This document shows, in pieces, positions 1 through 52,709 of a stretch of 52,709 bases of DNA. Position 1 is the stretch's first letter; each line of letters opens with the position of its first letter. The stretch comes from Caldilineaceae bacterium (GTDB lineage Bacteria > Chloroflexota > Anaerolineae > Caldilineales > Caldilineaceae): assembly GCA_026645575.1 (NCBI GenBank), contig JAPKMW010000081.1:1-52709 (forward strand), given 5' to 3'. Both the position numbers and the translations under genes were made by a program. A model generated the notes under the pieces. It searched no databases, was not told where the DNA came from, and saw only the letters and a list, made by a program, of their open reading frames with translations.

Positions 1-483
1 CGCACTTTCAGCCGATAGCGCCGCAGCATGTACCAGACGCCACTCAGCGAATAGCTCTGCAACCAGGGTACGGCTTGCCGAATCGTCGTCAACTGCCAGC
101 GGCTTTGCGCTACGGCTGGCTGACCTGGGTTGCTCGTCTCTTCTGCCTTTGCGCTTGGCGTCGCACTTTCCGGTCCCGCTCTCAACAGTTGCACCAACTC
201 GTCGCACCGGTCAAAGATACCCCCTTCGTGGCCCGCCCTGCCGATGCGCTTTTAGGCCGGCTATCCCTTCGCTTTCCAGAAGATCGAGCCAGCCATACAC
301 CGTATCCGGGTCACGTGGTCGCAACAAGCCAGTCTTGGCCACTTGATGCGCACTTGTGCCATCGGCAATTTTCAGGATGGCTGCACACCGCTCTCTTATA
401 TACTCGTATTTCGTCGCATCCCGTAATTCAATCAGCGCTTGACGGGTTTCTGGACTTATTTCGATCGTTCTTCGTTGGGTCAT
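1..483 (-). pseudogene. IS630-like transposase, N-terminal part, frame interrupted
   Basis: The first 90 codons (483 down to 211) encode an HTH-type N-terminus: it begins MTQRRTIEISPETRQAL, contains a helix-turn-helix around ADGTSAHQVAKTG, and ends in a basic Gly-rich stretch before a TGA. The reading continues in the +1 frame to the window edge, with recognisable second-domain text such as SRWQLTTIRQAVPWLQ and SGVWYMLRRYRLKVR. The frame change lies at roughly 205-240, near a G run (AAGGGGG). It could be a disabling frameshift, a sequencing error or a programmed frameshift of the kind used by some insertion sequences. The C-terminus with the DDE residues is outside the window. Confidence 0.65.
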
Positions 484-531
484 CTTGCCTCCTTTTCGCT
501 TCGATGACCTAACTTAACCATTACCGATTTT
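1..531 (-). mobile_element. Partial IS630-like insertion sequence, cut by the window edge
   Basis: A transposase reading leftwards begins at 483 and runs off the window. The 12-mer ATTACCGATTTT at 520-531 reappears in reverse complement near the right edge (52653-52664), so it may be a terminal inverted repeat, placing the right end of the element at about 531. The archaellin remnant starts immediately after. The IS630 assignment rests on the transposase layout (HTH domain, then a linker and a second helical segment). No target-site duplication can be seen because the other end lies outside the window. Confidence 0.6.
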
Positions 532-778
532 GTTCGTCAAATTTCATCAGATGACTTCCGTCGACAGTTGGTCACTCACCTGGAAAGTGCGGGCCGACGA
601 CGATGACCTGTTGGAAGCCGGCGAATTGGCGGAGATCACCGTTCCGCTCGACACCCTGACCAACACCTTGGGCATCAATACCGATTTCTCGATTGAGATC
701 AAGCCGCCCTCTGGCGCCGTCTTGAATATCCAACGGACGACACCGGCGTATATTGAGGCCGTTTACGACCTACAATAA
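530..778 (+). pseudogene. C-terminal remnant of an archaellin
   Basis: Eighty-odd in-frame codons end at 778. The text [20 protein letters not shown] followed by an EITVPL strand, an NT-F-IEIKP strand, a GA-LNI strand and [12 protein letters not shown] matches the C-terminal beta-sandwich of archaeal archaellins (FlaB/ArlB), including the acidic DDDLLE-GE turn. The class III signal peptide and hydrophobic N-terminal helix that polymerise the filament are missing. An in-frame TAA at 515 and the IS end at about 531 lie directly upstream. The TTG at 530 is only the first available start. Position just ahead of the Arl machinery genes is where an archaellin gene is expected. I infer that the insertion truncated it; the 5' part may survive beyond the left edge. 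Confidence 0.7.
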
Positions 779-843
779 CGGGCGCCAAGTCACACATCAT
801 TCCTACTTGAGGGCAACAACGCGCTAAATGAATCGGGCCTTTG

Positions 844-887
844 CTGAGCAGTTTGCTTGGGCTTTCATGCTCAAACAAACTGCTCAG
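844..887 (+). terminator. Hairpin between archaellin remnant and arl machinery genes
   Basis: CTGAGCAGTTTG (844-855) pairs with CAAACTGCTCAG (876-887), with further pairing towards the loop. There is no clean T-run on the + strand, so this may be a partial terminator or processing site that sets archaellin expression apart from the downstream genes. Function is inferred from position. Confidence 0.4.
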
Positions 888-934
888 TCACTTTCATTCG
901 TCGGGCTCGGTTAACTGGAAAGCGAAGGAGTTAC

Positions 935-1648
935 ATGAGCCTCGAAACCAGAGTGGAAACGCTCGAACATGAATTAAAAATCTTGAAAAATGAAATTGAA
1001 ACGACGCTTTTGGAGATCCAAAATCAGGTTTTGATTCACTACTATCCAGTCTTGCGTGCCGAAGAGACACCCCCGTCCAAACTGCCGTTGCGCCCAAACG
1101 CGCTAGCTGGTCCAGTCGATGAGTTGCCGGCAAAGCGCGAGGAGAACCAACCAGGGCAACAGGACGCCATGATGGAACCGCTACCCAAAACTAGGGAAAT
1201 TTCTTTGCAAGAAATGAAACGCAAGGTCAAGACGCCGGCGGCGCCAGCGGAGCAAGCAAGCACGATGGTTAGTAACCGCCCGCCAAGGCAAAAAGAGGCT
1301 GATCTCTGGCCGGAAGCGGTGATTGATCAAGCGGTTTGGCCCTATGTGGCCAAATGGGTGAATGAAAGTGTCGATCGCATCGGCAAAGAACTAACGCAAA
1401 ATATCATCAACTCTTCGGTGAATGCCGAAGCGGCGACACCGGGCCTGACCGAACTGCTCCTCCAATTTGTCACGGTCAGTGAGGAAGTGCAGCCGGGCGT
1501 GGCGGTGACAACCAGAGACTTGATGGATGTATTATTGAAGCTCAACAAAATGCTCGATCAGGTTGCTGGTTTGATGGAAACTGCACCAACGGGAAAAGAG
1601 GAAGAGCATGGACAAGGCCATTACGACGACGTTCATGATCATCGCTAG
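935..1648 (+). CDS. ArlD/ArlE-like cytosolic archaellum protein
   Basis: Predicted cytosolic component of an archaellum motor (ArlC/D/E family, which in archaea forms the ring linking the motor to the chemotaxis system). The ATG at 935 is chosen because GGAG lies just upstream (AAGGAG at 925-930); a longer frame from 857 has no such site. The 237-residue protein starts with a coiled coil (residues about 1-45, leucine heptads), then a Pro/Lys-rich linker (about 50-125), then a domain at about 130-225. In this domain WPYVAKWVNESVDRIGKEL resembles the W-x-LverVG core of the archaeal FlaD/E domain. The gene overlaps the next by 41 bp. A fused C/D/E-type protein is an inference; homology to FlaD/E is by motif only. 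Confidence 0.6.
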   Translation: MSLETRVETLEHELKILKNEIETTLLEIQNQVLIHYYPVLRAEETPPSKLPLRPNALAGPVDELPAKREENQPGQQDAMMEPLPKTREISLQEMKRKVKTPAAPAEQASTMVSNRPPRQKEADLWPEAVIDQAVWPYVAKWVNESVDRIGKELTQNIINSSVNAEAATPGLTELLLQFVTVSEEVQPGVAVTTRDLMDVLLKLNKMLDQVAGLMETAPTGKEEEHGQGHYDDVHDHR

Positions 1649-2120
1649 CATTATTACCAGTGTCATGGTCTTTAATGCCATTTACCCGGCAATTGTTCGC
1701 AGCCGCGACACGTTGGTGACCATGCGTGGACGGCTGGATGAAGAGATCAAGAGCCAGATCGAGATCATCCACGCCTCCGGTGAATTGGATCGCAATGGAA
1801 GCTGGCAGGATAGCAACGGCGATGGTAATTTTGATGTTTTTTTGTGGGTCAAGAATGTTGGCGCTGTGCGCATTCCGGCGGTGGAAAAAGTGGATCTCTT
1901 TTTCGGCCCCGAGGGTAATTTTGTTCGCATTCCCCATCAGGTGGAAGCCGGCGGACTTTACCCCTATTGGGAAGGGCAACTCGAAAATGATGCATATTGG
2001 AACCCGACGGCGACCCTTCGCATCACGATTCATTTTTCGGTACTCCAGTCATCACAGCGCTACTTTTTGAAGGTTGTATTACCCAACGGCGTTGCCGATA
2101 CTTATTATTTTAGTATGTAA
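1608..2120 (+). CDS. arlG: ArlG-like archaellum stator protein (ArlF/ArlG family)
   Basis: A 170-residue protein with one N-terminal membrane helix (about 5-28, rich in Ile/Val/Met) and an extracytoplasmic beta-sandwich. In archaea ArlF and ArlG form the stator that contacts the S-layer. The block SQIEIIHASGELD followed by FLWVKNVGAVRIPAVEKVDL resembles the archaeal FlaG pattern of an IxII strand, then a VKN-G strand, then a VxVFVDG-like strand, so I assign G rather than F. The order G then F would be the reverse of many archaeal loci, so the two names could be swapped. The start ATG follows AGAGGAAGAG. It overlaps the upstream gene by 41 bp, suggesting translational coupling. Confidence 0.6.
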   Translation: MDKAITTTFMIIASIITSVMVFNAIYPAIVRSRDTLVTMRGRLDEEIKSQIEIIHASGELDRNGSWQDSNGDGNFDVFLWVKNVGAVRIPAVEKVDLFFGPEGNFVRIPHQVEAGGLYPYWEGQLENDAYWNPTATLRITIHFSVLQSSQRYFLKVVLPNGVADTYYFSM

Positions 2121-2156
2121 TTCGACAAGATCACCTTTCGCGTCGGGTACTCCGCT

Positions 2157-2225
2157 AGACCTCCGGGAGGTGGCCCGCAACCGCTTAGGAATTCAGCCCA
2201 ACTTTGGGCCACCTCCCGGAGGTCT
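2157..2225. repeat. Palindromic element inside the arl operon
   Basis: AGACCTCCGGGAGGTGGCCC (2157-2176) is the exact reverse complement of the segment at 2206-2225, with a 29-bp loop. Each arm contains its own small palindrome, CCTCCGGGAGG or CCTCCCGGAGG. It fills the only sizeable gap (152 bp) within the machinery operon. It may be an mRNA-stabilising or processing hairpin, or a mobile palindromic repeat. Confidence 0.8.
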
Positions 2226-2272
2226 GGATGTATTGGAACCTTGTCAAAATAATTTATTTGGGTATGTGAGTT

Positions 2273-2803
2273 ATGGAATCCGCTTTAGCCACCATCATTC
2301 TGGTAATTGTACTCTTGTTTGGTGTCTTGACCTTGGCTGACACCTATTTTACGACACAGGATACGCTGCTGGCGGCCACACAGGCGATGAATGCACGCAA
2401 CCAGGAGCAGGCGCGGACGGAACTCAGCCTGATTGCGGCGGCGACCAAAAATTCCGGTGCGAATGTGGAGCTAACCTTCAAAAACACTGGCAGCACCAAA
2501 CTGGCCGATTTCGAACAGTGGGATCTAATTGTGCAATACTACACAGTGCAGGGCAGTTATCTGGTGAAATGGGTAACCTATGCCCCCACGCCGTCGCCGG
2601 GCGATAATGCTTGGGGTGTTGCCGGCATCTATCTCACGGCGGCGACCACGACGCCGGAGGTCTTTGAACCGGGGATTCTGAATCCTGGGGAAGAGTTGGT
2701 GGTGCGGATCAAGCTCTTGCCGGTGATTGGTCCAAAGACGACCAACCTGGCCGCGCTGGCCGTCGCCAATGGCGTCACCCAATCTGCAATCTTTGTTCGG
2801 TAG
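2273..2803 (+). CDS. arlF: ArlF-like archaellum stator protein (ArlF/ArlG family)
   Basis: A 176-residue protein with an N-terminal membrane helix (about 3-22) starting right at the N-terminus and a beta-rich remainder. The strands TELSLIAAATKNSGANVELT and then FKNTGSTKLADF have the archaeal FlaF layout (LxLI strand, NVxxxFKNTGS strand, then W-D-L-I-V-Q-Y). The last 60 residues form further predicted strands ending in NGVTQSAIFVR. It is predicted to sit in the cell envelope with the preceding ArlG-like protein as motor stator. The ATG at 2273 has only a weak GTGAG site. It lies 7 bp before arlH. F versus G naming is tentative; membership of the pair is supported by context. Confidence 0.6.
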   Translation: MESALATIILVIVLLFGVLTLADTYFTTQDTLLAATQAMNARNQEQARTELSLIAAATKNSGANVELTFKNTGSTKLADFEQWDLIVQYYTVQGSYLVKWVTYAPTPSPGDNAWGVAGIYLTAATTTPEVFEPGILNPGEELVVRIKLLPVIGPKTTNLAALAVANGVTQSAIFVR

Positions 2804-2810
2804 GTGATTT

Positions 2811-3524
2811 ATGACAGAAGCGATGGTAGAACCAAAAAAGACGGTGGTTTCCACCGGCAACCGTGAAATCGACGACAAAATGGGCGGCGGCATTCCCCTC
2901 GGCTCCTTGACCTTGATTGAAGGCGATTCCCATTCCGGCAAATCGGTGCTGGCTCAGCAGATGACGTGGGGTTCCTTGAGTGATGGCTTTAATCTGTCGT
3001 TCTTCACCACCGAGAATACCGTCAAGAGCCTGGTGAAACAGATGCAGAGCCTCAATATCGACATTTTGAACTATCTGCTGCTGACGAAATTGCGCCTCTA
3101 CCCAATGGAATTTGCTCGTTCCAAAGAGGATATTCTGGGCTGTTTGTTGGATGCCATTATCCAGGAGCGTACCCAAGATCACAGCATGATCTTTATTGAC
3201 GCCCTCACCCCCTGTCTGACCAATACAGTTCACGAAACGGTTCTCCGCTTTTTCGAGCGCTGTAAACGCATGTGTTCTGAAGGCATGACGATTTTGATTG
3301 TGGTCCATTCCCATGCCATCAGCCAGGATTTTCTTGTCCGTATCACTTCGCTCTGTGACGCCCATCTGCGGATGCGGACGGAAGAGGTCGGCAATAAATT
3401 GGTCAAGACCATGGAGGTGGCCAAGGTGCGTGGCGCCAGCAAAAACACCGGCAATATTGTCAGCTTTGAGATTGAACCAGGGTTGGGGATGCGCATTATC
3501 CCCATCAACAAAGCACAGGGATGA
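2811..3524 (+). CDS. arlH: ArlH, RecA/KaiC-like ATPase of the archaellum
   Basis: KaiC/RecA-fold ATPase of 237 residues that in archaea docks on ArlI and regulates assembly and rotation. The N-terminal pattern STGNREIDDKMGGGIPLGS is typical of KaiC-like proteins. Walker A is GDSHSGKS (residues 38-45); Walker B is SMIFIDA (125-131), ending in Asp without a following Glu, as in ArlH. Length matches archaeal ArlH (about 230-240). The ATG at 2811 follows AGGTGA. The stop overlaps the arlI start (ATGA at 3521-3524), giving the conserved H-I-J order seen in archaea. This synteny with ArlI and ArlJ is what separates it from other KaiC-like proteins. Confidence 0.85.
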   Translation: MTEAMVEPKKTVVSTGNREIDDKMGGGIPLGSLTLIEGDSHSGKSVLAQQMTWGSLSDGFNLSFFTTENTVKSLVKQMQSLNIDILNYLLLTKLRLYPMEFARSKEDILGCLLDAIIQERTQDHSMIFIDALTPCLTNTVHETVLRFFERCKRMCSEGMTILIVVHSHAISQDFLVRITSLCDAHLRMRTEEVGNKLVKTMEVAKVRGASKNTGNIVSFEIEPGLGMRIIPINKAQG

Positions 3525-5218
3525 CAGCGAGTATGGAACAGACGGATCTACCCTTCCCCAAGCAAAACATTGATCAGATCCAACAGGGCGGCAACGGGCT
3601 TACCCAAGAACAACTACCGCCACCATTGCAGGCTTTGGTCCAGGAACGCCCGTTTCTGCTGGAGTATTTGCAAGCGGTGCCGATTGCCGAGATCGGGATG
3701 CCGACCTATATCGCCAAATTGTCGCGCGCCTTGGGCAAAAGTAAAGCCCGTAACCTGATCTATCCGACGAATGACAAGGAGCTTTTTATTCATATCTATC
3801 CCGACCCCAAGGGCGCGCGCGATTGTTATATTCCCGTTGAGCCGCTCTTAACTGTGCCGCTCAACGGGCTGGTCAAGAAAGTCGAAGATAAATTGCTCGA
3901 TCTGGCTGAAAAGATTGGTCAGGCCACCGAAGAAGAGCGTAAAGAGGTTCTCCTCAATGCGCTTGATAGCATCTGTACAACAAACCCTGCTGAAAAGAAC
4001 AGCAAGATCCTGGTGACCGATCGCGAATTGGCGGCGCTCAAGTATCGCTTTGTGCGTGACAAATTAGGGCTAGGCGTTTTACAGCCCCTACTCGATGACC
4101 CCTATATTGAAGATATTAGTTGCAGCGGCTTGGGCAATATCTTTATTGAACACAAAATTTTCAAGAGTCTCAAAGCTTCGATCACCTTTCCTTCGCACGA
4201 AGACCTGGATGACTTTGTGATTCAGATGGGGGAGCGGATCAAAAAACCGGTGACGTTGCGCAACCCGATTGTCGATGCGACGCTGCCCGACGGCTCGCGT
4301 ATCAACATTGTCTATGGTCGAGATATTGCCAAACGGGGCAGCAACTTTACCATTCGCAAATTTAGCGACGATGTGATCAGTGTGTTGAACCTGATCGAAT
4401 TTGGCAGCATGGATTATCTCATTGCCGCCTACCTCTGGCTGGCGATTGAGTCGGATCTGAATGTCTTTGTGGTGGGCGCCACGGCCTCTGGTAAAACGAC
4501 CTTGCTCAACGCCCTCACCACCTTTATGAAGCCAAATGCCAAAATCGTGACCATTGAGGATACGCCGGAACTCCAAGTCCCCCATGCCAACTGGGTGCGC
4601 GAAGTGGTGCGCCAGATGAGCAAGGACAACAAAAGTGGCGGCGTCGATATGTTTGACCTGCTGAAAGCTGCATTACGCCAACGCCCCGACCGCATTCTCA
4701 TTGGTGAGATTCGTGGGGTGGAAGGCAATATCGCCTTTCAAGCCATGCAGACCGGTCACGGCGTGATGGCGACCTTTCACGCCTCTTCGGTGCAAAAGGT
4801 GATCCAACGCTTGACTGGTGAGCCGATCAATGTTCCCAAGGTGAATATCGATAACCTCGATCTGGTGGTGATTCAATCTGCCGTGCGCGCACCTGATGGC
4901 AGCACGGTGCGGCGGATCGTCAGCGTCAACGAAATTGTCGATTATGACTCAGCGTCCAATACCTTTTCCTTTATCACGGCCTTTCGCTGGCGCGCCGAAG
5001 ATGACACCTTTGAGTTTCCCGGCGATATGAACAGTTTTGTGCTGGAACAGAAGGTGGCCGCCAAACGGGGCGTGCCGGAGAGCAAACGGCGCTCGATCTA
5101 TGGCGATCTGCGCAAGCGCGCCGCCATCTTAGAGCGGATCCACAAAAAGGGAGGAGCGACGAGCTTTGACAAACTATTTGAAGTTATTGCAGAAGCTTAT
5201 AAACAAGGACTCCTTTAA
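3521..5218 (+). CDS. arlI: ArlI, type II/IV secretion-family motor ATPase of the archaellum
   Basis: A 565-residue hexameric motor ATPase that drives both assembly and rotation of the archaellum. After an N-terminal alpha/beta region (to about 190), visible motifs are the YIEDISCSG strand (195-203), Walker A GATASGKT (319-326), Asp box VTIEDTPEL (343-351), Walker B RILIGEIRG (391-399) and His box TGHGVMATFHA (411-421). Length and motif order fit archaeal ArlI/FlaI rather than PilB, which carries a tetracysteine zinc motif not seen here. The related archaeal GspE and TadA families remain possible from the ATPase alone; the ArlH and ArlJ neighbours decide it. It starts in the ATGA overlap with arlH and overlaps arlJ by 53 bp. 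Confidence 0.87.
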   Translation: MTASMEQTDLPFPKQNIDQIQQGGNGLTQEQLPPPLQALVQERPFLLEYLQAVPIAEIGMPTYIAKLSRALGKSKARNLIYPTNDKELFIHIYPDPKGARDCYIPVEPLLTVPLNGLVKKVEDKLLDLAEKIGQATEEERKEVLLNALDSICTTNPAEKNSKILVTDRELAALKYRFVRDKLGLGVLQPLLDDPYIEDISCSGLGNIFIEHKIFKSLKASITFPSHEDLDDFVIQMGERIKKPVTLRNPIVDATLPDGSRINIVYGRDIAKRGSNFTIRKFSDDVISVLNLIEFGSMDYLIAAYLWLAIESDLNVFVVGATASGKTTLLNALTTFMKPNAKIVTIEDTPELQVPHANWVREVVRQMSKDNKSGGVDMFDLLKAALRQRPDRILIGEIRGVEGNIAFQAMQTGHGVMATFHASSVQKVIQRLTGEPINVPKVNIDNLDLVVIQSAVRAPDGSTVRRIVSVNEIVDYDSASNTFSFITAFRWRAEDDTFEFPGDMNSFVLEQKVAAKRGVPESKRRSIYGDLRKRAAILERIHKKGGATSFDKLFEVIAEAYKQGLL

Positions 5219-6644
5219 AGAAGTCTCTAACTCAGAACTCTTTTACCAGCTCAGTTACATGTCGGCGGTCGCCGGCGCCGGCATTGCACGCAACCGCATC
5301 TTTGAGCTGGGCGCCAGCCTGCCGCGCATTCCCGCCGACTACTTTAAGCGGGTCCACCTGCTGGCGCAAAAGCTAGGCTATGACTATGCCGGCGCCTGCA
5401 CCAAGGTCGGGCTGGCGATCAAATCCGACGTGATGATCAGCTTGCTGTTGCGCCTGGGCAATGCGCTCACCGCCGGCCAACCCGAAGTCGATTTTTTGAC
5501 CGAAGAAGCGGCGGTGCAAGGGGAGGCATATGAAAAAGAGTATGAGCGCGATCTGGAATCGCTGACCAAATGGACCGATGCCTATGCCGCCGTCAATGTT
5601 TCGTCGGCGCTCATGATTGTCATCAACATGACGTCGTCGCTCATCTATGATATGGGCAACACCATCATCCTGGGGCTGGTAATCACCATGTTGACCATTG
5701 CCTCAGCCACGGCTTGGATCTTGTCGCGGGCCGCGCCCAAAGAGGTGATCGACCTCTTTTCACCCGATGGCACCTGGCCGCAGCGACTGGCCGGTCAACT
5801 AAGCGTTTACACCATTGCCGCCGTCTTTATTCTCTGTCCCCTGCTCATGGTGCTTGGCATGGCGGTGGGGCCAGTCTTGATCATTGCGGCCATCATGCTC
5901 TTCCCGCTGGGTGGGGTGAGTATGTTAGCCGGTCGCGAAATTGATAAAAAGGATCGCGAATTTGGCCCCTTTCTGCGCTCCTTAGGTGGTATGGCCGTCT
6001 CCACCGGCACCACCATTGGCGAAGCCTTAACCCGCGTTGATCTCAGTTCGTTCCCTACCCTGGAACGGGACTTAACCCGCTTGCGCAGCCGCCTGATCGC
6101 GGCGGTGGACCCTGAGCTATGTTGGCGCAAGTTTGCCCTGGAAACGGGCAGCAAGCTGATCGGCGAGACCATCACCATCTTTAACGATGCCGTCCGCTTA
6201 GGCGGTGATCCCGATACTGTCGCGTTTCTGGCCGCTGAATTTAGCACCAAAACCATTATGTTGCGCGCCAAGCGCCAGGTGGTCGCCTCCACCTTTTCCT
6301 GGCTGACGGTGGTGATGCACGGCACGATTGCCACCTTGATGGTGATCATTCTGGAGATTATTCGCAATTTCGTGGATCTGATCGATGCCGCCGCAGCGGC
6401 ACTAGGAGAAGGGTCTAGTCAGGCCGCGGCCATGGCCTTGCCGACCTTCAACGCCCCCCAAGTTGGTTTCTTCCAGGTGATTACCATCGCAATGGTCATC
6501 CTGCTGGCTGTCATCAATTCATACGCCATCATTGCCACCGACGGCGGTCATCTCTACAAGGCAGTCTTCTATTTGTCCATCTTATTAGTCATGGGGGGCA
6601 TTAGCTTTATCGTTGTCCCACCGCTGGTTGCGAGGATTCTATGA
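5166..6644 (+). CDS. arlJ: ArlJ, polytopic membrane platform of the archaellum
   Basis: A 492-residue inner-membrane platform protein with two T2SSF-type domains: cytoplasmic helices at about 20-130 (NSELFYQLSYMSAVAGAG start) and about 260-375 (GREIDKKDREFGPFLRSL start). Membrane segments are at about 143-190, 212-255, 378-402, 432-458 and 465-492. The large number of helices and length near 500 suit ArlJ better than PilC/GspF (about 400). The TTG at 5166 is preferred over the ATG at 5259 because GGGAGGAG lies about 9 bp upstream and the first domain would otherwise be clipped. It overlaps arlI by 53 bp and the next gene by 4 bp. Confidence 0.82.
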   Translation: MTNYLKLLQKLINKDSFKEVSNSELFYQLSYMSAVAGAGIARNRIFELGASLPRIPADYFKRVHLLAQKLGYDYAGACTKVGLAIKSDVMISLLLRLGNALTAGQPEVDFLTEEAAVQGEAYEKEYERDLESLTKWTDAYAAVNVSSALMIVINMTSSLIYDMGNTIILGLVITMLTIASATAWILSRAAPKEVIDLFSPDGTWPQRLAGQLSVYTIAAVFILCPLLMVLGMAVGPVLIIAAIMLFPLGGVSMLAGREIDKKDREFGPFLRSLGGMAVSTGTTIGEALTRVDLSSFPTLERDLTRLRSRLIAAVDPELCWRKFALETGSKLIGETITIFNDAVRLGGDPDTVAFLAAEFSTKTIMLRAKRQVVASTFSWLTVVMHGTIATLMVIILEIIRNFVDLIDAAAAALGEGSSQAAAMALPTFNAPQVGFFQVITIAMVILLAVINSYAIIATDGGHLYKAVFYLSILLVMGGISFIVVPPLVARIL

Positions 6645-7666
6645 TCGACATCATACCTGTCCCCTCCACCAACAAAGGCGCGCCGCGGCCGGTACTGACC
6701 CTCGTCCTGCTTGGTATGCTCCTGGTTGCGTTATTGCTGATTGCACAGTGGCTTTGGTTGACGCACACACTCAACCCACCGGCTGTACAACCTCTGCTGC
6801 CGGCGGAGCGTGCGCCCTTGCTTTCCGCACTCTTTCGACAGAACGCAATTGTTTGGAGTCTCATTGCCTCTGCCGTCAGCCTGGGGTTGGCGGTGGTGGC
6901 GGCGGTGACGCCTCTGCCTTGGTGGGTGCAACTAGCCACGCTACTTCAGCCGGCGCCTGGGGGAAAACCGCGTCGGCGGATACAATGGAGACAAGAGCCA
7001 CAAAGTGCGGAAGAGTGGGTCGCTGATCAGGCGGCGTTGCTGGGCGTACCGCCAACCGCGCTAGCACCAACCGCCCCAGCGGCTGTGCCACAACCCCGTC
7101 AGCCGGCGCCTGGTGCGTCGGTTGCCCCGGGACAACCACAGCCGGCGGTTACGCCGCAACCGACAGGCGTCACTCCACAAGGGACGGTTGCTGGTCAACC
7201 GACGCCGTTGCCAGCCGGCCAGCAACCGTCACCGGGCACCCCGCCACAGCCCCAACAACCGGGCGTTCCCGGCGCGCCGGGGCAGCCGCCGGCCCTGCCG
7301 CAACCTGGGCCAGGCCAGCAACCAGGTGTTCCCGCTGCACCAGGTACGGCGCCAAGTACAGAGCCAGGCGCGCCACAGCAACCAGCCGCCCAATCGGGCG
7401 CTGCCCAGCCGCCCAGCCAACCGGCGCCCAGCGCCCAGCCACCACAGCCAACGCTACAACAGATCTTGGCCGCCGAAGAAAAAGTCGATCTCAAGGAGTT
7501 GACCGACATTGGCGATATTTTGAACAGCTTCAAAGACAATGATGAGATACCGGCCCAACTGCTGGCGCTTAGTCAGAGTTTGCCGGATGTCGCGTTGATC
7601 GATCTGGTGGCTCACAGCCGCCGTATTGCCGCCGAATTGAGTGCTGCGAACGCAATGACGGCGTAA
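6641..7666 (+). CDS. Uncharacterised Pro/Gln-rich membrane protein in the arl operon
   Basis: I do not recognise a family. The 341-residue protein has two predicted membrane helices (about 19-41 and 68-91) joined by a short loop, then a basic patch, then a long low-complexity segment (about 120-268) of Pro, Gln, Ala and Gly with PGQP/PAPSAQP-like repeats. A compact acidic helical C-terminal domain follows (about 268-341, around EEKVDLKELTDIGDILNSF). The start is in an ATGA overlap with arlJ, so it is probably translated with the motor genes and acts with them. The disordered linker could carry the C-terminal domain away from the membrane, in the cytoplasm or through the envelope; the topology cannot be settled from sequence. 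Confidence 0.8.
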   Translation: MIDIIPVPSTNKGAPRPVLTLVLLGMLLVALLLIAQWLWLTHTLNPPAVQPLLPAERAPLLSALFRQNAIVWSLIASAVSLGLAVVAAVTPLPWWVQLATLLQPAPGGKPRRRIQWRQEPQSAEEWVADQAALLGVPPTALAPTAPAAVPQPRQPAPGASVAPGQPQPAVTPQPTGVTPQGTVAGQPTPLPAGQQPSPGTPPQPQQPGVPGAPGQPPALPQPGPGQQPGVPAAPGTAPSTEPGAPQQPAAQSGAAQPPSQPAPSAQPPQPTLQQILAAEEKVDLKELTDIGDILNSFKDNDEIPAQLLALSQSLPDVALIDLVAHSRRIAAELSAANAMTA

Positions 7667-7695
7667 GACATGGTATGCCATGTACAGGGAACTGC

Positions 7696-8487
7696 TTATG
7701 TTTCCGCGTGATATACATCTTCAATTGTGGCGTTGATCAACGCCACTGTTTCGGTAATGAGCGGGGCATGTTCGGGTTGGAGGGCGGGGCCAAGCAATTC
7801 CACAGTTGCGACATAGAGCTGTAACCCGGCGACCACCCGTTCGCGCAAGGAAGGGGGCCGGCCATCTACGTCGGCGACGCCAAAGGCAATGGCGCGCAAT
7901 TGACTCCACGCGGTTTCCGCACCGACCGCCGCCGCAACTTCGGTGAAAAAGCCATTATCACCAGAGATCAATACTCCGCGCTGGACTTTGACCACGTTAG
8001 ACAGGCCCCACGAAAGACCAAAGCTGGCGTTGAGTAACCGGCCAGGGTCACGCCGGCGTAACCCTTCTAGCCCCTTGTGTGCCTCTTCGATCCAGCCCAC
8101 CATCTGTTCACTGGCCCAGAGATCGGCCTTGTTTTGCAAGGCATCATCCCAAACAAAAGCATGGGCGCGGGCTTGGAGGGTGGCAAAGGTGTCGGCTCGG
8201 TCAATCAGCGTGCGCGCGATACGCAGGCCGGCTATCGTATTGGTGGCTTGCTCCGGATCGGTGAACCACTTTTCTACACGGCTGGGCGTCGCATTGCTCA
8301 CCACAACCAATACGTCATCCACCAGATGTGTGCCTACGCCATCCAGCGCGGCATTTTCCTCTGCAACAAAGCGCACCAGATCGACATCGCTGTAGGGGCC
8401 GGCGTCGCCCCGCGCATGGCTGCCCATGAGGACGAGCGCCTTCACAGCGGGTGCGTCAAACTGCTGGGCAAGCGTGATAAAGTCCAT
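7696..8487 (-). CDS. Nucleotidyltransferase-domain protein
   Basis: A 263-residue protein whose N-terminal third is a minimal nucleotidyltransferase fold: LMGSHARGDAGPYSDVDLV contains the GSxARG turn and the SDxDL metal-binding pair. The rest is helical, similar in layout to nucleotidyltransferases with a HEPN-like or kanamycin-type C-terminal domain. The substrate is unknown. The ATG at 8487 is chosen because GGGAG lies 9 bp upstream; the longer frame from 8607 has no supporting site and adds 40 residues outside the fold. It is convergent with the arl operon, separated by only 29 bp. Confidence 0.75.
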   Translation of the reverse strand: MDFITLAQQFDAPAVKALVLMGSHARGDAGPYSDVDLVRFVAEENAALDGVGTHLVDDVLVVVSNATPSRVEKWFTDPEQATNTIAGLRIARTLIDRADTFATLQARAHAFVWDDALQNKADLWASEQMVGWIEEAHKGLEGLRRRDPGRLLNASFGLSWGLSNVVKVQRGVLISGDNGFFTEVAAAVGAETAWSQLRAIAFGVADVDGRPPSLRERVVAGLQLYVATVELLGPALQPEHAPLITETVALINATIEDVYHAET

Positions 8488-8789
8488 CAGGTAAGCTCCC
8501 AATCGGATGAGAAGGAAGTATGAGAACGGATCGCTTGTCTTATTGTACGGTAGGTGGTAGGCGACCGCCAAAACGGCGCCGGTACGAGGGAGATGGGGCG
8601 GCGGCAAGCGCCGGTTGCCTGCGAGGCGCCTACAGGAAATGGCTCAAGCGGGACGTAGGGGTTTAACAGTCATCTTCTGGGAAGGTATGACCAGACAATC
8701 CTGTCGATCAGCGCGACCTTTCCGGAAGATTGGGCTGTCAACCCATTGGATTCCCGTTGACCCCAGGAAATCTATCGTTTGTCGTCAAA
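8488..8789. other. Intergenic stretch, no gene seen
   Basis: The region between the divergent nucleotidyltransferase gene and the peptide-cluster control region shows no supported open frame, no RNA gene I can recognise and no strong hairpin. It probably holds the upstream promoter of the minus-strand gene. Confidence 0.5.
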
Positions 8790-8857
8790 TTTAGTAGACA
8801 AATTGCCAAAAGTCTTAGAAAGCGCCCCTACATTTGCCCCTTGCGCCAGGGTACAAT
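8790..8857 (+). promoter_or_regulatory. Direct-repeat operator and promoter, peptide unit
   Basis: Two TAGA-centred repeats, TTTAGTAGACAAA (TAGA at 8795) and AGTCTTAGAAAGC (TAGA at 8816), are exactly 21 bp apart. A -10 hexamer TACAAT (8852-8857) begins exactly 36 bp after the second TAGA. No -35 hexamer is visible at the normal distance, as expected for an activator-dependent promoter. The same 21/36 geometry precedes the M50, thioredoxin and HlyD genes. It drives the three peptide genes starting at 8977. Confidence 0.7.
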
Positions 8858-8976
8858 AAGACCAACAGAGCGGACAGCAAAGAGCAAAGCAAACGAACAC
8901 AAATGAATGACTAGCTCAAAACTGACTGCTTCAATCATTAACTTCTGTAACAGTAACGAACGAAAGGAACCCAATC

Positions 8977-9129
8977 ATGTTGAACAAGAATGACTTCGCC
9001 CTGGAACAACTCGAACAACGTCTGGAAACATTGTGGATCTACGTCCCGTACCTGGCGACTTGTAGCAAGAAAGTTTGGTTCGTCACCATCTACTATCCTT
9101 GCCTCAAATGGCGCTGGATCTGGGTCTAA
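8977..9129 (+). CDS. Small two-cysteine aromatic peptide, copy 1
   Basis: A 50-residue peptide, too short for ordinary gene calling. Residues 1-19 form an amphipathic acidic leader-like helix (MLNKNDFALEQLEQRLETL). Residues 20-50 are extremely aromatic (Trp20, 34, 45, 47, 49; Tyr22, 25, 39, 40) and contain two cysteines, Cys29 in TCSKK and Cys42 in YYPC. GAAAGG lies 10 bp upstream of the ATG. The protein is identical to copy 3 although the genes differ at nine synonymous positions, so it is under selection. I infer a ribosomally made, processed and exported peptide with one disulfide, served by the protease, thioredoxin and exporter genes downstream. The activity (bacteriocin, signal or other) is unknown. 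Confidence 0.85.
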   Translation: MLNKNDFALEQLEQRLETLWIYVPYLATCSKKVWFVTIYYPCLKWRWIWV

Positions 9130-9195
9130 CCATCTACGCTAACCCATTACGTAACTAATAATTTCTACACATAATCTACACAAGGAGAGACAATC

Positions 9196-9348
9196 ATGTT
9201 GAACAAGAACGACTTTGCCCTGGAACAACTGGAACAGCGCCTGGAAACATTGTGGATCTACGTACCCTACGTCGCAACTTGCAGCAAGAAGGTTTTGTGG
9301 GTCACCATCTACTACCCCTGCATCAAATGGCGCTGGATCTGGGTCTAA
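9196..9348 (+). CDS. Small two-cysteine aromatic peptide, copy 2
   Basis: A 50-residue paralogue of the copies on either side. The leader (residues 1-25) is identical; differences are confined to the second half: L26V, W34L, F35W and L43I, all conservative, with W34/F35 changing to L/W. Cys29, Cys42, the YYPC turn and the KWRWIWV tail are unchanged. It follows the ribosome site AAGGAGAGACAATC, which is shared almost exactly with copy 3, so the repeated unit includes the translation signal. It is transcribed with copy 1 (66-bp gap). The antisense open frame over this gene has no supporting features. Confidence 0.85.
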   Translation: MLNKNDFALEQLEQRLETLWIYVPYVATCSKKVLWVTIYYPCIKWRWIWV

Positions 9349-9412
9349 TCGGCTAACGTAAGTTCGTAAATACACTCACTATCTATCTATTCATACACAA
9401 GGAGAGACAATT

Positions 9413-9565
9413 ATGTTGAACAAGAACGACTTTGCCCTGGAACAACTCGAACAGCGCCTGGAAACGTTGTGGATCTACGTACCATACCTGGCGACTTGCA
9501 GCAAGAAGGTTTGGTTCGTCACCATCTACTATCCTTGCCTCAAATGGCGCTGGATCTGGGTCTAA
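9413..9565 (+). CDS. Small two-cysteine aromatic peptide, copy 3
   Basis: A 50-residue peptide identical in sequence to copy 1. Codons differ at nine places, all silent (for example AAT/AAC at residue 5, TTC/TTT at 7, TGT/TGC at Cys29), and there is no amino-acid change, which argues strongly for a real, constrained coding sequence. The site AAGGAGAGACAATT precedes the ATG. It is the last gene of the unit; two hairpins with a T-run end the transcript at about 9689. Confidence 0.85.
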   Translation: MLNKNDFALEQLEQRLETLWIYVPYLATCSKKVWFVTIYYPCLKWRWIWV

Positions 9566-9618
9566 CCTGAGACAACAACTCGCAAAGGGGACTTGTGAAC
9601 GAGTTGAATCACCTATCG

Positions 9619-9689
9619 GTCTGCCGCTCCCCCCTGAGCGGCAGACACAAAAGAGGAACTTGCATCACGCAGGTTCCTCTTTTGTTTTT
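9619..9689 (+). terminator. Double-hairpin terminator after the peptide genes
   Basis: The first hairpin is GTCTGCCGCT (9619-9628) with AGCGGCAGAC (9637-9646). The second is AAAAGAGGAAC (9649-9659) with GTTCCTCTTTT (9673-9683), followed by GTTTTTG. The second is a strong intrinsic terminator and separates the peptide unit from the M50 unit. Confidence 0.85.
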
Positions 9690-9704
9690 GTGACCAGATT
9701 ACCC

Positions 9705-9760
9705 GCTCATAGCCGGTCCGTGACCGGCGTTGGGGCGCCGGTCACGGACCGGCTATGAGC
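9705..9760. repeat. Dispersed GC-rich palindrome, copy 1
   Basis: Two perfect 25-bp arms (9705-9729 and 9736-9760) with a 6-bp loop; the core is TAGCCGGTCCGTGACCGGCG. The same core, with different outer bases, recurs at 16322-16378. It lies between the peptide terminator and the M50 promoter. Confidence 0.85.
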
Positions 9761-9785
9761 GTGCTGTCTATCAGTAATCCGTCAA

Positions 9786-9853
9786 ACCGTTAGAGAAAGC
9801 GCCTGTTTTGATAGATTGTCGGTGTCGATTGCAGGTAAGGGAAAGGCTATACT
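9786..9853 (+). promoter_or_regulatory. Direct-repeat operator and promoter, M50 protease unit
   Basis: ACCGTTAGAGAAA (TAGA at 9791) and TTTGATAGATTG (TAGA at 9812) are 21 bp apart. TATACT (9848-9853) begins 36 bp after the second TAGA. The layout is identical to the other three units. The first repeat resembles a LytTR-type site (ACCGTTA), but the family of the regulator is only a suggestion. Confidence 0.75.
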
Positions 9854-9894
9854 TGGCCGTAGAAACGAATCACCAATTCAGAAGGAGTCTACCG

Positions 9895-11202
9895 ATGTCA
9901 CTAAGCCTCACCACCCAACTTGAACTCAACGCCGGCGCCCAGATCGTGGCGTTTGATAGCAGCACCCAAGGCAAAACCTATCGCGTCGAATTGACCGACG
10001 GTCGTCATTTTCAGGTGAATGAAAAGCTGTACCACCTGTTGGATGCCCTGCACACCGCCATGACCCTGCCCGACCTGGCCGCTGCTGTTCAGCAGCGCAC
10101 CGGTCAAACCGTGGCGCTGGATCAGTTGCAACAACTGGGCGCCCAATTGCTGGAGCAAGGTGTGGTGACGGAGAGCGGTAAGACCCCCGTGGCGACACCG
10201 ACCGACAACGGCTCGACTTCGTACTTGGGGCTGCACTACCGCAAGGATCTTCTCTCCCCGCAAACGTTGGCGCCGCTGGCCCGCTTATTGCAAGTCTGTT
10301 TTTATAAGGGACCCGCCGTCGTTTTGACAACCCTGATCGCCGGCGCCCACCTGTTGGCCTACCGAGAGATGGGCTTCCCGCCTAACATCGATATGACCAC
10401 GGTTTCCTGGCCGCTGCTCTACGGTGTGATTCTGGTCAGCATCTTCTTTCATGAACTGGGCCATCTGGCCGCCTGTCACCGCTGGGGATCACCCCATGGG
10501 CCGTTGGGCTTTGGCCTCTACTTCTTCAACCCGGTCTTTTATGTCGATGTGACGGCGGCGTGGCGGCTCAATCGCTTGCAACGAGCGGTGGTCGATGCCG
10601 GCGGGATCTACATTCAGTTGCTCTTTGCCCCACTCTGTCTGCTGCTCTTCTGGGCGACGCAAGACCCAACCTACCTGCTGGCAATTATGGTCATCGACCT
10701 GATTCTGATTGGCAACCTGGAACCCTTTATGAAGCTCGACGGCTACTGGCTGCTCTCGGACCTGACCGGTGTACCGAATCTCCATGCTCGCACCGGCGAA
10801 GCGGCGAAACGCATGTGGGGTTGGCTGTTGTGGCGCTTGGGCCGTCGCTCGGTTGCCCCGGCGACCACAGCCTTTAGTCAATGGGCCGGTTGGGTGCGGG
10901 TGGTCATCTTCACCTACATTGCGCTCTCAATTGCCCTGTGGCCGGTGCTGCTTGTCGCCATGTTGCCCTTGATGATCGACGCCTTCATGAGCTACCCGGC
11001 ACTCTGGCAAGGGGCGATGAGCGCCCTGGTTGAAGCAGGCGCAGCGGGGGATGCTGGCGCTATCGTCACCCAACTCAACGTCCTCTTCCTGCCGACCTTG
11101 ACCCTGCTCAACACGGCCTTCCTGCTCAAGATCGCCTGGAACCGCCGGCGGCAGAACCAAAAAGTTGCCGCTGCCCAACCCATGCAGATGCAACCGGCGT
11201 AA
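9895..11202 (+). CDS. Membrane zinc metalloprotease (M50) with N-terminal PqqD-like domain
   Basis: A 435-residue membrane protein. Residues 10-92 look like a PqqD-type RiPP-recognition element (beta strands, then helices around VNEKLYHLLDALH and LDQLQQLGAQLLEQGVV). A loop precedes membrane helices at about 137-158 and 172-193. The zinc motif HELGH is at 186-190, and the second M50 motif NLEPFMKLDGYWLLSD is at 274-289 with its Asp ligand. More helices follow at 240-272, 330-365 and 400-425. Family members accompany small peptides as processing proteases; here the leader of the 50-residue peptides is the likely substrate. The ATG at 9895 follows GAAGGAG; the longer frame from 9808 would include the -10 hexamer. 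It forms its own transcription unit. Confidence 0.85.
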   Translation: MSLSLTTQLELNAGAQIVAFDSSTQGKTYRVELTDGRHFQVNEKLYHLLDALHTAMTLPDLAAAVQQRTGQTVALDQLQQLGAQLLEQGVVTESGKTPVATPTDNGSTSYLGLHYRKDLLSPQTLAPLARLLQVCFYKGPAVVLTTLIAGAHLLAYREMGFPPNIDMTTVSWPLLYGVILVSIFFHELGHLAACHRWGSPHGPLGFGLYFFNPVFYVDVTAAWRLNRLQRAVVDAGGIYIQLLFAPLCLLLFWATQDPTYLLAIMVIDLILIGNLEPFMKLDGYWLLSDLTGVPNLHARTGEAAKRMWGWLLWRLGRRSVAPATTAFSQWAGWVRVVIFTYIALSIALWPVLLVAMLPLMIDAFMSYPALWQGAMSALVEAGAAGDAGAIVTQLNVLFLPTLTLLNTAFLLKIAWNRRRQNQKVAAAQPMQMQPA

Positions 11203-11235
11203 GTCAGTGGTAGTGAATGAATTCGACCCCTTTGA

Positions 11236-11285
11236 TGTACCAGCCAAACCTGCTTGCCCCAGGTTTGGCTGGTACATTTTTCTTT
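11236..11285 (+). terminator. Intrinsic terminator of the M50 unit
   Basis: TGTACCAGCCAAACCTG (11236-11252) pairs perfectly with CAGGTTTGGCTGGTACA (11260-11276). TTTTTCTTTTTC follows at once. Confidence 0.9.
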
Positions 11286-11305
11286 TTCTATGACGGCGCT
11301 GATAA

Positions 11306-11373
11306 AACGATAGAAATTTCGTTTATTTTCGTAGAAAACGGCTGTGGTTTTTGGCGGCGGCGCGTCCTATAAT
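11306..11373 (+). promoter_or_regulatory. Direct-repeat operator and promoter, thioredoxin-ABC unit
   Basis: AACGATAGAAATTT (TAGA at 11311) and TTTCGTAGAAAACG (TAGA at 11332) are 21 bp apart. A consensus TATAAT (11368-11373) starts 36 bp after the second TAGA. It matches the other three control regions and lies between the M50 terminator and the ATG at 11424. Confidence 0.75.
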
Positions 11374-11423
11374 GAAGTCATCAAAACAACCTGTGTAACC
11401 AACTTCGCTAGGAGATAAAGACC

Positions 11424-12026
11424 ATGATGAACTCAACACTCAACAATAACGCCGTTTTCAATCCCACGGTTAACAAACCATCGCTGACCAAGCGCATCGT
11501 CAAGATTATCGGCGTCATCATCGCAATCAGCATCTTACTGGTGGCTGCCTCCGCCATTCTCGCCACCTATGTGTGGAATGGCCTGGATGCAGGGCAACCG
11601 GCGCCGGCCATTCGCGCTTACGACCTCAATGGCAAGCCGATCAGCCTGGAGCAATATGCTGGCAAGCCGGTGATGTTGACCTTCTGGTCGCCCGACTGTG
11701 GCGCCTGTCGCGAAGAGTTGCCGGCGCTCCAAACCATCGCCGCCGACCCCAACGCCGAAGTCACGCTGGTGACAGTGGTTAGCAAGATGCCGGCAGCGGA
11801 TGTGCAACAATTTGTGACGGAAGCGGGCTTGACCTTCCCGGTGATTGTCGATGAAACGGGCCAAATTGCCCAGGATTATGAGATCACCGGCGTCCCGGTC
11901 AGCTATTTTATCAACCCCGACGGCCAGATCGACCACAGCATCATCGGCGCCGGCGGCGAAGGCGATTTACAAAACAATCTCTTTGCCTGGTTAAGCACTT
12001 GTAGCGTCGAAGAGGTGTGCAAGTAG
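11424..12026 (+). CDS. Membrane-anchored TlpA-like thioredoxin-fold protein
   Basis: A 200-residue protein with an N-terminal membrane anchor (about 25-52) and an extracytoplasmic AlkC-TSA/thioredoxin domain. The active site is FWSPDCGACREELPAL, with C-G-A-C at the start of the first helix, and the cis-Pro region is GVPVSYFINPDG. It is predicted to form, break or shuffle disulfides outside the membrane. In this cluster the obvious client is the Cys29-Cys42 pair of the small peptides. Two further cysteines lie at the C-terminus (TCSVEEVCK). The ATG has AGGAGATAAAGACC upstream. It is the first gene of an operon with the ABC ATPase and permease. Confidence 0.85.
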   Translation: MMNSTLNNNAVFNPTVNKPSLTKRIVKIIGVIIAISILLVAASAILATYVWNGLDAGQPAPAIRAYDLNGKPISLEQYAGKPVMLTFWSPDCGACREELPALQTIAADPNAEVTLVTVVSKMPAADVQQFVTEAGLTFPVIVDETGQIAQDYEITGVPVSYFINPDGQIDHSIIGAGGEGDLQNNLFAWLSTCSVEEVCK

Positions 12027-12028
12027 CG

Positions 12029-12087
12029 AGTGGCGAGTGGCGAGTGGCAACAACGATGCCGTCCCGTAGGGACGCTTGAATTTAGGA
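12029..12087. repeat. Short tandem word and half-copy of a dispersed repeat
   Basis: The word CGAGTGG occurs three times in a row from 12029. It is followed by one arm of the GTCCCGTAGGGAC repeat family (12061-12084, continuing into GCTTGAATTTAGG). The full two-armed versions are at 14253 and 37501. Confidence 0.7.
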
Positions 12088-12095
12088 GAGCAATC

Positions 12096-12905
12096 ATGAG
12101 TGGTTTGGTGATACCGCAGCGCAATTTGTACAAAAATGGTCAGGTGAATGGGCATGTGAATGGTCAGGTGAATGGTCAACTCAACGGCGCTCACCAGCGG
12201 GTGCGACCGGCGGTCTCTCGCCAACCGGTCATTGAGATCAGCGAAATGAGCAAGAGCTACCAGATGGGTGGTACAGCCGTTCATGCGCTGCGCGGTGTTT
12301 CCTTGACCATCGGCAGCGGCGAATATGTCGCCATTATCGGCGCTAGCGGGTCGGGCAAAAGCACCTTGATGAACATGATCGGCCTGCTTGACCGCCCGAC
12401 CACCGGCAGCTACCGGTTGCGCAACACCGAAGTGAGCCAGATGAGCAAGGCCGAATTAGCCACAGTGCGCAATCGGGAGATCGGCTTCATCTTCCAGCGC
12501 TTCCACCTGCTCCCCCGCACCAGCGCCCAGCGCCAGGTCGAGTTGCCGCTCTTCTACGCCGGTGTGCCGGCCCGCAACGCCGCCAAGATGGCGTTGGAAG
12601 CGCTCACCCGTGTCGGCCTGGGCGAACGGGCGCACCACCGTCCCGATGAACTCTCCGGCGGTCAGCAACAGCGGGTCGCCATCGCCCGTGCCCTGGTCAA
12701 CCGTCCCAGCCTGTTGCTGGCCGACGAACCGACCGGCGCCCTGGACTCGAAGACGGGCGAAGATGTGTTGCGCATCTTCAAGCAACTGCACGAGGGAGGC
12801 ATGACCATCGTCGTCGTCACCCACGACATGAGTGTCGCCAAGCGGGCGGAACGGACTGTCACCTTGAGTGACGGCAAGATCATTAAAGACGAATATAATA
12901 ATTAG
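12096..12905 (+). CDS. MacB/LolD-type ABC transporter ATP-binding protein
   Basis: A 269-residue ATPase of the MacB/LolD/FtsE type that powers mechanotransmission exporters rather than transport through a pore. Motifs are Walker A GASGSGKST, signature LSGGQQQRVAIA and Walker B LLLADEPTGALD, followed by THDMSVAKRAER. The N-terminus carries an unusual 40-residue extension with NGQVNGHVNGQVNGQLNG-type repeats before the domain begins at VIEISEMSKSY. The ATG at 12096 follows AGGAGAGCAATC; an upstream in-frame ATG at 12030 lies in repeat sequence. It works with the FtsX-like permease next to it and probably with the HlyD-like adaptor. Confidence 0.9.
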   Translation: MSGLVIPQRNLYKNGQVNGHVNGQVNGQLNGAHQRVRPAVSRQPVIEISEMSKSYQMGGTAVHALRGVSLTIGSGEYVAIIGASGSGKSTLMNMIGLLDRPTTGSYRLRNTEVSQMSKAELATVRNREIGFIFQRFHLLPRTSAQRQVELPLFYAGVPARNAAKMALEALTRVGLGERAHHRPDELSGGQQQRVAIARALVNRPSLLLADEPTGALDSKTGEDVLRIFKQLHEGGMTIVVVTHDMSVAKRAERTVTLSDGKIIKDEYNN

Positions 12906-12997
12906 TGGTCAACGGATAACGGTTACTTGTTAATCGGCAAGGGTTGCCCAATCTCTCTAATCTCTCAATCTCTGAATCTCTAGTGACGAGGTGTACG

Positions 12998-14221
12998 ATG
13001 AAAGCATTACGATACGCAAACGTGGCCTGGGAAAGCATCGCCGCCAATAAGATGCGTTCGCTCTTGACGATGTTGGGCTTGATTATCGGGGTCGCCTCGG
13101 TGTTGACCACCATCGGCATTGGTCGGGGCGCAGCGGTTGGCGTCACTCAAGAGATTGAAGGGCAGGGCATCAACACCCTGGTGATCTCCCCCAAAATGGA
13201 AAACATCACCGATAGCAGTTCGCTCACCTCTGGCGATGCTCGTGTGTTGGCCGATCCGCAGTTGCACCCGGAGATTGTCGCCGTGGCTTCGACCAATTCC
13301 GCCTTTCTGCGGGTGATCAATGGCGATGCCGCGATTGAAAGCCAGGTAACAGGCGCCACCGCCAACTATGCCGACGTGAAGAATCTCAAAGTGGCCCAAG
13401 GGCGCTTCTTCACGCCGGAAGAAGAAGCGAATCAACACCGAGTAGTCGTCCTATCGAGCATTGCCGCTACTGACCTCTTCAAGGGCGCCGATCCGATCGG
13501 TCAAAGCGTGCGCATTAACAACGAACCCTTTACGGTGGTCGGCGTCTTGAAGAAGAGCGGCGGCGATGACAGTGAATCGTACTTCCGCCCCATGTACACC
13601 CCGCTGGGCGTGGCCCAAAACCGGCTGATCAAAGCGGAACGCTATCGCGGCGAATATGTGGTTTCGGAAATTATGGTGCAGGTGGCCGATCGGGAATTGC
13701 TCAAATATGCCGAAAGCCAGGTGGAACAGACACTGCGCTTGCGCCATGATTTGGACGCCGGCCAGAAGAATGACTTTCACATTCTCAACCAAGCCCGCTT
13801 GCTAGAGATCGCCGGCAGCGTTGCCAATATGATGACGGCCCTGCTCGGCAGCATCGGCACAGTGAGCTTGTTGGTCGGTGGCATTGGCATCATGAACATC
13901 ATGCTCGTCTCCGTCACCGAACGCACCAGCGAGATCGGCCTGCGCAAAGCATTGGGCGCCCAAGATGGGGACATCCTGTTACAATTCTTGATTGAGGCCA
14001 TGGTTCTCTGTGCCTTTGGCAGCCTCATCGGCATCGGCTTGAGCTACAGCGTCAGCGTCTTGCTTAATGGCATCCCTGAATTTCCCTTTGACATTGTCCT
14101 CGAAGCGCCGGCCCTTTTCCTGGCTCTGGGCGTCGGGTTGTTCAGCGGCTTTGTCTTCGGCCTCTACCCCGCCATCCGCGCCACCCGTCTCGACCCAATT
14201 GAGGCGCTGCGGTATGAGTAA
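12998..14221 (+). CDS. MacB-like ABC transporter permease (FtsX family)
   Basis: A 407-residue permease with the MacB topology: one N-terminal helix (about 20-45, starting at [19 protein letters not shown]), a large extracytoplasmic MacB_PCD domain (to about 275) and three C-terminal helices (about 285-310, 335-360, 372-398) containing the FtsX signature [27 protein letters not shown]. The ATG at 12998 follows GACGAGGTG. The neighbouring ATPase and the distal HlyD-like gene make a MacAB-style export pump; peptides are plausible cargo given the cluster. The end of the operon is marked by the palindrome at 14253. Confidence 0.9.
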   Translation: [407 protein letters not shown]

Positions 14222-14252
14222 ATGATGATTTTTGTCAAAGAAGTCATCATAA

Positions 14253-14337
14253 AACCCGTCCCGTAGGGACGCATGAATTTAGAAGAGAGAACATCATTTT
14301 CTCCTCCCTAAACTCATGCGTCCCTACGGGACGGGTT
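14253..14337. repeat. Dispersed palindrome GTCCCGTAGGGAC family, full copy
   Basis: The 24-bp arm starting AACCCGTCCCGTAGGGACGC (14253-14276) is the reverse complement of 14314-14337. Both arms are bordered on the loop side by a TTTAG/CTAAA-type sequence. A second full copy is at 37501-37576 and a half copy at 12061. It could also terminate the permease transcript. Confidence 0.85.
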
Positions 14338-14491
14338 CACCGATCAACACTTTCTCGAAAATATTACAACTCAAACAGGTGATACGCCTCTCCTTTCTCG
14401 CTGCTTTCACCCTTGCTAATCTAAGCCCCTAAGTAACGACTGGCGCGCTCCTATCGTAGCGATCCTGTGTTACTCGATCCTGGCAATCACA

Positions 14492-14559
14492 ATTGATAGA
14501 AAACCACGACGAGTTGATAGAAAATTCCGTTCAATTGGGGGAGTAACTTCTGCTATCCT
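14492..14559 (+). promoter_or_regulatory. Direct-repeat operator and promoter, HlyD unit
   Basis: ATTGATAGAAAACC (TAGA at 14497) and GTTGATAGAAAATT (TAGA at 14518) are 21 bp apart. The hexamer TATCCT (14554-14559), preceded by TGC as an extended -10, begins 36 bp after the second TAGA. These are the two best-matched repeats of the family. The rest of the 14338-14605 gap shows nothing else. Confidence 0.75.
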
Positions 14560-14605
14560 TAGGGCAACAACAATCTGTACTACTGTAACTGTAGAGGAGC
14601 GCCTT

Positions 14606-16204
14606 ATGAGCAACCGCAAATTAATCGTCGCCGTTTTGGTCATTTTGAGTGTCATCGATCTGATCCTGTTGTGGACCGACGGCCCAGCCAAATCCGCTTC
14701 GCTCACCCCGGAGTATGCCGATACCGATATGCAACGACCGGAAAACCCGGATCCGTCGGCGCCCCAAAGCAGAACCGTGCGCATTCGCACCCCGGAATCG
14801 GTGATTGATGAACTCTCTGCCGCCGGCACAGTTGACCTCATTAGCAAGCGCCAGGTCGTCCTGGAAGTCGATGGCACCATCAGCCAGGTCAATGTCAAGG
14901 TGGGCGATTGGGTGGCGGCAGGTGATCTGCTCCTGGCGCTCGATACGGCGGAATTGCAACGTTCCGTGGCCCGCGCCGAGGTTGACGTGGCTTCTGCCGA
15001 AGCTGACTTGGTGAAACTGCAACAGGGCAGCGACCCCGGTGAAATTGCCGTAGCCGAAGCCAATCTGGCCGCTGCCAAGGAAAATCTGATCAAGGTACAA
15101 TCCGGCGCGGCGCCGGAAGAGATTGCTGCCGCCCAGGCCAAAGTGGCTGCCGCCCAGGCCAAATTGAATGGTCTCTTTGCCCCCCCCAGCAGTGGCGCAA
15201 TTGATGAAGCCAAAGCTGAACTCGCCAAAGCCGAGATTGCCCGCAAGGAAGCGCAACGGGCCTATGACCAAATTAAGTGGCGTAATGACATCGGTATGAC
15301 GCCGGAATCAGCGGCCTTGCAAAAAGCCACGGTCGATTTTGAACGGGCGCAAGGTAAATTCAACAGCCTCAACCAGCCATCTTCGGCCTCATCCGTGCAA
15401 GAAGCCAAGAGTGACGTACAGCGGGCCGTCAGCGACCTGCAAACCCTGCAAAATCGCCCCTCGGCAGTGGAAGTTGCCGAAGCCCAGGCCAAGGTGCAGG
15501 ATGCCGAGCAGAAACTGAACAAACTGAAGGCCGGCGCCTCTGGCCCTGACCTGTTGAGCGCCCAGGCTAAGGTGGAAAAAGCGGAGTTGGATCTGGAAGA
15601 AGCGCAGGCCAAATTGCAACGGGCGCAGATTGTGGCCCCCATCGAAGGCGCTGTTCTGGAAGTCAATGTCACCGCTGGGGAGCGGGGAACAGTGGGCAAG
15701 ACGGTTGTCACCCTGGCCGATGTCCGCCAACTGAAGTTGACCGTCAAGGTGGCCGAGGTTGATATTCCGCAGATTGTCCTAGGTCAGGAAGCCACCATCG
15801 CCATCGACGCTATCCGCGGCCGCACCTTTACCGGCATCGTCGAGCAGATCGACCCAATCAACAAGGCGGACAAAGATGTGGTCAACTATCCGGTGACGAT
15901 TCGCCTGACCGACGCCACACTGGATGGAGTGCGCCCTGGCATGAATGCCGTCGCCAACTTCCCCAACCAGCAGGCCAATGACCACCGCTGGCTTGTGCCG
16001 ACGACCGCCCTCCAGACTGCTGACAATCAGAGCTTTGTTCAGGTGGCACGCGGTGAAGGGTTCGCCCAGACCCCGGTGACGCCAGTGGAGAGCCAGGGCG
16101 AGTGGACGATTGTACAGTCAGAGGCGTTGCAGGCGGGTGATGAGGTGCTGGGTCAGGTCGCTTCGTATGTGAATGAGCAGCAGGATGTCCAAGTCTCGTA
16201 CTAA
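14606..16204 (+). CDS. HlyD/MacA-like periplasmic adaptor
   Basis: A 532-residue membrane-fusion-type adaptor. There is one N-terminal membrane helix (about 5-24), a lipoyl half-motif (VVLEVDGTISQVNVKVGDWV, about 87-106), and a very long alpha-helical hairpin (about 110-340) of Ala/Gln/Glu/Lys heptads with repeated AQAKV and EAQAKLQ words. A second lipoyl half starts at IVAPIEGAVLEVNVTAGERG, then beta-barrel and membrane-proximal domains. In a monoderm-like Chloroflexota cell it would extend the MacB-like pump outward rather than reach an outer-membrane channel. The ATG follows GAGGAGCGCCTT. It has its own copy of the shared promoter, so it is co-controlled with the peptide, protease and transporter units. 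Confidence 0.87.
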   Translation: MSNRKLIVAVLVILSVIDLILLWTDGPAKSASLTPEYADTDMQRPENPDPSAPQSRTVRIRTPESVIDELSAAGTVDLISKRQVVLEVDGTISQVNVKVGDWVAAGDLLLALDTAELQRSVARAEVDVASAEADLVKLQQGSDPGEIAVAEANLAAAKENLIKVQSGAAPEEIAAAQAKVAAAQAKLNGLFAPPSSGAIDEAKAELAKAEIARKEAQRAYDQIKWRNDIGMTPESAALQKATVDFERAQGKFNSLNQPSSASSVQEAKSDVQRAVSDLQTLQNRPSAVEVAEAQAKVQDAEQKLNKLKAGASGPDLLSAQAKVEKAELDLEEAQAKLQRAQIVAPIEGAVLEVNVTAGERGTVGKTVVTLADVRQLKLTVKVAEVDIPQIVLGQEATIAIDAIRGRTFTGIVEQIDPINKADKDVVNYPVTIRLTDATLDGVRPGMNAVANFPNQQANDHRWLVPTTALQTADNQSFVQVARGEGFAQTPVTPVESQGEWTIVQSEALQAGDEVLGQVASYVNEQQDVQVSY

Positions 16205-16238
16205 TTGCCGTTCCCTTAGTACGTTCACATAAAAGTTA

Positions 16239-16297
16239 ACACAGATAGGAAGGAACACGGATAATGTTAAAAGATCCGTGTTCCTTCCTATCTGTGT
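16239..16297. repeat. Dispersed CACAGATAGGAA palindrome, copy 1
   Basis: Perfect 24-bp arms (16239-16262 and 16274-16297) with an 11-bp loop; the arm begins ACACAGATAGGAAGGAAC. Related palindromes lie at 35703-35787 and 42035-42100. Confidence 0.85.
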
Positions 16298-16321
16298 CCT
16301 AGCAACAAAACAAGCGCCCCT

Positions 16322-16378
16322 GCTTGTAGCCGGTTCGTGACCGGCGTCCCCACCGCCGGTCACGGACCGGCTACAAGC
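16322..16378. repeat. Dispersed GC-rich palindrome, copy 2
   Basis: Arms of 25 bp (16322-16346, 16354-16378) share the core TAGCCGGT-CGTGACCGGCG with 9705-9760. One pair is mismatched (TTCG against CGGA). Confidence 0.85.
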
Positions 16379-16401
16379 AGGCAGAGGCTGAGTCGTTACA
16401 A

Positions 16402-16448
16402 AAAGAGCTTGAGAGATTCGCACAATCCTTGAATCTCTCAAGCTCTTT
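16402..16448. terminator. Bidirectional terminator between HlyD-like gene and nrdJ
   Basis: AAAGAGCTTGAGAGATTC (16402-16419) pairs with GAATCTCTCAAGCTCTTT (16431-16448), with A-rich and T-rich flanks on the proper sides. It lies between convergent genes. Confidence 0.75.
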
Positions 16449-16484
16449 ATCTCTTAGCCACCACCAAGTAATACAAGCTATGGC

Positions 16485-19413
<2,929 letters not shown>

Positions 19414-19668
19414 GATGCGTCTCCTCGAAATGGAAATAATCCTTGACAGAAAAGTCGGCGTTGGCAAAGGTCAACAGCGCCGAGCCTTTTCTGAAGTACA
19501 ACAAACAGATGATAGCAACAACCCAGGGGTAAGTTCTCACAGGTAAAATTGGCAATAAACTATCAAGCCAACATGAACACGGTCATGTCCGCATGATGAC
19601 AATGAAATCAATTAAAGCCTGTGATGTTTTATACAGTAGACGACTAGCGAGAGAAAAAGACGCGTTCG

Positions 19669-20118
19669 TTAGGAGCCACGCCCCATAAGCCGATCAATCT
19701 CGCTGCGCAACTCATTGAGATCGTTCATATTCAAGTAAACACTGGCAAACCGAATGTAGGCCACCTGGTCGATCTCGGCCAGATGATCCAACACCATGTT
19801 GCCGATCACACTACTATGAACTTCATTTTTGCCGATAGCTTGAAGCGATTCAACAATTTGGTCAACCACAGTCTCAATGGTATCGCTGCTAATGGGTCGT
19901 TTGGTGGACGCCGTCTGGATGCCCGAAAGTAACTTTTGGCGGTCGAAGGGTTCGCGCCGGTCATCACTCTTGATCACCAACAGATTGGCGGCCACATGTT
20001 CGTAGGTTGTAAAACGTTGGTTACACTGTTCGCAATGGCGCCGCCGCCGAATGGCGTCGCCCGTGTCACGGGTATCAATCACTTTGTGTTGAGCATGACC
20101 GCAATGTGGGCATTTCAT
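19669..20118 (-). CDS. nrdR: Transcriptional repressor NrdR
   Basis: A 149-residue ATP-cone repressor of ribonucleotide reductase genes that senses ATP/dATP. The zinc ribbon is CPHCGH at the N-terminus and CEQCNQRF at about 29-36. The ATP-cone follows from about 48 ([20 protein letters not shown]) to about 135 ([11 protein letters not shown]). The length is typical of the family (about 150). It lies on the same strand 255 bp upstream of nrdJ. Two NrdR-box-like sites precede it, implying autoregulation. Confidence 0.95.
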
Positions 20119-20210
20119 AAAAGGGTAAAAGTGATTTTCTGAATTGAAAAAATTTTACAAAAAGATAATATAAATGACTGTAAATTTTCTAACAAACTAT
20201 TCTATAAACT

Positions 20211-20255
20211 ACTATATGTAGTGTTTTATTTTTCTTCGCATACTACATATTGATT
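20211..20255 (-). promoter_or_regulatory. Pair of NrdR-box-like sites
   Basis: ACTATATGTAGTGT (20211-20224) and ACTACATATTGATT (20242-20255) are partial dyads in the same register 31 bp apart, three helical turns. That is the usual spacing of tandem NrdR boxes. They lie about 95-140 bp upstream of the nrdR ATG in a very AT-rich stretch. Confidence 0.6.
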
Positions 20256-20469
20256 TGTGGAGTGAAGTATAGCATACTTCCGCCAAGGCCGCAAATACCA
20301 AACGTGTGTTCTACCGCTCTAAAATGGGGGGCGATAAAATGAAATTAAAAAAAGCGCAAAATTTTAAGTTAAGAGTATCGTAAGAATGCTACTTTTGAAT
20401 TACTGTAACCTTACTTTTGTCATAAATTTGTAATATTTAATGATTGTTCGTGAATATTATAAAATGAAA
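20256..20469. other. AT-rich intergenic stretch
   Basis: Beyond the NrdR boxes this part of the gap between nrdR and the ABC exporter is notably AT-rich for the window. I see no gene in it. Confidence 0.5.
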
Positions 20470-20530
20470 AGTGCGAAACCGTGAAATGAACAATAGACAA
20501 AACGCATTGTCCATTTCGCCGTTTCGCACT
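20470..20530 (-). terminator. Terminator of the ABC exporter operon
   Basis: 25-bp arms (20470-20494 and 20506-20530; AGTGCGAAAC at the base) with three mismatched pairs. On the minus strand the stem is followed by TTTTCATTTTAT. It lies just past the exporter stop codon at 20568. Confidence 0.75.
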
Positions 20531-20567
20531 GGTAGGCAGTACCGGGCAACTTATTGTTGCGCTTATC

Positions 20568-22472
20568 CTACACCGGGTACGCAGTTTTGGGCAATACCTG
20601 ATGATGATGCAAGCGGGCATAGTAGCCATTGCGTTGCAACAAGGTCTCATGATTGCCATCTTCAATGATTTGCCCACGTTCCATCACAATGATGCGGTCC
20701 GCCCCCCGAACAGTACTGAGGCGGTGGGCAATGACCAGGCTGGTGCGTGAACGCAGAATCCGTTCCAACGCATCCTGGATCAGCGCTTCGGTGGCGGTGT
20801 CGATGCTGCTGGTCGCTTCGTCCAGGACAAGGACGGCATTCGGGCTGTGCGCCAGGGCGCGTGCCAGCGCCAGCAGTTGCCGCTGGCCTTGCGACAGGTT
20901 GGCGCCGCCGGGGAGCAGTTGAAAATCATAGCCTTCGGGCAGCTTTTCAATAAAGCGGGCGGCGTTGCTAAATTCGGCGGCTTGGAAGAGAACCTCATCG
21001 CGAATATCTTCGTCGTAGAGACAAATGTTTTGCCGAATCGTGCCGGCAATACAGACCGGATCTTGCGGCACAACGACAACCGCCTGCCGGAGGTCGTCCA
21101 GGCTCAGTTGGCGCAAATCAATGCCATCGAGCAGTACTTGCCCCTGCGAGGGATCATAGTAACGGGCCAGCAGGCTGGCGAGGCTCGACTTGCCGGCGCC
21201 GGTTGCCCCCACAATCGCCACCGACTGCCCTGCCGGAATTGTCAAATTGACGCCGCGCAAGACTGGCTCATCCGGGACATAGGCGAAGTGGACATTGCGA
21301 AATTCAATATCGCCCCGTACTTTGGGCAGCGGCGTAGGGTGGGCCGGGCTTTGGATCTTTGGTTCGGTCTGCAACATGCGGTAAATGCGTTCGGCTGCGC
21401 CCAAGGCGATCTGGATCGAGTTATATTGCTGCGACAGGTTGAGGATCGGCTGAAAAGCGCGCTGTGAATATTGAAAGAAGGCAACCAACATACCCAGCGT
21501 CGCCCAGCCGGCCAGCACCCCACGCCCGCCGCCATAGAGTAGCAAGCCGACGCCGACCGCGGCCAGCACCTCCTGCACGGCCAGAAAGACGGCGCTATGA
21601 TAACGCAGGTTGATCAGCGCCCGGCGGTAGCGACTGTTGTAATCGTCAAATTCCTGTTCGCTCTCCTCTTCGTGGCCGAAGAGTTGCACTACCGTCATCC
21701 CATGCAGATGTTCGTTGAGAAAAGAACTGATACGCGCCATCGCCGACCGTTCACCGCTGGAGGAACGGCGGATGCGTTGGCGAAAATAGCGGGTGACAAA
21801 GCCCAACACCGGCATCAGCACCATTGCCAGCAGCGCCAGTCGCCAGTTGGTCGCCAACATAACGGTGATGATGACAATAAAGGTGATGCCCTCCACCAAA
21901 ATCACCACAATACTGCTCGACAGCACCTGATTGATGTTGTCGATGTCGCTGCTCAGACGCGCGACCAGATCACCGGTGGAGGTGTTGGTCAAAAAGGTGT
22001 AGTCTTGGCGTAGGATATGGTCAAAGAGACGGGTGCGTAGATCGGCCAGGGCGCGTTGGGCAGCATATTGGAGGAAATAGGTATAGGCAAAGGTGAGGAC
22101 AAAGAGCGCTAAAGCCGTTGCGCCATAAAGCAAGGTAAGTTGCCCCAGCGCCCCGGTGTCGCCGCGCGCAATCGGGCCATCAATCGCTTGCTGGAGCAGA
22201 TAGGGCGGCACCACGTTGAGCAAGGCCACCAACAACATAAAGAAGCCGGCCAGGCTCATCATACGCCAGTAGGGGCGAATGGAAGTAAGCAGCAATTGGA
22301 TCAACGCTGTGTCCTGGCTAAGGACCTGCGCCGTCACATTGCCCTTTTCCGGCTCTCCTTCGCGCTCTTCTTTGACTGGTTCATGGGCCGCTTGTCCGTT
22401 GCGTCGCATATCGTCGGGATCAGCCGTCGTCATCTTGCGGCCTAGCTTGCGGAAGCTGTTTAAGTTCGCCAT
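20568..22472 (-). CDS. ABC exporter half-transporter, subunit with catalytic Walker B
   Basis: A 634-residue type IV (MsbA/TM287-288-like) exporter half: an N-terminal cytosolic extension of about 55 charged residues, six membrane helices (about 75-360) and a nucleotide-binding domain. Motifs are Walker A GATGAGKSS, Q-loop VVPQDP, a signature in the variant form LSQGQRQLL, and Walker B VLVLDEATSS with the catalytic Glu. It pairs with the gene just upstream to form a heterodimer: start and stop share one base (TAATG at 22472). The substrate is unknown; relatives export drugs, lipids or peptides. Confidence 0.9.
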   Translation of the reverse strand: MANLNSFRKLGRKMTTADPDDMRRNGQAAHEPVKEEREGEPEKGNVTAQVLSQDTALIQLLLTSIRPYWRMMSLAGFFMLLVALLNVVPPYLLQQAIDGPIARGDTGALGQLTLLYGATALALFVLTFAYTYFLQYAAQRALADLRTRLFDHILRQDYTFLTNTSTGDLVARLSSDIDNINQVLSSSIVVILVEGITFIVIITVMLATNWRLALLAMVLMPVLGFVTRYFRQRIRRSSSGERSAMARISSFLNEHLHGMTVVQLFGHEEESEQEFDDYNSRYRRALINLRYHSAVFLAVQEVLAAVGVGLLLYGGGRGVLAGWATLGMLVAFFQYSQRAFQPILNLSQQYNSIQIALGAAERIYRMLQTEPKIQSPAHPTPLPKVRGDIEFRNVHFAYVPDEPVLRGVNLTIPAGQSVAIVGATGAGKSSLASLLARYYDPSQGQVLLDGIDLRQLSLDDLRQAVVVVPQDPVCIAGTIRQNICLYDEDIRDEVLFQAAEFSNAARFIEKLPEGYDFQLLPGGANLSQGQRQLLALARALAHSPNAVLVLDEATSSIDTATEALIQDALERILRSRTSLVIAHRLSTVRGADRIIVMERGQIIEDGNHETLLQRNGYYARLHHHQVLPKTAYPV

Positions 22473-24220
22473 TATGCCATCACCTCCTCGGCTTGTTGGA
22501 TCTCCCGATGGTACATTTCGGCATAGAGGCCATTCTGCGCCAGCAGGCTTTCATGGTCGCCTTCTTCGACAATTCGCCCTTCATTCAACACCACAATCTT
22601 ATCGGCATGACGAACGGCAGCCATGCGCTGACTAACGATGATGCTGGTGCGTTGGCCGGTGGTTGAATGACGCAACTCCTCGATGATCTGGGCGGAGGTG
22701 TGCATATCGACGCTGGCCAGGGCATCGTCCAGGATCAACACTTTGGGGTTACGCACCAGGGCGCGTGCCAGGGCCGTACGCTGTTTCTGTCCACCAGAGA
22801 GGGTGGCGCCCCGTTCGCCAACAATGCTATCCAACCCTTTGGGCAACTGTGGCAGGTCGTTGGTCAGGCGCGCCTGTTCCATCGCCCGGTAAATCTGCGG
22901 GTCGGAAGTTTCGCCGGCGCCCAGAGCGATATTGCCGCGGAGAGGCATACTAAAAAGCAACGTCTCTTGTAACACATAGACCACATTACGCCGTAATGCC
23001 GTCAACTTGATCGCACGCAGGTCGTGACCATCCAGATAAACCGCGCCTTCATCGGGGTCATAAATGCGCCCCAGCAAACTAATGAGCATACTCTTGCCGG
23101 CGCCGGTGGGGCCGACGATGCCAACGGTGGCGCCGGGCGGGATGTTCAAGTGAATGTCGCGCAGAATCCAGCGTTCCTGCTCTTCGGCGTAAACGCTCAC
23201 ATGGTCAAACCGAATACCGCCCTGAAGCGTTGGCTCGCCGGCATTGGGGGCGTCGTTGATCTTGGGTAAGAGGTGCAGCACCTCACCGACACGACCCGCC
23301 GCTGCGCTCCCCTGTTGGAGCCGTTCAAAGGCGTCGGTAATCTGTTGGGCGCCGGCGTTGAGCAAGTTTAGATAGATAATAAATTGGACATATTGCCCTA
23401 CTGTCAACTCATCGTTGATAATAAAAAGACCGCCGACCAACACAATGATCGTGGCCGCCACCCGCACCATCAAACTGGGCAGGGGGGAGATCAAGCCAGA
23501 GCGGATGATAAAGTCCATATTCTTTTGGACAAAGAGCTTGTTGGCCGCCCGGAAGTGGTCGCCCACCGCTTTTTCCTGGGCATAGGCGGTCAACATACGC
23601 ACGGCGTTGAGGTGCTCCTGGCTAAAGGCCGACAGCCGACCGGTCTCCGCCTGCACACGGGCAAAGGCCTGTTCCAAAATATTGCCCAACCGCATTTGGG
23701 CCAAAATGCTGATCGCCAACATCCCTACGACCAAGGCCGCCAGCGCTGGGCTGGTGATCGCCATGAGCGAAGCGCCGATGAGCAGCAGAAAGAGCGAGTG
23801 CATTGCCATCTGAAAGCCGGCGCTGTAGAAGCGCCAAATATAAATAAAGTCGTTGGTGGCGCGTGAGAGCAGGTCGCCGGTGCCATACTTTTGGCGCGTC
23901 TCATAATCAAAGAGCAGAAGCCGGTGATAGAGATCCTGGCTCATGCGATAGGAGACGCCGGCGGCAATATCGCCGGTTAACATGCGCAACAGGTAGCGCA
24001 GTACAGCCACAATAATAGAGAGAACAATCAAGCCGATGGCGTAAAGCGCCAACTTTTGGGCATCAATCCCATCGGTCAAATCATCAATGCCCCAGCCCAA
24101 GAGGGTTGGGCTAAAGGCGCTGGCCCCGGCGCCGATCATGGCGTAAAAGGTGCCGATGATCAGGGCGTTGCGATAAGGTCGCATATAGGGCAAGAGAAAG
24201 CGTAATCCTTGGCGTTGCAT
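22472..24220 (-). CDS. ABC exporter half-transporter, subunit with degenerate Walker B
   Basis: A 582-residue exporter half with six membrane helices (about 20-300) and a nucleotide-binding domain carrying Walker A GPTGAGKSM, signature LSGGQKQRT and Walker B VLILDDALASVD. The residue after the Walker B Asp is Asp instead of the catalytic Glu, the hallmark of the degenerate site in heterodimeric exporters. The partner gene downstream keeps Glu. The ATG at 24220 follows GAAGGAAAAC; a GTG at 24232 would add four residues. It is the first gene of a two-gene operon. Confidence 0.9.
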   Translation of the reverse strand: MQRQGLRFLLPYMRPYRNALIIGTFYAMIGAGASAFSPTLLGWGIDDLTDGIDAQKLALYAIGLIVLSIIVAVLRYLLRMLTGDIAAGVSYRMSQDLYHRLLLFDYETRQKYGTGDLLSRATNDFIYIWRFYSAGFQMAMHSLFLLLIGASLMAITSPALAALVVGMLAISILAQMRLGNILEQAFARVQAETGRLSAFSQEHLNAVRMLTAYAQEKAVGDHFRAANKLFVQKNMDFIIRSGLISPLPSLMVRVAATIIVLVGGLFIINDELTVGQYVQFIIYLNLLNAGAQQITDAFERLQQGSAAAGRVGEVLHLLPKINDAPNAGEPTLQGGIRFDHVSVYAEEQERWILRDIHLNIPPGATVGIVGPTGAGKSMLISLLGRIYDPDEGAVYLDGHDLRAIKLTALRRNVVYVLQETLLFSMPLRGNIALGAGETSDPQIYRAMEQARLTNDLPQLPKGLDSIVGERGATLSGGQKQRTALARALVRNPKVLILDDALASVDMHTSAQIIEELRHSTTGQRTSIIVSQRMAAVRHADKIVVLNEGRIVEEGDHESLLAQNGLYAEMYHREIQQAEEVMA

Positions 24221-24691
24221 GTTTTCCTTCACATCCTAGTTGCTACAACAGTTACTTCACCTCCTACAACCACTGGCCGGTAGAAAAGACAAGCAGCCCT
24301 GTGTACCGGTCACAGGGCTGCTTGCCGCTTGCCGTCAAGGTCAATCGCGGATCGCCTATTGCCATTGCACGCGCCTCCTTTCATTTGATTCCTGCTCTGC
24401 TGATTTTCAGCACTGTGTCAGGTTTACTACAATTCTTATTGTCGCGCCATTAGCAGGATTTGTCCAAGTGGCTACGCCAAGGGTGGTTTATACAGAGCCA
24501 CGAGCGTGAGCGAGTGGGGGGCTAAGGATCAAACCTAGCCGCTTGTCTAGTGCAACGTCTACCCGGCTGACCAGCGGCAGGTCGTCTCTTTTTCTGTATG
24601 ATTAAAGATGGCGAACAGCCAGGTCGGCGTATCAGCGAGCAAGGGGCGGTAGCGACAAAGTGGCCTACTGCCAAACAAAGCGGAGGTGACA
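24221..24691. other. Divergent intergenic region with attenuator-like hairpin
   Basis: No gene is seen. At 24291-24323, AAGCAGCCCTGTG and CACAGGGCTGCTT form a 13-bp hairpin around TACCGGT. Read on the minus strand it is followed by GTCTTTTCT and lies about 70 bp upstream of the exporter start, so it could be a leader attenuator or an operator. The promoters of both divergent units must lie here; I cannot place them securely. Confidence 0.5.
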
Positions 24692-25153
24692 ATGACCCAA
24701 CAATCTACCCCGACCGTGAAAGCCCATAAGCAGGCAAAGGTAAGCGCGCCGTTCCCCTTTTTCATTTCTCAAGCGATGATCAATGTTGGTCTGCCGGAGC
24801 GATTGCTCTCGCTCGCCGTTGGCATGATCATGGTTTTGCTGGTCGTGCGACGGTTTTTGCTCTATGGGGGGCTGGCAGTGGCCAGCGCCTATTTTTTGTA
24901 CCGTGGACTGACCGGCTATTGTCCACTCTATGCCAGCGAAGCGATCAATACACGACAGCAACAATGGCAGTTGCCTGAACTACCCAATCTCCGCAAAGGA
25001 TTGGCGCCGCCCCCGCCTGGCGCAAGCTGGCGCCAATCCTTTGTGCGTGCGCTAAAAAGGAGCGAGGATCATGAACAAGACAATTCTACAAGGCAAATGG
25101 CGACAGTTGCGTGGCAACCTGAAGACGGAATGGGGCCGCTTCACAGAGAATGA
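24692..25153 (+). CDS. DUF2892-type small membrane protein
   Basis: A 153-residue protein. Residues about 30-85 match the DUF2892 (YgaP-like membrane segment) pattern: an N-x-GLPERLLSLAVG start, two membrane helices, and a GLTGYCPLY end. The C-terminal 60 residues are Pro-rich and charged, and the last 83 bp overlap csbD. The overlap codes for an unremarkable tail, so the functional protein may be shorter. The ATG at 24692 follows GGAGGTG. A role in membrane stress is suggested only by the csbD neighbour. Confidence 0.7.
   Translation: MTQQSTPTVKAHKQAKVSAPFPFFISQAMINVGLPERLLSLAVGMIMVLLVVRRFLLYGGLAVASAYFLYRGLTGYCPLYASEAINTRQQQWQLPELPNLRKGLAPPPPGASWRQSFVRALKRSEDHEQDNSTRQMATVAWQPEDGMGPLHRE
24994..25043 (+). 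other. Hairpin inside the DUF2892 gene, ahead of csbD
   Basis: CAAAGGATTGGCGCC (24994-25008) pairs perfectly with GGCGCCAATCCTTTG (25029-25043). It lies 27 bp before the csbD ATG in coding sequence. It could limit read-through or protect the csbD message. Confidence 0.6.
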
Positions 25154-25460
25154 CCGCCGCCAACTTGACGGCAAGATCGATCAGATGGTGGGCATGGTGC
25201 AGGAACGCTATGGCTACACCCAAGAAGGCGCAACCAAGTTGTTGACGCGCTACCTGGGCGCTTATGGCAAACGGGCCAACAAACCGGCGGCAATGCCCGT
25301 TAAGGTGTGGGCGCCGGCGCTTACTGTCACCACGCTGTTCGGTCTGGCGGCTTTGGGCTGGTTCTTCTTCAGCAAGTTCCTGGCCGAAAATCCAGAAGTC
25401 AACGCCCCACCCATGTCTGAAGAAGACTATGTGACCAGCCCCGAAATGGAACTGGTCTGA
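25071..25460 (+). CDS. CsbD-family stress protein with C-terminal membrane helix
   Basis: A 129-residue protein. Residues 1-62 are a CsbD domain: KWRQLRGNLKTEWGRFTEND followed by LDGKIDQMVGMVQERYGYT. CsbD proteins are small hydrophilic general-stress proteins of unknown mechanism. This one differs by having a membrane helix at about 85-108 and an acidic tail (NAPPMSEEDYVTSPEMELV), so it is probably tethered to the membrane. The ATG follows AAAAAGGAGCGAGGATC. A strong terminator follows at 25500. Confidence 0.85.
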   Translation: MNKTILQGKWRQLRGNLKTEWGRFTENDRRQLDGKIDQMVGMVQERYGYTQEGATKLLTRYLGAYGKRANKPAAMPVKVWAPALTVTTLFGLAALGWFFFSKFLAENPEVNAPPMSEEDYVTSPEMELV

Positions 25461-25499
25461 CATAGGGTATGATTGTCTGGTGTCGTGTTGTTGATCCAG

Positions 25500-25540
25500 C
25501 CCCGGCCTCGCTTTCGTGGTAGAGGCCGGGGTTTTGTTTT
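25500..25540 (+). terminator. Intrinsic terminator after csbD
   Basis: CCCCGGCCTC (25500-25509) and GAGGCCGGGG (25522-25531), followed by TTTTGTTTT. Confidence 0.9.
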
Positions 25541-25730
25541 GTGTAAGAAAAAAGAGTACTCTTCGCTATGACAGCGTCTGTCTAGCTGACCAGGCCACAA
25601 ACCCGCCAGACGGCTAGTGTCGCGCAGGCCAGGCTATGATACGCTAGCGAGTAGAATACCTGACCGCCGTTACTTGGCCCAAGGCGACGGCACAGGTAGG
25701 CTGTCGATTGGACGAAGAGGAGGGACCTTG

Positions 25731-26141
25731 ATGGTAATTACACTCCTAGTAACAACGTTTATCGTCGCCTTTGTGGTGGCGTCGCTGGTCGTCTGGATCT
25801 TTAACAAGCCGATTGAGAGCATTTTGCGCCAGGTGTTGCCCGCCGAGTTGAGTCCGGCCTGGGCCAAATATTTGCGCTTTGCCATCTATGTTGTCGGCAT
25901 CGGCGGCGGGGTGCGGGTCTGGGATCTGGAAAAGTACATGATTGCCCAGGACCCCTACAAGGTCATCGTCGCCCTGACGCCGGAACGCTGGCTGTTGGAA
26001 TTCTACCAGACAATCATCGGCACGCTCCAAAGCACCACCATTCTGTTGCTCGTCTTTTTTGTCTTTGCCTTGCTGGCTGTGGTCGTTGTCCGTATCTTTG
26101 AAGCCAGAGGCGCTAAGAGCGAAGCCCCGTCAACGCACTAG
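25731..26141 (+). CDS. Two-helix membrane protein of unknown function
   Basis: A 136-residue protein with helices at about 3-25 and 95-122. The central part (about 30-90) is a conserved-looking segment containing KPIESILRQVLPAELSPAW and WDLEKYMIAQDP. I do not recognise the family. The ATG at 25731 follows GAAGAGGAGGGACC; the longer frame from 25617 lacks such a site. It lies between the csbD and GreA-like genes in a run of same-strand stress genes. Confidence 0.65.
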   Translation: MVITLLVTTFIVAFVVASLVVWIFNKPIESILRQVLPAELSPAWAKYLRFAIYVVGIGGGVRVWDLEKYMIAQDPYKVIVALTPERWLLEFYQTIIGTLQSTTILLLVFFVFALLAVVVVRIFEARGAKSEAPSTH

Positions 26142-26252
26142 ATTGCACAGCCAGCCAGATATGCCGATTTGTTAATAACGCTCTGTGTTCCTGATAAATG
26201 GCAGTTTGTCCCATTTGTTGCCTATGTTCGCGCCTGTTGAGGAGGGAAGGCT

Positions 26253-26729
26253 ATGAAGAAAAACAAAGTTTGGATGACCAGTGAAGGCTATGCACAACTC
26301 CAGCATCAATTAGAGGAGCTACTGACCAACAAACGCCCGGTCATTGTGCGCGATATGCAAGAGGTGGGGACAGATGCCGACTGGCGGGAGAATTCGCAGT
26401 TGATCCTCTTGCAAAACGAACTGGCCCTGGTTGATGCCGAAATCCGCCGCCTGGAAGAGATGGTGCAAGGCTGTGCGGTGGTTGAGGCGCAAAATAACGA
26501 CGCTATTGTCGATATTGGTGAGACGGTGGTGTTGCAAATGGAGGATGATGATCCACCTACCGTCGAGACCTATATGATTGTCAGCCCCGCCGAATCGGCG
26601 CCCGACGCGGGGCGCATCTCCTATGAAAGCCCCGTCGGCCATGCGTTGCTCAACCACAAGGTGGGCGATGAAGTTACCGTCGCCGTCCCCGCCGGTTCCC
26701 TGCATTACCGCATCGTCGGCGTCGGCTAA
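26253..26729 (+). CDS. GreA/GreB-family transcript cleavage-like factor
   Basis: A 158-residue protein with the Gre layout: an N-terminal coiled coil (about 10-75) whose tip reads TDADWREN (equivalent to the acidic D-x-x-E-N tip of GreA) and a C-terminal FKBP-like domain (about 80-158) ending in AGSLHYRIVGVG. Gre factors enter the RNA polymerase secondary channel and stimulate cleavage of backtracked RNA. Sequence around SPVGHALLNHKVGDEV is the conserved Gre C-terminal motif. It may be a second, stress-linked Gre rather than the housekeeping one. The ATG follows GAGGAGGGAAGGCT. Confidence 0.88.
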   Translation: MKKNKVWMTSEGYAQLQHQLEELLTNKRPVIVRDMQEVGTDADWRENSQLILLQNELALVDAEIRRLEEMVQGCAVVEAQNNDAIVDIGETVVLQMEDDDPPTVETYMIVSPAESAPDAGRISYESPVGHALLNHKVGDEVTVAVPAGSLHYRIVGVG

Positions 26730-26741
26730 ACCAATCTAGCA

Positions 26742-26851
26742 GTAGGACAGTAGGTCAGTAAGGCAGTGAAACAATCTACTGTTCTACTGTTCTACTGTTC
26801 TACTGTTCTACTGTTCTACTGTTCTACTGCTTTACTGACCTACTGACACAC
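26742..26851. repeat. Tandem octamer repeat TCTACTGT flanked by inverted words
   Basis: TCTACTGT is repeated about seven times in a row at 26775-26830. On both sides are AGTAGGTCAGTAAGGCAGT and its approximate complement (CTTTACTGACCTACTGAC), so the whole block folds as one long imperfect hairpin. It sits between two same-strand genes and has no CRISPR-like spacers. Confidence 0.8.
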
Positions 26852-26870
26852 TGTTCACTGGAGGTGAGCT

Positions 26871-27146
26871 ATGCGTAAGACGATGGTCGATGAACTAGCC
26901 CAACCCGTGGCCGATCCCCATACCGAAGTCGAGATGATGTATATTGCTGACTATTTGAAGCGCAAAGGATACTCCTTGGAAAAGCTCGCTGAATTGCCCC
27001 CAGCGACCGCCAAAGCGCTCATGGAAGAAGCGTCCCAATTTGCCTCCTTGCATCTGGCCGAAGTGGAGATGGGCGCAGCCTTTGTTGGCGCCCTCCACCA
27101 CGATGCAACCAGCAAGACCGTGACGGCTGTCTCTACAGCAGAGTAG
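26871..27146 (+). CDS. Hypothetical helical protein, 91 residues
   Basis: A small acidic, mostly helical protein with no membrane segment. The core VEMMYIADYLKRKGYSLEKL then PPATAKALMEEASQFASLHL suggests a helical bundle. No family is recognised. The ATG at 26871 follows GGAGGTGAGCT, a strong ribosome site, which makes a real gene likely. It lies directly after the repeat block and before an imperfect hairpin at 27156-27217 that may end its message. Confidence 0.7.
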   Translation: MRKTMVDELAQPVADPHTEVEMMYIADYLKRKGYSLEKLAELPPATAKALMEEASQFASLHLAEVEMGAAFVGALHHDATSKTVTAVSTAE

Positions 27147-27155
27147 AGGTAGCGT

Positions 27156-27217
27156 GCGGATTCAGGTGGTGCGGATCGTCACAAGGGGGAGAAGCGATCC
27201 GCACTATCTGAATCCGC
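27156..27217 (+). terminator. Imperfect hairpin after the 91-residue gene
   Basis: GCGGATTCAG-x-x-GTGCGGATCG (27156-27178) pairs with CGATCCGCAC-xxx-CTGAATCCGC (27195-27217). No T-run follows. Confidence 0.5.
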
Positions 27218-27322
27218 CCCCCTCGTTCCAGGTGAGCGCATGGGGAAAGGCAATGACCATCATGAAGTAGATTGATCACCAAAAAGCGTTGAAGCGCTTC
27301 CACAATCCAAAAGGAGCCAGCC

Positions 27323-27552
27323 ATGCCAGAGCTAACCTCACGGGAACGAGTGTTGCGCGCCGTGCGCCGACCGATTGTGTCGCCGCCATGCCTTACATGT
27401 ACGATATTGCCGCCATAACCGCCGGTATTCCCCTTAAACAATTTTATACCGACCCCCAGGCGATGGTGCAGGCGCAACTGGCGCTCCATGACCGCGTTCG
27501 CCAGGATGTCATTGCCATTGGCTCCGACAATTTCTACATTAACGCCGTCCAC
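27323..27552 (+). pseudogene. Decayed uroporphyrinogen decarboxylase-family gene, 5' fragment
   Basis: An ATG with AAAGGAG upstream opens MPELTSRERVLRAVRR, the start of a UroD/methyltransferase-type protein. After a frame change near 27362 the text continues as APTDCVAAMPYMYDIAAI, TAGIPLKQFYTDPQAMVQAQ and a QDVIAIGSDNFYI strand, as in the family. The match ends about residue 75, where the palindrome at 27558 begins, so roughly three quarters of a normal 350-residue protein is missing. It is frameshifted and truncated, hence non-functional. Confidence 0.7.
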
Positions 27553-27557
27553 TCCGC

Positions 27558-27609
27558 TTGGCGAGTTCGTGACTCGCTGCTGGGCTGGGGCGAGTCACGA
27601 ACTCGCCAA
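27558..27609. repeat. Palindrome at the break of the UroD-family fragment
   Basis: TTGGCGAGTTCGTGACTCGC (27558-27577) is the exact complement of 27590-27609. The gene homology stops where this element begins. Confidence 0.85.
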
Positions 27610-27994
27610 ACGCTTACTGTATTCTTTTGCGAACCCTAAGAAGAACAGATGGTAGGCGTGGTATGGAAAAGCATACTTACCATCTGTTCCTGAAGCTTTA
27701 GCGTTTCTACCACAATTATATCACCCCCCACCTGCCCACCTGACTAGGCAACAAAACTCTACCCTTACCCAGAGCAAAAACACATAGAGTGGATAGGCTC
27801 AACTCACAAAGTTGAGCCTATAATGGATGACAGCTTCTTATGTATGCCCCGACAGAAGCTATCATCAGCAGACCGCACCGCAAACGACGTAGAATGGATC
27901 GACTCTGGCCTACGCAACTTCACGACTGCGGACTACTGATGCTGGTCTGATCACAAATCCTTGTCACAGCAAGGCAAGGAAAGGAGGAGGCGTT
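27610..27994. other. Intergenic region with two hairpins
   Basis: GAACAGATGGTA (27643-27654) pairs with TACCATCTGTTC (27678-27689), and ATAGGCTCAACT (27793-27804) pairs with AGTTGAGCCTAT (27810-27821). No gene or RNA family is recognised. The promoter of the baeRF3 gene must lie in the last 150 bp. Confidence 0.6.
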
Positions 27995-29185
27995 ATGCCG
28001 GATATGATCTTGAAAGCATTGAATCGATTGGCGTATGCGGAAACCGCCGCCTTACTAGCGCCGCGTGAAGGGCCTTGTCTCTCCTTCTTTTTGCCAACTT
28101 CACCAGCGGATGGGTATCCGACATCGACGTCGTTGTTGTTGCGCAATTTACTCGATCAGGCAACAGCACAGGTGGCGGCGCAGGGGCAGGCATTGTTCCT
28201 AATTGAGCAACTATTGGCTCCGCTTACCACAATCGCCAACGCTGGTGAATTATGGCGCTATCAGCAAAAAGGGCTGGCGTTCTTTGTCGCGCCGCAACTT
28301 TGCCTGGGCTACCGCCTACCGCTGGCGCTACCCGCCTGTGTGGTGGTTGACCATGCTTTCTATATCAAGCCCTTGTTGCCCATTATCGACGGCGAGTACC
28401 AGTTCTATCTGCTGGCCCTTAGCCAAAAGGCCGTCCGTCTTTTCCACGGCGACCGCTATCAGATGACGGAGATGGCCTTGGCCGATACCCCTACCAGCTT
28501 GGCTGCGGCGCTCCAGTATGATGAGTTTGAACGCACGCTTCAACTGCACTCCGCCGGCAGCAGCGTCGGTCAGGGGCGCCGACCAGCGATCTTCCACGGT
28601 CAGGGAATAGCCGGGGATGAAACCATTGTTCATGCCAATCTCTTGCGCTTCTTCCACGACCTAGAGCGCACCGTTACCAATCGTCTCAGCCGTACCCATG
28701 CGCCGCTTATTCTGGCGGGGGTCGATGCCGATCAGGGCCTCTACCGCCAGGTGAATCATTACCCGCACCTGATGCCCCAAGGCATCGCCGGCAACTATGA
28801 CCGCGCAACGCCAGCGGTGTTGCATGAGCTGGCTTGGCCGCTGGTCGCGCCTTATTTTGCCCAGGCTTGCGATCATGCCCTGGCCCGCTATCGCCAGTTG
28901 GCCGGTCAGGGTGATGGTCATACGGTGACGGACATTAAAAATGTCGTGTTGGCCTCTGTCTATCATCAGGTCGATACGATTTTTGTTACGCCGTCGGACA
29001 CCATCTGGGGCAAGTTTATTCCTGAAGGCCATCAGGTGGTTGTCCACAAAGAAGATGAACCGGGGGATGAAGAACTGATCAATCTGGCCGTGATCCATAC
29101 GCTCCAGAATCATGGCAGAGCCTATCTGCTGACGCCCGAACAGATGCCGGAACCGACGCCCGTTGCTGCAATCTTGCGGCATTAA
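27995..29185 (+). CDS. Bacterial archaeo-eukaryotic release factor-like protein (baeRF3 type)
   Basis: A 396-residue protein of the baeRF group, bacterial relatives of eRF1/Pelota release factors of uncertain role, possibly in ribosome rescue under stress. Landmarks are PREGPCLSFFLPTSPAD, a LLRNLLDQA helix, LWRYQQKGLAFF, FYIKPLLPII and YLLALSQKAVRLFHGD. A second domain around LERTVTNRLSRTHAPLILAG contains VNHYPHLMPQGIAGNYD, and the C-terminal domain (EELINLAVIHTLQNHGRAYL) resembles the L7Ae-like third domain. The ATG follows AAAGGAGGAGGCGTT. The P-type ATPase gene follows at 14 bp, so the two are probably co-transcribed. Confidence 0.75.
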   Translation: MPDMILKALNRLAYAETAALLAPREGPCLSFFLPTSPADGYPTSTSLLLRNLLDQATAQVAAQGQALFLIEQLLAPLTTIANAGELWRYQQKGLAFFVAPQLCLGYRLPLALPACVVVDHAFYIKPLLPIIDGEYQFYLLALSQKAVRLFHGDRYQMTEMALADTPTSLAAALQYDEFERTLQLHSAGSSVGQGRRPAIFHGQGIAGDETIVHANLLRFFHDLERTVTNRLSRTHAPLILAGVDADQGLYRQVNHYPHLMPQGIAGNYDRATPAVLHELAWPLVAPYFAQACDHALARYRQLAGQGDGHTVTDIKNVVLASVYHQVDTIFVTPSDTIWGKFIPEGHQVVVHKEDEPGDEELINLAVIHTLQNHGRAYLLTPEQMPEPTPVAAILRH

Positions 29186-29198
29186 GCTGACGAGAGCG

Positions 29199-31970
29199 AT
29201 GATGCCCAACAATATTCTATTCTCGGCAACCAAGCTGGCCGCCACCCCGACAGCGCAACTCTATCAGGCGCTCCACACCGAGCGGCAGGGGCTAAGTGAC
29301 GAAGAGGCAGCGACGCGGTTACGCCAATTTGGCCCCAATGCGCTGGCGGAAGTCCATGGCCCGCCTTTGCTCCGGCGCTTTCTCGCCCACTTTACCCACC
29401 TCATGGCGATCTTACTCTGGGTGGGGGGCATCGTCGCTTTTATTGCCCAACTACCCCAACTGGGCGTTGCCATCTGGCTGGTGGTGGTGATCAACGGCGC
29501 CTTTAGCTTCTGGCAGGAGTACAAAGCCGAACGGGCCACGGAAGCGTTACGCCGGTTGCTCCCCGCCTACAGCCGCGTCTTGCGCAACGGCGTGGAGCAG
29601 CGTATCCCTGCCGCCGACCTGGCGCCTGGCGATCTCATGTTATTGGCCGAGGGCGAGCATATCTCCGCCGATGGCCGGCTGGTGCGTGCGGCCGAGTTGC
29701 AGGTCGATCAATCGACGCTCACCGGCGAATCGCGTCCTGTGCGCAAGTCGGCGGAAGCCGTGGCGGTGGCGGGGTTGACCCACGCCGAATTGCCCAATCT
29801 GGTCTTTGCCGGCACCAATGTCGCCGCCGGTTCCGGCGCCGCGCTGGTCTACGCCACTGGAATGGCGACCGAATTTGGCAAGATCGCCAACCTGACCCAA
29901 AGTCTGGGTGAGGAATTAAGCCCCTTGCAGAAAGAGATCGCCGTTGTCACGCGCATTGTCACCGTCATCGCCGTTGCGGTGGGCGTCCTCTTTTTCATTC
30001 TGGCCGTCGCCATTGCCGGGATGGGGTTGGCCGAGGGTTTTATCTTCGGCCTGGGCATGATCGTCGCCTTTGTGCCGGAAGGGTTGTTGCCCACTGTCAC
30101 GCTGGCGCTGGCCATGGGCGTACAGCGCATGGCCGGTCGTCACGCTTTGATCAAACGGCTCTCTTCGGTCGAAACCCTCGGCTCGACTAGCGTCATCTGC
30201 ACCGACAAAACCGGCACACTGACCCAAAACGAAATGACCGTACGTGACCTCTGGGTCGCTGGCCAACGGTTGGCGGTTAGCGGCATCGGCTATGCACCGG
30301 AAGGGCAGATCGGCGTGGAGACGCCACCGGCCAAAACACCAAGCGCCGACTTACATCAATTTCTCCTGGGCGCAGCGCTTTGTAACAATGCCCGTCTGCT
30401 GCCGCCGAATGGCGAATCGAACCAATGGACAATGCTTGGCGACCCGACCGAGGCCGCGCTCCTGGTGGCAGCGCGCAAGGGAGGAATCAACGCTGAAGCG
30501 GAGCAACAGATGCCGCGCGTCCAGGAAGTGCCGTTTGACTCACGGCGCAAACGCATGAGTACGATCCATCAAGTGGGCCGGCAACGCATCGCTTTTGTCA
30601 AGGGCGCGCCGCGGGAAATGCTTGCTCTTTGCACCTGCCTTCAACGCAATGGGCAGTCTACCCCCTTGGATGAGCCGACACGGGCGGCGATCCTGGCGAC
30701 CAATGACGGTTACGCCGCCGACGGTTTGCGCGTGTTGGCCGTGGCCACGCGCACACTGCCGGAGACGCTGCGCGAGTTGACGGCAGAAACAGTCGAAACC
30801 GACTTGACCTTTCTCGGTCTGGCGGCGATGGTCGATCCGCCGCGACCGGCGGTGGCCGAAGCCGTCCAAGAATGTCACCGCGCTGGGATTCGCATCATCA
30901 TGATCACCGGCGACTATGGCTTAACAGCGGAAAGCATTGCCCGCAAAATCGGCATTGTGCAAAGCGCACACCCGCGCATTGTCAGCGGCAGCGACCTGGA
31001 GACGATCGACGATGCTACCTTGGCCGATTATTTGAAAGAAGAGGTGATCTTTGCTCGCGCCGCACCAGAACATAAATTGCGCGTAGTCCAAATGCTGCAA
31101 CAGGTGGGGCATGTGGTAGCCGTGACTGGCGACGGTGTCAATGATGCGCCGGCGCTCAAAAAAGCGGATATTGGCGTGGCTATGGGCATTGCCGGCACCG
31201 ACGTGGCGAAAGAGGCCGCTGACATGATTCTCACCGACGACAACTTTGCGTCAATTGTGGGCGCTGTGGAAGAAGGACGGACGGTCTATGCCAACATTAA
31301 AAAATTCACCGGCTATATTTTCACTTCCAACACACCGGAGGCCGTCCCCTTTATCATCTTTGCCTTCACGGGGGGGCAGACGCCGCTGGCGCTCACCATC
31401 ATGCAGATTTTAGCCGTAGATCTGGGCACCGACCTGGCGCCGGCATTGGCGCTGGGCGCCGAACCACCGGAGCCAGGTGTTATGGATCGTCCCCCGCGTT
31501 CCCGTGCCGAACATCTGATTACCTGGGGCTTGCTGGCGCGGGCCTATCTTTGGTTGGGGATGCTTCAAAGTCTGGCAGCGATGGCAGCCTTTTACTTTAT
31601 GTACTGGATGAATGGCTATTGGGGTCAATTTTTCGGCCTGCCCGATAGCGGGCCGCTCTATCAGGCCGCGACAGCGATGACGCTGGGCGCCATTGTGGCG
31701 ACGCAGATCGGCAACCTCTTTGCCCAACGCACTGAATACAGTTCCGTCTTCCGCATCGGCCTGTTCAGCAACCGGCTGGTCTGGATCGGCATTGCCACTG
31801 AGATTGCCCTATTCCTATTGATTGTCTATGTTCCCCTGCTGCAAAATATCTTTGGCGCCGCGCCCCTCGGCTGGGGTGACTGGCTCTTCCTGCTTGCCTG
31901 GACGCCGGTGCTGCTGCTGGCGGATGAGGGACGGAAGTGGGTGGTGCGGCGCGGTTGGGTGATTAGGTAA
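29199..31970 (+). CDS. P2-type cation-transporting ATPase
   Basis: A P-type ATPase of about 923 residues. It has an N-terminal cation-ATPase domain (GLSDEEAATRLRQFGPNALA), membrane helices in the usual 2+2+6 pattern, actuator motif LTGESRPV, phosphorylation motif DKTGTLTQNE, nucleotide-binding KGAPREML, and hinge MITGDYG with TGDGVNDAPALKKADIGVAMG. Helix 4 reads VAFVPEGLLPTVTLALAMG; PEGLL-TVT is closer to Na/K-ATPase-type (P2C) than to SERCA-type (PEGLPAVIT), so Na+ or K+ transport is plausible but unproven. ATG codons at 29199 and 29202 avoid overlap with the preceding gene. Two TrkA-type K+ regulators follow. Confidence 0.85.
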   Translation: MMPNNILFSATKLAATPTAQLYQALHTERQGLSDEEAATRLRQFGPNALAEVHGPPLLRRFLAHFTHLMAILLWVGGIVAFIAQLPQLGVAIWLVVVINGAFSFWQEYKAERATEALRRLLPAYSRVLRNGVEQRIPAADLAPGDLMLLAEGEHISADGRLVRAAELQVDQSTLTGESRPVRKSAEAVAVAGLTHAELPNLVFAGTNVAAGSGAALVYATGMATEFGKIANLTQSLGEELSPLQKEIAVVTRIVTVIAVAVGVLFFILAVAIAGMGLAEGFIFGLGMIVAFVPEGLLPTVTLALAMGVQRMAGRHALIKRLSSVETLGSTSVICTDKTGTLTQNEMTVRDLWVAGQRLAVSGIGYAPEGQIGVETPPAKTPSADLHQFLLGAALCNNARLLPPNGESNQWTMLGDPTEAALLVAARKGGINAEAEQQMPRVQEVPFDSRRKRMSTIHQVGRQRIAFVKGAPREMLALCTCLQRNGQSTPLDEPTRAAILATNDGYAADGLRVLAVATRTLPETLRELTAETVETDLTFLGLAAMVDPPRPAVAEAVQECHRAGIRIIMITGDYGLTAESIARKIGIVQSAHPRIVSGSDLETIDDATLADYLKEEVIFARAAPEHKLRVVQMLQQVGHVVAVTGDGVNDAPALKKADIGVAMGIAGTDVAKEAADMILTDDNFASIVGAVEEGRTVYANIKKFTGYIFTSNTPEAVPFIIFAFTGGQTPLALTIMQILAVDLGTDLAPALALGAEPPEPGVMDRPPRSRAEHLITWGLLARAYLWLGMLQSLAAMAAFYFMYWMNGYWGQFFGLPDSGPLYQAATAMTLGAIVATQIGNLFAQRTEYSSVFRIGLFSNRLVWIGIATEIALFLLIVYVPLLQNIFGAAPLGWGDWLFLLAWTPVLLLADEGRKWVVRRGWVIR

Positions 31971-32038
31971 TTGGGTATTAGATATTGGATATTGACTGAT
32001 TTGGATGAACCTCTACTATCCAATATCTAATACCCAAT
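31970..32038. repeat. Inverted repeat at the ATPase stop codon
   Basis: 21-bp perfect arms (31970-31990 and 32018-32038) built from words such as GGGTATTAGATATTGGAT. The left arm begins on the last base of the ATPase stop codon. It may act as a weak terminator or message-stabilising stem. Confidence 0.8.
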
Positions 32039-32069
32039 ATCATCTACTATCTGTACACAGAGGTAAACC

Positions 32070-32717
32070 ATGAACATCATCATCATCGGCTGTGGTCGCA
32101 TGGGGTCAGGGCTGGCGCACCTGTTGAGTCTGCGCGGCCATGCGCTCACCGTCATCGATAAGGAAGAGCGCGCGTTTGCGGCGCTGGGGCCGACTTTCAA
32201 AGGACGGACGTTGGTGGGCGTTGGCTTTGATCGCGAGGTCTTGCTCGCCGCTGGTGTGCAACGAGCCGATGGCGTGGCAGCCGTGACCAACAGCGATGAG
32301 ACGAATATTGTGGCGGCGCGCATTGCACGGGAGATGTTTCGCACACCCTGTGTGGTGGCAAGAGTGGTCGATCCGCAGAAAGCCGAGATCTATCAACGGC
32401 TGGGCGTGCAGACCATCTCGACCACCGTCTGGGGCATCAACCGCATTGCTAATTTATTAAGCTATAACCACCTAGATGTCGTCTGCGACTTGAGCAGTAG
32501 TGTCGAGCTGGTGCAGATCGAGTTGCCGGCTATGCTCGCCGGACGCATGGTGCAGAACTTGATCATTCCGGGCGAGGTGCATGTGGTGGCGATCAAACGC
32601 AGTGGGCAAACCTTTTTGCCGACCGGCAGCGCCAGTTTGCAGCACGGCGATCTGCTCTACCTGGCGGTGCAGGCGGCCTCGGCGGATCGACTGACGGCGC
32701 TTTTGCGGGGAGGGTAA
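32070..32717 (+). CDS. TrkA-type K+ transport NAD-binding regulator 1 (RCK)
   Basis: A 215-residue RCK protein. The N-terminal Rossmann domain is IIIIGCGRMGSGLAHLL with an acidic residue ending strand 2 (LTVIDKEE) and ADGVAAVTNSDETNIVAARI. An RCK_C domain (about 135-215) is marked by VQNLIIPGEVHVVAIKRSGQ. Such proteins gate Trk/Ktr K+ channels in response to nucleotides. No channel subunit is present in the window. It lies 4 bp before a second TrkA-like gene, so the two likely form a hetero-octameric or paired regulator. Confidence 0.9.
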   Translation: MNIIIIGCGRMGSGLAHLLSLRGHALTVIDKEERAFAALGPTFKGRTLVGVGFDREVLLAAGVQRADGVAAVTNSDETNIVAARIAREMFRTPCVVARVVDPQKAEIYQRLGVQTISTTVWGINRIANLLSYNHLDVVCDLSSSVELVQIELPAMLAGRMVQNLIIPGEVHVVAIKRSGQTFLPTGSASLQHGDLLYLAVQAASADRLTALLRGG

Positions 32718-32721
32718 AATT

Positions 32722-33393
32722 ATGAAAGTTTTGATTGTCGGCGGCGGCAAAGTGGGCAGCCACCTGGCGACGCTCTTGTTAGCCGGTCAGCATCAGGTCG
32801 CCATCATCGAACAACGGCCCGAAGTGTTGGCGCGCTTACAACATGATTTACCAAAGGCCCGCCTCCATCTGGGCAGTGGGACCGATCCACTGCTGCTGGA
32901 GGCCGCCGGCATTCAGCAAACCGATGTTGTCGCGGCGGTCACGGGCCAAGATGAAACCAATATTGTCGTCGCCACCCTGGCGCGCTTTGCGTTCAACGCG
33001 CCTCGTGTCATTGCGCGTGTCAACAACCCCAAGAACGCCTGGATGTTTACGGCCCAGATGGGGGTGGATGTCGCCCTCAACCAGGCCGACATTATGGCGC
33101 ACTTGATTGCCGAAGAGATGTCGGTGGGTGACATGATGACCCTACTGAAGTTGACCAAGGGGCAATATTCGCTGGTGGAAGAGCGGGTGGCTGCCACCGC
33201 GCCGGCTGCCGGCAAAGCGCTGCGCGATTTACCCTTGCCGGCGGACTGTTCACTGACGGCAATTATCCGGCAAGGGCGTTTATTACTCCCGCGCCCGGAT
33301 CTGGTTTTGGCTGTGGATGATGAGGTCTTGGCGGTGATCCATGCCGAACAGACAGCGGCCCTGGCTGCGCTGCTGAGTGATGGTCAGCGGTAG
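32722..33393 (+). CDS. TrkA-type K+ transport NAD-binding regulator 2 (RCK)
   Basis: A 223-residue RCK protein with Rossmann motif VLIVGGGKVGSHLATLL, strand-2 acidic residue in VAIIEQRPEV, and TDVVAAVTGQDETNIVVATL. The C-terminal RCK_C domain (about 140-223) contains LRDLPLPADCSLTAIIRQGR. It follows the first TrkA-like gene at 4 bp. The partner membrane channel (TrkH/KtrB) is not in this window. Confidence 0.9.
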   Translation: MKVLIVGGGKVGSHLATLLLAGQHQVAIIEQRPEVLARLQHDLPKARLHLGSGTDPLLLEAAGIQQTDVVAAVTGQDETNIVVATLARFAFNAPRVIARVNNPKNAWMFTAQMGVDVALNQADIMAHLIAEEMSVGDMMTLLKLTKGQYSLVEERVAATAPAAGKALRDLPLPADCSLTAIIRQGRLLLPRPDLVLAVDDEVLAVIHAEQTAALAALLSDGQR

Positions 33394-33406
33394 CGGCAAC
33401 CATGTA

Positions 33407-33500
33407 GAGAGACAAGGAGACATGGTGACAGGGTGACAAGGAGACAGGGTGACAGGGTGATGATCTGGTGTCTCTGTCTCTGTCTCTGTCTCTTGTCTCC
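33407..33500. repeat. GACAAGGAGACAGGGTGACA-type repeat block
   Basis: Short direct words (GACAAGGAGACA, GGTGACAGGGTGACA, then GTCTCT five-fold) form an imperfect long hairpin: the GAGACA side pairs with the TGTCTC side. It is the same style as the blocks at 26742, 48164 and 50381. Confidence 0.75.
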
Positions 33501-33626
33501 TGCCCAATCCTAACCACTTGGCGGGATCACAACCTGTTCTGGTGAATAGTCACTGCACGTTCGTTTAGCGCGATACTAGAAGGTGTAATTTACGAACGCT
33601 TTGGTCGATCCACAAGGAGGTTGACG

Positions 33627-34103
33627 ATGACCAAGAACCTTGTGTTAATTCCAGTGGCAGGCGCCGAATTTAGCCTGCAAGTGTTGCCCTGTCTCCGTCG
33701 CTTTCTCAATCCGACGGAAAATCGATTGCTGCTCCTGCATGTGGAAAAAGAACCGGAGACCTTCCATCTGCATGAACCAGGGATGGAAGTGATCGATGTT
33801 TACGTGGATGAGAGCGAAGCAGCGCTGCGCACCCAGTTTGCCGACCAGTTGCTGCTGGTCGTGCGCGAACTGGAGGGGATGGGCTTTGAGGTGGAGACCG
33901 ATGTGGCCTTTGGCCAACCAGTGACCAAGATTGAAGAATATATTGCCAGAGCGCAGGTCAATTTGGTGGCGATGGTGACGCATGGTCGCACCGGGTTGGA
34001 CCGCATCTTGCATGGTAGTGTGGCCGAACATCTTTTGCATCACACCCATGTACCGCTGCTACTCGTTCATCCGCAAGCGCCGAATGGACGGCCGCCAGCC
34101 TAG
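33627..34103 (+). CDS. Universal stress protein (UspA family)
   Basis: A 158-residue single-domain Usp. The ATP-binding motif is HGRTGLDRILHGSVAEHLL (G-x2-G-x9-G-S) followed by VPLLLVHP. The N-terminal strand is NLVLIPVAGAEFS rather than the usual acidic VDGS. Some Usp proteins bind ATP and modulate ion channels, which fits the K+ genes upstream. The ATG at 33627 follows AAGGAGGTTGACG. Confidence 0.88.
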   Translation: MTKNLVLIPVAGAEFSLQVLPCLRRFLNPTENRLLLLHVEKEPETFHLHEPGMEVIDVYVDESEAALRTQFADQLLLVVRELEGMGFEVETDVAFGQPVTKIEEYIARAQVNLVAMVTHGRTGLDRILHGSVAEHLLHHTHVPLLLVHPQAPNGRPPA

Positions 34104-34130
34104 CGCTTCTGCCAAGCATTGGAGGTGTTT

Positions 34131-34400
34131 ATGTTCCTATCACCTTTTTGGACGCCGAGCCAAGTTGAAAGCGTCAAACGCACCCTAGTGGACACCTTTG
34201 AATACCGGCTGCATGTGATCAAGATTAAGAGCGAAGCAGGCGCCAGCACCGCCCAAATCTATGATGGTACGCGTAAAGTCTTTGAAACGCATGGCGCCGA
34301 CCGTGAACAAGCGTTATACGCCGCCGAATGCTGGATTGATGAGCAAGATGAGTTGACGCCAACCACCGATCTCCACAAAGCAGCAGCCAATAGCTGGTAG
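34131..34400 (+). CDS. Hypothetical protein, 89 residues
   Basis: A small soluble alpha/beta protein. The first part (SPFWTPSQVESVKRTLVDTF then EYRLHVIKIKSEAG) suggests strands, and QALYAAECWIDEQDE a helix. I do not recognise a family. The ATG at 34131 has GGAGGTG just upstream, and the gene follows the Usp gene by 27 bp, so it may share its transcript. Confidence 0.65.
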   Translation: MFLSPFWTPSQVESVKRTLVDTFEYRLHVIKIKSEAGASTAQIYDGTRKVFETHGADREQALYAAECWIDEQDELTPTTDLHKAAANSW

Positions 34401-34491
34401 CCTTCTTTTCCGCCGTTGACCTTGGCTCACTGGAAGACGAGTGGCATAGCTTTCGCTAGATAACCGCATCAGAAGCGCGGCGCCAAGGACC

Positions 34492-34677
34492 ATGCGTCGC
34501 GCTTTTGATGCTATCGATCACGCCAACGCCATCATCCTATTACAGCATCGCGCCCATTCCTTGCCAGCACAGTTAATCACCCTCCACCAGACTCACACCG
34601 AAGTTGTTGCGACCTTGCGCCAAATGCCATTTGACAAACTCCGGCAACCGCGCTACGCTTCTGCCCCAGAAGCGTGA
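34492..34677 (+). pseudogene. Possible remnant of a DinB/ClbS-like helical-bundle gene
   Basis: The open frame encodes helices such as HANAIILLQHRAHSLPAQL and LHQTHTEVVATLRQMPFDKL, which resemble the second half of DinB/ClbS-family four-helix proteins. There is no ribosome site and only 61 codons, about one third of a normal domain. It could be a decayed fragment or chance; low confidence. The rest of the 34401-34705 gap shows nothing. Confidence 0.3.
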
Positions 34678-34705
34678 AACTTGTAAGCGCGCAAGCTCTG
34701 ATCCT

Positions 34706-35602
34706 ATGGCTGAACAACTGTACCTCCACCTGCCCAAACCCTACACCTTTGCCGTCAGCGTCTGTGACCACGGCTGGCCAGCGCTGGCGCCCAACCAATG
34801 GCTGGCTGATCAGCAGACACTCCAGCGGGTAGAGCAGTTGACGAGTGAGCGCGTCGTCCTGCTCCAGGTAACTAGCGCAGCGATGAATGAGAGCATTCGT
34901 ATCGACATTACAATAGTGGCTGATGGGGTGCTAACAACGGCGGAAACTGAGGAAATTCTGACCAAGGTGCGCTGGATGCTCAAAGTCGATGAGGATTTCG
35001 CCGCTTTTTATGCCTTGGTGGGCGCCCATCCGCATATCGGACGAGTGGTCGCGCAGGGGCGAGGTCGGCTCTTGCGCTCGCCCACGCTCTGGGAAGATGT
35101 AGTCAAAACCATTGCCACCACCAATGTCACCTGGGGCAATACCAAGAGCATGATCGGACGGTTGGTAGAGCAACTGGGGGCGCCCTTTCCGCTCAACCCG
35201 ACGTTGCGTGCCTTTCCCACACCGTCCCAGGTTGCTGCCGCTGACCCGGCGCTCTTTGCCTCTGTGATTCGCATGGGCTATCGCAATGCCTATGTTCAAG
35301 GGTTGGCCCAGGAGATTGTCAGTGGCGCCCGCGATCTGGAAGCGCTCAAAACCGCGCCACTCTCGGCCGCCGAGACGAAAAAAGCGGTCAAGTCAATCAA
35401 AGGCATCGGCGACTATGCCGCCCATACGCTCATGATGTTGCTCGGCCACTACAGCGAACTGCCCATCGACAGCGAACTGCGCAGCCATGTCACTCGCCAC
35501 TACTTCGCCGGCGAACTCCGCCCCGACAAAGAGCTGGCTGCCATCTACGATGCCTGGGGCGACTGGAAGTACTTGGCCTACTGGTTCGACGCCTATGACT
35601 AG
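34706..35602 (+). CDS. AlkA-like DNA glycosylase (HhH-GPD family)
   Basis: A 298-residue protein with an N-terminal beta domain (about 1-95, as in AlkA) and a C-terminal helix-hairpin-helix GPD domain. The hairpin is KSIKGIGDYAAHTLMMLLG, followed by ELPIDSELRSHV, where the Asp is the expected catalytic residue. It should remove alkylated bases such as 3-methyladenine. The ATG at 34706 is chosen because the N-terminal fold begins there (MAEQLYLHLPKPYTF); the longer frame from 34604 adds a basic stretch overlapping the dubious fragment upstream. No iron-sulfur cysteines are seen, so it is not a Nth/MutY type. Confidence 0.8.
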   Translation: MAEQLYLHLPKPYTFAVSVCDHGWPALAPNQWLADQQTLQRVEQLTSERVVLLQVTSAAMNESIRIDITIVADGVLTTAETEEILTKVRWMLKVDEDFAAFYALVGAHPHIGRVVAQGRGRLLRSPTLWEDVVKTIATTNVTWGNTKSMIGRLVEQLGAPFPLNPTLRAFPTPSQVAAADPALFASVIRMGYRNAYVQGLAQEIVSGARDLEALKTAPLSAAETKKAVKSIKGIGDYAAHTLMMLLGHYSELPIDSELRSHVTRHYFAGELRPDKELAAIYDAWGDWKYLAYWFDAYD

Positions 35603-35951
35603 GACATGATGGCCTAAGTTCGCCTGGGATTAAGAAGTTCGACTTCTGGCGCTCCGGTAGACCATTGGTTGATTTAATCCGCTGTGTACTAGTCCTGTTC
35701 CATTCCGTTAACACAGATAGGGAAGAAAATGGATACCGTAAAGAAAGGGCTAGCGCTAAACTATCTGTGTTCCTCCTTACCGTGTTAACTCCCCATGTGG
35801 TCTAGTTTCTGGGGCCAATGGATAGATCCGGTCGCGTGGGCAGGTATGACCTGTGCAACATATGCGCTTTGCGGCGGTTGCCGCCCTGTGCTATGATGAG
35901 AAGCTGGTGAGCCGATGGCGATTGGGCCGTCGTCCAACGGAAGGAGCGCGT
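35603..35951. other. Intergenic region with palindrome and promoter
   Basis: Contains a diverged member of the CACAGATAGGAA family at 35703-35787 (ACACAGATAGGGAAG on one side, ACTATCTGTGTTCC on the other, with outer GTTAAC words) and the promoter described separately. I see no gene. Confidence 0.6.
35869..35897 (+). promoter_or_regulatory. Sigma70-type promoter of the YIP1 pair
   Basis: TTGCGG (35869-35874), 17-bp spacer, TATGAT (35892-35897). The start codon lies 55 bp further on, so the 5' leader is short. Confidence 0.5.
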
Positions 35952-36662
35952 ATGATACAACCGCAAAGCTACCCGGCGCTGGTAAGCAAAGCGCTGGTGT
36001 TGGATGCTGAACCCTTTATCGCGTTGACCGATGATGACGATCCGTGGGTGGAAGGTCTCTTTTTGACGCTGGGCGTCGGTTTTCTGGTGGGGATGGCGCA
36101 GTTGGTCGGGCAGCTTTTGACAACGGCTGTTTTGCCGCCGAATGATGCCTTGTTGGCCGCCCTCCTCCAGGGTTGGCGTCAGTGGAGTACGAGCGTTCCT
36201 GCGGCCATCAACCCGGCGGTGATGGAAACAGCTTTGCGCGAAGGCTGGGCGGTGGTCAATTTCTGGCTGGGGTATAGCGGTGGCTGGCTGCGCCTGTTGA
36301 CCCTGGTGACAACGCCAACCTTGCTGCTGGTGCAGTGGTTGCTGGCCGGCGTGATCATCTATGGGGCTGCCCGTTTTCTCGGCGGCAACGGCACCCTCAA
36401 CCAAACGCTAGGGGTGAGCGCGCTGATCGTCGCACCGCAGATTCTCCGTTTTGCTGAAATTCTGCCCTTTGCCGCCGTCAGCCAACTGTTACTAAGCGTC
36501 TGGGCCTTGCTCATTCTCTACCGGGGCGTAGAGGTGGCCCACGATCTACCCTGGCAAAAAGCCTTTGTGGCTGCTGTGACACCGTTGCTGTTGCTCATCC
36601 TCTTCGTGCTATTGGTGGCAATTCTGTTGGGGGTGGGGCTGTTGGTCTGGAGGTTGGCATGA
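35952..36662 (+). CDS. YIP1-family membrane protein 1
   Basis: A 236-residue polytopic protein with about five membrane helices (about 38-62, 115-140, 150-172, 178-200, 205-232). The VEGLFLTLGVGFLVGMAQLV opening and the GVSALIVAPQILRFAEILP segment fit YIP1-domain proteins of bacteria, whose role is unclear. The ATG at 35952 follows GGAAGGAGCGCGT; the longer frame from 35853 would swallow the promoter. It overlaps the next gene by 4 bp (ATGA). Confidence 0.7.
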   Translation: MIQPQSYPALVSKALVLDAEPFIALTDDDDPWVEGLFLTLGVGFLVGMAQLVGQLLTTAVLPPNDALLAALLQGWRQWSTSVPAAINPAVMETALREGWAVVNFWLGYSGGWLRLLTLVTTPTLLLVQWLLAGVIIYGAARFLGGNGTLNQTLGVSALIVAPQILRFAEILPFAAVSQLLLSVWALLILYRGVEVAHDLPWQKAFVAAVTPLLLLILFVLLVAILLGVGLLVWRLA

Positions 36663-37468
36663 ACGCACACACCTTTGTTCATCGACCGGAACGCACGGAT
36701 GCGCCTGATCTCTGGTCGCCGCAAGGGTGGTTGCCGGCCTGGTCACAGGTGCGCGCCGCCCTGACACTCCAGGTTGACCAGGTCATTGCCCCTTGGGATA
36801 CTGATCGTGTTGATAATAGCGTCAACATGGCAACGTTTCACACAACCAGTATGCGGCAAGGGGTAGGGTTAGTGATGGTGGCGGCTTTGATCGGCGGACT
36901 GTTGCCCTTGGTCGTTCAGTGGGTGCAAGCAGCGCAAATCGGCACGGCAACGCAACTAGTGTCCCTGGCGCAATACGCAGAAGCGCAAAGCAACACGGTT
37001 GAATTGACGCCATTCACCCAGGCGTGGACGAACACCGCTCGCACGATGGCCGGGCTGGAACCCGTTGCCCCGGTGTGGCTGGCCGCCGGGTTGAGCGCCT
37101 TGGGCAACTGGCTCAACTGGCCGCTCAATTGGTTGACCATTTGGCTGGTCTACGGGTTGGGCGTATTGGCGACGCTCAAGGGCCAAGGGGCGACCACCAC
37201 GCTACCCCACTTCTATGGCGCCACGAGCTATGCCTTTGTCCCGTTGGCGCTGCTGGGGCTTGGGGTCGTTCCCTATCTCGGCCCACTCTTTAGCCTGGCC
37301 GGCCTCATTTGGGCAGTACTAATTTACGGTGAAGTGGTACGCACCCTGGCTAATCTACCAACGCAACGGGTGGTCGTGAGTTTACTGACGCCAGTGGCCG
37401 TGATTGCCTTGCTCGCCCTCATTGGCGCCGGCATCCTGACCCTCATATTTCTCCCCCTCTGGCTGTAG
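36659..37468 (+). CDS. YIP1-family membrane protein 2
   Basis: A 269-residue protein with a soluble N-terminus (about 1-65) and about five membrane helices (about 70-90, 140-175, 192-212, 215-235, 245-269). TTTLPHFYGATSYAFVPLAL matches the YIP1 pattern seen in the partner. It is translationally coupled to the preceding gene and probably forms a complex with it. The substrate or role is unknown. Confidence 0.7.
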   Translation: MNAHTFVHRPERTDAPDLWSPQGWLPAWSQVRAALTLQVDQVIAPWDTDRVDNSVNMATFHTTSMRQGVGLVMVAALIGGLLPLVVQWVQAAQIGTATQLVSLAQYAEAQSNTVELTPFTQAWTNTARTMAGLEPVAPVWLAAGLSALGNWLNWPLNWLTIWLVYGLGVLATLKGQGATTTLPHFYGATSYAFVPLALLGLGVVPYLGPLFSLAGLIWAVLIYGEVVRTLANLPTQRVVVSLLTPVAVIALLALIGAGILTLIFLPLWL

Positions 37469-37500
37469 CCTTTGCTCAAATTAATTGGGCACCGGTACCC

Positions 37501-37576
37501 CGTCCCGTAGGGACGACTGAATTTAGGGAAGGTATCAAATAATTTTCTACCCTAAACTCAAGCGTCCCTACGGGAC
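37501..37576. repeat. Dispersed palindrome GTCCCGTAGGGAC family, second full copy
   Basis: CGTCCCGTAGGGACG at the left pairs with CGTCCCTACGGGAC (37563-37576), continuing with CTGAATTTAGGG against CCCTAAACTCA. It sits between convergent genes and may end both messages. Confidence 0.85.
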
Positions 37577-37615
37577 AGAAGAGCAAGCTGATTGCGATCT
37601 ACGGGTGTGCGCTTC

Positions 37616-37990
37616 CTACTTGTTGCTCCACGCGACCAACAGCAGACAGACCCAACCCGCAATCAGGGCGACGCCACCAATCGGCGTGATGGCGCCGAGC
37701 CAGCGCAGCCCGGTAAAGGCCATGACATAGAGGCTGCCGGAGAAGATGACAACGCCGACCACAAAGAGCCAACCGGCAATCACCGGCAGATTGGAATTAG
37801 GCCAGCGTTGAATCGCCACCGCCACGGCAACCAGGGCCAGCGCATGGTAGAAGTGATAGCGGACACCGGTTTCGTAGTTGGCTAGGAGATTCTCGGCAAT
37901 GCGACTGCGCAACGCATGAGCGCCAAAAGCGCCCAACGCCACGCCCAATCCACCCAATAAACTGGCTAGTAAGAAGAAAATGCGATCCAT
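37616..37990 (-). CDS. DUF423-family small membrane protein
   Basis: A 124-residue protein with four membrane helices and the DUF423 signature: [16 protein letters not shown] near the N-terminus, [16 protein letters not shown] in the second helix region, and [13 protein letters not shown] near the end. It is homologous to YgdD of E. coli; the function is unknown. The length is typical. The ATG has only a weak AAAGAAAG site. Confidence 0.9.
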
Positions 37991-38071
37991 AGCTTTTGCT
38001 TTCTTTGGTGTATAGGGCTTACTTAACGCTCAGAAGTCCAACTTTTGATAAAAGTCGGACTTCTTCCCACC

Positions 38072-39154
38072 CTATTTCGTGATTTGATAAATCGTTCCTG
38101 TCGCAAACTCGCTCACCAACACGCTTTGATCAGCCAGTACCAACAGATGCTGAGGATTGCGGATGTTGGTAAGCAACGGTTCGGTGACGCTGGTGGCGTT
38201 ATCACCCGTCTCCGTAACTGTGACACGCACTACGCTGCTCTGCAACCAGAGCGCCACCAACAACGTATCCGCCGCCCACGGTGACGCCACGATACTGGTT
38301 GGCGTCGACCGGGGCGCAAAGAGCGCAACCGGACTGCGTGTCTGTTGACAGCGTTCTGGTGTGCCGCCGTAGTTGGTCGCTGCTTCTTGTTGGCCAAAAC
38401 ATGGGGGCCAACCAAAATCAGCGCCCGGAATCACCCAGTTCAATTCATCCGGCGGCGCCGCGCCATTGACCAAATCATCGCCAATCTCGGTTGTCCAAAG
38501 GCGACTGGCCTGGTCATAGGCATGAGCATAAGCGCCCTTTAAGCCGGTGGCGACGGCTTGCGGATTCGTCGGATCCGCCGGATCGAGTTGCCAGAGCGTC
38601 GCTGAACCCGCTGCGGCTGCATTACCCTGGCGCGCCCCGCTGGTCTCAAAGAGCAATTGGTCATCTGGCGTCACCGTCAGCGTCCCATTCGAGCGACCAT
38701 TAAAGGGCAAGTCGGTCAGCACCGCTTCTAGGGGGCCGATTGCGCCATCGGTCGCTATCGGTGCGCGCTGGATCTCCCGTCGCGTTGCAATCCACAGATA
38801 GTCAGCCAAAACGGCGATGCCGGTCGGCTTCAACAGCCCCTCCAGCAGCACCGTGCGTTCCTTCGTCGTCAGGTCCAGCGCCACGATCTGCCCCTGGCCG
38901 GCATTTTCATCGCCGTTGATCTGCGCCACCCAGATCCGCCCATCCGGCCCTGTGATCATCTGGGTCGGCCCATTGAACCCATCGGCCACTACCGCCACTT
39001 CATACCCTGACGCCACTGTTAACCCATTCACAGCGCTTGTCGGTGCTGTCACCGTTGGCGCTGCTGGCGCCGCCGGCAATGCACAGCCAACCACTAACAA
39101 CAAGAGTAGCAGGATAGCCGGTACACGCAACACGCAATACGAATCACGCAGCAC
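38072..39154 (-). CDS. Glucose/sorbosone dehydrogenase-like beta-propeller lipoprotein
   Basis: A 360-residue exported lipoprotein. The signal peptide ends in LLLLVVGCALP with the lipobox Cys. The body is a six-bladed propeller of the GSDH/sorbosone dehydrogenase type: GFNGPTQMITGPDGRIWVAQ, LLKPTGIAVLADYLWIATR, ELNWVIPGADFGWPPCFG and NIRNPQHLLVLADQSVLVSE. These proteins often use PQQ, but I cannot confirm the cofactor residues. The GTG at 39154 (with GGAG upstream) is chosen because it starts just after the stop of the sulfurtransferase gene; the frame open from 39238 would overlap it by 83 bp. Confidence 0.75.
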   Translation of the reverse strand: MLRDSYCVLRVPAILLLLLLVVGCALPAAPAAPTVTAPTSAVNGLTVASGYEVAVVADGFNGPTQMITGPDGRIWVAQINGDENAGQGQIVALDLTTKERTVLLEGLLKPTGIAVLADYLWIATRREIQRAPIATDGAIGPLEAVLTDLPFNGRSNGTLTVTPDDQLLFETSGARQGNAAAAGSATLWQLDPADPTNPQAVATGLKGAYAHAYDQASRLWTTEIGDDLVNGAAPPDELNWVIPGADFGWPPCFGQQEAATNYGGTPERCQQTRSPVALFAPRSTPTSIVASPWAADTLLVALWLQSSVVRVTVTETGDNATSVTEPLLTNIRNPQHLLVLADQSVLVSEFATGTIYQITK

Positions 39155-39155
39155 T

Positions 39156-40010
39156 TCATTCTCCAGTGGCCACTGGTCGCGTCGGATCATTCGTCCAGTC
39201 GCTCCAGGAGCCGATATAGACACGCGCCCCTGGTGCAAAGCCCGCGTGTTCGAGGGCCAGGAGATTATGGTGCAGACTCACACCAGAGCCGCAATAAAAA
39301 ACAGACTCCTCCACCGGGCGATCGTGGAGCAGCGCAGCAAAGCGTTCCCGCAGCTTTTCGGGGGGCAAGAATTTACCGTTTTCATCCAGGTTGCGGGCGT
39401 AGAAGGCCGATTGCGCACCCGGTATGTGACCGCTGATGGTGTCGAGCGGGTTCGGTTCGCCCCGGTAACGCTTTTCATCGCGCGAATCGAAGAGTTGGAA
39501 TTGGGGGTCGCTCAGGTTGGCGATCACATCGGTGCGGCTGACCTGCATGTGCGGTTGCGGGTAGGGCAGGAAGCGGCGACGAGGTCGCTGTTCGCCCCCA
39601 CTTATCACCGGGCGTCCTTCCTTTTGCCAGTGACGGAAGTCGCCATCTAACACGGCGACATTGAAATGACCCAGCCAGCGCAACATCCACCAGAGCCGAC
39701 CGGCGATCATCCCACCCATGTCGTCATAGGCCACCACTTGCACCCGTTCGTCGATGCCCCAGGTGGAGAGGGTCTCGGTAAATTGCTCCATGCTGGGCAA
39801 CGGGTGACGACCGGTCTGGCCGGGGACAATGGGGCCGGATAATTCCTCGTTGAGATGGGCATAGATGGCGCCGGGGATGTGGGCCTCATTGTACGCCTGG
39901 CGACCAAAAGCCGAGTTGTCGAGCCGAAAACGGCAGTCGATGATCGCCCAGTCGGGGTCGCCCAGGTGTGGGGCAAGTTCATTGGTGGCGATGAGGACAG
40001 TGTAAGGCAT
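39156..40010 (-). CDS. Thiosulfate/3-mercaptopyruvate sulfurtransferase (tandem rhodanese)
   Basis: A 284-residue protein with two rhodanese domains. The N-terminal domain (about 5-135, WAIIDCRFRLDN and HIPGAIYAHL) is inactive. The C-terminal one (about 160-284, LFDSRDEKRYRGE and GHIPGAQSAF) carries the active-site loop FYCGSGVSLHHNLLAL. CGSGV is more typical of 3-mercaptopyruvate-type enzymes than the CRxGxT loop of thiosulfate types, so the sulfur donor is uncertain. The ATG at 40010 follows AGAAGGAAATACC. The lipoprotein gene starts 2 bp after its stop. Confidence 0.88.
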   Translation of the reverse strand: MPYTVLIATNELAPHLGDPDWAIIDCRFRLDNSAFGRQAYNEAHIPGAIYAHLNEELSGPIVPGQTGRHPLPSMEQFTETLSTWGIDERVQVVAYDDMGGMIAGRLWWMLRWLGHFNVAVLDGDFRHWQKEGRPVISGGEQRPRRRFLPYPQPHMQVSRTDVIANLSDPQFQLFDSRDEKRYRGEPNPLDTISGHIPGAQSAFYARNLDENGKFLPPEKLRERFAALLHDRPVEESVFYCGSGVSLHHNLLALEHAGFAPGARVYIGSWSDWTNDPTRPVATGE

Positions 40011-40045
40011 GGTATTTCCTTCTTTTGGCGTTTTCATGGGCTATG

Positions 40046-40651
40046 TTATGGTAAGTCAGCAAACAACTCGTGCAGCGGCAAGGCAAAACCCTCTAAAATC
40101 CCTTCACCATGCACCGTCTCCTGTTGGTTGAGTTGGGTAAAATCGGTAGGGCTGCGATAGACCAATAGTTGCTTCTTTTCCGGTTCGACAATCCATACCC
40201 GTTCCACGCCGATGGCAAAGTATTCTGCAATCTTGGTGCGCAACTCACTCCAGCGATCATGGGGCGAGATGATTTCAACAACTAGTTCGGGGGCTACCTG
40301 CAACGCTTTTCCCTTTGGTGCAGAAAGGCGTTGGCGCGAAATAAAGATCACATCGACCCCACGCACCGTATCAGGTGCATAACGGGTATAGAGACCAACC
40401 TCGCCCACTAAGACCCAACCTAATTTGCGCGTTGCCGTGAAATTTCCCAGATAACGCGATAACTCGGATTCGATGATTCCATGTTCGTCACCGGTGTAAT
40501 TCATCAGAACAATTTGTCCATTTACTAGCTCAAAGGGTTGCTCAATGCCTAAAGTGAACGCCTCAGCACCGGTCAATAAGCGCTCTTTTGCTGTCGGCGC
40601 AACTGTAGGCAGGCGCACCGGTGGTGTCAATAAAGCCGTCGTTTGCTTCAC
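40046..40651 (-). CDS. Uma2-family (DUF820) putative endonuclease
   Basis: A 201-residue protein with the PD-(D/E)xK-type Uma2 fold: FELVNGQIVLMNYTGDEHG, RGVDVIFISRQRL, PELVVEIISPHDRW and ELRTKIAEYFAIGVERVWIV. The D, E-x-I and K residues of the nuclease motif are present. The family is very expanded in Cyanobacteria and Chloroflexota; its biological role is unclear. The start is GTG at 40651 with AAAGGAGGGAC upstream. Confidence 0.88.
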   Translation of the reverse strand: MKQTTALLTPPVRLPTVAPTAKERLLTGAEAFTLGIEQPFELVNGQIVLMNYTGDEHGIIESELSRYLGNFTATRKLGWVLVGEVGLYTRYAPDTVRGVDVIFISRQRLSAPKGKALQVAPELVVEIISPHDRWSELRTKIAEYFAIGVERVWIVEPEKKQLLVYRSPTDFTQLNQQETVHGEGILEGFALPLHELFADLP

Positions 40652-40773
40652 ACGTCCCTCCTTTGTCGCAACCGACTCTCTTGAAACTGCCCGTCATTAT
40701 ACCACAGTTGATTTGCTGTGATATTTATGCGGCTGTGCTATGCAAAAGTTGATCATGGTAGCCCTTTTCTTGC

Positions 40774-41301
40774 TTAAGCCGGCAAAAATTTATAGAAAAT
40801 AATGGTAGCGCAGGGTGGACCATCGGGCAAGAGCGCATAATCGGGAATGACCCCGCACCGTTGCCAGCCCTGGCGTTCGTAGAGCCGTTCGGCGTCGGCG
40901 CTGGCGGTGTCGAGAACCAGGAGCGTTTTGCCGGCTTGCCGGGCGCGCTGTTCCGCAGCGCTCAGCAGCGCCGCGCCGACCCCTTTTTTGCGCGCCTGCC
41001 GGTGAACAAGCATCTTGGCAACATCGCCCCGGTGGGGTTGATTTTCGGGTTGCTGCAAAACGACAGTGGCAGTGCCGATGATTCTTCCCGTCTCATCCTC
41101 AGCGGCCAATACAATCCGCTCGCCACGGGCGACGCTCGCCGCCGCATTGCGCCAGAAGGTGTCGGCCTTGGCACGCGTCATCGGCAGCATAAAGCTGACC
41201 GAGGCGCCCCCTTCGACACAGTCGATCAGCACATCGCTTAACTCCGCGATGACGCGTTCGTCTAGGGTCTCCAAGACACGTACTTGAATGTTCTCTGCCA
41301 T
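40774..41301 (-). CDS. GNAT-family N-acetyltransferase 1
   Basis: A 175-residue acetyltransferase. The acetyl-CoA motif A is AKMLVHRQARKKGVGAALLS, preceded by the IIGTATVVLQQP strand and followed by LLVLDTASADAERLYERQGW. The layout resembles small-molecule or toxin-detoxifying GNATs; the substrate is unknown. It lies 28 bp downstream of an XRE-cupin regulator on the same strand and is probably in the same operon. Confidence 0.88.
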   Translation of the reverse strand: MAENIQVRVLETLDERVIAELSDVLIDCVEGGASVSFMLPMTRAKADTFWRNAAASVARGERIVLAAEDETGRIIGTATVVLQQPENQPHRGDVAKMLVHRQARKKGVGAALLSAAEQRARQAGKTLLVLDTASADAERLYERQGWQRCGVIPDYALLPDGPPCATIIFYKFLPA

Positions 41302-41329
41302 TGTTGTTTCCTTTGTTGGTGAAAAGCGT

Positions 41330-41956
41330 TTATCGCCGTAATGCGCGCCCAGGTTCGGTCACAATGACTACGAGGTAGCGCGCAGGTTGATCGGTGCGGT
41401 TGCGAAAGGTGGTTGGTGCGTCGAGTTGCATTGCCAAACAGTCATCTTCGTTGAGCTGATAGGTAATGTCGCCCAGCGCTAACTCGATACTGCCCGCTTG
41501 CACCCAAATTTGTTGGTGAATGCTGACATCGCGCGTGCCGGTCTCATAGGCCACACTGGCGCCCGCCGGTAACTCGACCTCGACCAGGTGAATAGGCGAG
41601 GGAAAGTTGGTCGGCGAGAGATTGCGCCGGATGTAGCCAGTGGCCGGGTCGCGCCAGGGGACACGATCAGCGCTCCGTGCGATGGGATTCGGCGGCGCAC
41701 TGCCATCGTCGAAGAGCGAAGCCAGGGATACGCCAAGCCCCGTGGCAATCTTGTCCAGTACCACGGCGGTCGGGCTGCTCTCGCCCCGTTCAATGAGCGA
41801 AAGCATGGAGCGACTGACCTCCGATTTGGCGGCAAGGGCATCCAATGTCAATCCCTGCTCCATGCGTAGCGCCCGTACACGACCAGCAATCCGCAAGTTG
41901 AGATCCTGACCGGCTGGGGCTATTATTTTAGCTTGCGTTGTGGATTCATCTTTCAT
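41330..41956 (-). CDS. XRE-cupin transcriptional regulator
   Basis: A 208-residue regulator. The HTH_3 domain is at about 20-80 (RVRALRMEQGLTLDALAAKS, VSRSMLSLIERGESSP). The C-terminal cupin is at about 125-200 (VYETGTRDVSIHQQIWV-like core, then GDITYQLNEDDCLAMQLDA). Such proteins often control the neighbouring gene in response to a small ligand, here perhaps the GNAT. The ATG at 41974 would lie within the -10-like TATAAT, so the ATG at 41956 is preferred, giving a very short leader without a clear ribosome site. Confidence 0.8.
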   Translation of the reverse strand: MKDESTTQAKIIAPAGQDLNLRIAGRVRALRMEQGLTLDALAAKSEVSRSMLSLIERGESSPTAVVLDKIATGLGVSLASLFDDGSAPPNPIARSADRVPWRDPATGYIRRNLSPTNFPSPIHLVEVELPAGASVAYETGTRDVSIHQQIWVQAGSIELALGDITYQLNEDDCLAMQLDAPTTFRNRTDQPARYLVVIVTEPGRALRR

Positions 41957-41960
41957 AATG

Positions 41961-41992
41961 GACACATTTTCCATTATAATAGAAAATGTGTC
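41961..41992 (-). promoter_or_regulatory. Operator-like palindrome at the XRE-cupin promoter
   Basis: GACACATTTTC (41961-41971) and GAAAATGTGTC (41982-41992) form a perfect dyad with a 10-bp centre containing TATAAT on the minus strand. Binding would cover the -10 region, consistent with autorepression. Confidence 0.65.
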
Positions 41993-42034
41993 AAATTGCT
42001 TGGGGTATAAAAGTAAAAGAGAAAACTTTTAACC

Positions 42035-42100
42035 TTACCATAGATAGGAAAGCGCACAGATCATTTTTACCAAATCTGTGCGCTTTCCTATCTGTGGTAA
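42035..42100. repeat. Dispersed CACAGATAGGAA palindrome, further copy
   Basis: 27-bp arms (42035-42061 and 42074-42100) with one mismatch; the arm contains ATAGATAGGAAAGCGCACAG. Related to 16239-16297 and 35703-35787. It lies upstream of the XRE-cupin gene and downstream of the second GNAT gene, both on the minus strand. Confidence 0.85.
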
Positions 42101-42120
42101 CTTTTTTGTTTTTAGCTTGT

Positions 42121-42630
42121 CTACGCTAGAAAATTCCGTTCGATCACATAGAAGTTGGTTGATGTACCGTCTTCGTCGATCTCCTGCCGATCATAACGGA
42201 AACCCAGCTTGGTGGCGACGTGGATCGAGGCGGCGTTGTCGGGGTGAATGGTGGCGTAGATACGATCCAACGCCGAGCGACCAAAGACATACTCGATCAT
42301 CGCCCGTCCGGCTTCGGTGGCATAGCCTTTACCCCAAGCGGTGACATGATAGACATAGATCAACTCGTCGAAATCATTCCCAGGGGCGCGCACGACGCCA
42401 CAATAGCCGATAAAGGCGCCGGTAGCCTTTTCAAAAACAGCCGAGGTGCCATAGCCACGTGTTGCATACTTTTCCTGGCAAATCCGGATCCACCGCTCCA
42501 CCTCCGAGCGGGGCAGCGTGGCGCCGTCACCGACAAAGTGCATCACCTGCGGATCGGCGCAGAGCGCCGCAAAGTCATCCAGATCATCTGGCTGGAACTG
42601 GCGAACAAAGAGTCGTTGAGTAGTAAACAT
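42121..42630 (-). CDS. GNAT-family N-acetyltransferase 2 (RimJ/RimL type)
   Basis: A 169-residue protein with the RimJ/RimL layout: TTQRLFVRQFQPDDLDDFAA at the start, GAFIGYCGVV strand, VYHVTAWGKGYATEAGRAMI (motif A), and ATIHPDNAASIHVATKLGFR. The substrate is unknown; relatives acetylate protein N-termini, polyamines or antibiotics. It follows the frameshifted hydrolase gene by 17 bp. Confidence 0.9.
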   Translation of the reverse strand: MFTTQRLFVRQFQPDDLDDFAALCADPQVMHFVGDGATLPRSEVERWIRICQEKYATRGYGTSAVFEKATGAFIGYCGVVRAPGNDFDELIYVYHVTAWGKGYATEAGRAMIEYVFGRSALDRIYATIHPDNAASIHVATKLGFRYDRQEIDEDGTSTNFYVIERNFLA

Positions 42631-42647
42631 AAAGCCTCTTCACGCTT

Positions 42648-43426
42648 TCAAAGTAGTTTTAACGCGGCGGGCAGTGGTTCATTTTCCACCCAAGTGCGCA
42701 CCATGGTGGTGAAGAGTTCCGGGTGTTCGCCATTCCAGCCATGATGCGCGTTAGGCGCCAGCGCCGCTTTGCCATTGGGCAGGTGTTTGGGGAACTCCGG
42801 CAGACTATCGCAGATCTGCTTGAATTCTTGGTCGCCTGCCACTGCCAGTAATCGCTGGGGGCGTTGGTTAAAGATAGCCGGCAACTGGTAATTGAGCAAC
42901 TCATCATAGACGCGTAAAAAGGTTTGTTTGGAGAGGCGGCGCATATCGTTCAGGTAGAGCGGCATATCCTCCGCCGGCAACTGGATGGCCTTGTCATTGG
43001 CGATGAGGAAGGGTTTCCACTGCAACAAGGGCGCCAGCAAGGTAAAGGTTGCCCGCCAGAGCCACTGCCTGGGAAAAGGACGCGCAGAGACGCCGCTGAC
43101 TAATAAACTTTCCACCACATCCGGTTGAGAGGCGAGTACCGACAACCCGATATAACCGCCCAACGACAACCCCACAATATGCGCCTTGCCAGTGGGGTGC
43201 GCTGGCGGATGGTTTCGGCCACCTGGGCTGCGCTATCCTGAAAAGAGCGCCATTCGACCTGATGGCTTTCGCCATTGCCGGGTAAGTCGATGGCAAGGCA
43301 GTGATAGTGATGGCGCAAGCCTTCCAGTTGCGCTTGCCACATCCAACTGCTCATCCCTAAGCCATGTAAAAAGACAATACTCGGCGCTCCATTGGCGCCC
43401 TTGCTTTCAGTAACCCATAAAGCCAT
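42648..43426 (-). pseudogene. Alpha/beta hydrolase, frameshifted
   Basis: The N-terminal part (43426 to about 43190) has IVFLHGLGMSSWMWQAQLEG and CLAIDLPGNGES. The remainder, in another frame from about 43195 to 42648, has the nucleophile elbow HIVGLSLGGYIGL, the acid-region strand LLAVAGDQEFK and the final His in NAHHGWNGEHPEL. The break lies in a C run (ACCCCACTGG); one added C would restore T-P-T-G-K-A-H and a full-length protein of about 259 residues. All catalytic residues are present, so this may be a sequencing error or a very recent mutation. The start overlaps the ArsR-like gene stop by one base. Confidence 0.8.
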
Positions 43427-43989
43427 TATCTACTCTCTTCCTCTATTGTACCGTTGGCTTGCTCTTTGTTGCCGGGAATGACCATCGACGCCAGCGTATA
43501 GGGGCGACGGTCTGCACGCGGTTGATTGCTCATCGCAGTTTGCACAGCGCCCATCAACTGCGCGCGTAAGGCGTCCCGTTCGCCGTCATTCAGATAGAGG
43601 ACAACGTGGTTATAGGTAAGGCCATCCTCTAGGAGATGATCGAGATCGGCTTGTTGCAGATAGGCGCCAAAAGCATCAAACAGCGCAGCGACAAAGATGC
43701 CAAAGTAGCGCAAATGCGCTTCCGGGCTGAGACCGGCCAATTCTTGGGATGTTAAGCGACCGCCGTTTGCCGCTAGCGTATAGGTGCGTTCCACAGCGCC
43801 CCGCACTTCACTCTCCCCAACCACCGCCAGCATCCCGCCATCGACCAGAATTTTGATCTGCCGGTAGAGTGTGGCCTGGGGGATCTCCGGCAACGCTGCC
43901 GCCAACATCGCCGTTGTCATCGCTTTGCCGGCGAGATGAGACAGAATGCGTAGACGCACGGGGTGGATGAGCAGATCGCGTTTTTCCAT
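43426..43989 (-). CDS. ArsR-like winged-helix regulator
   Basis: A protein of about 187 residues. The N-terminal winged helix (HPVRLRILSHLAGKAMTTAM, then LPEIPQATLYRQIKILVDGG) is of the ArsR/HTH_20 type. The C-terminal helical region (about 95-160) has no obvious metal-binding cysteines, so it probably senses a small molecule. The stop overlaps the hydrolase start (TAATG), so it likely controls that gene. The ATG at 43989 is chosen for the fold; TTG codons upstream at 44022 would overlap the operator flank. Twin palindromes lie just upstream. Confidence 0.8.
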   Translation of the reverse strand: MEKRDLLIHPVRLRILSHLAGKAMTTAMLAAALPEIPQATLYRQIKILVDGGMLAVVGESEVRGAVERTYTLAANGGRLTSQELAGLSPEAHLRYFGIFVAALFDAFGAYLQQADLDHLLEDGLTYNHVVLYLNDGERDALRAQLMGAVQTAMSNQPRADRRPYTLASMVIPGNKEQANGTIEEESR

Positions 43990-44024
43990 GAGCACTTTTG
44001 TGACATTTCTTTCTATCAACAACT

Positions 44025-44067
44025 ATTCTCAAATTTAAGAATGGATTTTATTCTCAAATTTGAGAAT
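44025..44067 (-). promoter_or_regulatory. Twin palindromic operators of the ArsR-like regulator
   Basis: ATTCTCAAATTTGAGAAT (44050-44067) is a perfect 18-bp palindrome. ATTCTCAAATTTAAGAAT (44025-44042) differs by one base, and their starts are 25 bp apart. They lie 36-78 bp upstream of the regulator ATG, so autoregulation is likely. Confidence 0.75.
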
Positions 44068-44166
44068 AGTCAAATTTCATCAACCCGCATTCAGCTAACC
44101 ATGAGCCAGGTAAAGCAATTTTTGAGGCAAAGCTTATTGACAAAACAGAACAAGTATTCTATGATT

Positions 44167-44196
44167 TTGTCGGCAACATTTTCGCTGTTGTATGAT
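44167..44196 (+). promoter_or_regulatory. Candidate promoter of the VOC gene
   Basis: TTGTCG (44167-44172), 18-bp spacer, TATGAT (44191-44196), 157 bp before the ATG. The gap between the divergent genes is otherwise AT-rich and featureless apart from the twin operators. Confidence 0.4.
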
Positions 44197-44352
44197 AGAT
44201 GTAACGTAAAAACCTATAATCACGGTAGAGCAATTTGTTTGTATTCATGGATAGCATAGGAAGTAGCCCGTTACCATTGTCGGCAATGTTACTTTCCACT
44301 CATTAGCGCCGTTTCTATCAACTGTAACCGCACCATTTTCCTGGAGGATTCT

Positions 44353-44757
44353 ATGCAAACTAAGTTGGGTCATCTTCAGTTTAGCATCAACGGCAAAAAC
44401 CGCGCTTTCTATCGGGATCTCTTCACCTTTCTGGGCTGGAAAATCTTGTACGAAGCCGAGGGCGCTCTCGGCTTGGGCGACAGTAACCAAACGAGCCTCT
44501 GGTTTAGCGACGCGCCCAAAGACGTGACCAATGATTACGACGGCCCCGGTCTCAACCACTTTGCTATTCATACCAGCAGCCAAGCCGAAGTCGATCAAGC
44601 CGCTGCCTACTTGACCGAACGGGGCATTCCCCACCTCTTTGACACGCCCCGCCACCGCCCCGAATTTTCCGGCGGCGACAACACCTACTACCAAGTGATG
44701 TTTGAAACGCCTGACCGCATTTTGGGCGAAATTGTCTACATTGGCCCCAAGCAGTAA
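44353..44757 (+). CDS. VOC-superfamily (glyoxalase/dioxygenase-like) protein
   Basis: A 134-residue single-module VOC protein: GHLQFSINGKNRAFYRDLFT at the start, SLWFSDAP strand, GLNHFAIHTSSQAEVDQAAA and YYQVMFETPDRILGEIVYIG at the end. Metal-ligand positions are partly kept (His7, His-x at LNHFA, Glu near the end). The substrate is unknown. The ATG follows CTGGAGGATTCT. The DUF1697 gene begins 1 bp after its stop. Confidence 0.85.
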   Translation: MQTKLGHLQFSINGKNRAFYRDLFTFLGWKILYEAEGALGLGDSNQTSLWFSDAPKDVTNDYDGPGLNHFAIHTSSQAEVDQAAAYLTERGIPHLFDTPRHRPEFSGGDNTYYQVMFETPDRILGEIVYIGPKQ

Positions 44758-44758
44758 G

Positions 44759-45304
44759 ATGAATACCTACATCGGGCTTTTGCGCGGGATCAACGTGGGC
44801 GGGAATAATAAGCTGCCCATGAAGGAACTTGTCGTCCTGTTGCAAGGGCTGGGCTTGCAACAAGTCAAAACCTATATCCAAAGTGGGAATGTGGTTTTCC
44901 AAAGCGACCGCACGGATTGCGCTGCTCTGTGTCGTGAGATCACGGCGGCCATTGACAAAAGTCACGGTTTTGCGCCACAACTTTTTATTCTGACCATCGC
45001 TGAATTACAAGCCGCAATCGCCGCTAACCCTTTTCCCGAAGGCGAAAACGAGCCGAAGTCGCTCCATCTCTTTTTCTTGGATGCGACGCCGGCCAATCCT
45101 GATTGGCAAAAAGTGGAAGCACTCAAAGCGCCCAACGAACGTTTCGCGCTCATTGGCAAGGTCTTCTATTTGCACGCGCCCGACGGGATTGGCCGTTCTC
45201 AACTGGCGGAGAAATTTAATCGGGGGTGGGGCGTGGGCATCACCGCCCGTAATTGGCGGACAGTCAGTGAGATCGCGCAGATGGCCGCAGCCCTGGCCGC
45301 ATAA
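44759..45304 (+). CDS. DUF1697 protein
   Basis: A 181-residue protein with the DUF1697 opening YIGLLRGINVGGNNKLPMKE, then YIQSGNVVFQSDRTD and LTARNWRTV-like end (GITARNWRTVSEIAQMA). The function of the family is unknown. The ATG at 44759 follows the VOC stop; the frame open from 44702 lies inside the VOC gene and lacks family sequence. It is probably co-transcribed with VOC. Confidence 0.88.
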   Translation: MNTYIGLLRGINVGGNNKLPMKELVVLLQGLGLQQVKTYIQSGNVVFQSDRTDCAALCREITAAIDKSHGFAPQLFILTIAELQAAIAANPFPEGENEPKSLHLFFLDATPANPDWQKVEALKAPNERFALIGKVFYLHAPDGIGRSQLAEKFNRGWGVGITARNWRTVSEIAQMAAALAA

Positions 45305-45318
45305 TCTTTGCATGAGAT

Positions 45319-45410
45319 TTCAGGGGTACAGACGCAGATTTAGGTGGCGCGGATCACGGGCTTCTGTAGAAAAATCAGCGTTTCCTGGATCCGCATCTGT
45401 ACCCCCTGAA
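45319..45410 (+). terminator. Long imperfect hairpin after the DUF1697 gene
   Basis: TTCAGGGGTACAGACGCAGA (45319-45338) pairs imperfectly with the sequence ending ATCTGTACCCCCTGAA (45395-45410). Inner words GGATC and GATCC also pair. It resembles the 27156-27217 element in style (GCGGATC words). Confidence 0.55.
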
Positions 45411-45446
45411 CCATGTCCAATTTTTCATTTGACCGAGGAGGAATCA

Positions 45447-45962
45447 GTGTCAAACCAAAATGCAATTAATCTGTTACGTGAACAGTACAAGCAATCCCAT
45501 CAGTGGTTACAGGGCACTATGCAAGGCGTCGATGCGCAGGTCGCCCATTACCAGCCGGGCGGTTCAGTCAGTCCGATTGCCGGTCATGCGGCCCATGCGG
45601 TGACGGGTGTCGATTTCTTGATTTTGAGTACCGTCGGGGGTCAGCCCCCCTTGTTGGCCACCAGCTTTGCCGGCAAGACGGGTGTGAGCAAGCCCAGCCA
45701 GGATGGCGACTGGTTGGGGACTGATCGTGGCGTGGTGATGAACGTGGCCGAATTTGCGGCTTACCAGGAGGCTGTCTTTGCCGCCGTCGATCAATGGCTG
45801 GCTGGCATACAGGACAGTGAACTGGCGCGTGAAGTGGAGTCCTCCTTTGGCAAATTCACCGTTGGCTGGTGGCTCAACACCATGCTCCTCAATACCTATA
45901 GTCACACCGGCGAAATTGCCGCCATCAAAGGGTTGCAGGGGTTGAAGGGGTATCCTTTCTAA
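45447..45962 (+). CDS. DinB-family metal-dependent helical protein
   Basis: A 171-residue four-helix-bundle protein. The metal-site pattern is partly visible: LREQYKQSHQWLQGTMQGV (first helix), PIAGHAAHAVTGVDFLI (His), and LLNTYSHTGEIAAIKGLQGL (final His-x3-E). Some DinB proteins are thiol transferases; the function here is unknown. The GTG at 45447 follows GAGGAGGAATCA; the long frame upstream to 45081 runs through the DUF1697 gene and the hairpin. Confidence 0.8.
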   Translation: MSNQNAINLLREQYKQSHQWLQGTMQGVDAQVAHYQPGGSVSPIAGHAAHAVTGVDFLILSTVGGQPPLLATSFAGKTGVSKPSQDGDWLGTDRGVVMNVAEFAAYQEAVFAAVDQWLAGIQDSELAREVESSFGKFTVGWWLNTMLLNTYSHTGEIAAIKGLQGLKGYPF

Positions 45963-45981
45963 ACTAACTTTTACAGTTGTT

Positions 45982-46030
45982 GAATTTGTGCGAAAATCGT
46001 CATTCATGATGACGATTTTCGCACAAATTC
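45982..46030. terminator. Bidirectional terminator between dinB-like and opp genes
   Basis: 22-bp perfect arms (45982-46003 and 46009-46030; GAATTTGTGCGAAAATCGTC) with a 5-bp loop. It lies between convergent genes. Confidence 0.85.
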
Positions 46031-46039
46031 AACCTTCGC

Positions 46040-48142
46040 TCACCCATGAATCCCCACGAGATCCAATTCATGGACACGGTGGCAACTGACCTGCCGTTGG
46101 TCGGCCAGGGTTTGCAACGGGGGACTTTCGCGGCGGCACTGCTCGACGGCAAAGGCGCAGCGCGGGTGAAAGTAACAGCCGGTGGGCGGATTGGCCGGGT
46201 TGGCGACTTCGCCCTGAAGGGGAGTGCGCTTCTGGCGTTGGCCCGGATCCGCTTTGGGCAGCGAAGCCAAGAGCGCGGCCGTGTAGGGGTGCTTGGGCGC
46301 GGTGAATAGTTGCTGCGGCGTGGCCACCTCGACAATTTTGGCCACATACATAACCACCACGCGATCACTCACCTGATTGACCACACTCAGATCGTGCGAG
46401 ACAAAGAGATAGGTCAAGCCTAATTCTTCCTGTAAATCCAGCATCAAATTGAGTACCTGCGCCTGCACCGAAACATCCAGCGCCGAGACCGCTTCATCGG
46501 CCACAATAAAGCGCGGGTTGAGGGCCAGGGCGCGCGCAATGCCAATGCGCTGGCGTTGTCCGCCGCTAAAGGCATGGGGAAAGCGATCCATATATTCCGG
46601 GCGCAGCCCCACCTGACGCAAAAGCTGCTCCACCCGATCTTGCCGCTCCGCTCGACTGCGCACCCCATTGACCAACAGCGGTTCGCCCACGACATCAAAG
46701 ACGGTCATGCGTGGGTTGAGCGAGGAGAAGGGGTCTTGAAAGATCATCTGCATGTCGCGCCGCAGGGGCCGGATCTGCGCCTGACTCATGTGCGCCAGAT
46801 CCACAGTGACATTATCGCGCGTGCGTAGCAAAATTTCGCCGCTGGTCGGCTCAATGGCGCGCAGCACACAGCGGGCCGTCGTCGTCTTGCCGCAGCCACT
46901 CTCGCCCACCAAACTGAGCGTCTCTCCCTGGTTGAGCCTAAAGCTGATCTGGTCAACAGCGCGCACATGACCGACCACACGGCGCAGAAAGCCCTTTTGA
47001 ATAGGGAAGAACTTGGTGAGATTCTTCACCTCCAGCAGCGTCGTGGTTGCTTCGCTTCGCCCTTTGGTGGTCGGCGCCTCCGTCCCATTTACCACCTGAA
47101 CCACCGGCGCTGCCGCAACCGATGGCTGCGGTTTTGTGTGATCATACAAAAAGCAACTGACCCGCTGTTCAGCGGTTAGTTCCAGCAGTGCCGGTTCGGT
47201 GCGCTCACAGACACCCGGCATAAAGGAGGGGCAGCGCGGATGAAAGGCGCAGCCGGTGGGGCGGTTGAGCGGGTGGGGGATCGACCCCTGGATCGACGGC
47301 AGCCGGGTGCGCGATGGGCTGTAGATATTGGGCATAGAGGTCATCAGCGCACGGGTGTAGGGGTGTTTGGGCGCATGAAAGATCTCCTTGACCGGCGCCT
47401 CCTCGACGACGCGCCCCAGATACATCACCGCCACATCATCGGCAATCTCAGCAATCACCCCCAAGTCATGGGTGATAAAGATGATTGCCATGTGATGTTC
47501 TTCTTGCAATTCACGCAGCAAGTCGAGAATCTGCGCTTGCGTGGTGACATCCAGCGCAGTGGAAGGTTCATCGGCAATCAGGATGCGCGGGTTACAGCAG
47601 AGGGCCATCGCGATCATCGCACGCTGCCGCAGGCCGCCGCTCAGTTGATAGGGGTATTCATTCATCCGTTGCGCCGCGTTGGGCATGTGGACGCGCTGTA
47701 ACCAATCCACGGCCAATTCCTGGGCGGCCCGTTTGCTGATCGGCTGGTGCAAGCGAATCGCCTCGGTAATCTGATTGCCAATCGTATGTACCGGGCTAAA
47801 GGAGGTCATCGGCTCCTGAAAGATCAGACCAATATCGCCGCCGCGAATCGCTTTCATTTCTGAGCCTTCGGGGTCAAGCTGCGCCAGGTCGATTGGCTTG
47901 GCCTGGTTGTCCGGCTGATAGTGTAAAGCGCCGCCCACAATCCGCCCCGGCGGATCGATCAGTTGCAACAGCGCACGCGTGGTGACGCTTTTGCCACAAC
48001 CGCTTTCGCCGACAATCCCCAAGGTGCGCCCCAAATGCACATCAAAACTCGCCCCATCGACGGCGCGCACCACACCTTCCTTCAGCGCAAAATGCACTTT
48101 GAGGTCACGGACAGCGAGGATGGGGTCGTTGTATTTCGACAA
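46040..48142 (-). CDS. Oligopeptide ABC importer, fused two-domain ATPase (OppD-OppF type)
   Basis: About 700 residues with two complete ATPase domains in one chain. The first has [34 protein letters not shown] and an oligo_HPY tail with [18 protein letters not shown]. The second has [34 protein letters not shown] and [14 protein letters not shown]. Both sites look catalytic. In many operons these are separate OppD and OppF; fusion is common in this group. I prefer the TTG at 48142 (CAGGAG upstream); the ATG at 48208 would make the protein begin inside the palindrome at 48164-48230. Last gene of the operon. Confidence 0.85.
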
Positions 48143-48163
48143 GATGTGAACTCCTGACAAGGT

Positions 48164-48230
48164 GACAAGGTGACAGGGTGCCCCGGTGACTGAGCTTGTC
48201 GAAGTCACCGGGGCACCCTGTTACCTTGTC
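48164..48230. repeat. Palindrome between opp permease and ATPase genes
   Basis: 28-bp arms (48164-48191 and 48203-48230) with one mismatch, made of GACAAGGTGACAGGGTG followed by CCCCGGTGACT; the loop is GAGCTTGTCGA. It is 2 bp past the upstream permease stop and could tune expression within the operon. Confidence 0.85.
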
Positions 48231-48231
48231 A

Positions 48232-49371
48232 TTAATTACTATACGGGTCTGCTGCGTCGCGCAGGCCATCGCCCAGGAAGTTAAAGGCCAGGATGGCGAT
48301 GATGACCGGCACGGCGGGGATCAATAGCCAGGGGGTGATGGCGACGCTCTGGATATTCTGGGCGGCTTGTAGCAGTGTTCCCCAACTGATCGCCGGCGGA
48401 CGTAAGCCCAAACCCAGAAAGCTCAACGACGTTTCACTGACAATCATGGCCGGAATCGCCAGCGTCACGGCGGCGATGATATGGCTGTAGAAGGAGGGGA
48501 GCATGTGGGCAAAAATAATGCGCCAGGGTTTTGCGCCCGCCAACATGGCCGCCGCCACAAAATCTTCCTCCCGCAGCGCCAGAAAGCGCCCGCGCACGAC
48601 GCGCGCCAGGTCGGTCCAGGCAAAGAGCGAGATAATCACCGTAATGGCAAAATAGACCTGGAGAACCGTCCACTGGCGGGGCAGCGCCGCTGCCAGCCCC
48701 ATCCAGAGCGGAATGGTCGGCACGGCGCGTATAATTTCGATGACCCGTTGGATCGCCGTATCAATCGCGCCGCCGTAATAGCCGGAGATACCACCCAAGA
48801 TGATGCCCAGGACCAGGCTCAGGCCGACCCCCACCAGCCCAACGCTCAACGAGACGCGCGTCCCCAACATCAGGCGCGACCAGAGATCACGCCCCTGTAC
48901 ATCAGTGCCAAGCAGAAAGAGCGTCTCTTCCGGTTTGTAGCCGTCGCCCACACCAATCAAATGGCGATTGGTGGGGAAAAGGCCCAAAAAGCGATAGGAG
49001 TAGCCGGTGGTAAAAAAGCGGATCGGCACCTTGATGTTACAATCCGGCTTGTAAACCTTCTTATAGGTTTGCGGGTCGCGCTGGCCGGTCAAGGCGCAAA
49101 CATGGGGCGACCATTGCCCGTTGTCCAAGAACTTGATCGGCTGGGGCGGCATCAGATTTAAGATGGCGTTGGAAAACTCTGGGTCGGTGATCGCCAGGAA
49201 ATCCGCCCCCAAGGCCGCCAGATAGAAGAGCAGAATCACCACCCCGGAGACCATCGCTAACCGATGTTTGCGAAAGCGCCACCAGATCAATTGGCGCTGC
49301 GAGGCCACACTAACCCGATCTTCTGCCGCACTGCCGCCGACTGCGGGCAAGCCCGCTTCACTGATTGCCAT
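48232..49371 (-). CDS. Oligopeptide ABC importer permease (OppC-like)
   Basis: A 379-residue permease with an N-terminal OppC_N segment (WWRFRKHRLAMVSGVVILLF, first helix), an enlarged extracytoplasmic insert (about 65-150), and five further helices. The conserved coupling motif is AAAMLAGAKPWRIIFAHMLP. The C-terminus reads FNFLGDGLRDAADPYSN, typical of DppC/OppC. The insert makes it longer than the usual 290-300 residues. It lies 7 bp after the OppB-like gene. Confidence 0.9.
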   Translation of the reverse strand: MAISEAGLPAVGGSAAEDRVSVASQRQLIWWRFRKHRLAMVSGVVILLFYLAALGADFLAITDPEFSNAILNLMPPQPIKFLDNGQWSPHVCALTGQRDPQTYKKVYKPDCNIKVPIRFFTTGYSYRFLGLFPTNRHLIGVGDGYKPEETLFLLGTDVQGRDLWSRLMLGTRVSLSVGLVGVGLSLVLGIILGGISGYYGGAIDTAIQRVIEIIRAVPTIPLWMGLAAALPRQWTVLQVYFAITVIISLFAWTDLARVVRGRFLALREEDFVAAAMLAGAKPWRIIFAHMLPSFYSHIIAAVTLAIPAMIVSETSLSFLGLGLRPPAISWGTLLQAAQNIQSVAITPWLLIPAVPVIIAILAFNFLGDGLRDAADPYSN

Positions 49372-49378
49372 CGTTGCT

Positions 49379-50365
49379 TTATCCCTCCAACTTGATACGG
49401 GGGTCGGCCCAGATCAATAGTAGGTCCGACAGAAAGGTGCCGACCACGGTCATAATGCCGATGAGCATGATAATGCCGCCGGCCAGAAACATATCCTGTG
49501 ACAAGAGCGACCGCAACAGGATCGGCCCGACCGTGGGCAGGCTCAACACCACCGAGACAATGACGCTGCCGGAGACCAGGTAGGGCCACACATAGGCGGT
49601 GACGCTGATCACCGGGTTGAGCGCCAGCCGCACCGGATATTTGAGAATCAAGCGCCAGCCTGAAAGCCCTTTGGCGCGCGCCGTGATCACATAGGGTTTG
49701 CGCAATTCATCCAGCACATTGGCGCGCGTAATGCGCATAATCTGCGCCGTCCCTGCCGTCCCTAGAATTACCACCGGCAGCCAGAGGTGTTGCAGCAGAT
49801 CCAGCACGCGCCCCCAACTCCATTCTGCCGAGAGATAATTGGGCGAAAAGAGACCGCCCACACTGAGGCCAAAGACCGAAAAGCCCACCCACATGAGCAA
49901 CAGCGCCAGCAGAAAGTTGGGAATCGCCAACCCGATCACGCCGACAAAGGTGAAAATGTAATCCCAGATCGAATATTGGCGCACTGCCGAGAAGATGCCA
50001 ATCGGGATCGCCAGCACCCAGGTAAAGAGGACGGAAACAAAGGCCAGGATGATCGTCAAAAAGAGCCGCTCGCCGATCACCTCTTTGACCGGTTTCTGAT
50101 GCTCAAACGAAAAACCATAATCGCCCGTCACCATCCGCTGCATCCAGAGGTAATATTGATAGTAGATCGGGCGATCCAGCCCATAATAGGCGCGTAGATT
50201 CTCCGCCTCGGACATGTTAAGCGATGACCCCTGCGCCGAAAGCTGGGCCAGATAGGCCGTCACATAGTCCCCAGGCGGCAACTGAATGATCACAAAAGAA
50301 ACCACAGAAACGGCCCAGATGGTGACAATGGCCCAGCCGAGCCGACGGATGAGATAGGCTAACAT
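49379..50365 (-). CDS. Oligopeptide ABC importer permease (OppB-like)
   Basis: A 328-residue permease of normal length: N-terminus LIRRLGWAIVTIWAVSVVSF, six helices, and EAA loop RAKGLSGWRLILKYPVRLAL. The C-terminus is LLLIWADPRIKLEG. It forms the transmembrane channel with the OppC-like protein. It lies downstream of the solute-binding protein gene, from which it is separated by a repeat block. Confidence 0.9.
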   Translation of the reverse strand: MLAYLIRRLGWAIVTIWAVSVVSFVIIQLPPGDYVTAYLAQLSAQGSSLNMSEAENLRAYYGLDRPIYYQYYLWMQRMVTGDYGFSFEHQKPVKEVIGERLFLTIILAFVSVLFTWVLAIPIGIFSAVRQYSIWDYIFTFVGVIGLAIPNFLLALLLMWVGFSVFGLSVGGLFSPNYLSAEWSWGRVLDLLQHLWLPVVILGTAGTAQIMRITRANVLDELRKPYVITARAKGLSGWRLILKYPVRLALNPVISVTAYVWPYLVSGSVIVSVVLSLPTVGPILLRSLLSQDMFLAGGIIMLIGIMTVVGTFLSDLLLIWADPRIKLEG

Positions 50366-50380
50366 GGAACTTCCTTAGCT

Positions 50381-50449
50381 GGTAGACAGGTAGACAGGTA
50401 AACAGGTAGACACGTCCTACTTCCCTGTGTACCTGTCTACCTGTTTACC
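50381..50449. repeat. GGTAGACA-word palindrome after the solute-binding protein gene
   Basis: GGTAGACAGGTAGACAGGTA is repeated in tandem. The side at 50397-50411 (GGTAAACAGGTAGAC) pairs with GTCTACCTGTTTACC (50435-50449). It abuts the stop codon of the binding protein gene and may reduce read-through into the permeases. Confidence 0.8.
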
Positions 50450-52543
50450 CTACGGCGTCTCGTCGTCTGTAATATACCACGTTTCGGGATAGGTGTTGCC
50501 GGGGGATTGGCCGACGGTGGTGAAGGGGAAGCCGACGGCCAGGTTGTGGAAATTGTTCTTGACAATGGCGGTCCAGGCCGGCGTGCCGGTGACGGTGCCA
50601 ATGTAGAAGACATTTTCACAACTGAGTTTGCGGATGGTCATGCCGGCTTCGGTGCGCTGGTCACGGGGGAGTTTGGAGCCGGCTTCATAGGCCAGTTGCT
50701 GTTCGCGGATCGGCCCGGTTGGCTCCTTCCAGACACTGTTGTCTTGGAACCATTGGCCGGACATTGGCCCGGTGCCGCTCTCCCAAGTATAGGCAAAGAC
50801 ATGGTTAGGGAAGAGGAAGACCCCTTCCGAGTTGTCGGCGCCCCAGAAGTTGGTCATCGTATCATTGTTAGTCAAGCGGGTGTTGCGCAGGCTGCGTTCG
50901 ACTGCCTGCACTTCGCCGGCAATGCCCAAATTCTTTTTCCACTGCTGGGCAAACATTTCGCCAATGCCCGGATAATCGACAAAGGCGCCGGAGACGGCCA
51001 TCATCTCGACCACCAACCGTTTGCCACTGGGTAGCAGCCGGAAGCCCTCACCATCCTTCTTATCCAACCCAATCGAGTCGAGCAGACGGTTGGCTTCTTC
51101 AGCATCGAGCGTGCTGTAGAGTTGATCATATTCCTCGCCGGGAGCATAGGGTGGATCCGGCCAGGCACAGGGCGAAGCTGGGCGGCCCAACCCCAAGAAG
51201 AACGCCTCGTTAATCTGGTCGCGCTCAATGCCCATGGAGAGCGCCCGCCGGAAATCAGCATTTTTGATAAATTCGGCCATCTCGGCGTCTTTGTCATAAT
51301 CCTGGTTAAAGGCCAACGCCACGGCAGAACCGCCGCGGCTGCGGAAGAACTGAACGCGGTAGTCGCCCTGCTCGGCATTTTCCAGGAAGACCGGCAGCTT
51401 GGAGACATCAATATGGCGCGCCTGCATATCATACTCACCGGCAATCGCCTTGAGGTTGAGCACTTCCAGATTTTCGGCCAGGGTCAAGACAATGCGGTCA
51501 AGATAGGGGAGCTGGTTGCCTTCGGTGTCCACAGCCCAGTAATAGGGGTTGCGTTCCAGGATCACTTGCTGATCGGCAAAGCTGGTTGTGGGCATCCAGG
51601 CCGTGGTCACGGGTGATTCCGGGTTTAGGTTAGGGTCGTTCATAAAGCAGAAGAACTTGGCCCAATTGTCAAAGCCCTTCTCTTTCGCCATTGCTTCCAC
51701 CGCTTCCAAGCCGGCATACTTGGCATGGAACTGCTCCATATAATGTTTGGGCGAAAAACCGCCGCTACAGGGGTCAAGTTGCGCATAGTGACCATTGACC
51801 GTGAGGCCGGCGATCAGCTCTAAAAAGGTGCCATAGGGTTGTTTGAAGGTAACCTTGTAGCTGTAGTCGTCGATCTTTTCCCAGACGCCGATCTCGCCGC
51901 CGGCTTTGGTCCAGCCTTGTTTGGCCGGCACCAGGTCGTCATTGAGCAAGATGTCTTCATACCAGAACATGATGTCATCCGCCGTAAAAGGTGCGCCATC
52001 AGACCATTTCATGCCTTCGCGCAAGTGGAAGGTGAACTCGGTGTTGTCGGCATTCGCCTCGACTGATTTGGCAATGTGGGGCTGGACGGTCGTCATGCCG
52101 GTGTCCCAAAAGAGGATGTGATTTTTTAGCATCCGTTCGGCATTCTGGTGATCCGCCGGCCCGGTGAAGGCGCCATTGAGGGTGCCGCCGTAGACGCCGA
52201 TCTGCTCTGATGGTTTCAAAACCATCGGTTCCGTGGGCAGCCGTTCCGCCACGGGGGGCAGTTCGCCCGCGGCCACCTTTTCGGCCAACATGGGCGCTTC
52301 CTGGAAGGTGGCGGGAATGGCATCAAAGACTTGTTCCGGGAATTTGGCGACCGAGTCATCAATGATGAAGGGATTGGCCGGTTCGGCCGGCGGCGCGGCT
52401 TCGGCGGCTGGCGCCGTGGTGGCCGCGGCGGCTGGGGCGGCTGCATCCGGCGCGGTAGGAGCTGTTCCCCCTGCACCGCCACAAGCGGACAAGAGCAGCG
52501 TCGCTACAACAAGCAACGCGAGAAACTTCGACTTTGGTTGCAT
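50450..52543 (-). CDS. Peptide ABC importer solute-binding lipoprotein (SBP family 5)
   Basis: A 697-residue lipoprotein. The signal peptide ends LLLSACGGAGG with lipid-modified Cys21. A low-complexity Ala/Pro linker (about 25-60) leads to a family 5 domain: YGGTLNGAF, HLREGMKWSDGAPFTADDIM (the family signature), DRIVLTLAENLEVLNLKAIAGEYD, and FRRALSMGIERDQINEAFFLG. It captures peptides or other ligands outside the membrane for the OppBC channel. At nearly 700 residues it is larger than typical DppA/OppA (about 540), closer to the big TmSBP-type binders. The ATG follows AAAGGAGAATAGCAT. First gene of the operon. Confidence 0.9.
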   Translation of the reverse strand: MQPKSKFLALLVVATLLLSACGGAGGTAPTAPDAAAPAAAATTAPAAEAAPPAEPANPFIIDDSVAKFPEQVFDAIPATFQEAPMLAEKVAAGELPPVAERLPTEPMVLKPSEQIGVYGGTLNGAFTGPADHQNAERMLKNHILFWDTGMTTVQPHIAKSVEANADNTEFTFHLREGMKWSDGAPFTADDIMFWYEDILLNDDLVPAKQGWTKAGGEIGVWEKIDDYSYKVTFKQPYGTFLELIAGLTVNGHYAQLDPCSGGFSPKHYMEQFHAKYAGLEAVEAMAKEKGFDNWAKFFCFMNDPNLNPESPVTTAWMPTTSFADQQVILERNPYYWAVDTEGNQLPYLDRIVLTLAENLEVLNLKAIAGEYDMQARHIDVSKLPVFLENAEQGDYRVQFFRSRGGSAVALAFNQDYDKDAEMAEFIKNADFRRALSMGIERDQINEAFFLGLGRPASPCAWPDPPYAPGEEYDQLYSTLDAEEANRLLDSIGLDKKDGEGFRLLPSGKRLVVEMMAVSGAFVDYPGIGEMFAQQWKKNLGIAGEVQAVERSLRNTRLTNNDTMTNFWGADNSEGVFLFPNHVFAYTWESGTGPMSGQWFQDNSVWKEPTGPIREQQLAYEAGSKLPRDQRTEAGMTIRKLSCENVFYIGTVTGTPAWTAIVKNNFHNLAVGFPFTTVGQSPGNTYPETWYITDDETP

Positions 52544-52651
52544 ATGCTATTCTCCTTTGGTTTGAAGTCAAGCTGAATTGACCGACAAGTAGCGGATGAC
52601 CCTCTACGGATTGTGTTTGCTATTGACCGGTATCTAATGAAATTTAAGAAT

Positions 52652-52709
52652 CAAAATCGGTAATCAAGGTGTGCGAATGGCCTGAGCGAGCTTGCCGGAG
52701 CCAAGTAAA
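52652..52709 (-). mobile_element. Possible end of a second copy of the left-edge IS
   Basis: CAAAATCGGTAAT (52652-52664) is the exact reverse complement of 520-532, the putative end of the left-edge IS. The following bases to the window end keep one minus-strand frame open (reading LLGSGKLAQAIRTP then TGA at 52666-52664), which could be a transposase C-terminus. The evidence is one 13-mer and 14 codons. Confidence 0.3.

Follow-up and report, generated by a model that had tools for sequence, protein, structure and literature searches.

The closest described relatives of the system reported here are found among three kinds of bacterial peptide loci. In the available portion of the report on daptides (PMC10036551), the leader is removed by an RRE-dependent intramembrane peptidase, MpaP/DapP, and the product is formed on a C-terminal Thr. 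The epe locus (epeXEPAB) is described, in the excerpts to hand of two reports (PMC12871923, PMC10885120), as holding together the genes of a small precursor, the M50 protease EpeP/YydH and an ABC transporter. The skf locus of the sporulation killing factor, to the extent covered by the accessible part of PMC8172795, encodes a putative protease SkfC, a putative thioredoxin SkfH and the export/resistance proteins SkfE/F, and its product contains a disulfide together with a radical SAM (SkfB) thioether and is head-to-tail cyclic.

We have analysed a window of 52,709 nucleotides from a Caldilineaceae bacterium, carrying a peptide locus that shares features with each of these. Two further groups are relevant for comparison. 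Protegrin, tachyplesin and arenicin are animal beta-hairpin antimicrobials, cationic and aromatic, with cross-strand cystines, and in the prochlorosins one maturation protein, a lanthipeptide synthetase, is shared by several precursors, some of them encoded far away.

Like the daptide systems, the window encodes a peptidase of intramembrane type with a predicted RRE fusion, and the daptide protease equivalog (NF041824) is the best NCBIfam match of this M50 protein, but the score is 110 bits where 300 are required. The scanned ORFs yielded no DUF-RRE, dehydrogenase, aminotransferase or methyltransferase, Pfam recognising no homologue of MpaB, MpaC, MpaD or MpaM among 25 of the 45 window ORFs of at least 110 aa, and Thr occupies position 50 in 0 of 102 aligned peptides. 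The epe arrangement of small precursor, M50 and ABC transporter genes recurs here, as far as the cited excerpts describe it, whereas the scanned ORFs contain no radical SAM epimerase, the YydH/LiaK epipeptide protease model (NF058609) scores 53 against a cut-off of 225 bits, and a predicted cysteine hairpin, a thioredoxin gene and an HlyD-type gene stand on the window side. Protease, thioredoxin and export genes and a disulfide in the product, here a predicted one, are also what the excerpted skf description has in common with our locus, which differs in that no radical SAM protein was recognised in the scanned window ORFs. The animal hairpins would work alike, as cationic aromatic hairpins with cross-strand cystines, but the window peptides are bacterial, are predicted to lose a leader to an RRE-M50 protease, have longer strands and show Trp/Trp in place of one cystine; compared with prochlorosins, the shared protein here would be a protease. 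The parts are of known kinds. The initial annotation named no described family with this peptide. The general kind of system is already on record, in the RRE-dependent intramembrane peptidase of daptides and the M50 protein EpeP of epipeptides (excerpts of PMC10036551, PMC10885120). The combination, the peptide family, the exchange of cystine for tryptophan and the scattered precursors were not met with in the literature searched.

Gene organisation of the locus

The plus-strand locus comprises three 50-aa ORFs followed by genes for an M50 protein, a thioredoxin-fold protein, a MacB-type ATPase, a permease and an HlyD-type adaptor (Table 1). The possible −10 element upstream of the peptides was not reported by the promoter consensus scan; TACAAT/TATACT-like elements were also seen by eye upstream of five stand-alone peptide genes in a second genome (G001, see below). 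The terminator scan returned 11 sites against 8.6 expected (sd 2.9), and while the two hairpins in the locus have 17 and 19 pairs, the remaining sites have six or fewer. A similar hairpin sequence with a T run lies at 8103-8135 of a second locus (L001), in the equivalent place between peptides and M50 gene. Since such hairpins follow both the peptides and the M50 gene, the locus may form three transcripts instead of one.

Table 1. Features of the locus and its flanks, in window coordinates.
Feature	Position	Strand	Remarks
Nucleotidyltransferase-like gene (flank)	7699-8607	-	
TACAAT, possible -10 element of peptide transcript	8852..8857	+	read by eye in sequence
Precursor peptide 1, 50 aa, W-type	8977..9129	+	ORF list, homologues; leader ~1-18, core ~19-50 (putative boundary)
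Precursor peptide 2, 50 aa, W-type	9196..9348	+	ORF list; four residues different
Precursor peptide 3, 50 aa	9413..9565	+	ORF list; protein identical to peptide 1
Intrinsic-terminator-like hairpin, peptides/protease gene	9647..9685	+	17 pairs, T run
Perfect inverted repeat upstream of protease gene	9704..9761	.	sequence scan; 26 bp, 6-nt loop
RRE-like domain (residues ~1-100) fused to M50 site-2-type protease	9895..11202	+	HELGH 186-190, LDG 281-283
Intrinsic-terminator-like hairpin, protease/thioredoxin genes	11234..11278	+	19 pairs
ResA/TlpA-like thioredoxin-fold protein	11424..12026	+	hydrophobic N-terminal stretch, C92-G-A-C95, C-terminal C193-x5-C199
MacB/LolD-type ABC ATPase	12096..12905	+	ORF open from 12030; ATG 12096 likelier start by judgement
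MacB-type permease (MacB_PCD + FtsX)	12998..14221	+	start taken from comparison to G001; frame open from 12944
HlyD/RND-type membrane fusion protein	14606..16204	+	
Ribonucleotide reductase (other flank)	16488-19467	-	

The peptide family and its predicted fold

Each of the three peptide ORFs is preceded by a ribosome-binding-like AAGGA. The second copy is 92% identical to the other two, and genes 1 and 3 differ at 9 nucleotides, every one of these changes being silent; the dN/dS ratio is 0.064 between genes 1 and 2 and 0.148 between 2 and 3, and ranges from 0.009 to 0.119 across three pairs of the L001 peptide genes. The silent differences and low dN/dS identify the ORFs as genuine coding genes under purifying selection and not chance ORFs. 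A single sequence search gave 15 related proteins, and a search with a 19-row profile gave 104 matches at E ≤ 0.01 among 202 candidates; 102 distinct rows entered the coupling analysis (MI-APC). The named taxa of both peptide and M50 relatives are Caldilineaceae, Chloroflexi or Chloroflexota. A profile search of PDB sequences with the family gave no relative at E ≤ 10.

The initial annotation had described three peptides with two invariant cysteines and proposed a Cys29-Cys42 disulfide. The peptides are real and each carries Cys29 and Cys42 (C-x12-C), a pair kept in 101 of the 102 rows, but the two-cysteine form proved to be the family minority and the pair only a part of the pattern. Positions 20 and 49 are C/C (the L001 form) in 81 rows, W/W (the window form) in 20 and W/L in one, and three rows (P0164, P0207, P0209) have C32/C37 as well.

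The strongest coupled pairs are 30-39, 20-49, 32-37 and 34-35, for all of which i+j=69. Mean MI-APC is 0.113 in this register and 0.038 in the next; the chance of four top pairs falling in one preset register among 1128 pairs would be about 3e-8, a figure that ignores common descent and a register that was not preset. The same four pairs come out on top after clustering at 90% and 80%, and at 70% (28 rows) 20-49 and 30-39 rank first and third while 32-37 falls outside the top eight. The nearly constant occurrence of positions 20 and 49 as both Cys or both Trp makes a hairpin fold of the peptides likely, with 20-49, 30-39 and 32-37 probably facing each other across a single antiparallel hairpin. 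The AlphaFold2 model, with a leader helix at 4-17, strands at 20-33 and 36-49 and a turn in agreement with register 69, supports this. A two-residue turn would place these three pairs at non-hydrogen-bonded sites, which are the hairpin sites preferred by both cystines and Trp pairs. The coupling of 20-49 and of 32-37 falls in the register that nested cross-strand disulfides of a cystine ladder would have, and C29/C42 lies two positions off it, so that its cysteines would have to be joined over a bulge or diagonally, or else pair differently. Two independent switches at 20/49 are supported on the trees, and in both position 49 follows position 20 in nearly every draw; 5 to 12 switches lie on unsupported branches. 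No more than two are supported, and no significance can be claimed for the switching.

The protease and the leader motif

For the M50 gene the likeliest start is ATG 9895, which has AGAAGGAG upstream and where many aligned homologues begin. By the same two features a start at TTG 9808 is less likely. The protein contains HExxH and LDG motifs within a membrane-helix body, as in site-2-type proteases. Its Pfam M50 match is below the cut-off (14.2 versus 27.2 bits), as are those to the two NCBIfam RiPP-protease models named above. The PqqD-like N-terminus proposed in the initial annotation gave no PqqD match in the Pfam scan and is visible only in the predicted structure, where an RRE-like fold does sit on a site-2-protease-like body. 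Together with precursors that have a conserved leader and a variable core, this domain is what would be expected of an RRE-dependent RiPP; the core modification that belongs to such a system would be the disulfides predicted from the coupled positions.

The peptide leader has a conserved E-Q-L-E-x-R-L motif, in line with the leader first proposed. A pattern formulated after the family had been seen, [LIVM]E[EQ]L[DE]xRL, was matched by 10 of the 867 small ORFs that follow a ribosome-binding-like site in 33 regions around RRE-M50 genes, including the G001 locus, and by none in 200 shuffles. Three of the four peptides at the G001 locus carry it. The motif-bearing ORFs fall in five regions, upstream of the M50 gene and on its strand, with differing cores, and in the four other than G001 the M50 neighbours are radical SAM (L052), squalene-hopene-cyclase-like (L058, L070) or YcaO/ThiF (L082) genes. 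The motif is missing from 28 of the 33 regions, and the small ORFs of L060, L061 and L073 share another leader, E-L-P-x-R-E or -H. An ATPase match is present in six of the 33; no match to the window thioredoxin, permease or adaptor was obtained at E ≤ 1e-4 in these regions, several of which are short, C346 ending before those genes.

Thioredoxin-like protein and pump

The thioredoxin-fold protein matches AhpC-TSA/Redoxin in Pfam and is of the ResA/StoA kind. It had been grouped with the protease from gene position, and the grouping gains support from at least two proteins (P0113 and P0116) in which RRE-M50 and thioredoxin are fused in one chain, among the 120 listed of 197 M50 relatives at E ≤ 1e-10. 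Its C-terminal cysteine pair is C-x5-C in the window and G001 proteins and C-x3-C and C-x2-C in the fusions, and is absent from all four complete C-termini among five other G001 thioredoxin matches. The pump genes match ABC_tran, MacB_PCD + FtsX and HlyD_3 in Pfam, so that a MacB periplasmic core with FtsX permease, an ATPase and an HlyD/RND adaptor, the components of a MacAB-type exporter, are recognised by Pfam and NCBIfam as first annotated. ATPase and permease are separate genes and score 276 and 240 bits against the MacB equivalog cut-off of 966.

A second locus and scattered precursors

In the Chloroflexi MAG LacPavin_0920_WC57_MAG_53_11, locus L001 contains four peptides at 7245-8049 followed by an M50 gene (60% identity) that ends at the contig end. 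Another contig of this genome (G001), C15, opens partway through a thioredoxin gene, the final 39 residues of the protein matching the window one at 56%, and continues with genes for the ATPase (77%), the permease (75%) and the adaptor (58%). The two unjoined ends would fit one locus, and the downstream gene order of the window recurs in a second genome, although the assembly is interrupted there.

With the peptide profile, nine peptides were detected in G001. Four lie at the protease; the remaining five are spread over four further contigs, which gave no M50, thioredoxin or pump match at E ≤ 1e-3 in the stretches read (35,114 bases, including 14,000 of the 19,837 of one). Each of these five genes has, by eye, its own promoter-like element and terminator-like hairpin. 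As G001 has a single M50 match at E ≤ 1e-5, all nine precursors, some of them encoded elsewhere in the genome, probably depend on one protease. By locus tag, peptide and M50 lie near each other in three named records (U0X20_13945/13935, R3A44_01555/01545 and NT075_00190/00185, the last being L001), the R3A44 peptide (P0219) appearing frameshifted, and they are perhaps linked in two further records (6646 and 1984 bases), judged by size and source alone. Other long contigs, such as those of P0092, P0103 and P0108, have an M50 relative and no listed peptide. The initial annotation had expected the peptides beside homologues of the protease and pump genes, which is so only in part: five of the nine G001 peptides lie away from the protease, and some RRE-M50 proteases of ~30% identity are accompanied by different precursors or by none recognised.

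Discussion

Taken together, the data favour, at a confidence well short of certainty, a RiPP-like system in which the RRE-M50 protein binds and cuts the leader, a hairpin core acquires disulfides, and the pump exports the product or protects the cell. In such a pathway the RRE domain would bind the leader helix with its conserved acidic E-Q-L-E-x-R-L motif, and the M50 site would cut near residue 18-19, a position suggested by charge change and conservation. The cut core would cross the membrane and likely adopt a single beta-hairpin, with cystines linking the two strands and, at the outer pair, two Trp as the alternative. The thioredoxin, outside the cell membrane, would oxidise or shuffle the core cysteines through its CxxC and C-terminal pair. 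Export of the product, its removal from the membrane or protection of the producer would fall to the MacB-type pump and the HlyD-type adaptor, and a single protease would serve several precursors, including genome-scattered ones. Disulfides are likely the sole modification: the annotated lack of a classic modifying enzyme was borne out in the scanned set (25 of the 45 window ORFs of at least 110 aa), where none was recognised, Radical_SAM giving no match in the five locus proteins or 20 further ORFs. It is tempting to go further and propose, tentatively, a new RiPP-like class of cystine-ladder beta-hairpins, with disulfide-only tailoring by an RRE-M50 protein and a dedicated thioredoxin with C-terminal cysteine relay, scattered precursors, and a repeated trade between the outer cystine and a cross-strand Trp-Trp pair.

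The product is likely membrane-active, as an antimicrobial would be. The purifying selection along the whole peptide, the several near-identical copies, the stand-alone copies with promoter-like and terminator-like flanks (seen by eye) and the lack of a recognisable immunity gene in the scanned window ORFs (25 of 45) would also suit a signal or cell-surface peptide, an explanation that we consider rather unlikely. The core is cationic and aromatic and has no acidic residue in 101 of 102 peptides, and such acid-free cores resemble membrane-active hairpins. In addition, the ABC transporter beside the M50 gene of the epe locus gives self-immunity, according to the available part of PMC12871923, and a pump is found here too.

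That same transporter makes the role of the pump uncertain, because EpeAB confers self-immunity (PMC12871923) and the M50 protein EpeP is thought both to cleave and to export, a view that is qualified in regard to deletion of epeP (PMC10885120; both as excerpted). The MacB-type pump might accordingly serve in resistance or general efflux while the protease itself releases the peptide, and the terminator-like hairpin between the M50 and thioredoxin-pump genes is in line with this. We hold it to be doubtful, however, as the HlyD-type adaptor accompanies the pump in both genomes and in the same order.

Further modification by an unlinked enzyme, for instance Trp/Tyr crosslinking, with the thioredoxin merely keeping cysteines reduced beforehand, is suggested by the radical SAM, YcaO/ThiF and squalene-cyclase-like genes in related RRE-M50 regions, by the aromatic core (mean 9.5 aromatic residues) and by the five G001 precursors away from the protease, which indicate that enzymes could be unlinked too; it appears improbable, since hairpin packing alone explains the C/C-W/W exchange at 20/49 and the scanned ORFs (25 of 45) hold no candidate gene. 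Metal binding by the cysteines, or an intermolecular dimer, would accommodate the out-of-register C29/C42 and a four-cysteine form compatible with a metal site, but is very improbable given that C29/C42 is kept when C20/C49 jointly become W/W and that C32/C37 are jointly present in three rows, joint exchange being what cross-strand pairs predict.

If the RiPP-like reading with intramolecular cystines is correct, leader, protease, disulfide protein and pump would form an unusually simple gene-encoded way to stable bacterial hairpins, and some 100 natural peptide sequences are available for synthesis and testing. The family would be a natural experiment in which a disulfide and a pair of tryptophans replace each other at the same site of the structure, and, if the peptides do form a new class, the Trp-Trp pair would be nature's equivalent of designed tryptophan zippers. 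The leader, finally, would represent a code that is recognised by a family of proteases, other members of which adjoin radical SAM, YcaO and cyclase-like genes.

Features in the window and stand-alone peptide genes

In the window, the ribonucleotide reductase barrel profile is split, with positions 1-211 falling in one ORF and 219-523 in the other across a gap of about 180 bases, and a frame break or an insertion may have divided the gene. Every stand-alone peptide gene on L092-L095, contig stretches of the second Chloroflexi genome (G001) away from the protease, has promoter-like and terminator-like flanks, as judged by eye.

Location of the features discussed
Feature	Region	Position	Strand	Remark
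Inverted repeat, 26-bp, perfect, 6-nt loop	window	9704-9761		immediately upstream of M50 gene
Ribonucleotide reductase large subunit, two ORFs	window	16488-19467	-	profile match
Precursor-like ORF and neighbouring genes	L052	ORF start at reverse coordinate 1842; 5173-6600	-
Squalene-hopene-cyclase-like gene	L058	1856-3964	-	PF13243 match
Squalene-hopene-cyclase-like gene	L070	3017-4828	+	PF13243 match
Stand-alone peptide-family genes	L092, L093, L094, L095			G001 contigs C525, C857, C241, C666

Precursor-like ORFs beside other RRE-M50 genes

Upstream of the RRE-M50 genes of regions L060, L061 and L073 lie small ORFs sharing a different leader, E-L-P-x-R-E/H, which precedes their tails. The L052 precursor-like ORF (118 aa, cysteine-rich, leader IEELDARLELE) is bracketed by a radical SAM gene and the RRE-M50 gene. 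An Rce1-like CAAX protease is also present in L070. Both there and in L058 the cyclase-like gene is flanked by small precursor-like ORFs with the leader VEELEERLEL on one side and by the RRE-M50 gene on the other, and these two regions possibly encode a kind of RiPP that has not been described so far, one whose enzyme has a cyclase fold.
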